Below, in pieces: positions 1 through 64,000 of a stretch of 64,000 nucleotides of DNA; position 1 is the stretch's first letter; each line of letters begins with the position of its first letter. This DNA is from Clostridia bacterium (GTDB lineage: Bacteria > Bacillota > Clostridia > Oscillospirales > CAG-272). A program made the translations under genes and the position numbers. The notes below the pieces were generated by a model that saw only the letters and a program-made list of their open reading frames with translations, had not been told where the DNA came from and ran no database searches. The stretch spans positions 124,001 through 188,000 of the forward strand of contig JAFTKO010000021.1 in assembly GCA_017453205.1 (NCBI GenBank), read 5' to 3'.

Positions 1-1168
1 TGAGGTAATTCATTGCGTTGAGGATCATTGCGGACATATGTCTGTCCTTGACATCCAGCGGGATCGAGAACACGGACGCACCGTAGTTGGTGGAAACATA
101 GTCGGATTCCTCGTCGTATTTGGGCGTGATGAGCACACCGTAGTCAAAGTCCATATCCAAGGATTTGAGCGTGCGTCCCATGATCAACGCCGTTGCGTAG
201 AACAACGATCTGCCGCCCGAGAAGAGCGTGTAATCACGCCAACGGGTGTTGGTGGAGGAATAATCGATTGCCGGGTTGTTAATCAGTAAGGTTACCTTGT
301 CGCAGATATCAATGTTTTTTGATTGAGAAGCAATGATCTCCACAGCTCCGTTCTCGGCAATCTGCGTCACTCTCAGACCTGCGGAGGTCAAAAGTGCACG
401 TGTGGAGTGGACATCAAACATCGTACCGTAAACATCGTTGGTGGTGTCATTGTCATCAAGGTTTTGGGCAACCAGGGTGTTGATTTCCATCAACTTATCC
501 AGTGTCCATTTGCCTTCGTCGACCAGCCCATACAGATCCAGACTATAGCCTTTTGCAATCTCGGTGTTAAAGAACATGACCTCGATGTTTTGGAGCACCT
601 CCAGCGAAGCGTCGCCAACTACCGAGTAGGAAACACCGTTGATGGTGGAGTTTTGGTTCCAACCGCTGTACCAATAGGAATCGGTGAGGTCGATTTCCTC
701 CATACTGCCGATGTTATGGAAGAAGCCGTTGGTCTCAAGCCCCCACCAGTAGTCGTAGCAGACGAGGTCGTACTCACCCGTACCACCTGTCAACGCTGTG
801 GTGAAGCTGTTGGCGGTGTCGGTGATTTCGGCAATGTTGAATATAATATTGAACTGTTCTTCGATGTAAGCGTTTCTTTCAAACACCGATTGTTGGACTG
901 CGTCGGAGGTTGCGTCACTGTCCCAATACAAATAGTCGTAACGGGAGGCACGTACCATCATGGTAAATTCCACAGGCATGTCATCCTCGCCAAAGCGTTC
1001 GATTGCCAAAGGCTCTTCGGTCTCCCCCTCTGTTTCATCTTCGTCTCCATCGACGGTGGGTGGGTTGGTTTCCCGGTTGTCCGGTTCGTTATCCTTGGCG
1101 CAAGCTGTAAAAGCAACGCACAGCATTGCCATTACCAAAAGCAAACAAAGTATTTTCTTTACCATCAT
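1..1168 (-). CDS. Extracellular solute-binding lipoprotein, C-terminus cut by window edge
   Basis: The gene runs leftward out of the window; 389 codons are visible. It starts at the first of two adjacent ATG codons, with AAAGGA a few bases upstream. The N-terminus is a lipoprotein signal (hydrophobic run, then FTAC lipobox), followed by an acidic Asp/Glu/Thr-rich linker. The body resembles ABC-transporter solute-binding proteins of the sugar/oligosaccharide type: motifs such as SVFERNAYIEEQFNI and EGKWTLDKLMEIN parallel AVYERNCYTEEKLNV and NGEWTMEKMQAYI in the C-terminal domain of the giant protein at 10282-20361, so the two are paralogous. It is probably tethered to the outer face of the membrane. 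It is the last visible gene of a likely operon with the SGNH hydrolase (gap 40 bp). No permease genes are visible. Ligand unknown. Confidence 0.8.
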   Translation of the reverse strand, partial: MMVKKILCLLLVMAMLCVAFTACAKDNEPDNRETNPPTVDGDEDETEGETEEPLAIERFGEDDMPVEFTMMVRASRYDYLYWDSDATSDAVQQSVFERNAYIEEQFNIIFNIAEITDTANSFTTALTGGTGEYDLVCYDYWWGLETNGFFHNIGSMEEIDLTDSYWYSGWNQNSTINGVSYSVVGDASLEVLQNIEVMFFNTEIAKGYSLDLYGLVDEGKWTLDKLMEINTLVAQNLDDNDTTNDVYGTMFDVHSTRALLTSAGLRVTQIAENGAVEIIASQSKNIDICDKVTLLINNPAIDYSSTNTRWRDYTLFSGGRSLFYATALIMGRTLKSLDMDFDYGVLITPKYDEESDYVSTNYGASVFSIPLDVKDRHMSAMILNAMNYL

Positions 1169-1208
1169 AATCATTCCTTTCAATTATTTCTTTTTGAACT
1201 GAGAATCA

Positions 1209-2426
1209 TCAAGAGTAGTCACTTTTTAAGTGTTCGGTCACAACATCACTCATCAGCTTCATCCCGTCTGCGTTGGGATGAATGTTGTCGTAAGTGTGCT
1301 GATACAAGGTGCTTCCAATGGTAGTATAAAAATCGATCACGCGGGCACCGTTCGCATCAGCCAAGCGAACGATGGCGCTGTTAAAGGCAGTGATCGCAAC
1401 CCCCGCACCGTTTTGCTCCAAGCTTGTATTGCGCCCGTTGTCCGTGCAAATGATGGGGTTGAGGGTACAGCAGTAAATTTGTGCATTTGGGTATGCGGCT
1501 TTCATATTGCGTAACATGGTGTCATAGGTGCTTGAAAAAAGTGAAAGCTCGACCTTGTTGTTATAATCGTTGATGCCGTAGTAGATCACGATAACATCCG
1601 GCATCACGCCGCTGTCGGTGTGCAGATTGACCGCGCGTGTTTCATAGGAATAAGGATGGGAGACACGACCGCCCGAATAAGAGTTGTTGACACACAAATC
1701 CCAGTCCATTTCGGTAAGAACACGGTACCACCAGGTAGAGGTGACTGCCATTTTGGAGGACGAATACCAAACCGGATTTTCCGCAAGCGTGGCATTATAA
1801 TCGATCGCGTTGGAGTATCCCGTATAGGTTGTGATACTGTCTCCGTAAAAGGAGATCATGATCTGCCCCTCCGACGTCAGCCGAAAGCTGTCCGCTTCCG
1901 TAAAGGAAAGGGTGGTGCGTTGCTCGGTGAATAATCTTGCGATCAGCTCCGAGATCGCTTTGGCGGTTCCCTCTTCGTTGTAACCCAAGATGACCAACTG
2001 CTTTCCTACTGCGGCAACGGTATAATCTCCGTATTGTAAGGTCTCGTATATCGCGCTGCTTGCAGGGCGGTTGGTTTTGCCGACTAGGATCTCAAGTGCC
2101 CCCTCATCCGCGGTCTCGCCCTTTTTCAAGTAATCATCCCCGTAGGAGATCGAGACACCGTATCCATCCGAAAAGGCGTTTTTTAATTCCATTACGGCGC
2201 TCATCACCACACTGCTCGCGCCCTCCGGATAGACGATTTGATAAGAGGTCGCACCGTTTGCGGCAAGTAACAATCCTTTTGGTGAGGGAGCCGTTGTTGT
2301 CTCCTCCGATTGGGGAAATGCAGAATCGGTTTCGGTTCCTTGTCCGTTGCCGCCGCACGATGCCAACACTGCAAGTATTGTCACCAGCAGGAGTGCAACT
2401 GTTTTTCGGAATATCGTTTTCTTCAT
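1209..2426 (-). CDS. SGNH/GDSL-type hydrolase lipoprotein
   Basis: A 405-residue secreted esterase-like protein. The start is the ATG preceding KKTIFRK, six bases after a GGGGGA ribosome binding site; ATGs further upstream have poorer spacing. The signal ends in an LASC lipobox. A first domain of about 130 residues contains the ILVGKTNR motif typical of the beta-sheet domain that precedes some glycoside hydrolases. The second domain has SGNH blocks: FYGDSIT (nucleophile Ser), YYGINDYNN (block III) and NIHPNADG (catalytic Asp/His block). Such enzymes commonly deacylate carbohydrates. It lies 48 bp downstream of the metallophosphoesterase gene and 40 bp upstream of the solute-binding lipoprotein, on the same strand, so the three are probably co-transcribed. 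Substrate not predictable. Confidence 0.85.
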   Translation of the reverse strand: MKKTIFRKTVALLLVTILAVLASCGGNGQGTETDSAFPQSEETTTAPSPKGLLLAANGATSYQIVYPEGASSVVMSAVMELKNAFSDGYGVSISYGDDYLKKGETADEGALEILVGKTNRPASSAIYETLQYGDYTVAAVGKQLVILGYNEEGTAKAISELIARLFTEQRTTLSFTEADSFRLTSEGQIMISFYGDSITTYTGYSNAIDYNATLAENPVWYSSSKMAVTSTWWYRVLTEMDWDLCVNNSYSGGRVSHPYSYETRAVNLHTDSGVMPDVIVIYYGINDYNNKVELSLFSSTYDTMLRNMKAAYPNAQIYCCTLNPIICTDNGRNTSLEQNGAGVAITAFNSAIVRLADANGARVIDFYTTIGSTLYQHTYDNIHPNADGMKLMSDVVTEHLKSDYS

Positions 2427-2474
2427 CAACATTCCCCCATTTCTGTTTTTTATCGGTTTCAAAGATGCTATTGG

Positions 2475-5400
2475 TTATCTGTTTCTCTTCTTTTTCTCCG
2501 CCATGACCGCGAATGCAACCGCTGTTATAATACCCATGGGGAGCATACCGATGACGGAACCGCAACCGCCCTCATCAGTATCGACGGGTGCATTGGTGCC
2601 GGGCTCATTGGTAGATGCATCGGTTGCGGGCTCGGTATCGGTGTTGTCGGGAGGATTGGTCGTGCCGGGATCGGTGGGTTGATATTGTTCCATATCGGAG
2701 TAGTCCACATAGAACATTGCCGAGGATACCCACTCACCGGTGGAGAAATCGCGTCCCATGACCAAAACTTTGTCCTCATATACACGGACGTAGTAGCCTT
2801 GGCTGCCTGTCAAAGCCTCGCCGCTTGCTTTATTGTAGCTGGTCCACAGATAAGCGGTGGACGCGGTATTGAAGATGGTGGGCAGCTCGTCACTGCGCTC
2901 ATACATCGTACTCTCGCTGTCCAATGTCCAGTGGCTGTGACCGTTGAACATGATGACCTCGGGATACTTTTCGAGAACGGCACGCAAGCCCGCTTCGGGG
3001 GTTGCACCGTTCCAGCCCTGTCCCTCAAGACTGCCTGCTACGGTGTTGTACAAGGACTGATGCAGGAACAGGAAGGTGGGGGCGTTGACGTTGCGGCTTT
3101 CCTGCAGCTTTTCATCCAGCCAATTGAGCTGTGTTTGCGACAGATAAGCGTTGACGTTGCTGACGGGATAGACGTCGGTGCCGAGGAAGATATAATGATA
3201 CCCGTCCTTCCAGAAGTCGTAGTAGATCTTATCGGGGTGTGTTCCGTCGGGGAGATATGTATTCTCAAGGAACAGGTTGACACCGTCCTTATAGGAAACC
3301 GCATTGTAAAAATCGTGGTTGCCGACCGCCAAGAAGAGTCCGGGAAGTGTACTGTTTGCCTTGACGGCATTGTAGATCTCCCACATGTTCGCATACTCTT
3401 CGGCTTTGCCGTTGTTTGCCATATCGCCGTTGATATAAATACCCGTGCTGTTGGGGCTGTTGGTGGCAATGTCCTCCAAAACCTTTTGGAAGTTCTTGTT
3501 GTAGGTGTCGGTGTCGGATACGTTGATGTGGATATCGCTGATGACTTGGAACTCGATCAGCGGTGCTCCGTAGTCCTTTCCTGCGGTGCCCGTGGGCAGT
3601 GCCGCTTCCACATAGGTTTCGGAAATTTCGGAATTTTTCATGGTGTACACCAACAGCTTGGTCGCGCCCTGCGGGATCATGGTATTGGGAGTCATCGCAT
3701 GCTCGGTAACGGTTCCTGTGACCTTGAATTTTGCAAGTGCGGTGTAGCCCTCCAAAGGACCGTTGTCATCCGCCCAATACATGAGGATCGAGGTGGCGCT
3801 GTTGTTTTCGGAAAGTGTGACCGAAATGGTGCCGTCCGCCATGCCGTTGGTTGCATCCTCCAAGGTGTAGGTTGCCGATATCGGAGCCTCCAAGGACTTA
3901 GAGGCATCGGTCTTGCTTACAATTTCGATTTCAACGATCTCGGTTTTTGCGGTTGCATAATCGTTATTCGGCACAAAATATACAATATATTTGCCTGCAG
4001 GGAGATTGTAATCGTTGGTATCGGGTCTGGCGGATTTGCTACCGGTTCTGATATCTACGGCAACACCGTTGGTTTCATCGGTAATATAATACCAGTAGAT
4101 CGAATATCCCGTGTCATCCTTGGGCTGAATGCCGATCCAGTCCTTTGCGGCGGCGGAGCCTGTACCGTATACCCAAACGGGCTCGCCCTCGAGATAGACT
4201 CTCTTGGCGGGAGCCACATGCTCGGTGATGGTGATCTCGATGACCTCGGTTTTGTCTTTTGCGTATCCGTTGTTGGGAACCAAATAGATGACATAATCAC
4301 CCGCGGGCAGATTATAATCGTTTGCGTCGGGGCGGGTGGAGGTACTTCCGCTTGCCTTGATGTCAACCGGAACACCGTTGGTGGCGTCGGTGATGTAGTA
4401 CCAATAAATCGAGTTACCGGTGTCATCTTTGGGTTGAATGCCGATCCAGTCCTTGTTTTCGGCAGAGCCGTATGCGGTTACCCAAATGCTCTCACCTACC
4501 AAATAGACGTCTTTATCGGTGGAGAGGATCGAGGTCTCTTCCGCAATGCCGGATTCGATTGCGGCATCGATTTTGGCTGTCAGCACGCCGATCTCATCTG
4601 CGCTCTTTGTGCTGACGTTCTCGGCGGCGATCTCAATATTGCCGTCCGTGTTTTTGTTGGTACGAACGATGTATTCGTTGCAGCTTCCCTCCAAAGATTT
4701 ATACCAAGACAGGCACGCGCCCTCGGTGATCTCAACAGAGAAAGAATTGCGAAGAATCAGTTGCTCCGAAGCAACATTTGCCGCTTGATATCCACAACCT
4801 ACCAAACCGGCGACGCGAACGTCCGAGGAGGCACCCCAAGGAGTGGTGGTCCAGTCTACAAACGCGGTTCCGATGAGGGTGTTTTTGTCATTGAGGTTGT
4901 AGCAATTTTCAACCACATAGCTGTATCCGTCTTTTAAAGTAATGAAAGCGCCGAGAATACCGCCGTAGGAGATTGCCGCGGAGGTTTCGCTGTTCATTGT
5001 AAAGCAACCTGTGTTGTAGCAGTTTTGGATCAAAATATCACCGTTGTAAGCGTTACCTGCGGGATCGGACTGAGAGATCTGTCCCACAATACCGCCAAAG
5101 GCACTTTCGGATTTGTTGGCATTGGCTTGGTTATCCAATGCAATGTCTGCGTGGTTGGCACAGTAGCTTACCGTAGCGCCGAGACCGACGGTGCCTGCGA
5201 TACCGCCCGCGTAGTTGATGTTTCCGAGGACGTTGACTGCGCCCTTGTTTTCACAAAATTGGATTGTGGAGGACCATGCCATACCTACAATACCGCCAAT
5301 GCGTCCTGCGGCGTTGTATTTGCCGCTGTCGGTAAATACATAAGTAGCCTTTACCGAGCAGGTATCGCTGACCGTACAGTTGGCGATGGTGTTAAAGCTT

Positions 5401-6275
5401 GCGTCGGGGGTGTCCGTAGGATCTGCCGCCGCGATGCCGACGACCGTACCGACTACGCTGATACCCGTGGCGGTGATTGCGTCAAGATTGACATTATTGA
5501 CGGTTGCTCCGTAGATCGCGCCGAACAGACCCGAACCCCATGCAGTGGAAAACTCATGCGCGGTGTTGGGGGAGCATACGGTACCGTTCATGATACGGTA
5601 ACCCTGTCCGTCGTAGTGACCGCCAAATGCGGCATACGCGGTTTTGGATGCAAAGTAGTAACCGATCGAGTTCAGCGTTTTGCCGTTCAAGTCGATATCG
5701 GCGGTTTGCTTGAAATACTTTCCGTCGAACGGATCGCTGACCGCTGTCGGCTGTGTGCCGTCACCGATCTGTGCCGACATCCATGCCAAATGCGCCGCTT
5801 TTTCGATGAGGTAAGGAGATGCCTCGGTTCCCTCACCCGTAGGAGCCTCGGTGTCGGTACCGTTCCAACCGTCTGCCGCGGGGGCTTCTACCACCTCGAT
5901 CTCCGCCCAATCGGTCATCGACGTTGCATAACCATTGTTAGGTACAAAATAAACCTTGTATTTGCCTGCGGGAATGTCGGCAGACCAATAGGACTTGTAC
6001 TTTGCGTTTATATCGACGGGATTTCCGATATCCGCATCGGTCAAGTAATAATAATACCATGAAGAGGTAGCACCTTCGGGTGCAATACCCACCCAGTCGG
6101 TGGTACTGCCAAGGGTGCCTGTGACCGTGACCATAATGCTTTCACCTACCGTATAGGTGGCTTTGTCGGTCGTGATGTCGATGTTTTCTGCCGCGGAAAC
6201 CAACACGACCGGAACCATTGATAATACCATTGCCAGGGTTATCAACAGTGCGAGGATTTTTTGGACTTTTTTCAT
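2475..6275 (-). CDS. Secreted multidomain metallophosphoesterase with Ig-like and GLUG-like regions
   Basis: A 1,266-residue surface protein. The start is the ATG of MKKVQKI, set by an AAGGAGG site seven bases upstream, not the earlier in-frame ATG. Approximate order: signal peptide 1-28; Ig-like domain 31-130 (DKATYTVGESIMVTVTG); a 148-570 region of GLUG-like repeats (GGIVGM, GGIAGTV, CENKGAVNV); two more Ig-like domains near 582-790 (GESIWVTAYG, GEPVWVYGTG); a beta domain; then a calcineurin-like phosphoesterase at about 905-1165 with SDIHIN, NGDMAN, VGNHDF and NGHSHW metal-ligand motifs. The C-terminus is a Thr/Pro/Asp linker, GGCGSVIG, a hydrophobic helix and a KKKRNR tail, which looks like a wall or membrane anchor. 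First gene of the likely operon reaching the left edge. Confidence 0.85.
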   Translation of the reverse strand: MKKVQKILALLITLAMVLSMVPVVLVSAAENIDITTDKATYTVGESIMVTVTGTLGSTTDWVGIAPEGATSSWYYYYLTDADIGNPVDINAKYKSYWSADIPAGKYKVYFVPNNGYATSMTDWAEIEVVEAPAADGWNGTDTEAPTGEGTEASPYLIEKAAHLAWMSAQIGDGTQPTAVSDPFDGKYFKQTADIDLNGKTLNSIGYYFASKTAYAAFGGHYDGQGYRIMNGTVCSPNTAHEFSTAWGSGLFGAIYGATVNNVNLDAITATGISVVGTVVGIAAADPTDTPDASFNTIANCTVSDTCSVKATYVFTDSGKYNAAGRIGGIVGMAWSSTIQFCENKGAVNVLGNINYAGGIAGTVGLGATVSYCANHADIALDNQANANKSESAFGGIVGQISQSDPAGNAYNGDILIQNCYNTGCFTMNSETSAAISYGGILGAFITLKDGYSYVVENCYNLNDKNTLIGTAFVDWTTTPWGASSDVRVAGLVGCGYQAANVASEQLILRNSFSVEITEGACLSWYKSLEGSCNEYIVRTNKNTDGNIEIAAENVSTKSADEIGVLTAKIDAAIESGIAEETSILSTDKDVYLVGESIWVTAYGSAENKDWIGIQPKDDTGNSIYWYYITDATNGVPVDIKASGSTSTRPDANDYNLPAGDYVIYLVPNNGYAKDKTEVIEITITEHVAPAKRVYLEGEPVWVYGTGSAAAKDWIGIQPKDDTGYSIYWYYITDETNGVAVDIRTGSKSARPDTNDYNLPAGKYIVYFVPNNDYATAKTEIVEIEIVSKTDASKSLEAPISATYTLEDATNGMADGTISVTLSENNSATSILMYWADDNGPLEGYTALAKFKVTGTVTEHAMTPNTMIPQGATKLLVYTMKNSEISETYVEAALPTGTAGKDYGAPLIEFQVISDIHINVSDTDTYNKNFQKVLEDIATNSPNSTGIYINGDMANNGKAEEYANMWEIYNAVKANSTLPGLFLAVGNHDFYNAVSYKDGVNLFLENTYLPDGTHPDKIYYDFWKDGYHYIFLGTDVYPVSNVNAYLSQTQLNWLDEKLQESRNVNAPTFLFLHQSLYNTVAGSLEGQGWNGATPEAGLRAVLEKYPEVIMFNGHSHWTLDSESTMYERSDELPTIFNTASTAYLWTSYNKASGEALTGSQGYYVRVYEDKVLVMGRDFSTGEWVSSAMFYVDYSDMEQYQPTDPGTTNPPDNTDTEPATDASTNEPGTNAPVDTDEGGCGSVIGMLPMGIITAVAFAVMAEKKKRNR

Positions 6276-6342
6276 AACGGAGCCTCCTTGTAAAAAATAT
6301 TTTTGTGTTTGCGCACATGGGATATCGTCCTTGCGCAAATTC

Positions 6343-6371
6343 AGTATAACATTTTCGGTTTGCAATGTCAA
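6343..6371 (-). promoter_or_regulatory. Sigma-A promoter for the metallophosphoesterase operon
   Basis: On the minus strand, TTGACA (6371-6366) and TATACT (6348-6343) are separated by 17 bp, a near-consensus housekeeping promoter. The expected transcript start leaves a leader of about 60 nt before the ATG at 6275. Confidence 0.75.
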
Positions 6372-6671
6372 TGCGTCAAAATCGAATTTTACAGAGATTG
6401 CAAAAAATACTTTTCAGCCAAAATATTCCGAGTTGCTTTTTTCAAAAAATACGCAAACCAATAGTAGCAAATACCAAAAAGGTTTTTTTGACGCCGATTT
6501 TGATATTACAAAAAATGTATTTAATTGCTTTTTTTGAGCCCGAGCTTATTGTCATGTTGCACAAACAAATAAAAATATGTTTGTAAAAGCAAATGACTTC
6601 CATATAAAATTTTTGATATCACGCCAAAACAAGTGCAACCAAGAGTAGCAAAAAAAGAAACTGTGGAATGC
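6372..6671. other. AT-rich intergenic region, no gene seen
   Basis: Between the divergent promoters of the metallophosphoesterase and the HTH-ADP-ribosylglycohydrolase lie about 300 bp of A/T-rich sequence with many short A and T runs. I found no ribosome-binding site with a convincing small ORF, no tRNA-like fold and no clear terminator. It may simply be a spacer. Confidence 0.5.
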
Positions 6672-6700
6672 TTGTTTTTCTTTGTGAAAGATGATACAAT
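6672..6700 (+). promoter_or_regulatory. Probable sigma-A promoter for the HTH-ADP-ribosylglycohydrolase gene
   Basis: TTGTTT (6672-6677) and TACAAT (6695-6700) with a 17-bp spacer lie about 50 bp upstream of the start codon at 6753. The -35 is imperfect, so expression is probably moderate. Confidence 0.5.
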
Positions 6701-6752
6701 ATAAGAGAGCAGTATTGATTGCTTTATTATCAACCACGGGAGGAACCGAACA

Positions 6753-8339
6753 ATGAGCATTGAGCAAAATTTGTTGAAATTACGCACAACACTGAACCTT
6801 ACACAGGAAACTTTCGCGGCACAGATGGGTGTTTCACGACAGGCAGTTCAAAAATGGGAGAACGGCACGGCACGTCCCGACATCAAAAATCTCATTCAGA
6901 TCGCGAAGCGCTATCACATCTCCATTGACGCCTTGCTGTTGGACACCGACAAACGCGTGGCGGAGGAGCTTTCTTACGATAAAAAGATCCAACCGGAATA
7001 CGCAAGTGTACACAAGTGGGAGTCATATGCCTCCCAGCTTTCGGTGGAATATCGCCAATGCACCGAGGAAGGAAAGAATTTGGAGATTTATCAAGAGCTG
7101 TTCCGCGTAGTGGAGCAAATGCCGCCCTCCGAGGAACGCAAAAAGATTGCGGATATCCTGTTTTGTCTTGCCTTGAATGCTCCCACCGTTCCCGACTATC
7201 CCTATGAGGAACCATCGGATCTGGACGCCATTCGCCGTTGCCGTCCCGCCAACCGATATGTTCCCGCGCATCCGCTTCCGGACGCCGAAACACTCAAGGA
7301 TAAGGTCTACGCCGCTTGGTTGGGGCGCATTTGCGGCTGTCTGTTGGGCAAGCCGATCGAGGGCATTCGCACCAATGAATTAAATCAAGTCTTACAGCAA
7401 TCCTCTAACCTCCCTCTTGGCCGCTATATTGAAAGCAAGGATATTACCGAGGCACTTTGCGATCGTATATCCTTCCGCTTGCGCGGAAAATGCTTTGCGG
7501 ACACAGTGGAGTGTGCCCCTGTGGATGACGATACAAACTATACGGTGCTCTCTCAAATCCTCATTGACACCTATGGACGCGAGTTTACCCCCTATGATGT
7601 TTCCCGTATTTGGTTGGAATATCAACCGAAAAGCGCGTACTGTACCGCCGAGCGCGTTGCCTACCGCAATTTTATCGACGGTTATCTGCCGCCCAACTCC
7701 GCCAAATATAAAAATCCTTACCGTGAATGGATCGGTGCGCAGATCAGAGCCGATTATTTCGGTTATATCAACCCCGGGGATCCCGAAACGGCGGCAGAAA
7801 TGGCGTGGCGAGATGCCAGCATCTCCCATGTAAAAAACGGAATTTACGGCGAGATGTTTGTTGCCGCCATGATTGCCACCGCTGCGGTGGAGACCGATAT
7901 TGAAACGATCATTCGATCGGGACTTTCCCAAATCCCCGAGAAAAGCAGGCTTGCGGAAACGGTGCGCAAGATTTTAAAGCAGTTCCGCGAATATCAGGAC
8001 GAAAAGGATTGCTTCCGTTTCATTCACCAAACCTTTGATGAGCACAACGGCCATGATTGGTGCCATACGATCTCCAACGCCGCGATCGTAACGGCGGCTT
8101 TGCTGTACGGATGCGGCGACTACGGCAAATCGATCTGCTTAGCGGTCGGCACGGGCTTTGACACCGATTGCAACGGTGCCACGGTGGGGTCGATCCTCGG
8201 TATGCGCAGAGGCTCCAATTGTATTGGAGAACAGTGGAGCCGTCCCGTAAACGGTATGCTGGACACTTCCATATTCGGTGTGGGACGTGTCAGCATCCGT
8301 GATTTGGCGGAGCACACGATGATACATATGAAAAAGTAA
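6753..8339 (+). CDS. XRE-type HTH domain fused to ADP-ribosylglycohydrolase (DraG-like)
   Basis: A 528-residue protein starting at ATG after GGGAGGA. Residues 8-62 form a Cro/CI-type helix-turn-helix (LTQETFAAQMGVSRQAVQKWENG). Residues about 63-170 are a charged, probably helical linker. The remainder resembles ADP-ribosylglycohydrolases: GRICGCLLGKPIEG near 191-204, DDDTNYT at 258-264 (the usual DDT metal site) and GFDTDCNGATVGS near 467-479 (the DTDxxGA metal site). The family removes ADP-ribose from proteins or small molecules using two Mg ions. The fusion suggests a DNA-bound ADP-ribosyl sensor or a regulator of its own modification, which is inference. Monocistronic, ending at the shared terminator at 8345-8385. 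Confidence 0.85.
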   Translation: MSIEQNLLKLRTTLNLTQETFAAQMGVSRQAVQKWENGTARPDIKNLIQIAKRYHISIDALLLDTDKRVAEELSYDKKIQPEYASVHKWESYASQLSVEYRQCTEEGKNLEIYQELFRVVEQMPPSEERKKIADILFCLALNAPTVPDYPYEEPSDLDAIRRCRPANRYVPAHPLPDAETLKDKVYAAWLGRICGCLLGKPIEGIRTNELNQVLQQSSNLPLGRYIESKDITEALCDRISFRLRGKCFADTVECAPVDDDTNYTVLSQILIDTYGREFTPYDVSRIWLEYQPKSAYCTAERVAYRNFIDGYLPPNSAKYKNPYREWIGAQIRADYFGYINPGDPETAAEMAWRDASISHVKNGIYGEMFVAAMIATAAVETDIETIIRSGLSQIPEKSRLAETVRKILKQFREYQDEKDCFRFIHQTFDEHNGHDWCHTISNAAIVTAALLYGCGDYGKSICLAVGTGFDTDCNGATVGSILGMRRGSNCIGEQWSRPVNGMLDTSIFGVGRVSIRDLAEHTMIHMKK

Positions 8340-8344
8340 AGTAA

Positions 8345-8385
8345 AAAGAACGCGCACCTCTGTCCCGTTGAGGTGTGCGTTCTTT
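8345..8385. terminator. Bidirectional rho-independent terminator
   Basis: A 15-16 bp stem (AAAGAACGCGCACCTC paired with GAGGTGTGCGTTCTTT, one G-T pair) with a 9-nt loop and T-rich flanks on both strands sits between two convergent genes, so it can end both. Confidence 0.85.
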
Positions 8386-8396
8386 TTCGATACATT

Positions 8397-9059
8397 TTAT
8401 GCTTGAGGAAAAACGGATGCCGACAGCTCGGCAAAGCTGTTGATATAAAGGTCGCTTTCCTCCATGATCTCACGGCGAAAGCTGTCGCCCGAGCGGTCAT
8501 ATACACCTACCGTATAAAGCCCCGCCTTTTTTGCGGTTCTTACCGCACCGATGTTGTCGTCCAAAAAGGCTGTTTTCTCCATCGTCCCGCCCATGCGTTC
8601 CACAGCCGCAGGGTAAATACGGACATCCGATTTGGTGGTTCCAAAGTCCTCACAGCTCCACACGTTGTCAAACAGCTCATATAATCCGAGACGCTTCAGA
8701 CATACGTCAACTACCTTTTTGGGGCTTGCTGTCAGTACATTCAAGCTACAGCCGTGTGCTTTCAAAAGACGCAAACAGCTTTCCACATCGGCTTTTAAGG
8801 GAACATCGTCTCTGTATTTATGATATGCCAGCTCATACATGCGCTCGATCAAAGCTTCTTCGGAGCGCGTAACGCCGAGTGTTTCTCGGAAATATTTTGC
8901 GGCTCCGATATAGCCCAAGGGGGTGGTAATGTCGGTGATGTTGGAGGGATAACAAACGTGATTTTCCTCAAGGATCTCAAGTATCGTACTGCAATAGGCA
9001 GGCATGGAATCCACAAGTGTTCCGTCAAAATCAAAAATGTAGTATTGAAATTTTTTCAT
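8397..9059 (-). CDS. HAD-superfamily hydrolase, phosphoglycolate-phosphatase-like
   Basis: A 220-residue cytosolic phosphatase of the haloacid dehalogenase superfamily. HAD motif I FDFDGTLVDS (nucleophile Asp near residue 10), motif II LTASPKK, motif III Lys in TTKSDVRIYP and motif IV FLDDNIGAV are all present and correctly ordered; the helical cap between motifs I and II fits subfamily I (Gph/PgmB-like). The only nearby ribosome-binding-like sequence (AGGAG) is about 15 nt from the ATG, longer than usual, but the ATG inside that spacing reads into an immediate stop. Substrate cannot be told from sequence; phosphoglycolate or a hexose phosphate are typical. Transcribed from its own promoter at 9124-9152. 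Confidence 0.85.
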   Translation of the reverse strand: MKKFQYYIFDFDGTLVDSMPAYCSTILEILEENHVCYPSNITDITTPLGYIGAAKYFRETLGVTRSEEALIERMYELAYHKYRDDVPLKADVESCLRLLKAHGCSLNVLTASPKKVVDVCLKRLGLYELFDNVWSCEDFGTTKSDVRIYPAAVERMGGTMEKTAFLDDNIGAVRTAKKAGLYTVGVYDRSGDSFRREIMEESDLYINSFAELSASVFPQA

Positions 9060-9123
9060 ATTCGATATTTCATTCTCCTGTTGGGATGTTCAGGCGGTCG
9101 CCTTTGGGGGCTTCTTTAAGGGA

Positions 9124-9152
9124 AGTATATCATAAATCATTTTTCTTGTCAA
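9124..9152 (-). promoter_or_regulatory. Consensus sigma-A promoter for the HAD hydrolase
   Basis: Minus-strand TTGACA (9152-9147), 17-bp spacer, TATACT (9129-9124). The leader to the ATG at 9059 is about 58 nt. Confidence 0.75.
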
Positions 9153-9329
9153 TATTTTTTAACCGAAAATATGCCTTGTAAAAGGGTGGCTTGCGGTGTT
9201 ATGCAACCCACGGTGGCAGTTTTGCCATCCGTTCCATACATATCGTTGGTTCTTGATGTTTTTGCGTCGCAAAAAACGTTTCCTTTACATATACTGTACC
9301 GATATCTATGATTGATTACGGAGGAACGC

Positions 9330-10223
9330 ATGTATACGGATAATTATATTGTAAGATCGTTGGAATTGCATTTGTTTTTTGGGCGTATTATGAAAGAACA
9401 CGCCCTGTTTTTAAGAGCCGGCTTTACTCCCGCCGACCCGTCTTTTTCGGACAAAGCGGAGTATTACAAAAAAGAATTTGAAGCTTTGCTGAGCCGTGCC
9501 GTAGCGCTTGGGAACGGTGTTGTCAGCCAAGAGGTTTTGCGCTCGGGAGAGCTGGTCACAAAATTTACGGCGTTGGCGGAAAAACAGACCGAAGCCTTTA
9601 CCGCCATTTCCATCAACAAAGAGATCACCGCACGGGAACAGCGCTTGCGTCCCGGCTCCCGCGGCAACAATTTCGGTGCCGAGGCACACCGACGCGTCAA
9701 ACAGCTCAATCAAAGAGCCCTGGAGCTTTTGGACGGCTTGATTGCCTTGAAAGAGCAAATTTTGAAAAATGTTTTGAGCTGTAAAATGTTTACGGGAAAT
9801 TACCCGTTGCTGATCGAACACATCATCCGTGAGGCAAAGCTTTACCGTGGGTATGTGGAAATGTTGGAAAAAGAGGGGCGGTTGTCAAACGCGTCCATGC
9901 AGGACACCGAATGCTTTTGGAATCAAATTATGATGGAGCATGCCCTGTTTATCCGCGGACTTTTGGATCCCTCCGAAACCGAGCTGATCCATACGGCGGA
10001 CGAATTTGCGGAGGACTATGCAAAATTGCTGGAGACCTGCCGTCAAGCGCAGGCGCGGGCCATGGAGGGGACCTCCTTGGAGGAAACGCTGAAGTTCAGA
10101 GATTTCAAGGCTGCGGGCACGCAAGGGATTACCGGGTGCGGAATCCGTTCGGTGATCTTACCGCTCCTTGCCGACCATGTGCTGAGAGAAGCCAATCATT
10201 ATATCCGATTACTGACTATATAA
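9330..10223 (+). CDS. DUF2935 family protein (tandem helical-bundle repeat)
   Basis: A 297-residue protein. The ATG at 9330 follows GGAGGA by four bases; an upstream TTG in frame overlaps that site and is rejected. Two homologous halves are visible, each starting with the signature E/KEHALF(L/I)RxxxxP (near residues 21-32 and 199-211), as in DUF2935 proteins of Bacillus and Clostridia, which fold as four-helix bundles with conserved His/Glu residues that look like metal ligands. Role unknown in the family. No operon partner: it is flanked by the divergent HAD gene and a strong hairpin at 10223-10260. Confidence 0.8.
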   Translation: MYTDNYIVRSLELHLFFGRIMKEHALFLRAGFTPADPSFSDKAEYYKKEFEALLSRAVALGNGVVSQEVLRSGELVTKFTALAEKQTEAFTAISINKEITAREQRLRPGSRGNNFGAEAHRRVKQLNQRALELLDGLIALKEQILKNVLSCKMFTGNYPLLIEHIIREAKLYRGYVEMLEKEGRLSNASMQDTECFWNQIMMEHALFIRGLLDPSETELIHTADEFAEDYAKLLETCRQAQARAMEGTSLEETLKFRDFKAAGTQGITGCGIRSVILPLLADHVLREANHYIRLLTI

Positions 10224-10260
10224 CACAAGCGCCGCGGGCAATGCCCGCGGCGCTTGTGTT
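10223..10260. terminator. Strong GC-rich hairpin between convergent genes
   Basis: A perfect 17-bp stem (outer ACACAAGCGCC, inner GCGGGC) with an AAT loop. The downstream T-run is short on either strand, so termination is likely but not certain. It separates the DUF2935 gene from the end of the giant gene. Confidence 0.7.
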
Positions 10261-10281
10261 ATGTTATGGTATCATGAATAT

Positions 10282-13200
10282 TTAAGATTGTAAATAGGTT
10301 ACAAGCTGATTGACGTATTCCTGTACCATGGCTTGGTTCATTGCAAATTGCGTAGCCAAGTTTCCGCCGCTTTGGTAGGGTTTTACCCAAAGCAAGTCAA
10401 GCGCGCTACCCAAAGCGCTGTCATAGACAGCCACAAAGTCCCAAGAAGCACTGTTCATGGTAATGTTCAGTACTTCTCTTGCCATCTCGGAATCCGCTGT
10501 CGATGTTCTCATCAACTGCTCTTGATAGAGAGGCACCAGCTCCTCATGGTTGTACTTGCCCATGGTGTCCAAAACCGCGCCGACCTTATCGCTTACTTCA
10601 TTTCCGAGAACGGCGATGACATTGTGCGCTGCCATAACACCGCTTGAGTATTCTGCTTGCTCTTCATTATACTTGGGGAGCGGCAGAATGCCGTAAGCAG
10701 TATCGGTCAAGTTCTGACGGGGCGTGGTGGAACGGTTGAGCATGTCACTCAAGAACAGGGTACGGTTTTCTGCCATCATCGTATACATCTCGTCTGCCGT
10801 GGTCTGGTATGCGCCTGTCATTTGCCACATATCCACCAAGCGATACATCAAGTCTACCATTCCCTCGGAGAGCGAGACAGTCATGGTGCCATCGGTCTCA
10901 TCATAGGTGGCATAGGAGAACCCGCCTACCTGTGCAAAGCTGTAGATATTTCCGCCTGTTAAACCAACGATGCCAAAGAGATCTTCCGTGCCGACAATTC
11001 CATCACCGTTTAAATCATTGTAGAAGTCCGCGATATACGCTTGCATCTTTTCCATGGTCCACTCGCCGTTCATCACGATTTCGTAGAAGTTTTCAAAACC
11101 GTAGTTATTCATCAGCTCAACGTTAAAGTAAATGGCGGAGGTCATGTCATATGCCGACATGGTGATATCACCGACTGCGGTGTATTGCTTGCCAAGGAGG
11201 TTTGCGGAGTTGTTGTAGCTCTTGTTCCACCACTCGGCATCAAGCTGCAGATTTTCGGCTGCGCTCAAGTCCGCATAATAGCCATTGGTGACCAACTTGG
11301 GGACAAAGCGTGCGCTTTGGGAAACAAAGTCCACGTCACACGCGCCGCTATTCATCATGACTTGTATTTGTGTGGTGTATTCGTTAGGAGCAACCTGTAC
11401 ATAAGACAAGCACACATTCAGTTTTTCCTCGGTGTAGCAGTTACGCTCGTAGACTGCGGCGTTGATCATATCGGAAAGATCCTCGGTTGTTACCATATCC
11501 CAGTTCGTTCCGGTGGTGGTGGGAACCATGATCGTAACCTCGGCACCGTCAAAATCATAGGATACGTCGGGCTCATCGTCGCCGATGTCGGGAGCATCGG
11601 TTTCACCGTTGTTGCCGGTGTTGTTGTCGGTTTCACCCTCGGAGGCTTTGCCGCAGCGCTCACAAACGCCGTCCACATAGCTGTGTCCGAGTGCTTCGGA
11701 GAAAGTACTTGACAATGTTCTGCCGCAATCCAAGCACTCTACGTAGCTGTAACCACCCTCGGTACAGGTAGCGGTGCTTTCAACAACGGTTTGTGTGTTC
11801 TCGTGCGGGCAAACGTAAGGAACCAAGGTCTTGCCATCATCGCCGATTGTGAAGTGTTCTACTTCTTCACCCTCAAAAACGATGATGATTTTGCCGTCCT
11901 TTTCAATCCATTCTGCCCAAGCTTCGTCATCGACGGTTACAGAACCATCCTCGTGCTTGCACTCAACTCTTGCATAAATCGTTTTGTCGGTGTAGAACTC
12001 GTAAATCAGAGTGTAATCCAAACCATCTTCTGCGACCATACCCGAGTCGGTATAAATATAAAGCATATCGGGACGCGCTTGGTTGCAGTTGGCGCAAAAA
12101 TCGTTTGCATCATAGTTGTGACCGGTGGGGACAAGAACCTTTTCCCATGTTTCACCACACTTGAGACAAGCGTGTTTTTCGATTCCGCTTGCCGTACAGG
12201 TTGCCGCAACAGACTCGATGATCTCGGAGTTCATGTGTTGGCAATTGCCGCAGACGGTACAAATACCGGCGTCATCGTAGGTGTGATCTGCCAAAGCAAA
12301 CATTTTTTGATACCCGATACCGCAATCGGGACAACTGTATGTCTCATAACCGCCGGCAATACAGGTCGAGTCCACTTTTTCGACCAAGGTAAGGTTGGGA
12401 TGCGTGCAAGGCGTTTCTGCTTCGCCTGCGTTGTAGTCCTTGAGCGCCATATCGATTTTTTCAATCAAACTGTCAAATTCTTTGGACAACATATAAAGCT
12501 CATCATAGGTGGTTGCCATTTTTACACGGCTGTAGATATCGGAACGAATTGTTTTAAAGTCGTCATATTCCGCAAGCTCGGTAAAGGTAGCATCGGCGGT
12601 ATATGTTTTCCAAGTCGTATTGATATTGTTGATCAGTTCTGTTCTGTATGCTGCTATATCTACTTCTGCACCGTTTACATATCCGCAGTGCTCGCAAATA
12701 CCATCGACAAAGCTGTGGTCGCCATACACAAATTCGCTCCAGCTTTCGTTACAGTCCTTGCACATGTACACATACTCACCCGCAGTAGTACAGGTTGCAT
12801 TGGTGGGAATGGAGATGGTAACGACATTCAAGTGTTCGCAAGCGCCGCAAACCGTGCATTTGCCGTCGGTATAGCTGTGTCCGGTAGCGGGAATGCCTTC
12901 CTGCCATTTCTCACCGCAATCGGGGCATTGGTAGAGAGTATAGCCGCTCTCGGTACAGGTGGCTTCCTTACTTTCTGCAATGACTGCGTTTCCATGCACA
13001 CAAATATTGCTCAAGTCGGCTTCTATTTGTTCTACAAGCGCATTGTACTCTTTGGCAATTTCAAAAAACTCCTCAAACATCATTGCTTCTGTGCAACGAG
13101 TCCTCAGTTCAGTGCGAGCAGTCATATAGGTCTTGTAGTTTTCCAGCGTTTTGAAGTTTGCATCCGTTGCGAAAACTCTCCATGAAGTGGCGAAATAATT

Positions 13201-16200
13201 ATTTAAGGTTTTACGGATGCTTTCCACATCTCCGCCGCAAGCGTAAAATGTATCGGTGAGCTCCATTCTGAGCATTTCAAACTCTTCGTAAGACGCATCA
13301 ATGTTGTTGACATCGACATAGTCATACAAGTTGTTGTAAAACTCATAGAATCTGTCGTTGATTTGACAGTAGGGTTCTGCAGTCATATCCAAAAGGATGC
13401 TGTAAGCAGCCCACGCATTCGCCATTTCGACGCGCAGTTGTTCGATTTGGTTTTCGATATCGCTGATTTCCTCAAGCATCTCGGAGATTTCCGTCATCAT
13501 TGCCTCAAACTCGGTATAATAGAGTTTAATTTCAACGACGGAAGTAGCAGACATGATTTTTTCCTGCAAAGTGCAGAATCTATCCTTGTAGTCGGTGTTT
13601 TCAAGGACAATGTAGAATTTCTCATGGGAGCTGTATTTCTCCCAAGTAATATCCATGTCATTGATGGTGTTTCTGATGGCAGAGGAAAGCTCTTGATCTT
13701 CAGAATCTGCGCTTTCACCGCAACGTTCACAAACGCCGTCTACATAGCTGTGTCCAAGCGCGGGGAGCTCAGCGCCCCAACCCATACCGCAATCAAGGCA
13801 ATATGTTTCTTCAAAACCACTTTGCGTACAGGTGGGATCTTGCGTTTTGGTTTCTGTATTTTCGTGCTTGCAAGTTTCCTCAATGCTATCCAGACTCAGC
13901 GCGCCGTCCATGCCAATCGTGAAATAATATTTGTACTCACCGATAGAGGCAAGGAGGAGGTTGCCGTCCTCATACATTTCCCACCAGCCGCCGCTGATAA
14001 CGGTGTTGTAGGTACCATCCTCCATGACGTAGACGATGGTAGCCTCCAGGTTCCCGTTACCGTAGAATACGATGTCATACATGGGCGGCGTTACCTGTTG
14101 ATTGTAGGTGTAAATGACAGAGCTTGAAAGAACAGCGCGAATGCGGTCAGTCAGCGAAAGATGCTTCATGAAAATGGTATCGGCATCTTCTACCGTGGTA
14201 ACCGTATAGATTTGCTCCAAATAAGCGGTGTGTTCTTCCTTATAGGAAGCGTATTCTTCCAAAGAGTTCAGTACATTACCGTAGGTGCCGAGGAGTTCGT
14301 TCCAATGGCTTTCCATTTGATCTACGCGGTCATTGATAATGGATTGCAGATCGTCGGTGTCGGAACCGTTGCCCTCCAGCAACGACTCGATTTCATCTGC
14401 CATAACAGCAAATTCATTCTCCATCGCATCAATGATATCGGTAGAGGTTGCCGACTTGACTGTTTGATAGATAGATTGATAATTCGCTTCGTAGGCTGCA
14501 AAATTATCCAGTTCCTTCAAGCCGTTTTCGAGATAGGAGTTCCAAATTTCCTCCAAATCCTGCAACATTTCTTCAATGTATACTTGCAGCTCGTTGTCGG
14601 CATCTCCCTCGGAGATACCGCAACGCTCGCAGATGCCGTTTGTATCAAAGGAGTGTCCAAGTGCAGGGAAAGAGGTTCCCCAACCGGTACCGCAATCGCT
14701 GCAGTGGGTCATTTCCGAACCGCTTTCGGTACAGGTAGGCTCTTTGATGGTGGTTGTTGCATTCAAGTGGTCGCATTCGGAGGGATCGGGACGCTCCACC
14801 ATGCTTAAGGTGTAGCCGTCATCGTTCACGGTAAAGCGTTGAACGATATAACCGCCATCGATAATGGCAACATAGTCACCGTCATATTCCCAAGTTGCCC
14901 AAGCCTCTTGGATTTCCGTGACACCGTCTTCATTCACATATTCGACTCTGCCATAAATGGTACGGTCGGAATAGAACTCATAAGTAACCGTGTAACCGTC
15001 TTCGGAATATGTGAAGAAATAAACGATGGCTTTATCATCGGGCGTGTCGGGCTGCTCTTCCTCCATGCCGAGATCTTGTTTGATCGCAGCAATCAGTGAA
15101 TGGATCTCCGCAGAAAGGGCATCCAACTCTTCCAAGGTGGTGACATTGTTCATCTCATCCAAGAGAAGCGCGTACTTTTTGCAGTAGAAGTGATCACTGC
15201 CAAGTGCGTTTTCAAGGTCATAGTCCTTGTAGAAGTTGTTCCAAGTCTCTTCGGTTTCCTTGATGCGGAGTGCGATCTCGTTTGCAAGCTCGTCACTTTC
15301 GCTCTCGCCGCAACGCTCACAAACGCCGTCCACATAGCTGTGTCCGAGAGGAGCCAAGTAAATTTCCTCTACTGTCTTACCGCAGTCGGTACAGTAGATA
15401 GAAGTGGAACCCTCGTGGGTACAATCCGGCATAGCAGTAACGGATTGCGTGTTTTCGTGCAGACAGGTCTCTTCCTCTTGTTCTACAAGCGTCAAGGTCT
15501 TGCCATCCTCATTGACGGTGAAGCGTGCTTCGGAACCGCCAATGGAAACCACGATCTCTTCGCCATCCTGCTTCCATTCTGTCCAAGTTTCATCTTTCGT
15601 CCATGTACCATCCTCGGTCACATATTCGATTCTGAGGCAAACGGTATGGTCGGTGTAGAACTCCCAATTCAGATAGTAGTCAGAGCCTTTTTCGGTGTAG
15701 AGATAAACGATTACTTTTTCTTCGACAGAGCCGCTGTTCTCGCCGCAGCGTTCACAAACACCGTCCACATAGCTGTGTCCGAGTGCTTCGGAGAAAGTAG
15801 ATTGCAATGTTCTGCCACAATCCAAGCACTCTACGTAGCTGCTACCGCCTGTGGTACAGGTAGCGGTGCTTACAACAACGGTGTGTTTGTTTTCATGCGG
15901 GCAAACGTAGGGAACCAAGGTTTTGCCATCATCGCCGATGGTGAAGTGTTCTACTTCTTCACCCTCAAAAACAATGATGATTTTTCCATCTTTTTCTATC
16001 CATTCTGCCCAAGCCTCTTGATCGATGCTTACAGAACCGTCCTCGTTCTTGCACTCAACTCTTGCATATATTGTTTTGTTGGCGTAGAACTCGTAAATCA
16101 GAGTGTACTTATCTTCGGTGTCGGTATAAATATAAATGATAGTTTTTTCATCGGGAGTATCGGGGTTTTCGGTTTCGGACTCGCCGCAACGCTCACAAAC

Positions 16201-19200
16201 ACCGTCTACATAGCTGTGTCCGAGTGCAGGTGTGATGAGATCGCCGAAGCCATCATCGATCTTTTCTCCGCAATCGGCACAAACGCGGGTAGTGATACCG
16301 TTTTGTGTACAGGTTGCCTCTTGCACTGTCACGTACCGGATATTTTCATGTGTACAGGTTTCCTCGATATACAAGGACAAGGTCTTGCCGTCGTTATTGA
16401 CGGTAAAGCGCATTTCTTCCGCGCCGTCCTCTTCCTCGTAGATGAGCACAACAATATCACCGTCGTATTCCCATTTTGCCCAAGCTTCCTGTTTTTCTAC
16501 GGTTCCGTCACTGCCGGTCATTTCTCCGTAGCCGTAAACGGTGTAGTCGGAATAGAACTCATAACGGACATATAAGCTGCCCTCGGTCATGGTAAAGATA
16601 TAAACGGTAGCTTTTTCATCGGGAACGTCGGGATTCTCCTCAGAGGCTTCGCCGCAACGCTCACAAACACCGTCCACGTAGCTGTGTCCGAGCGGGTCGG
16701 TGCTAAACAAGTTCATGATATCGCCGCAATCCAAGCACTCCACATAACCGGAACCGCGTTCGGTACAGGTGGCGGGAGTTGTTTCAACCCTGTTTTGGTG
16801 TTCATGCGGGCAAACGTAAAGAATCAATGTCTTGCCGTCATCGCTGACTGTGAAGCGTTCTATTTCCTCTCCCTCATAGAGAAGTACAATCATCTTATCG
16901 TCATATTCCCAAGCTGCCCAGTCTTCTTCTGTTTCAACAGAACCGTCGATGTTAATGCTTTCCATATACCCACGAACGGTGTAGTCGTTGTAAAACTCAT
17001 AGATTGCTTTTCCACCGTCCCAGATGTCGGTATAGGTGTAAAGAATTTCTTTTACTACGGGCTCTTCCTTTCCGCACATCGTGCAGGCGCCGTTTTCGTA
17101 ACTGTGGTCAGCCAACGGGAGCTCTTCATGACCGGAGAGCCATTTTTGACAGTTCTCGCAGTAATCGCCTGCGGAGTACCCGTGCTCTTGGCAGGTGGAG
17201 TTAGTTGCGGGAACCGTGGTGATGCTGTGTCCGGTTGCGGGCAGGATCACCGAAGTGGGCTCCGTGATCGGCGTGGTGCAAGCTTCATCCTCAAACCATG
17301 CACCGCAAACGCAGACGTAGTAGGTCTTGACGCCGGAGGCGGTACAGGTGGGCGCTTTGCCGTTGACCGTCTTTGCCACGCTGTGGGTATGCTCCTTGAT
17401 CTCTTCGATCACATATCCGCACGCGGTACAGGTGATGCCGTGCGTGGTGGTAGCCTCGTCATAGTCGGGTGTGTGAGCCGCTTGATCCAGCTTTTCATTA
17501 CAACGGGTACAAGCGTACCAGTGTCCGTCGGCGTCACAGCTGAGGCTCGAAGCAGGGTTGTGTCCGAGTGCCGCGGTCGCGTCATCGGTGTGGGTATGTT
17601 CACAACGGGAACAGGTGTACGTGGTGTAACCGTCCTTGGTACAGGTGGGTGCGGTAACCTCGGAGATGTAGCTGTGACCGAGAGCCTCGGTTTCATCATC
17701 CGTGTAGGTATCGCCGCATCCGCAGGTGTAGACAGTATGACCGCCCGCAGTACAGGTGGGTGCGGTAACGGCAGCGGTGTAACGGTGACCGTAAGCGTCG
17801 ATCGGTGCATGACCGGTCAACACCGTATGACAGGTAGAGCACTCGATACCCGCGGTGTAGCCGATTTCGGTACAGGTGGGTGTTACGGGATCCATAGCCA
17901 CGGGAGTGTGTCCCTTTGCAAGGTCGATTACCGTGGTGTGGTCGGTAATGAGCTGTTGAGCCTGGGCATCGAGGAACCATTTACCGCAAGCGCAGGTATA
18001 GTAAGCGATATTACCGCTGTGCGTACAGTCGGGAGCGACAGCCGCGACAGCCGTCAGTTGGTGGGTATGCGAGATGGCGGGGGTGATCACATATTCGCAC
18101 ACGGTACAAATTTGTGCCGATTGCTCGGTTGCCTCGGCACCGGGCGTGTGTGCATTGAGCTCACCGCGTTCACCGCATACGGTACAAACGTGGTAGTGAC
18201 CTTCCTCGGCGCTGTTCCAAGCGGTGGAATAAGTATGCGCCGTAGGCTGAGTGTAGTTGAGCATGACCGTGTCGCCGCAGGAGGTACAAACCTTTTGGGT
18301 GTAGCCTGCTGTGGTACAGGTGGGCTCCACAATGGTGGTTGTATGCTTGTGGTTGGTTTGCGGGAGTGTTACGGTATATTCATCTTGACAGTAGATGCAA
18401 CGGAAGGTGTTGCTGCCCGCCTCTTGGCAGGTCGCATTTTTGTGATCGTGCAGGACATAGAGGTGTCCGATGGCGGGGATCACCGTGTCGTATTGGGTGT
18501 GGCAGTCCTCACACTCAAAGTGCATGGTACCGTTGGCAGAGCAAGAGGTCTTGGTGACAACACTGCTGTGCCAGTTGTGTCCGGTAGGTGCGGTATAAGA
18601 GCCGGGGATCTGCTTTCCGCAATGGAGACAGATCGAATAGCCGCCCTCGGTACAGGTGGGCTCCACCTTGTGGACATCCTTGCTGTGACCGAATGCACGG
18701 CAGTATTGATCGGGAGTCAGTTCGGCGGGAACGTAGTAGGAGAAGTGCGTGGTGGTAAAGGTGACGTAGCCGTTGCCGTCAGCATCCTCGGAATAGGTTG
18801 CCGGCATGGGCTCCAGCTCTCCGTCGGAGATATACCATACCACGATCTGGTCGGGGTTTTGTCCCTCGGTGAGGGTGTAGGGGATACGGATGGTTGCCGT
18901 ACCGCCAAGCTGGCTGATTTCCTTGTCGGTGGTGATGGTAAAGCTATAGATGGGATTGTCGCCAAGCAGAGCGAGGTCTTCGTCTTGCAAATCAGCTTTC
19001 TCAACTGCTTCCTGCTTTGCGCTGTCCGTAAGCGTGGATGCCGAAATGTTGATGCTTTCACTGCCGGAAAGCGTTTCCTTGATGCCATCGTCAAGACCGA
19101 TGGTTGCATCGGGGAACTCCACCTCGGTGATGTTATCCAAGTCGGAGTCGCTGACATCCACATTGGTGTCGGCGGCGCTCATCGTCTTTTTGGTAGCGTC

Positions 19201-20361
19201 ACAGTCGGTGTGCGCGCACTTGTACGCGGTGACGGTGTCGGTGCTGTTCGCCTCGTCGATCACCCAAGTATGCGCATCGGGATCGGAATAGCTTTGTGTT
19301 TCGCTGTTGGCGCTTGCCGTGTGATATTTACACTCGGTGTTGTTGCAGACCTTGGTCTTGACACCGTCCTCAGTACAGGTGGCGGGAGTGGTGATTGCCC
19401 AGTAATAGGAGTGCTTTTCGATGTACTCGGTCTTGCTTTGCTCTGTATGACAGCTCTCGCACTCACCCTTGTAGGTGACCGCGTACTTACAGGAGGTTGC
19501 ATCGTACAGTGTGGAGTCGTTCTCGGTCCAATTTTGCACGGTGTGTCCCGTGGCTGCCACATAATCACCCTTGTAGCTGTAGCCGCAAGCACAGGTGTAA
19601 GTGGTGTAGCCCTGCTCGGTACAGGTGGGTGCTGTTACTGCAGAAGTAAAGCTATGTTGCTCGTAACCCGATTTTTCGGTGGTGTGCGAGCAGGTTGCGT
19701 CGTGCCAGTGGTAGCTGTCATTGTGGCTATACTCTTGCTTGTAGCTGTGACCGGTCGCGTTGGTGTAAGTATCGCGATAGCTGTAGCCGCAAGCACAGGT
19801 ATAGGTGGTGTAGCCCTGCTCGGTACAGGTGGGCGCGGTGACAGCGGATGTGTAACTGCAGTTTTCGGTCACCGAATGCCCGCCGTTGGAGCAGGTGCCT
19901 GTGTGTGTGCCGTTGTTGTTGGGCGTCCAGGCAGTCACGTTGTGACCAGTCGCTTCGGTGTAACTATCCGTGTAGGTATCACCGCATGCGCAGGTGTGGG
20001 TGGTGTAGCCCTGCTCGGTGCAGGTGGGGGCGGTCACGCTTTGCGTATAGCTGTGCGTGTGTCCGTCCGTTACGGGAATAGGCGCGGTTTTGGTTTTGCC
20101 GCATACGGTACAGGTTTTTGTCAACACACCCTCGGTGTCAGCCGTGGGTTCGGTGGTGACGGTACCTGCATCCCAGGTATGCTCCGCCTTGTCGCTCACC
20201 AGATCGGCGTGCTGACAGGTGGATGTGTGCCAGTGGTATGTATCATCACTTGTCCACGTGTCCGCATAAGTGTGGTCGTGTACACGGCACGCACTTAGGA
20301 CAACGGGGAGAGCAATGAGCAGACACAGGACACAGACAAGCGTGAACAGTCTCTTTTTCAT
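10282..20361 (-). CDS. Giant Cys-rich-repeat lipoprotein with C-terminal solute-binding-protein domain
   Basis: One uninterrupted 3,359-residue ORF starting at ATG after AAAGGAG. Residues 1-25 are a lipoprotein signal with LSAC lipobox. About 25 copies follow of a 40-80 residue unit of the form P-T-C-T-x-x-G-(Y/F)-x(3-5)-C-x(1-2)-C-G, usually with a closing GH(S/N)Y; the Cys and His could bind metal. Insertions break up the array: a beta domain near 385-560, about seven copies of a beta unit marked YEFY and EAWAxWEYDG, and about seven helical segments of about 80 residues marked by ExxWxxY. Residues about 2935-3359 form an ABC solute-binding-protein domain (NGEWTMEKMQAYI; NDLNGDGIVGTEDLFG) homologous to the lipoprotein at the left window edge. 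No permease is adjacent. Binding target unknown; the array looks like a long stalk carrying the binding domain. Confidence 0.85.
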   Translation of the reverse strand: MKKRLFTLVCVLCLLIALPVVLSACRVHDHTYADTWTSDDTYHWHTSTCQHADLVSDKAEHTWDAGTVTTEPTADTEGVLTKTCTVCGKTKTAPIPVTDGHTHSYTQSVTAPTCTEQGYTTHTCACGDTYTDSYTEATGHNVTAWTPNNNGTHTGTCSNGGHSVTENCSYTSAVTAPTCTEQGYTTYTCACGYSYRDTYTNATGHSYKQEYSHNDSYHWHDATCSHTTEKSGYEQHSFTSAVTAPTCTEQGYTTYTCACGYSYKGDYVAATGHTVQNWTENDSTLYDATSCKYAVTYKGECESCHTEQSKTEYIEKHSYYWAITTPATCTEDGVKTKVCNNTECKYHTASANSETQSYSDPDAHTWVIDEANSTDTVTAYKCAHTDCDATKKTMSAADTNVDVSDSDLDNITEVEFPDATIGLDDGIKETLSGSESINISASTLTDSAKQEAVEKADLQDEDLALLGDNPIYSFTITTDKEISQLGGTATIRIPYTLTEGQNPDQIVVWYISDGELEPMPATYSEDADGNGYVTFTTTHFSYYVPAELTPDQYCRAFGHSKDVHKVEPTCTEGGYSICLHCGKQIPGSYTAPTGHNWHSSVVTKTSCSANGTMHFECEDCHTQYDTVIPAIGHLYVLHDHKNATCQEAGSNTFRCIYCQDEYTVTLPQTNHKHTTTIVEPTCTTAGYTQKVCTSCGDTVMLNYTQPTAHTYSTAWNSAEEGHYHVCTVCGERGELNAHTPGAEATEQSAQICTVCEYVITPAISHTHQLTAVAAVAPDCTHSGNIAYYTCACGKWFLDAQAQQLITDHTTVIDLAKGHTPVAMDPVTPTCTEIGYTAGIECSTCHTVLTGHAPIDAYGHRYTAAVTAPTCTAGGHTVYTCGCGDTYTDDETEALGHSYISEVTAPTCTKDGYTTYTCSRCEHTHTDDATAALGHNPASSLSCDADGHWYACTRCNEKLDQAAHTPDYDEATTTHGITCTACGYVIEEIKEHTHSVAKTVNGKAPTCTASGVKTYYVCVCGAWFEDEACTTPITEPTSVILPATGHSITTVPATNSTCQEHGYSAGDYCENCQKWLSGHEELPLADHSYENGACTMCGKEEPVVKEILYTYTDIWDGGKAIYEFYNDYTVRGYMESINIDGSVETEEDWAAWEYDDKMIVLLYEGEEIERFTVSDDGKTLILYVCPHEHQNRVETTPATCTERGSGYVECLDCGDIMNLFSTDPLGHSYVDGVCERCGEASEENPDVPDEKATVYIFTMTEGSLYVRYEFYSDYTVYGYGEMTGSDGTVEKQEAWAKWEYDGDIVVLIYEEEDGAEEMRFTVNNDGKTLSLYIEETCTHENIRYVTVQEATCTQNGITTRVCADCGEKIDDGFGDLITPALGHSYVDGVCERCGESETENPDTPDEKTIIYIYTDTEDKYTLIYEFYANKTIYARVECKNEDGSVSIDQEAWAEWIEKDGKIIIVFEGEEVEHFTIGDDGKTLVPYVCPHENKHTVVVSTATCTTGGSSYVECLDCGRTLQSTFSEALGHSYVDGVCERCGENSGSVEEKVIVYLYTEKGSDYYLNWEFYTDHTVCLRIEYVTEDGTWTKDETWTEWKQDGEEIVVSIGGSEARFTVNEDGKTLTLVEQEEETCLHENTQSVTAMPDCTHEGSTSIYCTDCGKTVEEIYLAPLGHSYVDGVCERCGESESDELANEIALRIKETEETWNNFYKDYDLENALGSDHFYCKKYALLLDEMNNVTTLEELDALSAEIHSLIAAIKQDLGMEEEQPDTPDDKAIVYFFTYSEDGYTVTYEFYSDRTIYGRVEYVNEDGVTEIQEAWATWEYDGDYVAIIDGGYIVQRFTVNDDGYTLSMVERPDPSECDHLNATTTIKEPTCTESGSEMTHCSDCGTGWGTSFPALGHSFDTNGICERCGISEGDADNELQVYIEEMLQDLEEIWNSYLENGLKELDNFAAYEANYQSIYQTVKSATSTDIIDAMENEFAVMADEIESLLEGNGSDTDDLQSIINDRVDQMESHWNELLGTYGNVLNSLEEYASYKEEHTAYLEQIYTVTTVEDADTIFMKHLSLTDRIRAVLSSSVIYTYNQQVTPPMYDIVFYGNGNLEATIVYVMEDGTYNTVISGGWWEMYEDGNLLLASIGEYKYYFTIGMDGALSLDSIEETCKHENTETKTQDPTCTQSGFEETYCLDCGMGWGAELPALGHSYVDGVCERCGESADSEDQELSSAIRNTINDMDITWEKYSSHEKFYIVLENTDYKDRFCTLQEKIMSATSVVEIKLYYTEFEAMMTEISEMLEEISDIENQIEQLRVEMANAWAAYSILLDMTAEPYCQINDRFYEFYNNLYDYVDVNNIDASYEEFEMLRMELTDTFYACGGDVESIRKTLNNYFATSWRVFATDANFKTLENYKTYMTARTELRTRCTEAMMFEEFFEIAKEYNALVEQIEADLSNICVHGNAVIAESKEATCTESGYTLYQCPDCGEKWQEGIPATGHSYTDGKCTVCGACEHLNVVTISIPTNATCTTAGEYVYMCKDCNESWSEFVYGDHSFVDGICEHCGYVNGAEVDIAAYRTELINNINTTWKTYTADATFTELAEYDDFKTIRSDIYSRVKMATTYDELYMLSKEFDSLIEKIDMALKDYNAGEAETPCTHPNLTLVEKVDSTCIAGGYETYSCPDCGIGYQKMFALADHTYDDAGICTVCGNCQHMNSEIIESVAATCTASGIEKHACLKCGETWEKVLVPTGHNYDANDFCANCNQARPDMLYIYTDSGMVAEDGLDYTLIYEFYTDKTIYARVECKHEDGSVTVDDEAWAEWIEKDGKIIIVFEGEEVEHFTIGDDGKTLVPYVCPHENTQTVVESTATCTEGGYSYVECLDCGRTLSSTFSEALGHSYVDGVCERCGKASEGETDNNTGNNGETDAPDIGDDEPDVSYDFDGAEVTIMVPTTTGTNWDMVTTEDLSDMINAAVYERNCYTEEKLNVCLSYVQVAPNEYTTQIQVMMNSGACDVDFVSQSARFVPKLVTNGYYADLSAAENLQLDAEWWNKSYNNSANLLGKQYTAVGDITMSAYDMTSAIYFNVELMNNYGFENFYEIVMNGEWTMEKMQAYIADFYNDLNGDGIVGTEDLFGIVGLTGGNIYSFAQVGGFSYATYDETDGTMTVSLSEGMVDLMYRLVDMWQMTGAYQTTADEMYTMMAENRTLFLSDMLNRSTTPRQNLTDTAYGILPLPKYNEEQAEYSSGVMAAHNVIAVLGNEVSDKVGAVLDTMGKYNHEELVPLYQEQLMRTSTADSEMAREVLNITMNSASWDFVAVYDSALGSALDLLWVKPYQSGGNLATQFAMNQAMVQEYVNQLVTYLQS

Positions 20362-20447
20362 GTTTTTTCTCCTTTTCTGTCAAAAAATTTGTTTTGGGGT
20401 GAAAAAGATTGTTGCGTCACATACATATAATATATGTTCCAATTGTT

Positions 20448-20476
20448 ATTATATACCAAAGCAATCTATTTGTCAA
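20448..20476 (-). promoter_or_regulatory. Perfect-consensus sigma-A promoter for the giant lipoprotein
   Basis: Minus-strand TTGACA (20476-20471), 17-bp spacer, TATAAT (20453-20448), matching the consensus at every core base. Leader of about 80 nt, A/T-rich. It implies that the 10-kb gene is well expressed. Confidence 0.85.
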
Positions 20477-20525
20477 GAGAAAACAAAAGATTTATCATTA
20501 TCTAAATAAATATTAATAAAGAAAC

Positions 20526-20554
20526 TTGACTTTTTTTACGCGGTATGCTATAAT
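20526..20554 (+). promoter_or_regulatory. Sigma-A promoter for the metallo-beta-lactamase-fold gene
   Basis: TTGACT (20526-20531), 17-bp spacer, TATAAT (20549-20554), 36 bp upstream of the start codon at 20590. Confidence 0.8.
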
Positions 20555-20589
20555 CAAGCTGTTATTTGAATGTGTTACGGAGGACTGTT

Positions 20590-21339
20590 ATGAAGCTCAC
20601 ATTTGTGGGAACCTCGCACGGAGTTCCCGAAAAAGAAAGATACTGCTCCTGCACGATGATCGAGTCGGGCGGTGCCCGTTATTTTATCGACGCGGGTGCG
20701 CCGCTTGGCGAGCTGGTGAAGCGTTGCGATTGGGATATCCGCGAGATCCGCGCCGTGTTCACCACGCATGTGCACGCCGACCACACCGTCGGGATTCCGC
20801 ATTTTGCCGACCTCATCAACTGGTTTTACAAGGAAGCCGCCGTTGATTTTTATATCACCGAACAGCCGCTGATCGACGCGATCAAGGGGCTGATCCTTGC
20901 TATGGAGCCCGGGAGCACGCTCAAGGAGGATCGTGTGCGCTTTCATCTGACCGATCCCACGGTCGATTGGGAGGACGAAAATCTCAAGTTGCATTATATT
21001 CCGACCAAGCATCTGCCCGAGGGGCACCCGAGCTATGCCATCCTCGTTACGGAAAAGGCGAGCGGTTCCCGCGTACTCTTTTCGGGCGACCTTTCGATAC
21101 GGTTGGAAAAAAGCGACGTGCCAACCATTCTTGCCGAAGAAGAATTGGACGCATTTGTGTGCGAAATGGCGCATTTCAGTGCAGAAGCGCTCAAGCCTTA
21201 TCTTGACGCCTGCCGCGCAAAGAACCTCTTTTTTATCCACGTGGCACCCGCCAAAAAATTTGAGGATATCGAGGCGCTCAAGCCCGGGTATCGCTTTGAG
21301 ATCCACACGCCCGCCGACGGTGACAGCGTGGAGTTTTAA
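20590..21339 (+). CDS. Metallo-beta-lactamase-fold hydrolase (RNase Z/PhnP-like)
   Basis: A 249-residue enzyme; the ATG at 20590 follows GGAGG at proper spacing, so an upstream in-frame ATG is not used. The N-terminus MKLTFVGTSHGVP and the zinc-binding motif THVHADH (His60, His62, Asp64, His65) are diagnostic; further ligands are likely His94-region, FSGDLS (Asp) and FIHVAP (His). It resembles the PhnP/RNase Z/arylsulfatase branch of the fold, which cleaves phosphodiester bonds, but the exact substrate is not clear. It sits between the giant gene's divergent promoter and a DnaA-box cluster that begins 16 bp after the stop codon. Confidence 0.8.
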   Translation: MKLTFVGTSHGVPEKERYCSCTMIESGGARYFIDAGAPLGELVKRCDWDIREIRAVFTTHVHADHTVGIPHFADLINWFYKEAAVDFYITEQPLIDAIKGLILAMEPGSTLKEDRVRFHLTDPTVDWEDENLKLHYIPTKHLPEGHPSYAILVTEKASGSRVLFSGDLSIRLEKSDVPTILAEEELDAFVCEMAHFSAEALKPYLDACRAKNLFFIHVAPAKKFEDIEALKPGYRFEIHTPADGDSVEF

Positions 21340-21355
21340 CCCTCCTTCCCCATGC

Positions 21356-21475
21356 TTTTCCACAGCGAAAAAATTCTGAAATTGTCGAAAAATGGCTGTG
21401 TACTCGGGGTTTTTCACAATTTCCACAGACTTTTCCACAACCTTGTGAAAAAGTTTTACCCGCGGCTGTGGAAAA
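21356..21475. other. Cluster of DnaA-box sequences (candidate oriC or DnaA-titration site)
   Basis: Within 120 bp, five perfect matches to TTWTNCACA occur: 21356-21364, 21410-21418 and 21431-21439 on the plus strand, and 21444-21452 and 21467-21475 on the minus strand. A sixth (21419-21427) has one mismatch. By chance about one match per 16 kb would be expected. A T/A-rich stretch (21476-21490) follows. dnaA and dnaN are not in the window, but parAB/parS lie 23 kb away, within the usual origin domain. Confidence 0.65.
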
Positions 21476-21509
21476 GTTTTTTCTTAAAATTCGCACTCTC
21501 GGAGGCTTT

Positions 21510-22337
21510 ATGAGCAATCTTTTCAAAACCATCGTCAACCGCTCCTTTGGCGCGGGCTTGCCCACACAGGAGGAGATCGAACGCTTTGGCGCGGATGGCG
21601 AGGAGGCGGTCTACCGTTTGCTTTGCGAGAACTTTGACTGTGTGATCCGCAATGTGGTGGTTCCCCACAAAAAGCTCTACCTGGAAAAGGACTTTTTGGT
21701 GCTGGTCAAGGGCGTGCCGTTTGTCCTCGAGATCAAAAATTGGAAGGGTGAGATCGGCAGAGACGGTGATAATTTTTATCAAAACAAGGAGAACGGTACA
21801 CGCAAAACCATCAAAAGCCCCGTGGGGACCACCAACCAATTTGTGCGGTGCATGAAGGAATTTTACAAGATCGGCCGTCCCGTTTACGGGGTGGTGGTGT
21901 TTGCCGAGCCCGACTGCAAGCTGTCATTGCCCGAGGAGCTGGACGGTGTGGCGCTAATTACTGCGGAAAAGATGGTTTCCCATCTGCGCGCCCGTGCGCG
22001 TTCCGAGAGCAAGGGCTTGGAGCCGATCGACACCGAACGTATTTTGCGCTGTACGCGGTTTTATTCGTTTGACCGCGAGTTTTCCAAGGGGATCCTTGCC
22101 GACACCTATCTTGACTGTACGGCGGAAAACGGCGACCGCGTAAGATTGGATACCACCTATTTGCGGTATCTTACCGTCGAGCATCAGCCGCTCCGTTTGC
22201 GGGACAAGCTTTATGTCACTTATACCAACGGTACGACGGGGGTTTTTTACAACCGTGACTTGATTTTGACGGTTGGATGTCTTGACGGCTCCTACCGCAA
22301 GCTCGCCTTAAATCGGATACGGCATATCGTGTTTTGA
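21510..22337 (+). CDS. NERD-domain protein (nuclease-related domain)
   Basis: A 275-residue protein starting at ATG after GGAGG. The first 140 residues fit the NERD domain: FGADGEEAVYRLL, then EKDFLVL and LEIKNWKGEI, the Asp...Glu-x-Lys arrangement of the PD-(D/E)XK nuclease fold. The C-terminal 100 residues are a beta-rich segment of unknown role (LYVTYTNGTTGVFYNRD). NERD proteins are thought to act on nucleic acid but their targets are poorly known. It begins 35 bp after the DnaA-box cluster and has no co-directional partner; a terminator hairpin follows at 22355. Confidence 0.8.
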   Translation: MSNLFKTIVNRSFGAGLPTQEEIERFGADGEEAVYRLLCENFDCVIRNVVVPHKKLYLEKDFLVLVKGVPFVLEIKNWKGEIGRDGDNFYQNKENGTRKTIKSPVGTTNQFVRCMKEFYKIGRPVYGVVVFAEPDCKLSLPEELDGVALITAEKMVSHLRARARSESKGLEPIDTERILRCTRFYSFDREFSKGILADTYLDCTAENGDRVRLDTTYLRYLTVEHQPLRLRDKLYVTYTNGTTGVFYNRDLILTVGCLDGSYRKLALNRIRHIVF

Positions 22338-22354
22338 GCGACCGAAAAAACTCC

Positions 22355-22406
22355 TATATCAAAAGCATTCGCCCGCCGAAAATGGCGAGCGAATGCTTTT
22401 GATATA
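22355..22406. terminator. Bidirectional terminator between NERD gene and histidine kinase gene
   Basis: An 18-bp perfect stem (TATATCAAAAGCATTCGC and its complement) with a 16-nt loop and A/T-rich outer arms lies between two convergent genes. Confidence 0.8.
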
Positions 22407-22417
22407 TTTGAGGTATG

Positions 22418-23644
22418 TCAAGCGGGAAACGTCACACCGATCAGCAAAGAATGTCCGTCCGCGGTTGACGCACGGAGCCTCCCGCCATGTGTTTCGGTGA
22501 TCGCTTTTGCGATCGAAAGCCCGATGCCGTGTCCCCCCGTTTTTGAGTTGCGTGAGGGATCGGTGCGGTAAAAACGCTCAAACAAAAGCGGCAACGCCTC
22601 GCGGTCGATTTCGTTCTTGGTGGTGTTAAACACCGTCAGACAAAGCGATCTGCCCCGCTTTTCCAAGCTCAGCGTCACCTTGCCGCCGTTGGGAGAATAT
22701 TTGAACGCGTTATCCATCAAGATCGTGACCAATTGTCGGATCGCCTCGCTGTTGCCCTGCATGGAGAGCATGGGCGCGATGCTGCAAATCAGTTCTTTGT
22801 TCTGCATTTGCGCCAAGGCGCGGAAGGAAACGGTAACCTCCTCCACGATGTCCGAGAGCGGAAAATCGACCATGGGGACCGTGTTTTCGGTTTCCTCCAT
22901 TTTTGCAAGGAACACCAGATCGTTGGTCAGCGCGGTCAGACGCTTGGACTGTCGGCGGATCTCATCGATCGACTCATGCTCGCCAAGCTCCATTTCCAGC
23001 AGATCGGCGTTGGCATTGATGACGGTGAGCGGTGTTTTGATCTCATGTCCCGCGTCGGTGATAAAGCGCTTTTGCTTTTCGTAGCTCTCGGCGGCGGGAC
23101 GGATGATCCTGCCCGCGAGAAAAACGACCGCGACGAACACCGCAATATAACCGACGGTCGCCATTCCCACACTTGATAGCAGAAAGCCTTGCAAGGAGTC
23201 GATGCGTCTGCCGCAATCCAAAAAGGTGATGCGGGTGGTATCTCCCTCCACGGAGCGGAGATAGCGAAATCCGTCGATAAAGCCGCTGTCGCCGTTTTTT
23301 TGCAGAACCTCCTCGGCGTATGCGGTTGCCTGTGCGCTGTTGACCGTGGCAATGCGCCCCGTGTCGACCTGCATCAACTCCCCATCCTCCCGCAAAAGTA
23401 CCGAAAAATATCTGCTTTCATAGGGGAGTTCGGGTGACATGTTTGGCGGGAGTTTGTCCCCTTTGCCGTTATTTATGTCGGGGAATTTGCCCTTGTTTTT
23501 GGATAGCAGCTCCAAAATTCCGTCGCTTTCCCTAACCATGGAAACATAATTGATGATGTTCATTCCCGCCACGACCACGGTCAAAAGCAGAAACAGGGAG
23601 ACCATAGACAGGGCGATGAATTTGATTTTAAGCCTTTTGATCAT
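22418..23644 (-). CDS. Membrane sensor histidine kinase
   Basis: A 408-residue two-component kinase. The ATG (MIKRLKIK) follows GGAGGAG and overlaps the end of the response-regulator gene by 17 bp, so the two are translationally coupled. TM1 is at about 9-28, an extracytoplasmic sensor of about 130 residues follows, and TM2 is at about 155-177. Then come the H-box (DAGHEIKTPLTV, phospho-accepting His), N-box (DNAFKYSPNGG) and G-box (GGHGIGLSIAKA). It belongs to the HPK1/PhoR-like class. The signal is unknown. The pair is divergent from the VTC/DUF4956/Cthe_2159 cassette, which is therefore its most obvious candidate target. Confidence 0.9.
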   Translation of the reverse strand: MIKRLKIKFIALSMVSLFLLLTVVVAGMNIINYVSMVRESDGILELLSKNKGKFPDINNGKGDKLPPNMSPELPYESRYFSVLLREDGELMQVDTGRIATVNSAQATAYAEEVLQKNGDSGFIDGFRYLRSVEGDTTRITFLDCGRRIDSLQGFLLSSVGMATVGYIAVFVAVVFLAGRIIRPAAESYEKQKRFITDAGHEIKTPLTVINANADLLEMELGEHESIDEIRRQSKRLTALTNDLVFLAKMEETENTVPMVDFPLSDIVEEVTVSFRALAQMQNKELICSIAPMLSMQGNSEAIRQLVTILMDNAFKYSPNGGKVTLSLEKRGRSLCLTVFNTTKNEIDREALPLLFERFYRTDPSRNSKTGGHGIGLSIAKAITETHGGRLRASTADGHSLLIGVTFPA

Positions 23645-24311
23645 GCAGCTCCTCCAAAGAATACCCCGCGTTCCGCGAAGCCTTGATTTGGATATCGGCA
23701 CCGAGAGAGCTCAGCTTTTTTCTCAGATAGGAGATATACACCCACACAACATTGATCCCTGCTTCGCTGTCATACCCCCAAATACGCTCCATCAAGCGCT
23801 CGGCGGCGATCAGACGGTGGGGATCCGACATGAGCAACTCCATAATTTGGAACTCTTTGTTTGCCAGCCGAAAGCTACCCGTAGGTGTGGAAAGCTCAAA
23901 ATTCGCGCGGTCAAGCGTCACATTGCCGAACATCAGCTTGGAGTCGGCAGCGCTGTGCGTGCGTGTCATGGCGCGGATGCGTGCCAACAGCTCCCCTGTG
24001 TCAAACGGCTTTGCAAGATAGTCGTTTGCGCCGCTGTCCAGTCCCAATATTTTGTCACCGGCTTCGGCTTTGGCGGTCAGCATCAAGATCGGAATGTGAT
24101 TTCCCAGCGCGCGGACGCGCCGTAGCACGGTCAGCCCGTCGAGCTTCGGCATCATGATATCGAGTACGGCGGCGTCGTAGTTGCCCAACGCGAGATAAGA
24201 GAGGGCTTCCTCACCGTCGTGCACCGCGTCGACCGAATAATGGTTCTTTTCCAAAATCTTGACAAGCGCTTTGGCAAGCGAAATTTCGTCCTCCGCAAGC
24301 AATAATCTCAT
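23628..24311 (-). CDS. OmpR/PhoB-family response regulator
   Basis: A 227-residue DNA-binding regulator starting at ATG after AAGGGG; a much longer in-frame ORF extends upstream but lacks a ribosome binding site. The receiver domain is at 1-115, with acidic pocket AEDE, phospho-acceptor Asp51 (VLDIMMP) and conserved Lys in LTAKAE. The winged-helix effector domain (about 125-220) has the typical KEFQIMELLM and VWVYISYLRKKL segments. It is paired with the adjacent histidine kinase. Its divergent intergenic region with the VTC gene (24312-24518) is the natural place for its binding sites, but I could not define a convincing repeat there. Confidence 0.9.
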   Translation of the reverse strand: MRLLLAEDEISLAKALVKILEKNHYSVDAVHDGEEALSYLALGNYDAAVLDIMMPKLDGLTVLRRVRALGNHIPILMLTAKAEAGDKILGLDSGANDYLAKPFDTGELLARIRAMTRTHSAADSKLMFGNVTLDRANFELSTPTGSFRLANKEFQIMELLMSDPHRLIAAERLMERIWGYDSEAGINVVWVYISYLRKKLSSLGADIQIKASRNAGYSLEELHDQKA

Positions 24312-24518
24312 GCCTGTTCCCCTTTCTTTTGCGGTTGCAGTATCATTGTAGCATAAAAAAACGCAAAAATCCAGTGATAATCGCAAATCCGTTCCGAATT
24401 TTATCATAATAACATTAAACCGACTTAAAATCACAAAAAAATTACGCAATTTTCAGTTGAATTAAGTTTGGCGCTGTATAATGCTTACAAGAAACAAAAA
24501 CGAAAGGAGGTTTTTGCA

Positions 24519-25250
24519 ATGGCATATCAAAGTATCTTTCAGCGTTATGAGTTGAAATATATGCTCAGCCGTGAGCAAAAAGAGCGTATTTTGGCGGCGA
24601 TGGCGCCCTATATGGCGCTCGACCACTACGGGCGCACCACCATACGGAACATCTACTTTGACACCGACAGCTACCGCTTGATCCGAAGATCGATCGAAAA
24701 GCCGATCTACAAGGAAAAGCTGCGCATTCGCAGTTATTACCGTGCGGACCCCGACAGTACGGTGTTTGTGGAGCTGAAAAAGAAATACGAGTCGGTGGTT
24801 TATAAACGCAGATTGGCATTGCCCGAGAGCGAAGCCGTGGAATGGGTATGCGGTGAGCATCATTGCCATACGCACACACAGATCTCGGACGAGATCGACT
24901 ATTTTATCAAATACTACGGCGGATTGAAGCCTGCGGCGTTTCTCACCTACGAGCGGGAGGCATATTACGAGCGGGGCGGCGGCGACCTCCGTGTGACCTT
25001 TGACGATAACATCCTTTGCCGCACCGAGAAGATCTCATTGGAGGCAGAGCCGTGGGGAGCACCGCTCCTTGCGGACGGGTATGTTTTGATGGAGATCAAA
25101 TGCGCGGGCGGCATTCCCTTGTGGCTGACACGGGTGCTTTCGCGCGAACAGATCTACAAAACATCATTTTCCAAATACGGTACCGCATATCAAACGCTTA
25201 TCTATCCAAAACTAAAAAATGAAAACAAAGGGGTATTTACTTATGCTTGA
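24519..25250 (+). CDS. VTC-domain (polyphosphate polymerase-like) protein
   Basis: A 243-residue protein starting at ATG eight bases after AAAGGAGG; the ORF's earlier ATG is upstream of that site. It matches the VTC domain, a tunnel-fold nucleotidyl/phosphotransferase domain: FQRYELKYMLS, IRNIYFDTDSY, KEKLRIRSY, VFVELKKKYESVVYKRR and VLMEIKCAG supply the alternating basic and acidic residues that line the tunnel. In yeast VTC4 makes polyphosphate; bacterial members are little studied. A -10-like TATAAT lies at 24476-24481 with a poor -35. Its 3' end overlaps the DUF4956 gene by 8 bp, and both form a cassette with the Cthe_2159-like gene. Confidence 0.85.
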   Translation: MAYQSIFQRYELKYMLSREQKERILAAMAPYMALDHYGRTTIRNIYFDTDSYRLIRRSIEKPIYKEKLRIRSYYRADPDSTVFVELKKKYESVVYKRRLALPESEAVEWVCGEHHCHTHTQISDEIDYFIKYYGGLKPAAFLTYEREAYYERGGGDLRVTFDDNILCRTEKISLEAEPWGAPLLADGYVLMEIKCAGGIPLWLTRVLSREQIYKTSFSKYGTAYQTLIYPKLKNENKGVFTYA

Positions 25251-25938
25251 CACATTATTTCGGGGACTGTTCGATTCTTCCACAGCTTCGGTGATCCGTG
25301 TATCCGATTTTTTGCTCTGTATTTTTGCCGCGCTCGTCATCGGGCTGATCATGGCGCTCAGCTATATGTACCGCACGCGTTATTCCAAAAGCTTTGTGGT
25401 CACGCTGGCAACCTTGCCCGCGGTGGTGTGTGTGGTTATTATGATGGTCAACGGAAACGTCGGGACGGGCGTTGCGGTGGCGGGAGCGTTCAGTCTTGTG
25501 CGTTTCCGCTCGGTTCCCGGTACGGCAAAGGAGATCGGTATGCTCTTCCTCGCCATGGGCGCGGGGCTCATTGCGGGTATGGGCTATATCGGTTTTGCTT
25601 TTTTGTTTACGGTCGTGCTGTGTGCGGTCAATGTTCTTTACAACCGCATCAGCTTCGGCGCCAAAAAGAATGCCGCGCGGTACAAATCTTTCCGCATCAC
25701 CATTCCCGAGGATCTTGATTACACAGGCGTGTTTGAGGAGATCTTTGCCGACTACACGGTGTCCTGCGAGCTCACACGCGTCAAATCCACCAATATGGGC
25801 AGTATGTTCCGTCTTACATACGATGTTGTGCTCCGCGATCCCGCGCGTGAGAAAGAGCTGATCGACAAGCTCCGTCAAAGAAACGGCAATCTTGAGATCA
25901 CGGTTTCCAAGCAGGAGTCCGCGGATGCACAGCTTTAA
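25243..25938 (+). CDS. DUF4956 membrane protein
   Basis: A 231-residue integral membrane protein. The ATG at 25243 (MLDTLF) follows AAGGGG and overlaps the VTC stop codon, indicating coupled translation. Four hydrophobic helices are visible in the first 130 residues, around a conserved GAFSLVRFRSVPGTAKEIGMLF loop that characterises DUF4956. A soluble C-terminal domain of about 90 residues follows (FRITIPEDLDY). The family is regularly encoded beside VTC-domain proteins, so it may act as the membrane partner of that enzyme, for example as a channel or anchor; this is inference from context. Confidence 0.85.
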   Translation: MLDTLFRGLFDSSTASVIRVSDFLLCIFAALVIGLIMALSYMYRTRYSKSFVVTLATLPAVVCVVIMMVNGNVGTGVAVAGAFSLVRFRSVPGTAKEIGMLFLAMGAGLIAGMGYIGFAFLFTVVLCAVNVLYNRISFGAKKNAARYKSFRITIPEDLDYTGVFEEIFADYTVSCELTRVKSTNMGSMFRLTYDVVLRDPAREKELIDKLRQRNGNLEITVSKQESADAQL

Positions 25939-25953
25939 GTCAAGGAGGCTTTT

Positions 25954-27723
25954 ATGAAAAAAACAATTCGGTTATTTTCGCTTTTGTTGACCGCTTTTTT
26001 GCTGTTTTCCGCTTGCGGAAAAAGCAACGGACAGAGCGGCAATGATAACGGCGACGGCGTGCAGACCTCGGGTGTAGATGTCGATTTTGCCAAGAGTGAT
26101 GCCGATATGTTCAGCAACCGTGACTTTGAGGTCGGATACGACGAGGACGGCGCTGTGTTGATCGGGCTCAACGGCGACAGTGTGAGCTGTTCCTCGCCAG
26201 CGGTGACGATCAACGGTACCACCGTAACCATCACCGATGAGGGAACCTATATTCTTTCGGGAACGCTGAACGACGGTATGATCATCGTCAACGCCGAGGA
26301 TACCGACAAGCCGCAGTTGGTGCTGAACGGGGTCTCGGTCACAAGCACGACCTCTGCTCCCATCTATATCTTGGAGGCAGACAAGGTCTTTTTGACGCTG
26401 GCAGAGGATACGCAAAACACACTGTCGAGCGGGGGAAGCTTTGTTGCCATTGATGAAAACAACATTGACGCCGCGATTTTTTCCAAGCAAGATCTGACCT
26501 TAAACGGCTCGGGCAGTCTGACCGTCATCTCTCCCGCGGGGCACGGCATTGTCTCCAAAGACGATTTGGTGCTGACAAGCGGGACCTACACCGTGACCTC
26601 TGCATCTCACGCTTTAGATGCCAACGACAGCGTGCGTATTGCCAACGCCGCACTCACACTGGATGCGGGCAAGGACGGCATTCACGCCGAAAACAGTGAC
26701 GACACCTCCCTCGGGTTTGTTTATATCGCAAGCGGCGCATTGAACATCAACGCGCAAGGTGACGGTATCAGCGCGGGCTCCTATGTGCAGATTGAGGGCG
26801 GTACGTATGATATCGTTGCGGGCGGCGGTGCCGAGAATGCCTCCAAAACACACTCCGATTCCTACGGCGGGTTCCCGGGACGTCCAGGCTTCTCCTCTTC
26901 CGCATCGTCGTCTTCTTCCTCTTCTTCGGACAGCACCAGCATGAAAGCGATCAAGTCCACGGGCAGTCTGTTGGTCAACAACGGCACATTTACGGTCGAC
27001 TGCGCCGATGACGCGATCCATTCCAATACCTCGGTCGTGATCAACGGCGGCAGCTTTACGATTGCCACAGGAGATGACGGCTTTCACGCCGATGAAACAC
27101 TTTCGATTACCGGCGGAACGGTGAACATTACCGAAAGCTACGAGGGGTTGGAAGCTTTGAACGTAGAGATTTTGGGTGGTGACATCACACTGGTTGCAAG
27201 CGATGACGGGATCAACGCCGCAGGCGGCACTGATTCGAGCGGTATGGGCGGTATGCGTCCCGGAAAGGATATGTTTGGCGGCGGCTCTTCCTCCTCCAAG
27301 GGCAGTATCGTCATTTCGGGCGGTACGGTCTATATGAACGCCTCGGGCGACGGGATCGATGCCAACGGCAGCTTGACGATCTCGGGCGGTCATGTCACGG
27401 TTTGCGGACCGACCAGCGGTGATACCTCGGTTCTCGACTATGACAACAGTGCTGTGATCACGGGCGGTACCTTTATCGGTACGGGAGCCTATTCGATGGC
27501 ACAGACCTTTAGCCGCTCCGAACAGGGGGTTCTCACGCTTCGCGCGGGGACACAGTCGGCGGGAACACAGATCACCGTAGAGGACAGCGCGGGGAATATG
27601 ATCGTTTCCTGTACGCCCAAGCTTTCGTTTGCCTATATTGTTATCAGTACGTCCGATATGAAAAAGGGCGAGGAATATAAGGTGACCGTGGGAAGCTCCT
27701 CGGGAACCTTTGAGGCGGAATGA
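25954..27723 (+). CDS. Cthe_2159-like carbohydrate-binding lipoprotein (beta-helix)
   Basis: A 589-residue secreted lipoprotein; ATG after AAGGAGG, LFSACGK lipobox. The body is built of repeating beta strands with SGGT, INGGS and ADDAIHSN/GDGIDAN turns, typical of right-handed beta-helix proteins of the Cthe_2159 (carbohydrate-binding) family, whose founding member from Clostridium thermocellum binds cellulose and pectin-like polymers with calcium. A low-complexity Ser-rich stretch (SSSASSSSSSSSDSTS, near residues 311-327) and Gly-rich loops interrupt the helix. Third gene of the VTC/DUF4956 cassette, 15 bp downstream. It probably acts outside the membrane on a polysaccharide or matrix. Confidence 0.85.
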   Translation: MKKTIRLFSLLLTAFLLFSACGKSNGQSGNDNGDGVQTSGVDVDFAKSDADMFSNRDFEVGYDEDGAVLIGLNGDSVSCSSPAVTINGTTVTITDEGTYILSGTLNDGMIIVNAEDTDKPQLVLNGVSVTSTTSAPIYILEADKVFLTLAEDTQNTLSSGGSFVAIDENNIDAAIFSKQDLTLNGSGSLTVISPAGHGIVSKDDLVLTSGTYTVTSASHALDANDSVRIANAALTLDAGKDGIHAENSDDTSLGFVYIASGALNINAQGDGISAGSYVQIEGGTYDIVAGGGAENASKTHSDSYGGFPGRPGFSSSASSSSSSSSDSTSMKAIKSTGSLLVNNGTFTVDCADDAIHSNTSVVINGGSFTIATGDDGFHADETLSITGGTVNITESYEGLEALNVEILGGDITLVASDDGINAAGGTDSSGMGGMRPGKDMFGGGSSSSKGSIVISGGTVYMNASGDGIDANGSLTISGGHVTVCGPTSGDTSVLDYDNSAVITGGTFIGTGAYSMAQTFSRSEQGVLTLRAGTQSAGTQITVEDSAGNMIVSCTPKLSFAYIVISTSDMKKGEEYKVTVGSSSGTFEAE

Positions 27724-27739
27724 CGCACCAAAAACAATT

Positions 27740-27783
27740 AAAAAAGTTCGCTCAACGCACAAACGCGTTGAGCGAACTTTTTT
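27740..27783. terminator. Bidirectional terminator, Cthe_2159-like gene / GH29
   Basis: A 19-bp perfect stem (AAAAAAGTTCGCTCAACGC and complement) with a 6-nt loop, flanked by A-run and T-run, lies between convergent genes; the last two bases overlap the GH29 stop codon. Confidence 0.85.
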
Positions 27784-29113
27784 AATTGGCGGGTGTTTCT
27801 TTGAGGAATATCTCGACCACGGGATCGGTCAATTGAAAAACGATGCCCGGCAAGTGCAACGTCAGATAAGTCCCGAGATAAGCTCCCGTTGCATCGTAAA
27901 AAGAGGTGCTTTCATTCCACTTCAACTCACTGCCGTCATACAGGAGCTGTGCGTAGTCGATCTTCCCTCCCAAGCCGCCGATCGAAAGCGTGCTGTGCGG
28001 ATAGTCCACCAAATGGAGGTACAATCGCTTGCCATCCTCGCTTTGTGTCAAGTATACCCCATTTGGCACCTCAAACCCGGGCTCTGCCATGGTACAGCCG
28101 TAGATCGAGCGCGCGTTGTACTTCATCCAATCGGCGTAAGCCCCCAGCGCTGCATCGGCGCGGCTGTCAAAGTTTCCGCGCGCGGTCGGACCGACATTCA
28201 TGATCAGATTTCCTCCGCTTGCCACGGTGCGGATGAGCATATCGATCAGCATTTTTGGCGTTTTCCAAGAGGTCTCGTCGCGGTAGTAGCCCCATGAGCC
28301 CGAAAAGGTTTGGCAGGTCTCCCATGTCAAATATTCGCCCGTTTCTTGATCACGTACACGCAGTTCGGGGTGGTTTTGCTCGGGCGTGACCAGATCCTGC
28401 GGGATCTGCGTGCGGTCGTTGACAATGATGTCGGGTGCCAATGAACGCACCAATGCAATCAGCTTTTCCGCCTCCCACTGGTCCTTTCCCTTTCCTCCGC
28501 CAAACTGCATCCACTCCGGCGGATTTTCCAAGGGGGGATAGGAGAAGTCAAACCAAAGAATGTCGATCTTTCCGTAATTCGTCAACAATTCGGTGATCTG
28601 ATCACGCATATATTGGGCGTACTTTTTCATATCGCGTCCGCAGTCGAGCTCGGCGGCGTTTTCGTCCTTTCTGCGCGGGTGTAGCTTGTCGATCGGAAAA
28701 TCGGGGTGGTGCCAATCGATGAGCGAGTAATAAAATCCGACCTTCAGTCCCTCGGCGCGAAACGCGTCCGTGTATTCTTTGACCAGGTCCCTTCCGCAAG
28801 GCGTGTTGGTGGATTTGTAATCGGTGTATTGGGAATCGAACAGGCAAAAGCCCTCATGGTGCTTGGTGGTCAGTACGGCGTATTTCATGCCCGCCTCTTT
28901 TGCCTTTCTTGCCCACTCCTTGGCATCCAACAGGTCGGGATCGAAATGATCGAAATACTGCCGGTATTTTTCCTCCGGGATAAACTCGCGCGTTTTGATC
29001 CACTCATGGCGTGCGGGCAGAGAGTACAGCCCAAAATGGATAAACATGCCAAAACGGTCGTGTACAAACCACGAGGTGTCCCCGGGCGTCTTTTTGCGAA
29101 TGTAAGAGCTCAT
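27782..29113 (-). CDS. GH29 alpha-L-fucosidase
   Basis: A 443-residue glycoside hydrolase with no signal peptide, so cytoplasmic. The start is the ATG of MSSYIRKK after AAAGGAAAG; the ORF extends further up without support. Family 29 hallmarks: WFVHDRFGMFIHFGLYS, LTTKHHEGFCLF (85-89 HHEGF), DWHHPDF and the nucleophile in ILWFDFSYP (Asp189). These retaining enzymes release alpha-L-fucose from host glycans or plant polymers. Divergent from the AraC regulator across 124 bp and close to a GH31 gene, which suggests a small scavenging locus for host or plant oligosaccharides taken up intact. Confidence 0.9.
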   Translation of the reverse strand: MSSYIRKKTPGDTSWFVHDRFGMFIHFGLYSLPARHEWIKTREFIPEEKYRQYFDHFDPDLLDAKEWARKAKEAGMKYAVLTTKHHEGFCLFDSQYTDYKSTNTPCGRDLVKEYTDAFRAEGLKVGFYYSLIDWHHPDFPIDKLHPRRKDENAAELDCGRDMKKYAQYMRDQITELLTNYGKIDILWFDFSYPPLENPPEWMQFGGGKGKDQWEAEKLIALVRSLAPDIIVNDRTQIPQDLVTPEQNHPELRVRDQETGEYLTWETCQTFSGSWGYYRDETSWKTPKMLIDMLIRTVASGGNLIMNVGPTARGNFDSRADAALGAYADWMKYNARSIYGCTMAEPGFEVPNGVYLTQSEDGKRLYLHLVDYPHSTLSIGGLGGKIDYAQLLYDGSELKWNESTSFYDATGAYLGTYLTLHLPGIVFQLTDPVVEIFLKETPAN

Positions 29114-29149
29114 TTTTTCTTTCCTTTCGGGATCTTTCCGTAAATTTTT

Positions 29150-29164
29150 TGTCAAGTCTTGACA
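29150..29164. promoter_or_regulatory. 15-bp palindrome, candidate operator of the GH29/AraC divergent region
   Basis: TGTCAAGTCTTGACA is a perfect inverted repeat with a one-base centre. Its right half is the -35 of the AraC promoter, so a bound protein would block that promoter; GH29 diverges from the same spacer. Autoregulation by the AraC protein is an inference. Confidence 0.4.
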
Positions 29165-29187
29165 TCGACACCATTTTACCATATAAT
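29159..29187 (+). promoter_or_regulatory. Perfect-consensus promoter for the AraC-family regulator
   Basis: TTGACA (29159-29164), 17-bp spacer, TATAAT (29182-29187), about 50 bp before the ATG at 29238. Confidence 0.85.
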
Positions 29188-29237
29188 AGAGGGGAAGTCC
29201 ATGGCTTTTTATTTGCAAAATATGGAGATTTGTATCA

Positions 29238-30068
29238 ATGAAGATCGTGAAAAAAGAAGAATTGCTTTATATTGAACGGCGCATTCGCATGGAGATCGGA
29301 GAAATCAGCTATGGATATTTGGATCCGAAGTGGAGCTTCCGTCATTTGCGAGCCGCCTTTACGCGCGTTTATTTTCCGCTTGAGGGGACGGGGGTTTTGA
29401 GCTTTGGAGATCGGACCATAGAGCTGATTCCGGGCAACATTTACGTCGTCCCCGCAGGGCTGGATTTTTCCTGTGCCTGTCCCGCGCGGCTTGACAAAAT
29501 TTATGTGCATTTGACGCTGACGCACCCCGACGGATGCGATGTTTTTTCGGGGATAGAGTCCTGTCTGATCTTAAAGAATTGCGCCGACATCACGCAAAAA
29601 TTTGATGCTCTTTGCCAAAAGCGCGATGTACGGTCGGTGCTCAAGCTCAAGCTCCTGCTTTATGATATTCTCTGCCGTGCGCTGTCACTCACTGCCCCGA
29701 CCGATTCCGAGATCAAGGTGTATTCCGAATGTACCAAAGCCGCGCTTGCCTACATTGACAAGCATTTGCGTGCGGGTTTGCATATTCAAGAGATTGCCGA
29801 CGCGCTGTTTGTCTCCAAGCAGGGATTGCAAAAGGCTTTCAAAGCCGATCTTGACAAGCCGCTCGGCGGTTACATTGACGGTTGCCTAATGGCACGCGCC
29901 GAGCTTTTGTTGCTTGACCGTGCCCTCTCGGTTAAGGATGTCGGTGACCGACTGGGCTTTTGCGATCAGTTTTATTTTTCCCGTAAGTTTTCTCAAACAC
30001 ACGGTATCAGCCCCCGACAGTTCCGTCGGATTCATCAGGTGTTTGCCGATGAGACTATTGTTTGTTAG
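29238..30068 (+). CDS. AraC-family transcriptional regulator (glycoside locus)
   Basis: A 276-residue regulator; the ATG lies 10 bases after GGAGA. The N-terminal half is a cupin-like ligand-binding domain (VYFPLEGTGVLSFGD, IELIPGNIYVVPAG). The C-terminal 100 residues carry two helix-turn-helix motifs (LHIQEIADALFVSKQGLQKAF; VKDVGDRLGFCDQFYFSRKF) and the HGISPRQFRR tail typical of AraC/XylS. It sits between divergent GH29 and co-directional GH31 and probably controls them in response to a sugar. The first of the GTTAGC-N4-GCTAAC dyads overlaps its stop codon. Confidence 0.85.
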   Translation: MKIVKKEELLYIERRIRMEIGEISYGYLDPKWSFRHLRAAFTRVYFPLEGTGVLSFGDRTIELIPGNIYVVPAGLDFSCACPARLDKIYVHLTLTHPDGCDVFSGIESCLILKNCADITQKFDALCQKRDVRSVLKLKLLLYDILCRALSLTAPTDSEIKVYSECTKAALAYIDKHLRAGLHIQEIADALFVSKQGLQKAFKADLDKPLGGYIDGCLMARAELLLLDRALSVKDVGDRLGFCDQFYFSRKFSQTHGISPRQFRRIHQVFADETIVC

Positions 30069-30079
30069 CAATCGCTAAC
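30064..30079. repeat. GTTAGC-N4-GCTAAC dyad, copy 1
   Basis: GTTAGCAATCGCTAAC, followed by CGTT, overlapping the stop codon of the AraC gene. Same arms and same 4-base centre length as copies at 30108 and 48396. Confidence 0.6.
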
Positions 30080-30107
30080 CGTTTGCGCTTGTCTTTGCCA
30101 TTCACTG

Positions 30108-30123
30108 GTTAGCTTGTGCTAAC
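30108..30123. repeat. GTTAGC-N4-GCTAAC dyad, copy 2
   Basis: GTTAGCTTGTGCTAAC, centred 44 bp (about four helical turns) from copy 1, followed after TTGCGCG by a seven-T run. It could be an operator pair with copy 1 or part of a weak terminator. Confidence 0.55.
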
Positions 30124-30187
30124 TTGCGCGTTTTTTTGTATTTTTCTCGGATAAACTTTACCAAATCAAAGGTGTTTTGAAAATTCC

Positions 30188-30216
30188 TTGACTTTAAAAT
30201 ATAAATATGATATGAT
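30188..30216 (+). promoter_or_regulatory. Sigma-A promoter for the GH31 gene
   Basis: TTGACT (30188-30193), 17-bp spacer, TATGAT (30211-30216), about 60 bp upstream of the start codon. The dyads at 30064-30123 lie 65-125 bp upstream, in an activator-like position. Confidence 0.75.
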
Positions 30217-30278
30217 AAAGTTATAAAAATAACGGAATGTTGATGATAGCATGATTTAGGGAAACGGAGGAATTTGCA

Positions 30279-32678
30279 ATGTCAAACAGCGAGAACAGCA
30301 GTCATTGGATCAAGCTTGACGGCGGCAGATGCAACGAAAAATGTATTGTACAGGGCGAACACTATCGCTTTAGTGTGCTTAGCAGTATGCTCATTCGCTT
30401 GGAGTACAGCGAGGACGGCATTTTTGAGGACCGCCCGTCACAGGTTGTGCTCCACCGCGATTTTGAGGTCCCCGAATTTTGTGTGCGTGAAAGCGACGCG
30501 TATCTTGAAATTTTTACCGAGGATTTTCACCTTGTTTACAACCGCGGCGAATTTACACCCGACAACCTCTATATTGATGCCAAAAACGGCTACACCAACT
30601 ACGGTGCGCGTTGGCGCTTTGGCGAGGTGCAATACGGCAACCCTCCCAGACACCACAATCTGTTGGGTACGGCGCGGACGTTGGATAAGATGGACGGTGC
30701 CGTACCCATGGAGCACGGGTTGATCGATTCGAGCGGACGCACCTTTATCGACGACAGCAACACCATGCTCTTTGACGAGAACGGTTGGTTGACACCGAGA
30801 AGGAAAGGAACCCTTGATGTTTATTTCTTCTCCTACGGGCATCGTTATTTTGATGCGCTCCGCGAGTATTACAAGCTTACGGGAATGCCTCCCATGCTTC
30901 CTCGCTATGCCTACGGCAACTGGTGGAGCCGCTATCATGATTACACCGACGAGGAGTATACGGCTTTGGTGGAGCGTTTTCGCGCGGAGGATCTTCCTTT
31001 CTCCGTGGCAGTGTTGGATATGGACTGGCATATCACCAAGGTTGATCCCAAATACGGCAAGGGGTGGACGGGCTTTACGTGGAACCGCGAGCTCTTTCCC
31101 GATCCCGAGGGCTTTTTGAAGCGTCTGCATGAAAAGGACCTGCACACCTCACTCAATCTCCACCCCGCCGACGGTGTGCAAGCCTTTGAGGACGCCTATG
31201 AGGGCATCGCCAAGGAAATGGGTGTGGATATTGAAAACGAGCATCCCGTCCGTTTTGATTTTACCGATCCCAAATTTATCGACGCATATTTCAAATACCT
31301 TATCCACCCTCTTGAGGATGACGGCGCCGACATTTGGTGGATCGACTGGCAACAAGGAAAATGCTCGGGGATCAAGGGCTTGGATCCTCTGTGGCTGCTC
31401 AACCACTTCCATTATCACGACAGCTGTCGAAACGGCAAGCGCGGGATTATCCTTTCCCGCTATTCGGGCTGGGGCAGCCAGCGTTATCCGCTCGGCTTTT
31501 CGGGCGATACCGTTGCGACCTGGGCGTCCCTTGACTTCCAGCCCTACTTTACGGCGACCGCAGTCAATGTCGGTTACCCTTGGTGGAGCCACGATATCGG
31601 CGGCTTTACGAGAGGTCTGGGCAGTAAAGAGCTGCTCATTCGTTGGATCCAGTTTGGCGTGTTCTCGCCTGTGATGCGTCTGCATTCCAGCAGTAACCCC
31701 TATTGCTTGAAGGAGCCTTGGCTGTTCGACGGCATCCATTACGATACCATCAAAAAATATTTGCAGCTGCGCTACGAGCTCATCCCCTACCTTTACACCA
31801 TGGGCTATCGTTGCCATACCGACGGTGTTCCTCCGTTTTATCCCATTTACTACGCGTATCCCGACGCGCCCAAGGCATATGAGGTGCGCAACCAGTTTTT
31901 CTTTGGCAGTGAGCTGATGGTCTGTCCCATCACAAGTCCTGCCGACAAGGAGACGGAACGCGGCGCGGTCAAGGTTTGGCTCCCCGAGGGGCTTTGGACC
32001 GACTTCTTTACGGGACACACCTACCGCGGGGGACACAGTGTGACGCTCAACCGCCGCTTGACCGAACAGGCGGTGCTTGCCAAAGCGGGCGCCATCGTTC
32101 CCATGGCGGTGCGAAAAGAAAACGAAACGGCAAACCCCGAGGGCTTCCGTGTGATGGTGTTCCCCGGAGACGACGGTGCATTTACGCTCTTTGAGGACAG
32201 TGGGGAGGGCTACGAGTTCCGCAACGGTAAGCAAGTCGCAACCACTTTTACGCTGACATCGTGCGAGGATGGTATGCGCTTTGCGATCCATGCCGAGGGA
32301 GATATGAGCCTAATCCCGGAGAAGCGTACTTATGAGATCTGCTTCCGCGGCTTTGAGCCCTTTGAAATTAAGACCGCGCTTGACGCTAAGGTCTCCTATG
32401 ATCAAGAGACACGCACTCTTTCGGTCAAGCTTCTGTCCATTGCTGTCTCCGAAGATATTACCGTTCTTCTGTGCAACCCCGTCGCCGACACCCACAAGGA
32501 CGCCTATGAGCGTGTGCGCGATTTTCTCATTCACTCCGAGATCCCCGTGTTGACGCGCAATCAGATCGACACTGTTTGCCGTGAACCTGTCTCAATGGGC
32601 GAAATGATCCAGTCCCTTGCCGCCCTCGAGCTCTCCCGTCCCATCTTTGACGCCGTTTGTGAAATCATGTTTTCATAA
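30279..32678 (+). CDS. GH31 alpha-glycosidase
   Basis: A 799-residue retaining alpha-glycosidase; ATG after CGGAGGA. No signal peptide, so intracellular. An N-terminal galactose-mutarotase-like beta domain precedes the (beta/alpha)8 barrel with LPRYAYGNWWSRYHDY, VLDMDWH, catalytic nucleophile Asp356 in DIWWIDWQQG and acid/base Asp410 in GFSGDT. C-terminal beta domains follow. The WIDWQQG form of the nucleophile motif differs from the WIDMNE form of common alpha-glucosidases, so the preferred substrate may be another alpha-linked sugar. About 100 extra residues after the usual beta domains are unassigned. Co-located with GH29 and an AraC regulator. Confidence 0.9.
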   Translation: MSNSENSSHWIKLDGGRCNEKCIVQGEHYRFSVLSSMLIRLEYSEDGIFEDRPSQVVLHRDFEVPEFCVRESDAYLEIFTEDFHLVYNRGEFTPDNLYIDAKNGYTNYGARWRFGEVQYGNPPRHHNLLGTARTLDKMDGAVPMEHGLIDSSGRTFIDDSNTMLFDENGWLTPRRKGTLDVYFFSYGHRYFDALREYYKLTGMPPMLPRYAYGNWWSRYHDYTDEEYTALVERFRAEDLPFSVAVLDMDWHITKVDPKYGKGWTGFTWNRELFPDPEGFLKRLHEKDLHTSLNLHPADGVQAFEDAYEGIAKEMGVDIENEHPVRFDFTDPKFIDAYFKYLIHPLEDDGADIWWIDWQQGKCSGIKGLDPLWLLNHFHYHDSCRNGKRGIILSRYSGWGSQRYPLGFSGDTVATWASLDFQPYFTATAVNVGYPWWSHDIGGFTRGLGSKELLIRWIQFGVFSPVMRLHSSSNPYCLKEPWLFDGIHYDTIKKYLQLRYELIPYLYTMGYRCHTDGVPPFYPIYYAYPDAPKAYEVRNQFFFGSELMVCPITSPADKETERGAVKVWLPEGLWTDFFTGHTYRGGHSVTLNRRLTEQAVLAKAGAIVPMAVRKENETANPEGFRVMVFPGDDGAFTLFEDSGEGYEFRNGKQVATTFTLTSCEDGMRFAIHAEGDMSLIPEKRTYEICFRGFEPFEIKTALDAKVSYDQETRTLSVKLLSIAVSEDITVLLCNPVADTHKDAYERVRDFLIHSEIPVLTRNQIDTVCREPVSMGEMIQSLAALELSRPIFDAVCEIMFS

Positions 32679-32702
32679 GCAAACGCTCTTAAAAGGCATG
32701 GA

Positions 32703-33665
32703 TCATTCCAAAAACAAGCACAGACGCGCGGTGCTTCCCAAAGCATGCAAGAACGTCGGTGACATGGCAGGGGCAAGGTTGGCTTGCAGTGTAAGGGCAC
32801 CGTCCTCCGCCGTGATCTCAAAGTCTTGAAACGCGGAATGACACAAAAAAGAAAAGTCTTTTTCGAGTGCGGTTACCTTATTTGTTTGATGTTTTTCGCG
32901 GTTTGCTCTTGGCATCTCGAGGCTGTCGGAAAACAATAAGCGACAACGGAAGATGCGTGCGGGAGCGTGTGTTCCCGTTCCCTCGGCGACCACGGGATGG
33001 CTTTGATTACGCAATGCCAATAGACCGCAAAACAAAAACGCGGTCAGCCGTGCCGTGTCACAAGGCAAAAGTGCGGGAAACTCCACGGGCAAGGATGTGC
33101 AATCGGCTTGACAGCCTACCAGCCGAGCGATCAGCGCCGCGCGGGTGAGCAATCCAATGTCCGCAGATGGCGAAAGGATGCCTTTGAGATAATAAAAGAT
33201 TTCGTCCAAATGATCGAGAACCTCATCCAAAGGATGTATCACGGCTTGTGAGGTTTCGGCGGGGAATGGCGAGATCGCAAAATCTCTTTGACCGATCAAA
33301 GCCAAGGCTTGTATCAGCGCACCGCGCGGTTCGGGGAGAAGCACGGCAAGCAAAAGCCCTGCGGGGGTTAGCCAATCGGCAAACACAAGAAGCTCGCCCG
33401 CCTTGCTGTGCAACAAAATGCGCTGCTCTGTTTGGAGCGCGTTTTGAAGGAACTTTTGTTCGCCGCGATCGATCCCGTAAGCGCGGAAAAGGCTTTCTTT
33501 CTTTTGCGCCGTCCCTCGGCAAACCAATAAACGGTAACCGTCTGCGGGATCGATCACAGCGATCTCCTCACGGCAGACACGCGCCGACAAACGGTGCTTG
33601 TCTCGTAAAAATAAAGTCTCCGGAAGATAGCTTTCAATTTGTAAAGGGATATCCGAGCGGTACAT
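32703..33665 (-). CDS. Hypothetical protein
   Basis: A 320-residue ORF with a well-placed ATG (MYRSDIPLQIES) about nine bases after AAAAGGAG; the reading frame extends further upstream but without support. No recognised family. It has no signal peptide or clear membrane helix, though the segment around residues 90-125 is hydrophobic (LLVFADWLTPAGLLLAVLLPEP) and 120-230 is rich in Leu and Ala. It lies downstream of ddh on the same strand, separated by a hairpin at 33701-33726. Convergent with GH31, 24 bp away. Function unknown. Confidence 0.6.
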   Translation of the reverse strand: MYRSDIPLQIESYLPETLFLRDKHRLSARVCREEIAVIDPADGYRLLVCRGTAQKKESLFRAYGIDRGEQKFLQNALQTEQRILLHSKAGELLVFADWLTPAGLLLAVLLPEPRGALIQALALIGQRDFAISPFPAETSQAVIHPLDEVLDHLDEIFYYLKGILSPSADIGLLTRAALIARLVGCQADCTSLPVEFPALLPCDTARLTAFLFCGLLALRNQSHPVVAEGTGTHAPARIFRCRLLFSDSLEMPRANREKHQTNKVTALEKDFSFLCHSAFQDFEITAEDGALTLQANLAPAMSPTFLHALGSTARLCLFLE

Positions 33666-33700
33666 AAAATGAAACTCCTTTTTTGTAATATGAAATACAG

Positions 33701-33726
33701 AAGCCTCCCCGCAACAAGGGAGGCTT
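33701..33726 (-). terminator. Hairpin downstream of ddh, possible terminator
   Basis: AAGCCTCCC pairs with GGGAGGCTT around an 8-nt loop, 68 bp after the ddh stop. The minus-strand T-run is weak, so read-through into the hypothetical gene is possible. Confidence 0.55.
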
Positions 33727-33793
33727 TCATTATACCAAGATGAATTCCCATTCTGAAAAAATCTTGAAAGAATGCGGAAAAAATCCCGATTGC

Positions 33794-34780
33794 TCAGAGC
33801 AGATTTTTTATAATCTCCTCGGGCGATTTGGGGCTGAGGTAAATGGGCGGGACATCGAACACGGTCTTGCAACCGACGTTCCCCTCGGCGTGCATGCGAT
33901 GTGTGGCGCGGGCGAACGCGACAATGACCGATGCGGTGAACTCGGGGTTGGAATCAAGCTTGAGGCTGTACTCGATGACATGATTGTTCTCAAGGTTCGC
34001 CCCCGTCTTGCCGCTGCGGATGACAAAACCGCCGTGCGGGATGCCGCTGTGGTCGCGGTGAAGCTCCTCGGCGCTGATAAAGTGCACCGTCGTATCATAA
34101 TCGGCAAAATAATTGGGCATTTCTTTGATCTCTTTTTCGATCCTTGTCTTGTCCGCGCCCTCTGCCGCTACCACAAAACACTCACGGGTGTGCTTTTGAC
34201 GTGTGGTCAGAGCGGGAGCGGAACCGCTGCGGACGGCTTCCAACGCGCTGTCCACAGGGATGGTATACTGCTTTGCGTCAAGAACGCCCTCGATACGGCG
34301 AATGGCGTCGGAGTGCCCTTGGCTTACGCCCTTGCCCCAAAAGGTGTAGTCCTGTCCGTCGGGGAGGATGGCACCGGCGTAAAAACGGTTGAGAGAGAAC
34401 ATACCGGGGTCCCAGCCCACCGAGATCATGGCGGTGTTGCCCGAAGCACGTGCCGCCGCGTCCACGTTGGCAAAATGCGTGGGGATCTTTGCATGGGTAT
34501 CAAAGCTGTCGACTACGCAGAAGCGCTTTGCGAGCGCGGGCGTCTGCGTGGGAAGATCGGTGGCACTGCCGCCGCAAAGGATCATGACGTCGATCTTGCC
34601 GACGTAGCTTTCGACATCGTCTGCATGACAAACGGGAACCCCCGCCGTGGCAATCTTCAGTGTGGCGGGATCGCGGCGCGTAAAGACCGCAGCCAACTCC
34701 ATATCGGGATTTTGGCGAATGGCGTTTTCAATGCCTTTGCCAAGATTCCCGTAGCCGTAAATACCGATTTTGATTTTCAT
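33794..34780 (-). CDS. ddh: meso-Diaminopimelate dehydrogenase
   Basis: A 328-residue NADP-dependent enzyme that converts tetrahydrodipicolinate plus ammonia to meso-diaminopimelate in one step, for lysine and peptidoglycan synthesis. The N-terminal Rossmann motif is GIYGYGNLGKGIENAI; family-specific segments include CGGSATDLP, DSFDTHAKIP, SVGWDPGMFSLNR, FWGKGVSQGHSDAIR and the C-terminal dimer region. Length is normal. The ATG at 34780 follows GGGGGTGG. Its promoter (35074-35102) lies about 290 nt upstream, so the transcript begins with a long leader made of two tandem 122-nt repeats. It indicates a meso-DAP cell wall. Confidence 0.95.
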   Translation of the reverse strand: MKIKIGIYGYGNLGKGIENAIRQNPDMELAAVFTRRDPATLKIATAGVPVCHADDVESYVGKIDVMILCGGSATDLPTQTPALAKRFCVVDSFDTHAKIPTHFANVDAAARASGNTAMISVGWDPGMFSLNRFYAGAILPDGQDYTFWGKGVSQGHSDAIRRIEGVLDAKQYTIPVDSALEAVRSGSAPALTTRQKHTRECFVVAAEGADKTRIEKEIKEMPNYFADYDTTVHFISAEELHRDHSGIPHGGFVIRSGKTGANLENNHVIEYSLKLDSNPEFTASVIVAFARATHRMHAEGNVGCKTVFDVPPIYLSPKSPEEIIKNLL

Positions 34781-34818
34781 AAATCCACCCCCAAGGTTCA
34801 TAGCCGATATCGGTCGGC

Positions 34819-35062
34819 GTTATGCGTTATTATACCATGAAGCAAAAATGCTTGCTTGCAAGGGCATTTTTGCGAAGCCGTCAATAAACGCAAGCGGACG
34901 GCAGTCCGCAAAAGCCGCAGGCTCACCGATGACAATCGGTGTTATGCGTTATTATACCATGAAGCAAAAATGCTTGCTTGCAAGGGCATTTTTGCGAAGC
35001 CGTCAATAAACGCAAGCGGACGGCAGTCCGCAAAAGCCGCAGGCTCACCGATGACAATCGGT
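34819..35062. repeat. Two tandem 122-bp repeats in the ddh leader
   Basis: Two identical units (34819-34940 and 34941-35062) are followed by a third start at 35063 (GTTATGCGT-TTATTATACCA) that becomes the ddh promoter. Each unit holds three hairpins: GCAAAAATGC...GCATTTTTGC, GCGGAC-GGCA-GTCCGC and CACCGAT-GACA-ATCGGTG, plus a TATAAT on the minus strand. The unit length is not a multiple of three and no conserved peptide is evident. Confidence 0.85.
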
Positions 35063-35073
35063 GTTATGCGTTT

Positions 35074-35102
35074 ATTATACCACAATCGTTTTTCTATTTC
35101 AA
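35074..35102 (-). promoter_or_regulatory. Sigma-A promoter for ddh
   Basis: Minus-strand TTGAAA (35102-35097), 17-bp spacer, TATAAT (35079-35074). The TATAAT belongs to the repeat unit while the -35 lies in unique sequence, so only this copy has both elements. Confidence 0.75.
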
Positions 35103-35184
35103 GATGATTTAAAAAACTTACACCCCGCGTGGACGATAAAATTTTTGCCGATTGAGAAACTTGAAATTTACATGTTGCACAAAA

Positions 35185-35697
35185 CTACTGTTCCCACCAT
35201 ACGATTTGATAAGTGACATTCGGTGCGGTGAGGGCGCGCGGGATGCCGATGTCGGTCACAGACAGCGTTTGGCTGTCGGGGAATGTAAAGGTGTAGCCGT
35301 CATTGTCCTTTTGTACTGTGGCGGGCTCGGTTTGCGTGAGCAAGAGGAGCGTGCTCAGAGGCAGAAGCAGTCCGCGCAAATCCTCGGCGTTTTGCGTCAG
35401 CGTCAATTCCCCGCGCGTGATCCGAGCCTCGCCGCTCGGTGTTCCGTCGGTGCCGAGGTGCACGCGGAGCTCGGTTTGGGAAAGTATGTCGGGCGTAAGA
35501 TATTGAATGGTATATTCCCCGTCCTTCCCGCCCCCGGTGATTTTTGCCGTAAACGCCACGCCGTTCAACTCCCCGTTGATCTCGGCGGCAAATGGTTGGT
35601 TGAAGCATGCCCTGCGGTCGGGAGGCTTTCCGTGGCAACCGCAAATCAAGGCAGGACAGAGCAACAATACCAAAAAGCAATAAATGACGCGTTTCAT
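35185..35697 (-). CDS. Small lipoprotein of unknown function
   Basis: A 170-residue secreted protein; ATG after GAAAGGAG. The signal MKRVIYCFLVLLLCPALICGC ends in a lipobox-like ICGC. The mature part is beta-rich (INGELNGVAFTAKITGG; GYTFTFPDSQTLSVTDIGIP) with a Leu-rich helix in the middle. The pattern resembles small lipoproteins of Clostridia in which a beta sandwich follows the anchor, but I do not recognise the family. Divergent from alr; no partner gene. The 35103-35184 stretch downstream holds no clear terminator. Confidence 0.7.
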   Translation of the reverse strand: MKRVIYCFLVLLLCPALICGCHGKPPDRRACFNQPFAAEINGELNGVAFTAKITGGGKDGEYTIQYLTPDILSQTELRVHLGTDGTPSGEARITRGELTLTQNAEDLRGLLLPLSTLLLLTQTEPATVQKDNDGYTFTFPDSQTLSVTDIGIPRALTAPNVTYQIVWWEQ

Positions 35698-35790
35698 GTC
35701 GAAATCTCCTTTCGCTTGTCTCGTATTGCGAGAGAAAGCTCTTTTTCCATACATATGAAGAAAAAAATTTGTTTATGTCTCAAAAAAAGA

Positions 35791-35819
35791 TTGCAATATT
35801 TGTCTTGCTGTGTTATAAT
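35791..35819 (+). promoter_or_regulatory. Sigma-A promoter for alr
   Basis: TTGCAA (35791-35796), 17-bp spacer, TATAAT (35814-35819). The leader of about 60 nt contains a 7-bp hairpin (CGGTTTT-GTCTTG-AAAACCG, 35831-35850) just before the ribosome binding site. Confidence 0.75.
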
Positions 35820-35882
35820 ATATAAAAGAGCGGTTTTGTCTTGAAAACCGCAATATTTATCCGATTTCAAAGAGAGGAGGCG

Positions 35883-37109
35883 ATGGGAACGGAACGCATC
35901 TACAAGTTGTATTCTTCCTTGACCGAGCTGGAGCAGCGCAAAACCTGGGCTGAGATCGATTTGGATGCTCTGCGCTCCAATTACCGCCTGTTGCGTGACA
36001 CTTTTTGCACGCCCGATGCCGATACCCGCATGATCGCGGTGGTCAAAGCCGAGGCATACGGACACGGCGCACCCGAATGTGTGCGCACATTGCTTTCGCA
36101 AGGCTGTGACTTTTTTGCCGTCTCCTGTATCGACGAGGCTGTGGCGGTGCGCGGCGTTTGTGACGGTGAGCACAAAAGCGCCGATATTTTGATCCTCGGT
36201 TACACGCCTACCTCGCTGGCATCCCACCTGGCACGCTACAATATCATTCAAACCCTGCTCTCCGAGGATTACGCCGTGAACCTCAACGCCGCCGCGCATG
36301 AAGCAAACGTCACCGTACGTGCACACGCGGCACTTGACACCGGCATGAACCGCATCGGCTTTGTGGCGCACAGTGCCGACGAGATCGCCGCCAGCGTGAC
36401 GGCAATTGCGCGTGTGCACCGTTTTTCGCATCTGCAATTGGAGGGTATGTTCACCCATTTTGCGCGTGCCGATGAAGCGCCCGACGGCGAGGGCGAGGAA
36501 CGCACCGACTTGCAAACGGAGCGTTATCGCGCCGTGCGCCAAGGCTTGGAGGAACGCGGCATTCAAATTCCGTTCCATCATGCGTGTAACAGTGCCGCCG
36601 CCGTGCGCCGCCCGCTTGACCGCATGAACGGCGTGCGTGTGGGCATCCTTTTGTTTGGCGCGCGTCCGTCCGACCGCATCGAGCTTCCGCTGAAGCCCGT
36701 GATGAAGCTGAAAACCGTGATCTCGCATCTGCACAAGCTCCTGCCGGGGGAAGCCGTCAGCTACGGCGGAACCTATACCGCGGAATCGGAACGTCTCATC
36801 GCCACGATGCCGATCGGCTACGCGGACGGCTTTCTCCGTGCGTACAGCGGCGCGTTTGTGACCGTTCATACGCAAGAAGGTCCCCGCACCGCGCCCATCG
36901 TCGGGCGCATTTGCATGGATCAGTGCATGATCGATGTCACCGACACCGGTGCCCGTCCCGGGGATGTTGTCACGCTCTTCGGCGGTGATCCCAAAGAGCT
37001 CTACGCTTACGCTGACCGCGCCTCTACCATCGACTACGAATCCCTCTGTCTTATCTCCTCCCGCGTTACGCGTTGTTATATCGGAGGAGAAGAGGATGCG
37101 TTTTTGTGA
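35883..37109 (+). CDS. alr: Alanine racemase
   Basis: A 408-residue PLP enzyme that makes D-alanine for peptidoglycan. Fold type III motifs are present: TWAEIDLDALRSNYR, the PLP-binding Lys55 in VVKAEAYGHG (the usual Asn or Asp after KA is Glu here), LDTGMNRIGF, and the catalytic Tyr in PIGYADGF; the C-terminal beta domain has VGRICMDQCMIDVT. AGGAGG ends only two bases before the ATG at 35883, an unusually short spacing; a TTG at 35841 in frame is an alternative start but would put the hairpin and the site inside the coding region. Own promoter upstream. Confidence 0.92.
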   Translation: MGTERIYKLYSSLTELEQRKTWAEIDLDALRSNYRLLRDTFCTPDADTRMIAVVKAEAYGHGAPECVRTLLSQGCDFFAVSCIDEAVAVRGVCDGEHKSADILILGYTPTSLASHLARYNIIQTLLSEDYAVNLNAAAHEANVTVRAHAALDTGMNRIGFVAHSADEIAASVTAIARVHRFSHLQLEGMFTHFARADEAPDGEGEERTDLQTERYRAVRQGLEERGIQIPFHHACNSAAAVRRPLDRMNGVRVGILLFGARPSDRIELPLKPVMKLKTVISHLHKLLPGEAVSYGGTYTAESERLIATMPIGYADGFLRAYSGAFVTVHTQEGPRTAPIVGRICMDQCMIDVTDTGARPGDVVTLFGGDPKELYAYADRASTIDYESLCLISSRVTRCYIGGEEDAFL

Positions 37110-37160
37110 TGAGCGCAATCTGTTTTGAGAAAGCTTTGTGACCAAAAGAAAGGATATCCT

Positions 37161-39161
37161 ATGCAACGAAAAATTGTCAAACTCATTCATTTTTTTATGG
37201 TTCTGGCGTTGTGCGCGGGGGTGTTGAACGCGTGCAAGAAGAGCGACCCGCTGGCAAAGAGCGGTTTTGACGCTTTGACGGTGGACGGTAAGGGACGGAT
37301 CCATGCCGAAATCACGGTGGATTTGCGAACGGTACAGGCGCACACGGGTGAGAAGGCTTTCCTTTACGAAGCGCTCCCCGGGGAGCCGATTGCGAGCCTA
37401 ACCTCGCGCGAGCCGTTGGATGAAGCCAAGGTCGACGCATCCATGCACTTTCGCTGTCCCTTGACCGATGAGGACGGACGTTCGCGTCTTTACTCGTCAT
37501 TTTACGTGATGTTTGAGGACGGAACACTGCTGTTTGAGGACGGCTATTACGTGGAAAATCCGCAGAAGCTTGCCAAGAACACCGCCGTGTTTGCATGGCA
37601 GAGCTCACCCAAAGCGCTGTGCGGTGCCAATGCCGATGACGCCGCGGCGATGAATGTGGCGCACGTGATGTACGAGGTGACGCTCTCGGAGCTGATGAAC
37701 GGGACCGAGACCTTTGATTTTCACGGAAATACATATACGCTTTCCACCGATGTTCTTGCGGCTTTGGACAAGCAGATCGTTTCCGCGACCGACGCGGGTC
37801 TGCAGGTCTCTTTGACCGTGATCCCCGATTCGGTTCCCTCGACAGAGTGTTTTGCCGCCGTTGCCGACCGCCTTGCCGCGCGTTACGCGGGTGGGGAGAA
37901 TGGTTTGGTCTCCGCGCTTTTTTTGCAAACGGCAGACTCTGCAATGATGCCCGAGTTTTGTCGGCTTGCCACACTTGCACTCCGCTCCCATGTGGCAAAC
38001 GGACGCGTCTATGTGATCGCGCCGTCGGGAACGCTCAGCGAGACACAGGCCTTTTTTGCCGATCTGCAGCTCTCCTTTGCCGCAAGCGGTGACATCGAGT
38101 GGGGGGCGGCGGTGATCCCGCAAGCCACCGATGATGTCCCGTGGGAGAATACCGACACCGACGCCATGTCGGTTGCCAATTTTTCCGCACTTTCCGATTT
38201 CCTTTATTCTTCGTCCGAGGAAGGACGTCTTTCCTACTTTGCTGTTTGCGGTGTCGCTTTTGACGCCGCCGACGAGGACAAGCAGGCGGTCTCCTATGCC
38301 TATACCTATTACGCCGCCGTGTCGGCAAATGCGGGTTTGATCTTCTACCGCGATCATGTAGACGAGGCGACGGGATTGAGAAATGAGGACGGAGAGAGCC
38401 GCCGCATCATTTCGGTGATCTCGGACATTGATCTCGGGCTCTCCCCTGCCGATGAGCGTCTTTGTGAGCAAATTGCGGGTGAGGCTTGGGGCACCTATGA
38501 GAATGTTACCGCCTCGCGCGTACAGGTCAGCGGAACCTCCAACATCGGTACCGCGGGGCTGACCGAGACCATCCTTTTTGATTTTACCGACGGGGAGTGT
38601 CACGGATTTGTGGGCGCGGGCAGCTTGACTGTCCCCGAAAGTCACCACTCCGCATCTTGGAACACCCCTGTGCTTTATACATGGATCAATCCGACCTACG
38701 GGAACGCGGGCGGTGTGCGCAAGGTGCTTGCCAACGGGGAACAGCTGGAGGATGCTACTTCGCTTTCGGTTCAGCTCTTGACGCAGATTCCCGATACAGA
38801 TGCTTGCACCGTGCATTTGACACTGGAAAGCGTGACCGAACAAGGCACCCGTCTGACCTACGAGAACTCGGTGGAGATCTCCAACGGAAAATGGCAGACC
38901 GTGACCTTTGGTATCTCTTCATTTGTTGCCGATTTTGACCCCGCACAGCCCTGTGTGCTGACGCTGACCGCCGAGCCTCTTTCCGATGTGGATGAGGACT
39001 ACGTGCTTTGGGTGCGCGGCATCAACGCACGCTACCCCGAGCGCGATTTGGGTGGCGTGTTGTCTGTGCTGATCATCCTTGCCTGTGTTTCGGTTGGGTT
39101 CCTCGCTGTATTCCTAATCTACCGTAAAACCGCCGCAAAGGTACGCCCACGGCAAAGATAA
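37161..39161 (+). CDS. Lipoprotein with C-terminal membrane helix, DUF5722-like central region
   Basis: A 666-residue extracytoplasmic protein; ATG after AAAGGAT. The signal ends in VLNACKK, a lipobox. The region around residues 155-360 (VMYEVTLSELMNG...GNTYTLSTDVLAALDKQI; VSLTVIP) recalls the TIM-barrel-like DUF5722 found in Clostridia; I regard this as tentative. A jelly-roll-like beta domain follows (FDFTDGECHGFVGAG; WQTVTFGISSF), as in carbohydrate-binding modules. The end is a hydrophobic helix (LSVLIILACVSVGFLAVFLIY) and a basic tail, so both ends are membrane-attached. An AraC regulator starts 11 bp downstream and is probably co-transcribed. Confidence 0.7.
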   Translation: MQRKIVKLIHFFMVLALCAGVLNACKKSDPLAKSGFDALTVDGKGRIHAEITVDLRTVQAHTGEKAFLYEALPGEPIASLTSREPLDEAKVDASMHFRCPLTDEDGRSRLYSSFYVMFEDGTLLFEDGYYVENPQKLAKNTAVFAWQSSPKALCGANADDAAAMNVAHVMYEVTLSELMNGTETFDFHGNTYTLSTDVLAALDKQIVSATDAGLQVSLTVIPDSVPSTECFAAVADRLAARYAGGENGLVSALFLQTADSAMMPEFCRLATLALRSHVANGRVYVIAPSGTLSETQAFFADLQLSFAASGDIEWGAAVIPQATDDVPWENTDTDAMSVANFSALSDFLYSSSEEGRLSYFAVCGVAFDAADEDKQAVSYAYTYYAAVSANAGLIFYRDHVDEATGLRNEDGESRRIISVISDIDLGLSPADERLCEQIAGEAWGTYENVTASRVQVSGTSNIGTAGLTETILFDFTDGECHGFVGAGSLTVPESHHSASWNTPVLYTWINPTYGNAGGVRKVLANGEQLEDATSLSVQLLTQIPDTDACTVHLTLESVTEQGTRLTYENSVEISNGKWQTVTFGISSFVADFDPAQPCVLTLTAEPLSDVDEDYVLWVRGINARYPERDLGGVLSVLIILACVSVGFLAVFLIYRKTAAKVRPRQR

Positions 39162-39172
39162 GGAGGTAAGAA

Positions 39173-40210
39173 ATGTCGATGAATCTTGTAAAATACGAGG
39201 TCAAAAATAAAGATATCTATTTCCGCGACAACCGATCTGGCAAGGGAAAATTGCGCTGTCTGCCGCATTTGCACCGCGAGCTGGAGCTGGTTTGCATGCT
39301 GGAGGGCGAGACCGTGACCTATGTGGACTCGGTGCGCGACGTGTTGCGGAGCGGCGACGTGTTTTTGACTTTCCCCAATCAGATCCACTTTTACGAATCC
39401 AACCAAACCGAAAAATATTACATTTTCATTATTAAGCCCGATTTGATGCCCGATCTCATGGGCATCTTTACCTCCGGTGTCCCCTCCTCGGCGATCATTC
39501 GCGGAGCGGCAAACCAACCGCAAATACGTGGGTTGTTCGATTCTCTTGCCGAGCTTTGCTCCCCGTCCTCTTCGGACAGCGATTTTACCGCCACGCGCCG
39601 CCGCGGGTATCTTTTGGCACTCTTTTCGGAGCTCCTTTCGCAGATGACCGTGACGCGGCTATCCGTGGGGGACTCGGGTGCGTTGCGCTCGATCGTGGCA
39701 TTTTGCGAAAAAAACTTTTCGGAGAACCTTTCACTCTCGCTTTTGGAGGAAAAGCTCCACCTCAACAAGTATTACATTTCGCACCTGTTCAGCGAAAAGC
39801 TGGGCTTGCGTTTTAACGATTACGTCAATTCCTTGCGCGTGTCGGAGGCGTGCCGATATCTTGTCGGCTCGGATTACAGTATCACCGAGATCAGCGAGAT
39901 CGTCGGCTTTAACACCTTGCGCACCTTTAACCGCGCCTTTATGAAGCAGATGGGGATGTCGCCCTCGGAGTACCGCAAAAACGACGGCGCCGCGGTGCAG
40001 AGCACCAAGGATACACTCCCCGCGCAACCCTCTTCTTCCATTCCTGCCTGCCGTCCCGTCACACCTGTGCCGATGCCAAGCTGTGAGAGCGCCGATCCTT
40101 GTGCGTATGATGACGATTCTTGCGCATATGATGAGGATCTCTGCTCGTGTACGGATTCGCATGTCGATTCCTGTGCATACGATGATGACGAGGATCCCTG
40201 CGCCTTTTGA
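39173..40210 (+). CDS. AraC-family regulator with Cys/Asp-rich C-terminal tail
   Basis: A 345-residue protein; ATG after AAGGAGG. Residues 1-150 form a cupin sensor (CLPHLHRELELVCMLEGE; SGDVFLTFPNQIHFYES). Residues about 165-275 carry the two AraC helix-turn-helix motifs (LSLSLLEEKLHLNKYYISHLF; SITEISEIVGFNTLRTFNRAF) and MGMSPSEYRK, where family members normally end. A further 70 residues follow: a Pro/Ser linker, then repeats of the type (D/S)(P/S)CAYDD(D/E), with eight Cys and many Asp in the last 55 residues. The tail looks like a metal or redox sensor. It follows the lipoprotein gene by 11 bp. Confidence 0.85.
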   Translation: MSMNLVKYEVKNKDIYFRDNRSGKGKLRCLPHLHRELELVCMLEGETVTYVDSVRDVLRSGDVFLTFPNQIHFYESNQTEKYYIFIIKPDLMPDLMGIFTSGVPSSAIIRGAANQPQIRGLFDSLAELCSPSSSDSDFTATRRRGYLLALFSELLSQMTVTRLSVGDSGALRSIVAFCEKNFSENLSLSLLEEKLHLNKYYISHLFSEKLGLRFNDYVNSLRVSEACRYLVGSDYSITEISEIVGFNTLRTFNRAFMKQMGMSPSEYRKNDGAAVQSTKDTLPAQPSSSIPACRPVTPVPMPSCESADPCAYDDDSCAYDEDLCSCTDSHVDSCAYDDDEDPCAF

Positions 40211-40343
40211 GATCGGATATAGCGGCTTTTTCTTTGAAGCCAAGGGCGCGCAAACGAATGTCTTTATTAACAACACCTTTCTGAAAGTTCCCTATCTCTA
40301 AAACTTTCAAAACCGCAATATTTGTCTTATAAGGAGTATCAAA
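40211..40343. other. Leader region of ahcY
   Basis: No gene. It contains a GAAAGTT...AACTTTC hairpin and then AAAACCGCAATATTTGTC directly before the AAGGAG site. The same core recurs upstream of alr and mnmG. No SAH or SAM riboswitch fold was recognisable. Confidence 0.4.
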
Positions 40344-41585
40344 ATGAGTGAGATCAAAGATATCAATTTGGCGCCGTCGGGCGCTGATAAAATCGCTTGG
40401 GTGGCATCGTATATGCCGATTTTAAACAGCATCAAGTCGGAGTTCGAGCGTACACAGCCCTTCCTCGGCAAGAAGATCGCCATGTCGATCCATTTGGAGG
40501 CAAAGACCGCATATCTTGCCAAAGTCTTGCGCGCGGGTGGCGCCGAGGTGTGGGTGACGGGTTGCAATCCCCTTTCCACACAGGATGATGTTGCCGCCGC
40601 GCTTGCCGCCGAGGGCTTTGATGTTCATGCGCGCCATGGTGTCAGTGACCGAGAATATACCGAACATTTAAAAAAGACGCTCTCTTGCGTGCCCGATCTG
40701 ATGATCGACGACGGCGGAGACTTGATCTCCCTCCTCCACGGGGAATGCCGCGACTGTGGCAAAAAACTTATCGGCGGTTGCGAGGAGACCACCACGGGCA
40801 TCCACCGTCTGCTTTCGCGTGAGCGTGCGGGGCTTCTTGACTACACCATGATCGACGTCAACGATGCCGATTGCAAGCATCTGTTTGACAACCGTTACGG
40901 CACGGGACAGTCGACGCTCGACGGTATCATGAACTCCACCAACCTCATTCTTGCGGGCAAAACGGTGGTCGTCGCGGGCTACGGCTGGTGCGGCAAGGGC
41001 GTCGCCATGCGCGCAAAGGGCATGGGAGCTGTCGTCGTTGTTACCGAGATCGACCATGTCAAAGCCATCGAAGCTGTTATGGACGGTTTTACTGTCCTCC
41101 CCATGGATGAAGCCGCCAAGATCGGCGACCTCTTTATCACGCTTACGGGTTGTTGCGATGTCATTCGTCGTGAGCACTTTGAGGTTATGAAGGACGGTGT
41201 TTTGCTCTCTAACAGCGGACATTTTGATGTGGAGATCGACAAAAAAGCCCTCAAAGAGCTGTCGGTAGAGGATTGGGAGCGCAAACCGAACATCCATGGC
41301 TATCGCATGCCCGACGGCAGGATCCTCAATCTCCTTGCCGAGGGACGTCTTGTGAACCTCGCCGCCGGCAACGGACACCCCGCCGAGATCATGGATATGT
41401 CTTTCGGCATTCAGGCAAAAAGCTTGGAATTCCTTGCCAAAAACGCAGGTAGGCTCGAAAAGCGTGTCTATGCGGTTCCCGCCGAGATCGATCAAGCCGT
41501 CGCAAGCATCAAGCTGGCTTCCATGAATGTTTCGATCGATGTACTCTCTCCGGAACAAAAAGTATATTTGAATAAGGTAGAATAA
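40344..41585 (+). CDS. ahcY: S-adenosylhomocysteine hydrolase
   Basis: A 413-residue NAD-dependent enzyme that splits S-adenosylhomocysteine into adenosine and homocysteine, recycling the product of methylation. ATG after AAGGAG. Signature segments: MSIHLEAKTAYL, DDGGDLIS, EETTTGIHRL, the NAD-binding GYGWCGKGVAMRAKGMGA, GHFDVEI and the C-terminal GNGHPAEIMDMSF. The length fits the shorter bacterial/archaeal form lacking the 40-residue insert. Many Clostridia instead use Pfs/LuxS, so its presence is informative for methyl-cycle metabolism. It lies 64 bp upstream of mnmG. Confidence 0.93.
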   Translation: MSEIKDINLAPSGADKIAWVASYMPILNSIKSEFERTQPFLGKKIAMSIHLEAKTAYLAKVLRAGGAEVWVTGCNPLSTQDDVAAALAAEGFDVHARHGVSDREYTEHLKKTLSCVPDLMIDDGGDLISLLHGECRDCGKKLIGGCEETTTGIHRLLSRERAGLLDYTMIDVNDADCKHLFDNRYGTGQSTLDGIMNSTNLILAGKTVVVAGYGWCGKGVAMRAKGMGAVVVVTEIDHVKAIEAVMDGFTVLPMDEAAKIGDLFITLTGCCDVIRREHFEVMKDGVLLSNSGHFDVEIDKKALKELSVEDWERKPNIHGYRMPDGRILNLLAEGRLVNLAAGNGHPAEIMDMSFGIQAKSLEFLAKNAGRLEKRVYAVPAEIDQAVASIKLASMNVSIDVLSPEQKVYLNKVE

Positions 41586-41649
41586 AAGGCTGCTCCTCAA
41601 AAAGTTTCTCTGTAATACAGCAATATTTGTCTTATCTTAAAGGAGTTAT

Positions 41650-43536
41650 ATGAGTTTTGAAATTTGCAAAACGCAGGTCGCGGTGATCGGCGCGGGACAC
41701 GCGGGCATCGAAGCGGCGTTGGCGTCGGCGCGCTTGGGCGTGGACACGGTGCTGTTCACACTGTCGTTGGACGCTTTGGCGAACATGCCGTGTAACCCGT
41801 CCATCGGGGGAACGGCAAAAGGTCACTTGGTGTACGAAATTGACGCACTGGGCGGCGAAATGGGGCGTGTTGCTGATTTGGTAACCCTCCAATCGCGTAC
41901 TTTGAATACCGGAAAGGGTGCGGCAGTGCAGAGCAAGCGCGTGCAAGCCGACCGCAAAAAATATCAGCGGCTCATGAAAGAGACGGTTGAAAATGCGCCG
42001 AATTTGCGCTTGATACAAGCGGAGATCGTGGAGCTGCGTACCGCTATCGACGAAAACGGAAAAAAGAAGGTTTCGGGTGTGGTCACAAGACTGGGCGAAT
42101 GTTGGTCTTGCGCGTGCGTTGTTGTCGCTACGGGAACCTACCTTGATAGCGCAATATTTGTCGGGGATGTCAGCTACGAGGCAGGTCCCGACGGATTGTT
42201 GCCTGCCAAGGGGCTTTCGGCGTCCTTGCGCGATGCGGGCATTCGGCTCCTGCGCTTTAAAACGGGAACTCCCGCACGCGTCAAACGACAGACGATTGAT
42301 TTTTCGGTACTGGAGGAACAACCCGGCGAGGAAACTATCCTGCCTTACAGTTCGCAGAACGCAGAACAAATGTTCGATGATATGCAACAAGTTCCCTGCC
42401 ACATTGTTTATACAAACGCCGAAACACACCGCATTATTCGACAAAATATCACCCGAAGTGCTATGTATTCGGGGAAAATTCACGGTACCGGACCGCGTTA
42501 TTGCCCTTCCATCGAGGATAAGCTGGTTCGTTTTGCCGATAAGGAACGCCATCAGCTGTTTGTGGAGCCGATGGGCGAGGATACCGCCGAAATGTATATT
42601 CAAGGCTTTTCCACTTCCCTGCCCACTGATGTGCAGTACAAAATGTTGCACTCTCTCCCCGGATTTGAAAAGGCGGAGATCATGCGTTACGCCTACGCGA
42701 TCGAATACGATTGCGCGGATCCTACGCAGATGGACGCGACTTTGGAGTTTAAATCGGTCAAAGGTCTTTTTGGTGCGGGACAGTTTAATGGGACCTCGGG
42801 CTATGAAGAGGCGGCAGCGCAAGGGCTGGTTGCGGGGATCAATGCCGCGCGTTCGGTGCTGCAAAAGCTTCCTATTATATTAGAGCGTTCCGGGAGTTAT
42901 ATCGGCACCTTGATTGATGATTTGGTCACCAAGGGGACGAACGAGCCCTACCGCATGATGACTTCACGTTCGGAATACCGTCTGTTACTTCGTCAAGACA
43001 ATGCCGATCTGCGCTTGACGCCCATTGGATACGAGGCGGGACTGATCGGTGAGAAACGTTATCAAGCTTTTTTGGCAAAGAAAGCTTTGGAGGATGCTGA
43101 GATCGAGCGTTTGGAGCATACCCACCTTTCTCCGTCACAAGCCAATCCTTTTTTGATCTCTATCGGAGAAAGCGAGTTAAAATCGGGAGCGTCGCTTGCC
43201 GATCTGCTTCGCCGTCCGCCTGTTACTTATGCGCAATTGGCACAAATTGATCCCGAACGACCTGTTCTGCCGCGTGCAGTGGCTTTGACAGTGGAGGTCA
43301 ACATCAAATACGCGGGATATGCAAACCGTCAGCTTTCCGAGGTCGAACGTCGGCGCAAGCTGGATATGAAGTTGCTTCCTGCAGACATTGATTACAAACA
43401 AATCCGCGGATTGCGCATCGAAGCGGCGCAAAAGCTGTCGCAAATCCAACCGCGCACAATTGGACAGGCTTCTCGTATCAGTGGTGTGAATCCCGCTGAT
43501 ATTTCGGTTCTTTTGATTTATCTTGGCATGAAATGA
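41650..43536 (+). CDS. mnmG: tRNA uridine-5-carboxymethylaminomethyl modification enzyme MnmG (GidA)
   Basis: A 628-residue FAD enzyme which, with MnmE, installs (carboxymethyl)aminomethyl groups on wobble U34 of certain tRNAs. ATG after AAAGGAG. FAD-binding VIGAGHAGIEAALASARLG at the N-terminus, then MPCNPSIGGTAKGHLVYEIDALGGEMG, GRYCPSIEDKLVRF-type PRYCPSIEDK, GLFGAGQFNGTSGYEEAAAQG and the helical C-terminal MnmE-binding region. Full length. It overlaps rsmG by 4 bp (ATGA). This pair next to parAB is the classical arrangement near the bacterial replication origin. mnmE is not in the window. Confidence 0.96.
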   Translation: MSFEICKTQVAVIGAGHAGIEAALASARLGVDTVLFTLSLDALANMPCNPSIGGTAKGHLVYEIDALGGEMGRVADLVTLQSRTLNTGKGAAVQSKRVQADRKKYQRLMKETVENAPNLRLIQAEIVELRTAIDENGKKKVSGVVTRLGECWSCACVVVATGTYLDSAIFVGDVSYEAGPDGLLPAKGLSASLRDAGIRLLRFKTGTPARVKRQTIDFSVLEEQPGEETILPYSSQNAEQMFDDMQQVPCHIVYTNAETHRIIRQNITRSAMYSGKIHGTGPRYCPSIEDKLVRFADKERHQLFVEPMGEDTAEMYIQGFSTSLPTDVQYKMLHSLPGFEKAEIMRYAYAIEYDCADPTQMDATLEFKSVKGLFGAGQFNGTSGYEEAAAQGLVAGINAARSVLQKLPIILERSGSYIGTLIDDLVTKGTNEPYRMMTSRSEYRLLLRQDNADLRLTPIGYEAGLIGEKRYQAFLAKKALEDAEIERLEHTHLSPSQANPFLISIGESELKSGASLADLLRRPPVTYAQLAQIDPERPVLPRAVALTVEVNIKYAGYANRQLSEVERRRKLDMKLLPADIDYKQIRGLRIEAAQKLSQIQPRTIGQASRISGVNPADISVLLIYLGMK

Positions 43537-44276
43537 GGAAAATATTTTTGGAATACAGAGAATTTAAAGAGATTTTTTGTATCTCATTACGGCAAAACAA
43601 CTTGGAAATATTCGATGAAAAGAAAATAGAGACATTTTATCGATTTACCGAGCGTTTGATGGAGGTCAATGCAGTTACTAATCTTACCGCAATCCGAAAC
43701 ATTCCGGATGTTATCTCCAAGCATTTGGTCGACTCTTTGCTTGCGGCGAAATATTTGCCCGAGGGGGCGCGGGTGCTTGACTTGGGATGCGGTCCCGGTT
43801 TCCCTTCGATCCCATTGGCGATTTCGCGTCCGGATTTAAAAATTGTTGCTTTGGATAGTACAGCAAAGAAGATCGCGTTTGTCCAAGAGTGTATTGACTT
43901 GTTGAACTTGGCAAGCTTGACTGCAATCGCGGGACGCGCAGAGGATCGGAATCTTTCTGCAAAACTGGGTACATTTGATGTGGTAGTCAGTCGTGCAGTG
44001 GCAAAAATGAGCATCCTAAGTGAGCTTTGCTTGCCATATGTCCGTGTTGGTGGATTTCTCCTCGCGTTGAAAGCTGCAAAAGCGGAAGACGAACTTACGG
44101 AAGCAAAAAAAGCCATCCGGATCTTGGGCGGAGGCAAGACACTTTTGCATCAAACACAACTGATCATACAAGACGGCTCTTCTGAGTCGAGATGCTTGAT
44201 TGAAGTTCCGAAAGCAAATTGTACTCCATCGACATACCCGCGTGCTTATGCGGTAATTTTGAAGAAACCTCTATAA
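43533..44276 (+). CDS. rsmG: 16S rRNA (guanine527-N7)-methyltransferase RsmG
   Basis: A 247-residue SAM-dependent methyltransferase acting on G527 of 16S rRNA. ATG overlaps the mnmG stop codon (translational coupling). Family motifs: VTNLTAI, KHLVDSL, VLDLGCGPGFPSIPLAI (SAM-binding) and RAVAKMSILSELCLPYV. The N-terminal 25 residues before the usual first helix are slightly longer than normal, so an internal start is possible, but no ribosome binding site favours one. Three parS sites follow immediately. Confidence 0.93.
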   Translation: MRKIFLEYREFKEIFCISLRQNNLEIFDEKKIETFYRFTERLMEVNAVTNLTAIRNIPDVISKHLVDSLLAAKYLPEGARVLDLGCGPGFPSIPLAISRPDLKIVALDSTAKKIAFVQECIDLLNLASLTAIAGRAEDRNLSAKLGTFDVVVSRAVAKMSILSELCLPYVRVGGFLLALKAAKAEDELTEAKKAIRILGGGKTLLHQTQLIIQDGSSESRCLIEVPKANCTPSTYPRAYAVILKKPL

Positions 44277-44284
44277 AACAAAAA

Positions 44285-44300
44285 TGTTTCACGTGAAACA
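44285..44300. other. parS site 1 (perfect)
   Basis: TGTTTCACGTGAAACA matches the ParB-binding palindrome exactly, nine bases after the rsmG stop codon. Confidence 0.95.
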
Positions 44301-44322
44301 TTCTCGCTTTTAATGAAAGTGA

Positions 44323-44338
44323 TGTTTCACGTGAAACG
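44323..44338. other. parS site 2 (last base changed)
   Basis: TGTTTCACGTGAAACG, one change at the outermost base; 38 bp from site 1 centre to centre. Confidence 0.9.
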
Positions 44339-44455
44339 TTTTTCTTTAGTGTAAAGAGCGAATGTGGATATCTTGCTTCTTGGGCTCGAAGGTGATGCTT
44401 TCGCGAAGCGCTCATGAAAATTACAAATAATTACCGTTTTTTTTAACAGCGACGA

Positions 44456-44471
44456 TGTTTCGCGTGAAACA
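44456..44471. other. parS site 3 (central A to G)
   Basis: TGTTTCGCGTGAAACA, one change beside the centre; 133 bp from site 2. It lies upstream of parA, where ParB binding could also affect its promoter. Confidence 0.88.
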
Positions 44472-44599
44472 TTTTTGTCGAAAAGTTTTTACAAATATTT
44501 TTTGTGTATTTGCATATTGCTGTTGCATTTTGAGCTGAACTGTGGTATAATAATGGGGAAAGATTGCTACAAAAACAAACGAAAGGAATTTGAAAACAA

Positions 44600-45361
44600 A
44601 TGGGAAAAATCATCTCTTTTGCAAATCAAAAAGGTGGCGTCGGAAAGACGACGTCTGCTGTAAATATTGCTGCGGCGCTTGGTGTTTTGGGTTACAAGGT
44701 GCTGTTGATCGACCTTGATCCGCAGGGAAATGCCACAAGCGGCGTCGGAATTATGAAGAAAACGCTGAAAGTGACGGCGTTTGATATGCTGACAACCGAT
44801 GCGTCGGCGGACTCTGTGACAATGAAAACAAAGTACGATAATCTGTCGGTTATTCCGACGCACACCACGCTTGCTCGCGCAGAATATGAGCTTGGCGACA
44901 TCGAAAACGGCGAGTATGTTATGAAAAACAAGCTTGCTTCGGTGAAAGATAAGTATGATTACATCATCATTGACTGCCCTCCCTCGCTCGGTATGCTGAC
45001 GGTGAATGCTATGACGGCGAGCGACGGCGTTGTTATCCCTATGCAGTGCGAATTTTTTGCGCTTGAGGGGCTTTCCCAATTGATGTTTACTATCAGCCGT
45101 ATTAAAACACATTACAATAAGGAACTTAATGTGACCGGAATCCTCATTACGATGCACAACAGCCGTTTGATCCTCTCGATGCAGGTCATCAGCGAGCTCC
45201 GTAAGCATTATGCGGACAAGCTTTTTGAGACCACGATCTCGAGGAACGTCAAGGTTTCCGAGGCTCCCGGCTTCGGTGCCCCCGTTTATTACCATGAAAA
45301 GCGTTCCAAGGGCTCTGTTGAGTACATGAACGTCGCAAAAGAGCTTGCGGAACGCATCTGA
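44600..45361 (+). CDS. parA: Chromosome-partitioning ATPase ParA (Soj)
   Basis: A 253-residue Walker-type ATPase that drives origin segregation with ParB and, in Bacillus, modulates DnaA. ATG after AAAGGAA. The deviant Walker A motif KGGVGKTTSAVNIAAALG is near residues 11-28, followed by LLIDLDPQGNATSG and the Walker B IIDCPPSLGMLT. Length and sequence fit chromosomal Soj rather than plasmid ParA. parB begins 20 bp downstream; three parS sites lie upstream. Confidence 0.96.
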   Translation: MGKIISFANQKGGVGKTTSAVNIAAALGVLGYKVLLIDLDPQGNATSGVGIMKKTLKVTAFDMLTTDASADSVTMKTKYDNLSVIPTHTTLARAEYELGDIENGEYVMKNKLASVKDKYDYIIIDCPPSLGMLTVNAMTASDGVVIPMQCEFFALEGLSQLMFTISRIKTHYNKELNVTGILITMHNSRLILSMQVISELRKHYADKLFETTISRNVKVSEAPGFGAPVYYHEKRSKGSVEYMNVAKELAERI

Positions 45362-45381
45362 GACGTTAAAAGGAGGTAGAA

Positions 45382-46278
45382 ATGGCAAAATCGAGAAGCG
45401 GCCTGGGACGGGATTTTTACTCGTTACTGGATGATAACATTCTTGGCGCGGACAAGGCGAATGCGGCAACCATGCTCCGAATTGCGGATATCGAGCCTCG
45501 CAGTGACCAACCCAGAAAGACTTTTACGCACGAATCCTTGGAACAGTTGGCGGATTCGATCGGTCAATTCGGCGTCTTACAGCCGATCATTGTCCGTGAA
45601 AGTCAACTTTTACAGGGGACTTATGAGATCATAGCGGGAGAACGCCGTTGGAGAGCTTCCAAAATGGCGGGACTCAGCGAAATTCCTGCAGTGGTCCTCG
45701 AAGGCGACGATCTCAAGGCGGCACAGGTTGCTGTCATCGAGAATGTGCAGAGGGAGGACCTCAACCCTGTGGAAGAAGCCATGGCATACGATGTTTTGAT
45801 CGATCGTTACGGTTTGACACAGGATCAAGTGGCAAAACAGGTAGGAAAAAGCCGTTCTGCAGTGACAAATATGCTCCGTCTGCTTGAACTTCCCGAGGAT
45901 GTATTGGAGCTTTTGAAAAACGGAGACCTCAGCGCGGGGCATGCCCGTGCGCTCCTTGGACTGAAAAACGAGGAACAAATGCCTGCTTTGGCACAAAAAA
46001 TTGTGGAAAAAGGGCTTTCCGTGCGTGATGTGGAGCGCACGATCCGCTTAATGAACTACGAGCCGGAGGCGGCAGAGGAAGAAGAGACCGAGCTGACGCA
46101 AAGAAAGGCGTATATGCGTGATCTCGAGCACCGCGCGGTGACTGTTCTCGGACGCAAGGTGAAGATCCTCAAAACCCCAAAAAAGAAAGTGATCGAGCTG
46201 ACTTATGACGATGATGATGACCTTGAAGCATTGCTCAAAACAATTTGCGGCGAAACTTTTTTTGCCGAAAATGACTAA
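45382..46278 (+). CDS. parB: Chromosome-partitioning protein ParB (Spo0J)
   Basis: A 298-residue CTP-dependent DNA clamp that loads at parS and spreads. ATG after AAAGGAGG. The N-terminal MAKSRSGLGRDFYSLL resembles the ParA-activating peptide; the ParB/Srx CTP-binding domain has QPRKTFTHESLEQLADSI, GVLQPIIVR and GERRWRAS; the helix-turn-helix is LTQDQVAKQVGKSRSAVTNMLRLL; a C-terminal dimer domain (KVKILKTPKKKVIELTYDDDDDLEALL) ends it. Complete. serS follows after 27 bp. Confidence 0.96.
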   Translation: MAKSRSGLGRDFYSLLDDNILGADKANAATMLRIADIEPRSDQPRKTFTHESLEQLADSIGQFGVLQPIIVRESQLLQGTYEIIAGERRWRASKMAGLSEIPAVVLEGDDLKAAQVAVIENVQREDLNPVEEAMAYDVLIDRYGLTQDQVAKQVGKSRSAVTNMLRLLELPEDVLELLKNGDLSAGHARALLGLKNEEQMPALAQKIVEKGLSVRDVERTIRLMNYEPEAAEEEETELTQRKAYMRDLEHRAVTVLGRKVKILKTPKKKVIELTYDDDDDLEALLKTICGETFFAEND

Positions 46279-46305
46279 TTTCAGATAAATACAGGAGAAA
46301 ATACC

Positions 46306-47586
46306 ATGCTGGATATTAAATATATCAAAGAAAAACCCGATGAAGTGGTTGCCCGTCTTGCCAAGAAGGGGAAAGATGCAAAAGAAGAGATTGAAATGAT
46401 CCTCAAGCTCGATGCCAAGCGCCGCACGCTGATTGGTGAGACCGAAACATTGAAAGCAGAACAAAACAAGACTAACAAATTGATCCCTCAGTATAAAAAG
46501 GAAGGCAAGGATGTTTCTGCGATCTTTGTTGAGATGAAAGAGTTGGGAGCGAAGATCAAGGCAAATGACGAAAAGCTGAAGGAAGTGGAAACACAACTGA
46601 CTTCTTTTATGCTCGGACTGCCCAATCTGCCCGATATGGACCTTTCCGCAGGCGGAAAAGAGAACAACGAGCCTTTGCGCTACTACGGAGAGCCCCGCAA
46701 GTTTGATTTTGAGCCGAAAAACCATGTCGATCTTTGCACCGATCTGGGATTGATTGACTACAAGCGCGGCGCAAAGCTTTCCGGAAACGGCTTTTGGATC
46801 TATTCGGGTCTCGGAGCACGTTTGGAATGGGCAATCTTGAATTATTTCATCGATTTTCATATTGGAAACGGCTATCAGCTGATGCTGGTTCCCCATATGC
46901 TGGGCTACGAGTGCGGTCTTACCGCGGGACAGTTCCCCAAATTCCAAGATGAGGTGTACTGGTTAGAGACCGCCGAGGATGAGCGCCGCCGCTTTATGCT
47001 TCCCACCGCCGAGACCGCCTTAGTATCGCTCCACCGCGATGAGATCCTTACAGAGGCAGATTTGCCCAAAAAGTATATCAGCTACACGCCTTGTTTCCGC
47101 CGCGAGGCGGGCTCCTACCGTGCCGATGAGCGCGGAATGGTACGCGGACACCAGTTCAACAAGGTTGAAATGGTACAATACACGTTGCCCGAAAAGAGTG
47201 ATGAGGCATTTGAAGAGCTGGTCACCAACGCCGAGAACCTCGTAAAAGGTTTGGGCTTCCATTTCCGCACGGTCAAGCTGGCGGCAGAGGACTGCTCCGC
47301 ATCGATGGCTCGCACCTATGATATTGAAATCAACATCCCCTCGATGAACGGTTACAAGGAGGTTTCATCGGTTTCCAACGCGCGTGACTATCAAGCGCGC
47401 CGCGGTATGATGCGTGTGAAGCGTGAGAACGGAAAGACCGAGTTTGTGCACACGCTTAACGGCTCGGGCTTGGCTACCAGCCGTATTTTTCCCGCACTGG
47501 TCGAGCAAAATCAGAATGCAGACGGCAGTGTGACGGTTCCCGAGTGCTTGCGTAAATATCTCGGCGTGGATATGATTAAAAAGTAA
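46306..47586 (+). CDS. serS: Seryl-tRNA synthetase
   Basis: A 426-residue class II aminoacyl-tRNA synthetase; ATG after CAGGAG. The N-terminal coiled-coil arm (about residues 1-105) binds the long variable arm of tRNA-Ser. Class II motif 2 is CFRREAGSYRADERGMVRGHQFNKVE and motif 3 is LNGSGLATSRIFPALVEQNQ. Complete. It is close behind parB and is probably in the same transcript; no T-box leader is present, as the gap is only 27 bp. Confidence 0.96.
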   Translation: MLDIKYIKEKPDEVVARLAKKGKDAKEEIEMILKLDAKRRTLIGETETLKAEQNKTNKLIPQYKKEGKDVSAIFVEMKELGAKIKANDEKLKEVETQLTSFMLGLPNLPDMDLSAGGKENNEPLRYYGEPRKFDFEPKNHVDLCTDLGLIDYKRGAKLSGNGFWIYSGLGARLEWAILNYFIDFHIGNGYQLMLVPHMLGYECGLTAGQFPKFQDEVYWLETAEDERRRFMLPTAETALVSLHRDEILTEADLPKKYISYTPCFRREAGSYRADERGMVRGHQFNKVEMVQYTLPEKSDEAFEELVTNAENLVKGLGFHFRTVKLAAEDCSASMARTYDIEINIPSMNGYKEVSSVSNARDYQARRGMMRVKRENGKTEFVHTLNGSGLATSRIFPALVEQNQNADGSVTVPECLRKYLGVDMIKK

Positions 47587-47658
47587 TTGAAAAGATTTGA
47601 CAGTGATATCGGATAATTCGCCTCCGGTTTTTATCACAAACAAAAGGAGATAGAACAA

Positions 47659-48384
47659 ATGTTCGGCATTTTTGCTCTTTTTTCGGAAAGTGGGCTGTCG
47701 TTTTGGGAAAGGATCGCGGCTTGGTATCAAAACTCGGTGCTGAAGGAGCTGTTGACCTATTTCGGCGACCGTTATTTTTCGGTGGAATTCGGCGTTTACG
47801 AGAACTTTTCGGTAAGCGCCACCGCGGGGACAACTGCGCGGAATATTATTTTGGCGTTTGCGGCGGGCTTGATCATTGCCTCGATTATGACAGCGTACAC
47901 GCGCACAGGGCTTGGCGGGTTTGTCCGTAAGTTGCTTAAGGAGGAGTGTGTTTCGCCCGAGAGCGCCAAAACGCTGATAGAACTGGGATATTTTCGCAGT
48001 ACGATGATCCGACGCGAGCTGACACGCGGTTCGTCACTGCGTATGGTCGTGCGTTGCCGCGAGGAGGAAGAAAGCATTGCCGCCGATGCAAAGGACACGG
48101 AAGTCTCGGTGCCTCAAAATGACGACTGCACTACCAAAAACATCAAACGGGCGAGTAAAACAACGTCGGAAAATTACTATCGGCCTAATTTTCTAACCGC
48201 CCATTTCTACATTCCCGAGGATCTGCGTTACCGTGCCGAGGTGCGCTTTGACCAAAAGGGATCCGGTTGGGGCCTCGTTGTTCTCATCGCGGTTTTGACG
48301 GTCGTCGCCGCCGCCGTGCTTTGTTGGTTCCTTCCCGATGTTTTGGTGCTTGCCGATAACCTCATTTCGGTGTTTGCTCCGTAA
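47659..48384 (+). CDS. Membrane protein of unknown function downstream of serS
   Basis: A 241-residue protein; ATG after AAAGGAG. One hydrophobic helix lies near residues 60-78 (ARNIILAFAAGLIIASIMTAY) and another near 200-222 (WGLVVLIAVLTVVAAAVLCWFLP). The central 110-residue loop has a helical segment (ESAKTLIELGYF) and a Ser/Asp/Thr linker. I do not recognise the family. Gap to serS is 72 bp with no terminator, so it may be the last gene of the parAB-serS transcript. A GTTAGC-N4-GCTAAC dyad follows its stop codon. Confidence 0.75.
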   Translation: MFGIFALFSESGLSFWERIAAWYQNSVLKELLTYFGDRYFSVEFGVYENFSVSATAGTTARNIILAFAAGLIIASIMTAYTRTGLGGFVRKLLKEECVSPESAKTLIELGYFRSTMIRRELTRGSSLRMVVRCREEEESIAADAKDTEVSVPQNDDCTTKNIKRASKTTSENYYRPNFLTAHFYIPEDLRYRAEVRFDQKGSGWGLVVLIAVLTVVAAAVLCWFLPDVLVLADNLISVFAP

Positions 48385-48395
48385 GAATTTGAATG

Positions 48396-48411
48396 GTTAG
48401 CATATGCTAAC
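48396..48411. repeat. GTTAGC-N4-GCTAAC dyad, copy 3
   Basis: GTTAGCATATGCTAAC, extended by one matching G/C pair and followed by CGTT as in copy 1. It starts 12 bp after the stop codon of the preceding gene and ends 45 bp before the next start. Confidence 0.6.
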
Positions 48412-48456
48412 CGTTCGGGTAGGATGGTCACACCGTATCAATTTTGGGAGGGAAGA

Positions 48457-48897
48457 ATGAACCCTAAATTACAAGCCTACATAGATGCCAAAAAAGCAGA
48501 ATTGGAAAATGAGAAAAATCATTTTTTGATGGAAGAAGGTCTGTTTGATAAAGTTTATGTTTCGGATGACGATCCCAATAAGGATCAGTATCAATCGGAG
48601 TGGGACGAACAAGCCAAAAAGCAAAAATATTACAAAAAAGTTCCTTATGCCGTTACCGATGAGGAATTTAAGGAAATCAAAAAGCTTGCCCAAAAGACCG
48701 AAAAAAACAAAGTGGCGTTTGCGTTGCGTGTCATTGGTTGGGCGGTATACGCTTGCGGTTTGCTTGGCGGATTGGGTTTGCTGAATGATGGCTTTTGGTC
48801 AGCGCTTATTTGCTGGAGCTCCGCTTTGATCGGCGGAACCGTACTTCTCGGCTTTTCGGAAGTCATTCGCATATTGAATGATATCAAAAATAAATGA
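48457..48897 (+). CDS. Small membrane protein of unknown function
   Basis: A 146-residue protein; the ATG (MNPKLQAYIDAKK) follows GGGAGG, whereas the ORF's upstream ATG lies before it. The N-terminal 90 residues are highly charged and helical with a DDDPNKDQY acidic patch; two hydrophobic helices follow (ALRVIGWAVYACGLLGGLGLL and ALICWSSALIGGTVLLGF) joined by a tight turn, giving a hairpin in the membrane. No family recognised. A rho-independent terminator follows at 48908. Confidence 0.75.
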   Translation: MNPKLQAYIDAKKAELENEKNHFLMEEGLFDKVYVSDDDPNKDQYQSEWDEQAKKQKYYKKVPYAVTDEEFKEIKKLAQKTEKNKVAFALRVIGWAVYACGLLGGLGLLNDGFWSALICWSSALIGGTVLLGFSEVIRILNDIKNK

Positions 48898-48907
48898 TCT
48901 TGATTAT

Positions 48908-48940
48908 ATCGGAGATGCTGAGAGGTATCTCCGATTTTTT
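48908..48940 (+). terminator. Rho-independent terminator
   Basis: ATCGGAGAT pairs with ATCTCCGAT around a 10-nt loop and is followed by TTTTT. Confidence 0.85.
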
Positions 48941-48963
48941 GTGCCTCTTTGCATGTGAAAATC

Positions 48964-48992
48964 TTGACTTTTTCACATATTTGTGATAAGAT
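48964..48992 (+). promoter_or_regulatory. Promoter of the RNHCP gene with internal dyad
   Basis: TTGACT (48964-48969), 17-bp spacer, TAAGAT (48987-48992). The spacer contains the dyad TCACA-TATT-TGTGA (48973-48986) and a DnaA-box-like TTTTTCACA (48969-48977), so a repressor bound there would block the promoter. Confidence 0.7.
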
Positions 48993-49020
48993 ATAAATAG
49001 AAAAATTTTGGAGGGCAGAA

Positions 49021-49356
49021 ATGGAGCAAAAGCGTTTTACAAAGAATGACAATGGGTTTATTTGCGCGCATTGCGGCAAGGAGGTCAAGCCGCTCGGATA
49101 CACCTCGCGCAACCATTGCCCGTTTTGCCTGTGGTCGCTTCATGTCGATATCAACCCCGGCGACCGAGCCAATGACTGCGGCGGTCTGCTCGAGCCGATC
49201 CGTGTCGAGCCCGATGCCCGCAAAGGCTATATCATCGTTCATCGTTGTACCAAGTGCGGCGAGCTTCGGCGTAATCGTGCCGCCCACGAGGCCAAGGATC
49301 AGCCCGACGACATACGACTGCTCATTCGACTGACCGCCGGAAAACAGAAGATGTAA
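49021..49356 (+). CDS. RNHCP-domain zinc protein
   Basis: A 111-residue protein of the RNHCP family. FICAHCGKEV, SRNHCPFC (the name-giving motif) and VHRCTKCGELRRNRAA provide three CxxC-type pairs, likely binding two zinc ions. ATG about eight bases after GGAGGG. The family is widespread in Firmicutes; its biochemical role is unknown and RNA binding is only a suggestion from the fold. Own promoter with an operator-like dyad. Confidence 0.85.
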   Translation: MEQKRFTKNDNGFICAHCGKEVKPLGYTSRNHCPFCLWSLHVDINPGDRANDCGGLLEPIRVEPDARKGYIIVHRCTKCGELRRNRAAHEAKDQPDDIRLLIRLTAGKQKM

Positions 49357-49411
49357 GAATTGCTTCGGTTGAGTTTTTTTGAAAAAATTTTGCAGAAAAA
49401 AGGAGAGCGTG

Positions 49412-51901
49412 ATGAGAAAATTTTTCATCATAATCGCGGTGATGCTGTCTGTTGCGCTGATCGGCGTGGGAGGATTGATTGCATGGCAATATTATTTTTC
49501 CGAGAGTCCGCTTGAAAAGACGGCAAATGCACTGTTCCCGGAGCTCGAGGTTTTGGGTGAGATGAAAGAACAGGGAAGTATCGTGCTTACGGGATCGGTG
49601 GAATCAGAGCTGTACGAGGGACTGAAAAAGCCGTTGGAACTTACGTTGGGGCTTGAATATTCGTCCGATGCAACCAAACTGGCGGTGGAAATGGGCAGCG
49701 AGGGAGAAGCATTGGACGCCTCGCTTTTGTTGGACAACAAAGGTGCGTCGGTCTCATCGTCGATGTTCGCCGAAAATGCTCAATACGGGGTGCGCTTTGA
49801 GAATTTGAAGGCGTCGATTGACGAATCTCTTTTATCTCCCGATGCGGGCGGCGACTATGCGATGTCGCGCGAGCTCTATGATCTTCTTGTAAATCTTGCC
49901 GAGGAAAATCCAAACGGCTCGACAAAGCTACGCACTGTGTTGGTACGGCTCTTTCAGACTGCCGAAAAGGAGTTGACCGTGACCGAGGAGAAGCGTGAGG
50001 TCGATCTGCTCGATGTGCCAGTGACCGCGAACGTGACTGAGCTTGGTTTTGATCATGCCTTTCTTACAGCTTTTGCGGAGGCACTGCTTGATGAATGTCG
50101 GAACGATGCAATGCTTTGCAAAACGGTTGCCGAGCTTCTTCCTTTGGAGAATGAAGCACTCACCGAAGAACCCATTGCCGAGGTTGAGGCACTTGTCGAG
50201 CTGTGCAAAAAACTGAAAAATATTGATGCGCTGGAGGGCAGTGTCAGTATTGCCGAATACGCGGGGTATGTTGTGCTTGTTGAGGGGAAACTGTCGGTGA
50301 CCGATAAAAAGACCGATAAGGATGATGTGTTTGCGTTTTCCTGGGCGGTTACCGAGAACCCCGACAAGGATCCGCGTTTTAAGGTTGCGGTTACCCACAA
50401 GCAAAGCGAAAAGACGGTTTACGCTCTGACGGCCAATTTTGAACGCACCAAGAAAAATCGGGACACGGTTTATTCCTTGGAGGTATTAACCGATTCGCGC
50501 GGCGAGTTCAACTATGCCGAGCGTGCCGAGCTGACGTTGAAGATCGCTGAGGACGGTGAACTGGAGCTCGATCTGGTGACGGCGTATGCGGTGGATTACA
50601 AAAAGCTTTCGGATGCTGAGTTCGAGGAGGATACCGAGTTGGAGATCCGCGGTTCCTTGAAATACACTTCAAGATCTCTTTCACTGACCGTGGATGAGAT
50701 CACTCTTGTCAGCGCGGATATCCGTCTTTTTGATATGAAAAAGTCGTCCTTCACGCTCACACTCTCCTCAAAGCTTCCATCCCTTGGTAAAAGCACCGAC
50801 GCGACGGATTTGTGTACCATGACGGAGGAAAAGCTGGAGGTGTTACGGAACGATCTGCATAGCGTCTTATCGGAGCGTGCCGAAAAGATCAATACGTCTC
50901 TCGGGGTTACGCTTTTGCAATACGGCTACATTGCCGAGGAGGTTGAAACAGTAGATTTTGACTCTTACGGATTTCACGCCTATGATGCCATAACACGGCG
51001 CCTGTTTGTTGTCGAGCAGATCATCGGCGAAGATTCGTCTACGATCGACACTGACATTCGAGTGTATGATACCGATTCGATGAAGCAGGTCGGTGAGATA
51101 CCGATGGGGGACGCGTTAAGTGTGGAGCTTGAAGCGGATAACGGTACTCTGCTGGTCTGTGACTATGAAAGCCTCTCGGTGTATGATGCCCGAACTTTGA
51201 AAAAGCTTCGTGAGCTGAAGCTTGGCGATGGATATTCTCTTGATTTTCAGTTCATGGTGTTGGACGGCAACTATCTTTATTTAATTTACGGCTCTTCGTT
51301 TCTGCTACAGTACAATCTTTCCACCGATGTGGTACGGCACATAGGCGTGAGTAACTACAATTTTATCCTTTCCGCGGCAGTTGACCGTGAAAGTCATACC
51401 CTGTGTTTGACGGGACGCAGGGCGGAAAATAAAAACAAGTACAGCATTATTATGTTCGATACGCAAACCGGTGAGAAAACATTTTATTACGAATATGCTT
51501 ATGAGAATGTAAATACCGGGGCAAATTTCATTGGCGTGGGATTTTCGGTTTTCGGACATTTCCGATCGCCTGCCGGTACAACGATCAATCGAGTTACTCT
51601 GACCCCCAAACGACTCAACAGCAATTTTAAAATTGAAGATATTCTGTACAAAGGAGCAGCCTGTTTTATTACCCGAGAAAGCGCATATAACAATTCTGAT
51701 ACCGCGTATTACGTATATGCCGTAACAAACAGTGAGGAACGTGTGCCGCCCGCCGGAGTTTTTTATTTCTCGAGCGTGCAATCGGTGATCCCGCTTTCAG
51801 AGACCGAGTTTGTGATCCACGATGTATACGGTGCCAACTCGAGCTTTACCAAAATCCAACTCACCCAAAAATGGTTTTGGGGTGAGGGGGTTCGCGGATA
51901 A
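49412..51901 (+). CDS. Large extracytoplasmic protein with N-terminal membrane anchor and C-terminal beta-propeller-like domain
   Basis: An 829-residue protein; the ATG of MRKFFIIIAV follows AAGGAG. A single N-terminal helix (about residues 5-26) without lipobox or clear cleavage site anchors it. Residues about 40-480 are beta strands and acidic loops of a repetitive kind (TKLAVEMGSEGEALDASLLLDNK; SLEVLTDSRGEFNYAE) that I cannot assign. From about 545 the pattern RLFVVEQ, DIRVYDTDSMKQVGEIPMGD, LLVCDYESLSVYDARTLKKLRELKLGD and IIMFDTQTGE is that of a YncE/WD-like beta-propeller. Next gene starts 37 bp downstream. Function unknown. Confidence 0.7.
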   Translation: MRKFFIIIAVMLSVALIGVGGLIAWQYYFSESPLEKTANALFPELEVLGEMKEQGSIVLTGSVESELYEGLKKPLELTLGLEYSSDATKLAVEMGSEGEALDASLLLDNKGASVSSSMFAENAQYGVRFENLKASIDESLLSPDAGGDYAMSRELYDLLVNLAEENPNGSTKLRTVLVRLFQTAEKELTVTEEKREVDLLDVPVTANVTELGFDHAFLTAFAEALLDECRNDAMLCKTVAELLPLENEALTEEPIAEVEALVELCKKLKNIDALEGSVSIAEYAGYVVLVEGKLSVTDKKTDKDDVFAFSWAVTENPDKDPRFKVAVTHKQSEKTVYALTANFERTKKNRDTVYSLEVLTDSRGEFNYAERAELTLKIAEDGELELDLVTAYAVDYKKLSDAEFEEDTELEIRGSLKYTSRSLSLTVDEITLVSADIRLFDMKKSSFTLTLSSKLPSLGKSTDATDLCTMTEEKLEVLRNDLHSVLSERAEKINTSLGVTLLQYGYIAEEVETVDFDSYGFHAYDAITRRLFVVEQIIGEDSSTIDTDIRVYDTDSMKQVGEIPMGDALSVELEADNGTLLVCDYESLSVYDARTLKKLRELKLGDGYSLDFQFMVLDGNYLYLIYGSSFLLQYNLSTDVVRHIGVSNYNFILSAAVDRESHTLCLTGRRAENKNKYSIIMFDTQTGEKTFYYEYAYENVNTGANFIGVGFSVFGHFRSPAGTTINRVTLTPKRLNSNFKIEDILYKGAACFITRESAYNNSDTAYYVYAVTNSEERVPPAGVFYFSSVQSVIPLSETEFVIHDVYGANSSFTKIQLTQKWFWGEGVRG

Positions 51902-51938
51902 CAAACAAGTTCCTCAAAAAAGAAAGGAGTTTTTCATT

Positions 51939-52478
51939 ATGATCTACATGTTTTTAGCAAACGGATTTGAAGAGGTTGAGGCGCTGTGCCCGCTTGATCT
52001 GTTGAGGCGCGCGGGATTGCAGGTGACGACGGTGGGCGTAGGCGGTGAAATGGTGGTCGGCTCCCATGGAATCGCGGTGCAAGCCGACATTCCGGAGGCG
52101 CTTTTCCGTGACAGCAATCCCGAAATGATTATCCTTCCCGGCGGTATGCCGGGGACCAAGCACCTCGATCAGTCACGTACCGTGGACACGGCTTTGCATG
52201 TTGCTGCGGCAAAGGGAGCCTATCTTGCCGCCATTTGCGCCGCGCCTATGGTGCTTGGCAAGCGTGGCTACCTTGAGGGAAAACGGGCGATCTGTTTCCC
52301 CGGCTTTGAAGCGTATTTAAAGGGAGCTACGGTCGCCGAGGAACGCGTGGTGAGGGACGGAAAGGTCATCACCGCCGCAGGCATGGGCGTCGCCTTGGAG
52401 TTTGGTCTTGCACTGGTCGCCGCGCTGAAAGGACAGGAGACCGCCGACGAATTGCGCCGCGCGGTTTTGGCGGATTGA
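51939..52478 (+). CDS. DJ-1/PfpI family protein (YajL/ThiJ-like)
   Basis: A 179-residue cytosolic protein; ATG (MIYMFLANGFEEVEA) after GAAAGGAG. Hallmarks: conserved Glu14 in GFEEVEA, ILPGGMPG, and the reactive Cys100 in AAICAAPMVLG followed by the PGFE motif. The DJ-1 subgroup is reported to protect against carbonyl and oxidative stress; chaperone, deglycase and glyoxalase activities have been claimed. The stop codon is one base from the GTG of the cyclo-ligase/CPBP fusion gene, so the two are co-translated. Confidence 0.9.
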   Translation: MIYMFLANGFEEVEALCPLDLLRRAGLQVTTVGVGGEMVVGSHGIAVQADIPEALFRDSNPEMIILPGGMPGTKHLDQSRTVDTALHVAAAKGAYLAAICAAPMVLGKRGYLEGKRAICFPGFEAYLKGATVAEERVVRDGKVITAAGMGVALEFGLALVAALKGQETADELRRAVLAD

Positions 52479-52479
52479 C

Positions 52480-54180
52480 GTGAGCACCGTTTTGGAAGCA
52501 AAACAACAACTGCGCGCCCTTCTCAAACAAAAGCGCAAAACACTGACAGCAGAGCAAAAAAAAGAATGGGACAGCGCCATTGTTGCGCAAATTGCGGCAT
52601 CCGAGCAGTTTCGGCGGGCGTCTGCAATTCTTTTGTACGCACCGCTGGAGGGGGAAATCAACCTGTTGCCCTTGGCGCGTTTGGCACGCAAGCAAGGCAA
52701 GGCTGTGGCATTCCCGCGTTGCGACACCGAGACCAACACCATGCAATTTTACCGTTTGGAGCCCGATGCCCGCTTGATACAGGGCGCGTATGGCATTGCC
52801 GAACCGCCCGAGGGGGCGCCGCTTTGCGAGACGGATGCCGACACGCTGTGCGTTTTGCCCGCACTGACCTTTGATCCCACAGGTGCACGGCTCGGTTACG
52901 GGAAAGGCTATTACGACCGTTTTCTCGAGAGCTTTTCGGGTGTGACCGTTGGCGCGGTATACCGATCATTTATGGTGAAACACGTCCCCACTGAGACACA
53001 TGACCGTCCTGTGGTATATCTGTTCACCGAGTGCGGGATGCTTAAATGTAAGCTCCAAGAAGCTCCGACCGAGCCAAGTGAACCACAGGAAAACGCACAC
53101 ACGTCTGCCGATTTATCAAAGCCGTCGATGCTTGAAGCTGTAAAAAAACGCATTTTGAAAACGGTAAGAACATGGACCTCGGCACTCCGCAAAAGGCCGC
53201 AGACTGCGGTCGTGGCGGCAGATACCGATGACGTTGACGCAAAAACAGCGGGAGAGGGCGGAGCGCTCCGTGCACCACACGCACCGCCGATCTTGGTGGC
53301 GGCAACCTTTGTCCTGCTGTTGCTTTCGCGTTTGATCGATACCCGATTGACCGACCGCAACAATGAGTACGTGGTGGTCATTTTGCTACAGCTGTTGATC
53401 TTTTTGATCCCTGCGGTCATCTATGGGATGTTGCGCAGTGACCGCTTTCCCGCACGGATTCGTATGCAGGCACCGCGAATGAAGCACCTGTGGTTTACCG
53501 TTTGCGTGCTTGTGGTCATGGTTTCGGGAGGCTTGCTCTGTGGAATTTTGACGGGCGGGATCTCCTCTCTGGCAGGGAACTTTACGCTTTACGATACCTT
53601 TGTGGCGCGCATCAACGGTTCCGCCGTCGAGACGATTTATGTCATTCTCGCCTATGGCGTTTTGCCGGCGTTTTGCGAGGAGCTGATCTACCGCTCCATC
53701 CTTTGCGCCGAGTACGAACGATTTGGTGTGGGCGTTTCGGTCGCGGTCAGTGCCATGTTTTTTGCCATGCTGCATTTTTCGTTCCCGCTGTTTCTCTCCT
53801 ACCTCTTCCTCGGTGCGATCCTCGCGGGGGCAATGTACACCACGCGCTCGTTTTTTACGGCGTTTGTCCTGCATCTTTGCTACAATCTTTTTTGCCTGTT
53901 TGGGCAACCCTATCTTTCGGCGTTCTATGTAAACGCGGGGAGCAACGAGATCTTTATTTTTTGCCTCGTCGTGCTCTTTCTGCTTTTTGGCGCCTTTGCT
54001 GCGGGCGAAGCACGTAAAATTTATCACATTTACGCACGGGAAAATTTGGATTCTTCCTATACCGTATCTGTCCCCGTGCGCCGTCTCCCCAAAAATCTTG
54101 TTCGTGCCGTTCTTTCCCCCGCCTGTGCTGTTTGTACGGTCATTTGGTTGGTGATGGCGATCGTTAACATATTAAGTTAG
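52480..54180 (+). CDS. 5-Formyltetrahydrofolate cyclo-ligase fused to CPBP-family intramembrane protease
   Basis: A 566-residue ORF starting at GTG one base after the previous stop codon. Residues 1-190 are a complete 5-formyl-THF cyclo-ligase (methenyl-THF synthetase): YAPLEGEI, VAFPRC, VLPALTFDPTGARLGYGKGYYDRFL (GYGKGYYDR at 139-147). A 75-residue charged linker leads to a membrane domain (from about 270) with the three CPBP motifs: EELIYR (Glu400, Glu401, Arg405), FxxxH (Phe428, His432) and HxxxN (His465, Asn469). CPBP proteases include Rce1 and bacteriocin-immunity proteins. The linker frame is continuous and both catalytic sets are intact. Confidence 0.88.
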   Translation: MSTVLEAKQQLRALLKQKRKTLTAEQKKEWDSAIVAQIAASEQFRRASAILLYAPLEGEINLLPLARLARKQGKAVAFPRCDTETNTMQFYRLEPDARLIQGAYGIAEPPEGAPLCETDADTLCVLPALTFDPTGARLGYGKGYYDRFLESFSGVTVGAVYRSFMVKHVPTETHDRPVVYLFTECGMLKCKLQEAPTEPSEPQENAHTSADLSKPSMLEAVKKRILKTVRTWTSALRKRPQTAVVAADTDDVDAKTAGEGGALRAPHAPPILVAATFVLLLLSRLIDTRLTDRNNEYVVVILLQLLIFLIPAVIYGMLRSDRFPARIRMQAPRMKHLWFTVCVLVVMVSGGLLCGILTGGISSLAGNFTLYDTFVARINGSAVETIYVILAYGVLPAFCEELIYRSILCAEYERFGVGVSVAVSAMFFAMLHFSFPLFLSYLFLGAILAGAMYTTRSFFTAFVLHLCYNLFCLFGQPYLSAFYVNAGSNEIFIFCLVVLFLLFGAFAAGEARKIYHIYARENLDSSYTVSVPVRRLPKNLVRAVLSPACAVCTVIWLVMAIVNILS

Positions 54181-54291
54181 CAAAGAAAGGTTACCTTGAA
54201 AAGCGGGCAAAAGGCGGCAAGCTTTTTGTAGCACCAAACGCAATTTTATTCTCGATAACCACAATAAAAATGTGTGAAAAGTTTTGAAAGG

Positions 54292-54323
54292 TGTCGAAAA
54301 AACTTTTCAAAGGTTTTTCGACA
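54292..54323 (+). promoter_or_regulatory. Leader hairpin upstream of malic enzyme
   Basis: TGTCGAAAAA pairs with TTTTTCGACA around a 12-nt loop containing AAAGG. It ends 11 bp before the start codon, which has no other ribosome-binding-like sequence nearby. Confidence 0.5.
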
Positions 54324-54334
54324 AAAAATAGAAT

Positions 54335-55510
54335 ATGTCAAATATCAGAGAAGAATCACTCAAAAAACATTATGAATGGAACGGGAAAATCGAAGTCGTT
54401 GCGCGGTGTCCCGTAAACGACCGCAACGATCTTTCACTTGCCTACACCCCCGGGGTTGCCGAGCCATGTTTGGAAATTCAGCGCCACCCCGAAAAGTCGT
54501 TTGAGTTGACGCGCCGCAACAATTTGGTAGCGGTCATCACCGACGGTACCGCCATCCTCGGACTTGGAGATATCGGTCCCGAGGCGGGAATGCCCGTCAT
54601 GGAGGGCAAGTGTGCGCTTTTTAAGACCTTTGCCGACGTCGATGCGTTCCCCATTTGCATTCGATCCAAGGATGTGGACGAGCTGGTACGCACCATCTAT
54701 CTGATCTCGGGCAGCTTTGGCGGCATCAATCTTGAGGACATCAGCGCGCCGCGATGCTTTGAGGTCGAGCGCAAGCTCAAAGAGATTTGTGACATTCCCG
54801 TGTTCCATGACGATCAGCACGGCACCGCCATTGTGGTTGCCGCGGCACTCATCAACGCGCTCAAGGTGGTCAAAAAGGAGATCGGAAAGGTCAAGGTCGT
54901 CATCAACGGTGCGGGCTCGGCGGGCTGTGCCATCGGTAAGCATTTGCTCAACATGGGTGTCAAAGATTTGACCATGGTCGACCGTTTCGGCATCATCTGC
55001 CGTGGTATGGAGGGGCTGAACCCCGCGCATGCCGAGATCGCCGAGCTGACCAATCAACGCTTGGCGCAAGGGACGCTTGCCGACGCGATGAAAGGTGCCG
55101 ATGTGTTCATCGGTGTTTCGGCGCCCAACATTGTCAGTGAGGACATGGTGCGGTCCATGAACGCCGATGCCATTGTATTTCCCATGGCAAATCCCACGCC
55201 CGAGATCATGCCCGATCTGGCGCTCCGTGCAGGTGCTCGTGTGGTTGGTACGGGACGCTCGGATTTTCCCAATCAGATCAATAATGTTTTGGCGTTTCCG
55301 GGTATCTTCCGCGGCGCTCTCGATTGCCGTGCGCGTTGCATCAATGAGGAAATGAAAGTCGCGACCTCATGCGCCCTCGCCTCCCTCATCCCCGATGATG
55401 AGCTCTCCGAGGAAAACATCATTCCGTTGGCGCTTGACAAACGCGTTGCCTCTGTTGTCGCCGCCGCTGTCATTCAAGCCGCCAAAGAAACCGGCGTGGC
55501 ACAGATATGA
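54335..55510 (+). CDS. NAD(P)-dependent malic enzyme (short bacterial type)
   Basis: A 391-residue enzyme converting malate to pyruvate and CO2 with reduction of NAD(P). Signature segments: [47 protein letters not shown], metal-site region [12 protein letters not shown], and the nucleotide fold [25 protein letters not shown] and [11 protein letters not shown] follow. Length fits the short form without the C-terminal phosphotransacetylase-like domain of MaeB. Cofactor preference cannot be read safely. The start codon lacks a Shine-Dalgarno sequence; AAAGG occurs only in a hairpin loop 21 bp upstream, so translation may be regulated. Confidence 0.92.
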
Positions 55511-55536
55511 GGTAGGATAAAATAAGTGTATTTTTG

Positions 55537-55574
55537 CGGGGGAAGAACCTTTTTGTAAAAAGGTTCTTCCCCCG
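55537..55574. terminator. 38-bp perfect palindrome, terminator-like repeat element
   Basis: An 18-bp stem, 5' arm beginning CGGGGGAAGAACC and ending TTTTT, with a two-base GT loop; the plus-strand continuation is GC-rich (TACCCCCATCTCC). It lies between convergent genes. From general familiarity, similar palindromes recur in Oscillospiraceae genomes, so it may be a mobile or interspersed repeat as well as a terminator. Confidence 0.7.
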
Positions 55575-55652
55575 TACCCCCATCTCCAAAAACTTTTACT
55601 GCATGATATGAATAGCGTTCATGGGAACAGCGTTTCACGGGCTCGATTTGTT

Positions 55653-55937
55653 TTACGCTTTCCTTTTTTTGTTGTTTTCAAAGACCTCGATCATCAGCTT
55701 TGTTCCCAGGCAAAAGCCGTTGACAAAAGCGTTTGTCTCTATCGCAACCCGAAGATCAGTAGCGAGGTCCTCCCGCTTTTCATACAGTGTTTGCAAATCC
55801 TTTGGCAACAAGGTTTCAAATTGTTCGGTACATTCCCAATATTCTTCTTGCGCTTTTTTCTCTTCCGGTGTTTCTTCAAAAATATCCTCGTTAGGATTGA
55901 GATTGCCGTACCAAAGCTCTTTCAGTAGATTTTTCAT
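55653..55937 (-). CDS. DUF6809 family small protein
   Basis: A 94-residue acidic helical protein. MKNLLKELWYGNLNPNED at the N-terminus and NAFVNGFCLGTKLMIEVFEN at the C-terminus are the conserved ends of DUF6809 proteins, which are common in Clostridia and their mobile elements. The ATG at 55937 is chosen because family members start with MKNLL; its ribosome binding site (GCAGGT) is weak. Function unknown. Confidence 0.75.
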   Translation of the reverse strand: MKNLLKELWYGNLNPNEDIFEETPEEKKAQEEYWECTEQFETLLPKDLQTLYEKREDLATDLRVAIETNAFVNGFCLGTKLMIEVFENNKKRKA

Positions 55938-56103
55938 GATTATACCTGCTTTCATAAAGTGTATCCTTATTATAACATAATTTTACGAAAAGTCTTTTAA
56001 AATACTCATTATTGAGTAGAAGAAATTTTTTTGTCAAAAAAATGTGGAAAATAGGATGAGATTGTTTTTGGCGGTTCTCAAAATTCACATATTACTCTAA
56101 TGC
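55938..56103. other. AT-rich intergenic spacer
   Basis: Upstream region of the DUF6809 gene. Several A/T runs; no convincing gene, tRNA or promoter stood out on either strand. Confidence 0.4.
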
Positions 56104-56480
56104 GTCATTGTTGAACGAACTTTCTATACGTCATCACTGAGCGGGAGAGTAAGCATTCAACCGCATCACCCTTTATGCGTCATTCTGAGCGAAACGAACG
56201 TCCCGATAAAAAGCGTAAACAGTGGTACATTACAATTATTCGGGACGGAGTGCAGTCGAACCCGACAGGGCGCGAAGCGGGATCTTGTAAGGCGTCTTGC
56301 CCCGAGAGCAATTTTACTTTTTTGAAAAGACTCCTTCCGTCTCGCGTTGCTCGCCACCTCCCTCAAGAGGGAGGCTCAAAGTGACTTTGCCAAAACAAGC
56401 ATACCGTTTTGAGCGAATGTAGCTTTAGGCTCCTCCTTGGGGGAGCTGTCGCAAAGCGACTGAGGGAGATCCCAAGGCAA
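56104..56480. repeat. Mosaic of palindromic repeat elements
   Basis: Non-coding stretch built of short dyads: CCTCCCTC-AA-GAGGGAGG (56357-56374), CTCCTCCTTGGGGGAG (56430-56445) followed by AGCTGTCGC-AAA-GCGACTGAGGGAG, and an upstream CGTCATTCTGAGCGAAACG block (56182-56200). The few ORFs through it are short, lack ribosome binding sites and have no family character. These blocks resemble interspersed repeats common in gut Clostridia. Confidence 0.7.
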
Positions 56481-56631
56481 ACTTACTTTTATACCAACGA
56501 TGGATGCGTATCTGCGGTGGAATTGCCGATCACATCGACCGTCAAATCCTCTTTTTTCCGTTTCAAACGCCTTAAAATCAAATATTTTATAAAAATATCA
56601 ATAAAAAATGAAAAAAATTCAAAAAAAGTAT

Positions 56632-56660
56632 TGCAAAGCGGGAAAAATTGTGTTATACTA
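56632..56660 (+). promoter_or_regulatory. Promoter of the rimP-nusA-infB operon
   Basis: TTGCAA (56632-56637), 17-bp spacer, TATACT (56655-56660), about 100 bp before rimP. The leader includes a short inverted repeat (GATCATCATATGATG region). Confidence 0.75.
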
Positions 56661-56759
56661 TGCTATGGTAGTATAGTAGTGTGGGAGTGGGTTTTTGCGA
56701 ACCCGCTCTTAATTTTTGAAAACACTGCTTGATCATCATATGATGTACAGAGGTAAAAA

Positions 56760-57245
56760 ATGAAAAAAAGCAATGGGGGCATTGTGGGCGCGGTCAAAAA
56801 GATCGCGGAGCCGCTTGCCGAAGAGCTCGGCTACTTCCTTTGGGATGTAGAATATGTAAAAGAGGGCGCGGACATGTATCTGCGCATCACCATTGACAGC
56901 GAGGAAGGTATTACGATCGACGATTGCGAAAAAATGCACCGTGCCATCGATCCCTTGCTCGACGAAGCCGATCCCATCGAGGACGCGTATCACTTGGAGG
57001 TTTCTTCTCCCGGGATTGAGCGCGACCTCAAAAACGAGATGCAGATCACCGCTTGCGAGGGCTGGAACGTGGAGGTTCGCCTTTACGCCCCCATCGACGG
57101 CGCCAAGAGCTATATGGGTGAGCTGATCGGTCTTGATGAAGAAGGCAAAAACATTATCATCGATACCCCAAACGGTGAGCGCACCTTCCCCCGCACGGCG
57201 GTCGCGTCGCTCAAAACACGGTACGATTTTGATCAGGATAACTAA
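56760..57245 (+). CDS. rimP: Ribosome maturation factor RimP
   Basis: A 161-residue 30S-assembly factor. ATG after AGAGGT. Family motifs: LGYFLWDVEYVKEGADMYLRITID, DDCEKMHRAIDPLLDEADPI and YHLEVSSPGIERDLK; a C-terminal SH3-like barrel follows. First gene of the conserved rimP-nusA-rnpM-ylxQ-infB operon; nusA starts 39 bp downstream. Confidence 0.95.
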   Translation: MKKSNGGIVGAVKKIAEPLAEELGYFLWDVEYVKEGADMYLRITIDSEEGITIDDCEKMHRAIDPLLDEADPIEDAYHLEVSSPGIERDLKNEMQITACEGWNVEVRLYAPIDGAKSYMGELIGLDEEGKNIIIDTPNGERTFPRTAVASLKTRYDFDQDN

Positions 57246-57284
57246 AATGATCGTGGAGATATATTCAGAAAGGATTTTTATGAG

Positions 57285-58310
57285 ATGAACACAGAGTTTT
57301 TTACTGCGTTGGACCTTTTGGAAAAGGAAAAGGGCATTCCCGCGGAGTACATGATCGAAAAGATCGAGGCGGCGCTGATTTCCGCCTACAAGAAGGAATA
57401 CGGCAACAACACCAATGTGCGTATTTTGATCGATCCCGCCAAAAAGGATGTTCGCGTATATCAGCAAAAGGAGGTCGTTGAGGAGGTCGAGAACCCCGAA
57501 ACGCAGATCTCTCTTGCCGATGCAAAGGCGATCGCAAAAAAATACAATGTCGGTTCGGTGGTGGAGACCGAGGTCAAGACCAAGAATTTCCGCCGTCTGA
57601 GCGCCGCCGCCGCAAAATCTGTGATCATTCAAGGCATCCGTGAGGGCGAACGCCGCGTGATGCAGGAAGCATATGAGACCAAGCATGAGGAGATCATCAC
57701 CGCCACCGTTTCCAAGATCGACTCCGAGACCGGCAACGTGGTGCTGGAGACCGACACCAGCCGCGCCGTCCTGCTCCATTCCGAGCAGATCCCCGGCGAG
57801 ACCTTCACGGTCGGCGACAAGATCAAGGTTTTTGTCATGGAGGTCAACAAGGAGTCTCGCGGTCCCGTTGTCACGCTTTCGCGTGCGCATTCGGGTTTGG
57901 TTCGCCGCATGTTCGAGTTGGAGATTCCCGAGATCGCGGACGGCATCGTCATGGTCAAGGGGGTTGCGCGTGAGGCGGGCTCCAGAACCAAGATTGCAGT
58001 CATGTCCCGTGACGCGGATGTCGATCCCGTAGGCGCTTGTATCGGTAACCACGGTGCCCGTATTTCGGCAATCGTTGATGAGCTCCGCGGCGAAAAGGTC
58101 GATATCGTTACTTACAGCGAAAAGCCCGAGGAGTACATTGCCGCCGCACTGGCTCCCGCCGAGGTCATTTCGGTCACCATGACGGCAGAGCGCGCTTGCC
58201 GCGTACAGGTCGCCCCCGATCAGCTTTCTCTCGCCATCGGTAAGGAAGGTCAAAACGCACGCTTGGCGGCAAGACTGACCGGATGTAAGATCGACATCAA
58301 AGCCGATTGA
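57285..58310 (+). CDS. nusA: Transcription termination/antitermination factor NusA
   Basis: A 341-residue RNA-polymerase-associated factor. ATG after AAAGGA; an ATG five bases earlier meets a stop at once. N-terminal RNAP-binding domain (about 1-125, YMIEKIEAALISAYKKEYG), S1 domain (about 135-200), KH1 (RSRT-like AGSRTKIAV, VDPVGACIGNHGARI) and KH2 (APDQLSLAIGKEGQNARLAARLTGCKIDI). It ends after KH2 as usual in Firmicutes, without the acidic repeats of proteobacterial NusA. Confidence 0.95.
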   Translation: MNTEFFTALDLLEKEKGIPAEYMIEKIEAALISAYKKEYGNNTNVRILIDPAKKDVRVYQQKEVVEEVENPETQISLADAKAIAKKYNVGSVVETEVKTKNFRRLSAAAAKSVIIQGIREGERRVMQEAYETKHEEIITATVSKIDSETGNVVLETDTSRAVLLHSEQIPGETFTVGDKIKVFVMEVNKESRGPVVTLSRAHSGLVRRMFELEIPEIADGIVMVKGVAREAGSRTKIAVMSRDADVDPVGACIGNHGARISAIVDELRGEKVDIVTYSEKPEEYIAAALAPAEVISVTMTAERACRVQVAPDQLSLAIGKEGQNARLAARLTGCKIDIKAD

Positions 58311-58318
58311 TCTAAAAT

Positions 58319-58597
58319 ATGGAAAAAAAGGTCAAAAAGATCCCCATGCGCCAATGCTTGGGGTGCAATGAACATAAACCCAAGGCGGAGCTGTTGCGCG
58401 TGGTGAGAAGTCCCGAGGGAGAGATCTCGCTCGACTTTACCGGAAAGAAATCCGGACGCGGCGCATACATCTGCCGCGATGTCAAGTGCCTGCGCCGTGC
58501 ACGCAAGTCGGGACGCATCGGGAAAAATCTCGATTGTCCGATCTCCGATTCCGTTTACGACGCAATGGAACAGGAACTCGAAGCCCATGACGAATGA
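58319..58597 (+). CDS. rnpM: YlxR family RNase P modulator RnpM
   Basis: A 92-residue RNA-binding protein of the YlxR family, recently named RnpM because it binds the RNase P RNA and modulates its activity. PMRQCLGCNEHKPKAELLRVVR and GRGAYICRDVKCLRRA are the conserved segments. It starts eight bases after the nusA stop codon and overlaps ylxQ by 11 bp, so translation is coupled. Confidence 0.93.
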   Translation: MEKKVKKIPMRQCLGCNEHKPKAELLRVVRSPEGEISLDFTGKKSGRGAYICRDVKCLRRARKSGRIGKNLDCPISDSVYDAMEQELEAHDE

Positions 58598-58916
58598 GCC
58601 GAACAACGAAAAACTGTTGCGTGCCTTGGGGCTTTGCGCAAAAGCGCGAAAGCTAATCATCGGGACACCGATGATCTGCGAGGCTCTGCGCGGCAAACAA
58701 AAGCCGTTTTTGGTGATTACCGCCGCCGATAATGCGGCAAACACAAAAAAACGTCTTTCGGACAAATGCACCTTTTACGGTGTGCGTCTTACCGAGACGG
58801 CGATCGATGGGGAGACCCTTGCCGCCGCTGTGGGAAAGCACGCAAAGGTCGCCGCCGTGGCGGTCACGGACGAAAACCTGTGCCGCTTGGTGGAAAGTAC
58901 GATGAACAACAATTGA
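58587..58916 (+). CDS. ylxQ: YlxQ, L7Ae-family RNA-binding protein
   Basis: A 109-residue L7Ae/L30e-fold protein. The ATG at 58587 (MTNEPNNEKLLRALGLCAKARKL) lies inside the end of rnpM. LGLCAKARKLIIG, VITAADNAANTKKRLSDKC and a final hydrophobic strand match YlxQ, which binds kink-turn RNA. Conserved partner of rnpM between nusA and infB. Confidence 0.9.
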   Translation: MTNEPNNEKLLRALGLCAKARKLIIGTPMICEALRGKQKPFLVITAADNAANTKKRLSDKCTFYGVRLTETAIDGETLAAAVGKHAKVAAVAVTDENLCRLVESTMNNN

Positions 58917-58967
58917 ATGCGACTGTCGCATCTGCGGTGCGGTGGGAGCACAACATTTTTATAATTT

Positions 58968-58990
58968 CCGTCACATCTGCGGTTTGACGG
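58968..58990 (+). promoter_or_regulatory. Hairpin in the ylxQ-infB spacer
   Basis: CCGTCA pairs with TGACGG around CATCTGCGGTT; it ends shortly before the AGGAGG of infB. A 15-bp palindrome (ATGCGACTGTCGCAT, 58917-58931) and a repeated CATCTGCGGT share the spacer. A processing or translational role is possible. Confidence 0.35.
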
Positions 58991-59006
58991 AACATTAGGA
59001 GGAAAT

Positions 59007-61994
59007 ATGGCTGCTATCAATCAACAATTCAAACTCAACAAGCTTGCAAAGGACCTTGGGCTGAAGAGCAAGGACCTGGTGGAAATTCTCGCACAGAACG
59101 GGATCGAGGCAAAAACAACGCAAAAAGCGCTCGAGCCCGCCGAGTTCGACGTTCTGTTCAATGAATTGACGCTTGCAAATCAGATCTCGAATATCGGAGA
59201 TTATTTGGACGGGGTGACCTATATTCCCTCTAAAGTAAAGAAGGCGGCGCCCAAAAAGACGGCAAAGGCGGAGACCGCCGAGGCGGCTGTTCCCGCCCCC
59301 GAAGTCACCGCCGCACCCGCGCCCGAGGCGGAAAAGACCGAAACGGTGACCGAAAAAGCCCCCGAAAAGACATCGGAAAAGACGCCCGAAAAAACACCCG
59401 AAGTGGCGGAAAAGAAAGCGGAGCCGGAGGTCAAAAAGCCCGCGTCCGAAGCGCCCGCCGCAAAGGCAGAGGTGTCACCGAAGGCAGCGGAAAAGGAGGA
59501 GAGCCGTCCGCAGAACAGCGCTCCCCAAGAGAGCAAGGAAAAGGAGGCGTCCGCCGCAAAGTCGAGCGAACCCGCACAGGGAACGGCAACGGCTGTCAAA
59601 AAGCAGCCTGCGGCTCGTCAGCCCTACACAGGCAATCCGTATCATCCGCAGCAAAACGGAGCCGCAAAGCTCGCAACCGGCGGTGCGTCCATCAATACGC
59701 GTCCCAATCCCTTTGTGGGCTTTAATCCCGCCCCCAAGTCCGAGCGCCCGCAGTCTGCGTTCGGAGGCAACTCCCCCGCACGCGGCGGCTTTGGCGGTCA
59801 GCAGTCGGGCTTTGGCAAGGGCAATGATCGAAACAATGACCGAAACGCGCAATCCGGTCGCGGCGGTCAGCAGAATCGCGGCGGTAACAACCAACGCTTT
59901 GACCGCGGTGGCGACAAGGGGGACTACGTACCAAATGTACCGAGAGAAAAGTTCAAGGCACAGCCCATCGTGCGCGGTGCTTCGACCAACCTCAACCCCG
60001 ACGGTACCCGCAAGGGGCCGCGCGTCATTGACACGCATACCTCAAATGTCGATCTTTCCAAGTATGACGAAAGATTGGACAGCTTTGTTTCCGAGCGCGA
60101 CAACAACAAACTGCAGGGCGGAAACCAAAAACTGAAAAAAGGCGCCAACAACGCACAGCAAAACAACTTCCAAAGCAACCGCGGCGGCAAGGGCGGCAAA
60201 AACCGCCGCCAGCAGGCGGCACCCGTACCCGTTGTCACGCATAAGCCCACCGCTGTGGAGCTGCCCGAGGAGATCGTGGTCGGTCAATTGGCATCCAAGC
60301 TCCACGTTACTGCGGGTGAGGTTGTGAAAAAGCTGATGATGATGGGTATGATGGCTACCATCAACCAAGTCATCGACTATGATACCGCCGCATTGGTCGC
60401 CGATGAGTTCGGTATTGCCGCTTCTCCCGAGGTGGTGGTCAGCATCGAAGAAAAGCTCTTTGACGAGACCGAGGACGCAGCCGAGCAACTGGTCGAGCGC
60501 GCGCCTGTCGTTTGCGTCATGGGACATGTTGACCACGGTAAGACCTCGATCCTCGACGCCATTCGCAACGCCAACGTCACCGCAGGCGAGGCGGGCGGTA
60601 TCACCCAGCACATCGGTGCGTACCGTGTCAAGATCGACGGCAGAGACATTACCTTCCTCGATACTCCCGGACACGCGGCATTCACCGCAATGCGTGCGCG
60701 CGGTGCTATGGCGACCGATATTGCCATCCTGGTCGTTGCCGCCGATGACGGCGTGATGCCGCAGACGGTTGAGGCGATCAACCACGCAAAAGCGGCGGGG
60801 ATCGATATCGTGGTTGCCATTAACAAGATGGATAAACCCACCGCAAATCCCGACAACATCAAGCAGGAACTGACCAAATACGGTCTTGTGCCCGAGGAAT
60901 GGGGCGGCGATGTCATTTGCGTGCCCGTTTCGGCACTGACGCGCCAAGGCATTGACGATCTGTTGGAGAGCGTTCTGCTCGTTGCCGATGTCAAGGAGCT
61001 CAAAGCGAACCCGAACCGCCGTGCAAAGGGTATTGTCATCGAGGCAAAGCTCGATCGCGGACGCGGTCCCGTTGCCACCGTGCTGGTGCAAAACGGTACG
61101 TTGCGCGCGGGTGACATCATCATCGCCGGTACCGCGGTCGGACACGTTCGTTCGATGACCGACCATAACGGTAAGATCGTCAAGGAGGCGGCGCCCTCGG
61201 TTCCCGTGGAGATCACAGGTCTTTCCGAGGTTCCGTCCGCAGGTGACGAGTTCCAAGCGGTCGAGGATGAAAGAATGGCAAGAACGCTTGCCGATCAGAG
61301 ACGCGACCGTGCCAAGGAAGATATCTTCAAGGCGAATGCAAGAGCCAACCTCAACGATCTGTTTGCGCAGATCTCGGACGGTGTCAAGGATCTGAATATC
61401 ATCGTCAAGGCGGACGTGGACGGCTCGGTGGAGGCGGTCAAGGCATCTCTGCTCAAGCTTTCCAACGAGGAAGTCAAGGTGCGCGTGATCCACGCGGCGG
61501 CGGGAGGCATTACCGAGGGTGATGTTACTTTTGCGGCAGCATCCAACGCGATCATTGTCGGATTTAATGTACGTCCCGATAAGAGTGCCATCGATTCCGC
61601 AGAGCGTCAGAACGTCGAAATTCGCACCTACCGTGTCATTTACGAGTGTATCGAAGAGATCGAGGCGGCAATGAAAGGTATGCTGGCGCCCAAGTTCCGT
61701 GAGAACCTGCTCGGTCACGCCGAGGTTCGCCAAACCATTCACGTCCCCAATGTCGGCACCATTGCAGGCTCCTATATTCAAGACGGTAAGATCACCCGTC
61801 AATCGCAGATCCGCGTGGTCCGTGACGGTATTGTGATCTTCGAGGATAAGATCTCGTCGCTCAAGCGCTTCAAGGACGATGTTCGCGAGGTGGCAAGCGG
61901 CTACGAGTGCGGTGTGGGACTGGAAAAGTTCAACGATATCAAGGTCGGCGATATTCTCGAAGCCTTTGTTATGGAACAAATTCAACCCGAATAA
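59007..61994 (+). CDS. infB: Translation initiation factor IF-2
   Basis: A 995-residue GTPase that brings initiator tRNA to the 30S subunit. ATG after AGGAGG. The IF2 N-domain lies at about 1-60 ([19 protein letters not shown]), followed by a long low-complexity linker (about 75-420) rich in Ala, Glu, Pro, Lys, then Gly, Asn, Arg and Gln. G domain: G1 [15 protein letters not shown] near residue 506, G2 region [11 protein letters not shown]3 DTPGHAAF, G4 NKMDK. Domains II, III and the C-terminal fMet-tRNA-binding domain follow. The linker is longer than in most Firmicutes. Complete. Confidence 0.96.
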
Positions 61995-62032
61995 TCAGCA
62001 AATAAAAATCAGTAGAAAGGACGGTGATTCCC

Positions 62033-62461
62033 ATGCAGTATGAAAAGTCCTGCGGCGCGTTGGTATTGCGCCGCGACGAAAACGGAAAATTGTATATTTT
62101 GATGATCCGACACAAAGCGGGCGGTCACCGTTCCTTTCCCAAGGGACATATGGAGCGAGGCGAGACCGAGTACATGACCGCAGTGCGCGAGGTCTTTGAG
62201 GAGACCGCGGTGCAGATCCGCATCGACAGCGACTTCCGCGAGACCGTGCACTATCATCCCCAACCGGGCGTTTCCAAAGAGGTGGTGTATTTCCTCACGG
62301 AGACCGCGCAAAAGGATATTCGCCCGCGCCAAGGCGAGATCGCACAGGTCGAGTGGGTTCCCGTCGAGGAGGCGGAGGCTTCGCTGACACATGAGAACGA
62401 TAAGACCGTGTTCCGCGCCGCGATGAAAAAGATCGAGCAGCGCCGCACGGTACGCACCTGA
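62033..62461 (+). CDS. Nudix hydrolase (diadenosine-tetraphosphatase-like)
   Basis: A 142-residue enzyme. The ATG at 62033 is 11 bases from AAAGGA; a GTG nine bases earlier is too close to it. It begins YEKSCGALVLRRD, typical of Ap4A-hydrolase-like Nudix proteins. The Nudix box runs from KGHMERGETEYMTAVREVFEET with the essential Glu residues in REVFEE, but Ala replaces the usual Gly after EET. It probably hydrolyses a nucleoside diphosphate linked to another moiety. 38 bp after infB, so possibly co-transcribed. Confidence 0.88.
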   Translation: MQYEKSCGALVLRRDENGKLYILMIRHKAGGHRSFPKGHMERGETEYMTAVREVFEETAVQIRIDSDFRETVHYHPQPGVSKEVVYFLTETAQKDIRPRQGEIAQVEWVPVEEAEASLTHENDKTVFRAAMKKIEQRRTVRT

Positions 62462-62561
62462 CAGAAACGGGCATTTCAACCGTCAACAGCCGTCCTCTTT
62501 CGGCATATACTTGGAACAAAGGCGTTCGCGCCTCCAGTACATATGAAAAGGAGCTGTGGCA

Positions 62562-62654
62562 ATGAAAATGATCGTGTGGAAAGCGCCCCCGTTTCTCGCC
62601 CCTTTGTTACGACGCCTGTTTTCACGGCGTGCAAAAAGATCAAAAAGCCGATAA
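62562..62654 (+). CDS. spoVM: SpoVM-like sporulation micropeptide
   Basis: A 30-codon ORF preceded by AAAAGGAG at eight bases. The peptide begins MKMIVWKAPPFLAPLLRRLF and continues with a strongly basic tail. Against Bacillus SpoVM it keeps Lys2, Lys7, Pro9, Phe11, Leu12 and Arg17 without gaps and the same amphipathic-helix design; SpoVM sits on the convex forespore membrane and anchors SpoIVA to start coat assembly. The tail is more basic and slightly longer than in Bacillus. Located between the Nudix and HPr-like genes. No other sporulation gene is in the window. Confidence 0.72.
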   Translation: MKMIVWKAPPFLAPLLRRLFSRRAKRSKSR

Positions 62655-62699
62655 TCATTACAAAACAAAATTTTGAAATACGAAAGGAAGTAAAACACC

Positions 62700-62939
62700 A
62701 TGCGCTACAAAATCAGACTCGATACCATGGCAGACGTCAATCGCTTTGTCGGCATCGCCACCAAGTATTCCGGTAAGATCTCGCTTACCGATGGCGATAA
62801 CTTTACCGTAAACGGCAAATCTCTTCTCGGTGCGATGTATACCTTTGAGTGGGATCAGATCTACTGTGAATCCGAAAACGAGATCTACCACCTCATCAAA
62901 GACTTCATCGTCGGCGACTCCGTGCCCGTGGAGGATTGA
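62700..62939 (+). CDS. HPr-like protein lacking the active-site histidine
   Basis: A 79-residue protein; ATG after GAAAGGAAG. The segment FTVNGKSLLGAMYTFEW corresponds to the HPr region around regulatory Ser46 (KS(I/L)(M/L)G). The region where HPr has its phospho-His (GLHARPA) reads DVNRFVGIATKY, without His. This resembles Crh-type HPr paralogues that act only in regulation. The C-terminal helix (NEIYHLIKDFIV) fits the fold. It follows the spoVM-like ORF by 45 bp and precedes a terminator at 63005. Confidence 0.78.
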   Translation: MRYKIRLDTMADVNRFVGIATKYSGKISLTDGDNFTVNGKSLLGAMYTFEWDQIYCESENEIYHLIKDFIVGDSVPVED

Positions 62940-63004
62940 CAGGGGATTTCATGTGGGGATGCTCCGGAAAGAACACCCCACACCCAAGAATTTTCAACAA
63001 GCAG

Positions 63005-63046
63005 AAAAAGGAAAACGCCCTTATTTCGAGGGACGTTTTCCTTTTT
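63005..63046. terminator. Bidirectional terminator
   Basis: AAAAAGGAAAACG pairs with CGTTTTCCTTTTT, with an inner CCCT/AGGG extension, between the HPr-like gene and the convergent DUF4173 gene. Confidence 0.85.
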
Positions 63047-63110
63047 CTGTTCAAATTGTTGCGGAGATTTCGTCATTTCATTTTAACATTACCGTTCCTC
63101 CACCCACGGC

Positions 63111-64000
63111 TTATTCCAATAATGTTCTCGCACGGTAGTCGGGAATGTTGAAGTTGAAAAAGCTGTCGGAGTCTTTGTTGAGCTCCAAAGAGATATTTTT
63201 CAGAGCACGGTCGATCTGACCGACGAGTGCTTCCTCCTCGGGGGCGGCAGTGGAGGAACGTGACGCAAGCTGCTCTTTCAGCTCGACCAGTGCGGGGACA
63301 GCGGAGGAACCGAGATCCTCGAGTGCGGCAATGTCGACTTCGTCCAGATTTCCCGATAGGTAAGCGTCCACATTATAGGAGGCGATCATACTGTCAAGGT
63401 TGGGCAGAGCGATCAGAGCGAAAAAGAGGACACAGGTGAGCGCCACGGCGGGGAAGAGCTTCTGCTTTTTTGTGATACTGCCCACCAATACTAAGACAAA
63501 GATTACCGCCAACAGGAGCATGAACCATGAGGCATAAACGCGTTTTTGTGTCAGCCCGTAGGAATCAATGTAAAGCACCATTTTGGAAAGCGCGGTGGCA
63601 ATGAGGATCAGTGTAAATGCCGAGATGATAACCGAATACAGCGTTTTCAGCGGTGAGCGGTTCTGTCCTTCTTTCCGCCGCATCAACAGGTTGAACAACA
63701 GGAGCATGACCGCGTTCAGCGCACTGACACCGCAAAGCTGGAAGAAACCCTCACGCGCATAGGCTGCGTAGGTCAGATCCCCGGGCAACGTGTGCGTAAA
63801 CGCCGAAATGTAGTAGTCCCACTGCGAGATGAAGAAGATGACATATACCGCCAAAATTGGCGTCACGGCTGTGTAAAGCAGAGCGCTCGGGAGGACATGA
63901 ACATTGGGTGTTGCGGGCTTTTGTGCCTCTCCGTTGCTCTTTTGGTGCGTCTGCTTGACACCCGAAAGGATAGCAAAAATGATGATGGCACACAAAAATC
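63111..64000 (-). CDS. DUF4173 membrane protein, N-terminus cut by window edge
   Basis: The C-terminal 296 or so codons are visible; the frame is open to the right edge. Several transmembrane helices (LLYTAVTPILAVYVIFFI; GVSALNAVMLLLFNLLM; SVIISAFTLILIATAL; SWFMLLLAVIFVLVLVG; FPAVALTCVLFFALIAL) and the motif YAREGFFQL mark DUF4173. The protein ends in a soluble region of about 90 residues (DSMIASYNVDAYLSG, then a Glu/Ala-rich helix). A TTG near 63995 could be read as a start, but family members are longer, so it is treated as partial. Function unknown. Confidence 0.82.
   Translation of the reverse strand, partial: FLCAIIIFAILSGVKQTHQKSNGEAQKPATPNVHVLPSALLYTAVTPILAVYVIFFISQWDYYISAFTHTLPGDLTYAAYAREGFFQLCGVSALNAVMLLLFNLLMRRKEGQNRSPLKTLYSVIISAFTLILIATALSKMVLYIDSYGLTQKRVYASWFMLLLAVIFVLVLVGSITKKQKLFPAVALTCVLFFALIALPNLDSMIASYNVDAYLSGNLDEVDIAALEDLGSSAVPALVELKEQLASRSSTAAPEEEALVGQIDRALKNISLELNKDSDSFFNFNIPDYRARTLLE

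Follow-up and report, generated by a model that had tools for sequence, protein, structure and literature searches.

The gene described here comes from a lineage of Clostridia, still uncultured, that lives in the hindgut of ruminants, and it encodes a predicted lipoprotein in which a solute-binding domain of the maltose-binding type lies at the far end of a long array of Cys/His modules. We consider it moderately probable that this protein is a lipid-anchored, probably zinc-stiffened stalk that presents a solute-binding protein (SBP)-type, probably glycan-binding head outside the cell wall and serves as a receptor or adhesin instead of docking to an importer as its binding subunit. Judging from the lipobox, the lipid would hold the N-terminus at the membrane; the N-terminal block may pass through the cell wall or attach to it; and this block of 15 modules, together with the variable series of units (Cys/His, beta and helical) that follows, would build an elongated shaft, probably stiffened by zinc, whose middle would gain and lose modules as spacers do. 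The stalk would span the wall and, if extended, could measure on the order of 100 nm (3-4 nm per unit being assumed), and the head at its tip would bind an oligosaccharide, a polysaccharide or another surface beyond the wall.

The gene occupies positions 10282-20361 on the minus strand of the window, by which we mean the whole 64,000-nucleotide stretch of DNA that was analysed, situated within the 272,848-base contig C14 of a 2.29-Mb host genome (G000) that is 73% complete. ORF calls and translation gave 3,359 stop-free codons, in agreement with the one continuous ORF of the first-pass annotation and with the strand being minus, and neither a stop nor a frameshift was found in this frame between the array and the binding domain. 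The same interval read on the plus strand is interrupted by stops, and antisense ORFs of up to 1,204 aa on that strand were dismissed as coding-frame shadows. The gene and its flanks comprise the following features, given in window positions:

20448..20476, minus strand: sigma-70-type promoter, TTGACA-17-TATAAT (12/12 consensus match)
20369..20376, minus strand: Shine-Dalgarno AAAAGGAG, read in the sequence and kept in both orthologues
20287..20361, minus strand: signal peptide and lipobox LSA/C, residues 1-25 (translation, by eye)
19201..20187, minus strand: first 5 Cys/His modules, residues 59-387 (profile HMM)
18706..19176, minus strand: conserved Cys-free domain, about residues 396-552 (translation, family scans)
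17068..18693, minus strand: ten further Cys/His modules, residues 557-1098 (profile HMM)
11647..17064, minus strand: variable stalk of 11 Cys/His modules, 7 beta units and 7 helical units, residues 1100-2905 (profile HMMs)
11560..11646, minus strand: acidic linker, residues 2906-2934 (translation)
10285..11559, minus strand: head, a predicted maltose-binding-type solute-binding domain, residues 2935-3359 (profile matches)
10222..10260, no strand assigned: perfect 18-bp hairpin, a possible terminator with no clear T-run (sequence)

In the window protein, iterated profile HMMs resolved 26 modules of the Cys/His kind along with 7 beta (YEFY) and 7 helical units, matching the initial estimates of about 25 Cys-rich units, about seven YEFY beta units and about seven helical inserts. 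Residues 1-1098 form a conserved N-terminal block in which 15 Cys/His modules are arranged around one Cys-free domain, for which no Pfam or NCBIfam family was found at E ≤ 0.001; scans of the whole protein and of its segments against Pfam and NCBIfam returned no convincing family for the Cys/His modules, the beta units or the helical units. COMMD8_HN exceeded its cut-off for the whole protein (33.9 vs 27 bits, E = 4e-8) and was rejected, given that none of the individual stretches reaches the cut-off and the longest-scoring one spans 26 residues; we read the score as chance matches added up over the helical repeats.

A survey of 35 genus genomes identified the SBP-array fusion in three by head similarity, or four with a more distant variant, a narrow distribution that we count against our reading. 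Head matches at E ≤ 1e-40 with 47-50% identity were found in a sheep-colon MAG (G023, contig JAFVOP010000108.1) and a water-deer cecum MAG (G004, contig JAGANE010000112.1), and one of 33% identity in a roe-deer colon MAG (G018, contig JAFTXB010000037.1); the other genus matches at this threshold were stand-alone SBPs of 27-31% identity. The sheep-colon orthologue is a single complete ORF of 4,557 residues with 37 Cys/His, 13 beta and 8 helical units by profile HMMs. The water-deer copy lies at the ends of two contigs as an N-terminal part of 1,662 residues (17 Cys/His, 2 beta and 3 helical units) and a C-terminal part of 702 residues (1, 2 and 0), which we infer to belong to one gene, and the roe-deer variant, a frame of 2,222 residues whose N-terminal end is open, combines a Cys-rich array of another kind with an SBP at the C-terminus. 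Among the orthologues the ends are collinear, with the N-terminal block of the window protein 66-67% identical to that of each, and the middle varies in unit number and order (26/7/7 vs 37/13/8); it is on this combination that the long stalk of the first-pass annotation can be upheld, as an interpretation.

The stalk gene of the sheep-colon genome is followed by genes for a 492-residue protein, MoxR, DUF58 and BatA/VWA, and about 20 kb downstream in the host genome lie frames of 497, 341 and 294 aa, the last with a near-identical protein start; because these frames are of like size and in the same order, the locus is probably orthologous between the two genomes. A Pfam scan of the genes adjoining the stalk gene returned a GDSL lipase, a metallophosphoesterase, an ADP-ribosylglycohydrolase with HTH, a HAD hydrolase, DUF2935, a metallo-beta-lactamase fold, NERD and a histidine kinase, with no functional link to the stalk gene and no transport genes among the neighbours scanned. 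One frame of the window (2478-6371, minus strand, 1,298 residues) has a calcineurin-like phosphoesterase domain at residues 943-1147 only, and the rest of it is without a Pfam family at E ≤ 0.001. A second SBP gene, a 481-residue frame at the window's left edge (G000:C14:123750-124961, minus strand), is found some 9.3 kb beyond the end of the stalk gene, on its downstream side, and adjoins a GDSL lipase gene.

The promoter, described at first sight as perfect in consensus, is so at all 12 positions (20476-20448, minus strand), and its -35, its -10 and their spacing are conserved upstream of both orthologues. The strings TTGACAAA, GGTATATAAT (at equal spacing) and GAAAAGGAGA are identical in both orthologues; most of the surrounding DNA differs. 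By its signal peptide with lipobox, a feature already noted in the first reading, the predicted product is a lipoprotein, the lipobox Cys being residue 25, and lipoboxes were likewise read by eye in the orthologues (FGA/C and LGA/C). At the other end, the 18-bp hairpin sits between the stalk gene and the converging DUF2935 gene; it is absent from the list produced by the terminator scan.

The head is, by profile, a maltose-binding-type SBP. Alone it matches SBP_bac_1 at E = 1e-4 with 22.9 bits, below the Pfam cut-off of 26, and a small 4-row head profile reached a solute-binding protein at E = 0.18 only; a 40-row family profile matched Thermotoga maltose-binding proteins at E = 7e-8, the best of its matches, within the PDB sequence set, to proteins that bind maltose or arabino-oligosaccharides. 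Eight of the 40 rows match SBP_bac_8 and six match SBP_bac_1 at E ≤ 0.001, and the window's head is full length and keeps the conserved positions of the family. The homology to solute-binding proteins first proposed for the terminal domain of about 425 residues is in this way sustained by the family profile, but not by the single domain, which stays under the Pfam cut-off when residues 2935-3359 are searched separately from the modules. In a tree of 40 SBP domains, consisting of the window's and 39 others gathered by similarity to it and not as a random sample (each matching at least 340 profile positions; shorter matches and duplicate loci were left out), the four heads that sit on arrays group in a single clade (99/91), which favours a single fusion event followed by later change in the array over a separate fusion for each. 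The head is 46-50% identical to its orthologues vs 66-67% for the N-terminal block, and because the block is better conserved than the faster-diverging head, it is probably more than a passive spacer. The faster divergence of the head and its score below the Pfam cut-off both count against the reading that we prefer.

Judged from profile matches, the head belongs to an expansion of SBPs that are mostly unlinked to permeases. The host genome contains 27 head-profile matches, about 25 of them distinct, and 13 matches to the permease family PF00528; no head-profile match has a PF00528 match within 5 kb, the nearest distance being 6.7 kb. The corresponding counts were 1/10 in the sheep-colon genome, 0/19 in the water-deer genome and 0/34 in the roe-deer genome (1/63), on contigs short enough for neighbours to be missed, so that across the four genomes, with 10 to 34 SBP matches each, one match in 90 is near PF00528. 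The exception, a sheep-colon SBP 1.9 kb from a permease, is counted against our reading. The permeases of the host genome, which from their arrangement (with Pfam run on two Pst-set genes) we take to be a PotBC-like system accompanied by an SBP of its own, a Pst set, two pairs of oligopeptide type, one single gene and two pairs on contig C43, include in those C43 pairs genes that adjoin large secreted proteins. In three of the five SBP stretches tested, a secreted neighbour matches GLUG or GDSL lipase above cut-off.

Other SBP loci were seen in the same genomes and their relatives. Contigs C29 and C37 of the host genome share two SBP matches with identical scores, which may reflect segmental duplication or MAG redundancy. 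On contig C16 of that genome, a 993-residue protein (L043, 2901-5879) carries its SBP domain after a different ectodomain and a stretch that looks like a membrane segment, and the next frame (L043, 5895-7586) encodes a secreted protein containing 2 Cys/His modules. Six SBP matches stand in tandem on one strand in G013:C79:31452-41177 (within L073), and a first look at some other family genomes gives 100 to 195 unscored SBP candidates.

The main rival to a receptor or adhesin on a stalk is an importer role in trans, in which the stalk is a flexible tether and the head, having picked up solute beyond the wall, returns to a permease whose gene lies elsewhere in the genome. We regard this as unlikely. 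It draws on the full-length head with its conserved family positions, on the presence in the host genome of permeases without an adjacent SBP of the head family, and on the same ratio of one SBP in 90 near a permease. The maltose-type lipoproteins of SBP_bac_1 and SBP_bac_8 share with the window protein a full-length domain (by profile) and a lipobox; an importer SBP of this kind would, however, be looked for with permease genes adjacent and with its domain near the lipid anchor, whereas here the nearest PF00528 match is 17.2 kb from the stalk gene on the same contig, with no permease within 17 kb, and the domain starts at residue 2935, about 2,900 residues from the lipid at Cys 25. The length of the stalk also differs between orthologues. 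The stalk and the want of a linked permease lend support to the suggestion that the protein would not be a simple transporter subunit.

That the SBP fold binds a surface protein or polymer after losing solute binding, with the Cys/His stalk as a mere spacer, seems to us rather improbable. To our knowledge, neither CD0873 nor PsaA carries a long stalk. The design of stalk and head fits such a role, and SBP lipoproteins active as adhesins are known in CD0873 of C. difficile and in PsaA (PMC6816091); according to that paper, however, CD0873 retains its ligand tyrosine and its transporter role, being the SBP that serves an ABC transporter. Both are SBP-type surface lipoproteins, the type that we propose for the window protein as a receptor or adhesin, and by analogy with CD0873 an adhesion role of the stalk protein is plausible. 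For the prey-catching device suggested in the first-pass annotation, the analysis found nothing in support.

The Cys/His modules likely bind metal, probably zinc. Six Cys and two His are invariant in all 29 distal modules, taken from the window protein together with the orthologues, a count that stands apart from the 15 modules of each N-terminal block and that is biased towards complete modules by detection with profiles built from Cys-bearing ones. The pattern C-x-H, C, C-x2-C, H, C-x2-C is kept throughout, the sole other invariant column being one Gly; all eight ligand-type residues are present in every Cys/His module of residues 1100-2905, and by number they would be enough for two tetrahedral sites per distal module. 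Over residues 1-1098, 66/69 Cys and 49/63 His are identical across the three proteins, whose pairwise identity is 58-67%. The only clear match of the modules among solved-structure sequences is the Thomasclavelia ramosa IgA protease 9qa6, whose ZBD region is matched in two stretches at E = 6.6e-15 (PDB sequences). Matches to the zinc-finger chains 2i13, 2dlq and 1mey (E 0.013 to 0.51) were put down to shared Cys/His composition.

This likeness supports metal indirectly, through modules whose own zinc sites are predicted only: in the IgA protease report (PMC12237041), the zinc sites of ZBD1 and ZBD2 are putative and assigned by prediction, the fold is considered by its authors a possibly novel metal-binding fold with validation pending, and the cryo-EM map resolves residues 32-876, after which come the ZBD modules, unresolved there. 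The authors propose a spacer or hinge role for the ZBDs, which sit between the functional part and the anchor, as the modules of the window protein do; the protease has two short module runs and a sortase-type anchor, in contrast to the 26 modules, lipid anchor and SBP head found here. Disulfides as in EGF-like stalks, with no metal, are very improbable: CxxC pairs are indeed common to both module kinds, but invariance extends to the two His just as to the six Cys, the IgA protease is described as having no disulfides despite 24 Cys (PMC12237041), and DsbA and VKOR, the two oxidases covered by the search, had no match in 6/6 genomes (2/6 of them at least 90% complete), their controls matching in 8/14 and 3/14. 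Metal is the better reading because of the invariance of all eight residues, the likeness to the IgA protease and the missing DsbA and VKOR matches taken together.

Exact internal repeats of the stalk gene are present at 30 nt and none reaches 40 nt; inexact repeats reach up to 90% identity over 366 bases. Between two internal copies, dN/dS is 0.36 in a single comparison of 139 codons, where 22 of the differences are synonymous and 34 non-synonymous, which we count in favour of the lipid-anchored stalk and head. Misassembly of the array is very unlikely, since there is no exact repeat of 40 nt and the same arrangement recurs in another assembly. An artefact behind the long array or its SBP fusion, to which the 90% repeats and the splitting of the water-deer copy across two contigs might point, is hardly credible against a one-frame fusion in the sheep-colon MAG, a stalk-head junction seen again in the water-deer MAG and the lack of exact repeats of at least 40 nt.

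Beyond the genus, 52/395 sampled family genomes match the head at E ≤ 1e-55, with 4 candidates per genome scored in a sample that lacked the water-deer and roe-deer genomes; among the matches listed, frames longer than 1,000 residues occur only in the host and sheep-colon genomes, the next being 969 and 743 residues and most being near 510. The module profile matches 31/35 genus genomes at E ≤ 1e-5, often in giant frames, and, at E ≤ 1e-6, 12/398 genomes in a sample of the phylum, among them the genome that contains the window. Other giant module proteins of the genus include frames of 5,471 residues (G023:C69) and 5,087 residues (G025:C179). Giants of the G023:C69 type resemble the window protein in their related module arrays and, for G023:C69, in a lipobox read by eye, and differ from it in their ends, with an SBP match in 0/13 array-bearing frames (12 stretches). 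Five of these frames continued past the stretch; one of the five was traced to its end, where it has no SBP, and 4/13 are open at the C-terminal end.

Giants with Cys/His arrays and differing ends were seen in L096, L097, L098, L101, L105 and L107, where inspection by eye found a dockerin-like repeat (L101), a membrane helix (L098 and L107) and a lipobox (L097 and L105). A paralogue of the window protein lies in the sheep-colon genome (L103, G023:C103, 1828-5076): this further lipoprotein shares the N-terminal block and the beta and helical units, and its tip is cut by the contig end.

Our search of the open-access literature in one library returned no relevant precedent for SBP-repeat fusions, permease-less SBPs or giant Cys-rich lipoproteins. 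SusD-type glycan receptors of Bacteroidota are surface lipoproteins that capture glycan, with a fold and an envelope different from those of the window protein. We raise, as a tentative and rather doubtful extension, the possibility that the present protein is a zinc-built fibre whose transporter-derived head is held at a distance of tens of nanometres from the outside of a Gram-positive wall, and would be a Clostridia counterpart of the SusD-like receptors by function, not by descent, in a lineage that may have multiplied SBP lipoproteins, mostly without linked permeases, as surface receptors and not as importer subunits. The stalk protein would be a conserved, testable case of an importer-type binding domain that has come to sit at the end of a giant stalk, and one in which the Cys/His module is put to much larger use than in the IgA protease. 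With one SBP in 90 lying near a permease, the finding questions the habit of calling such gut-metagenome proteins transporter subunits.
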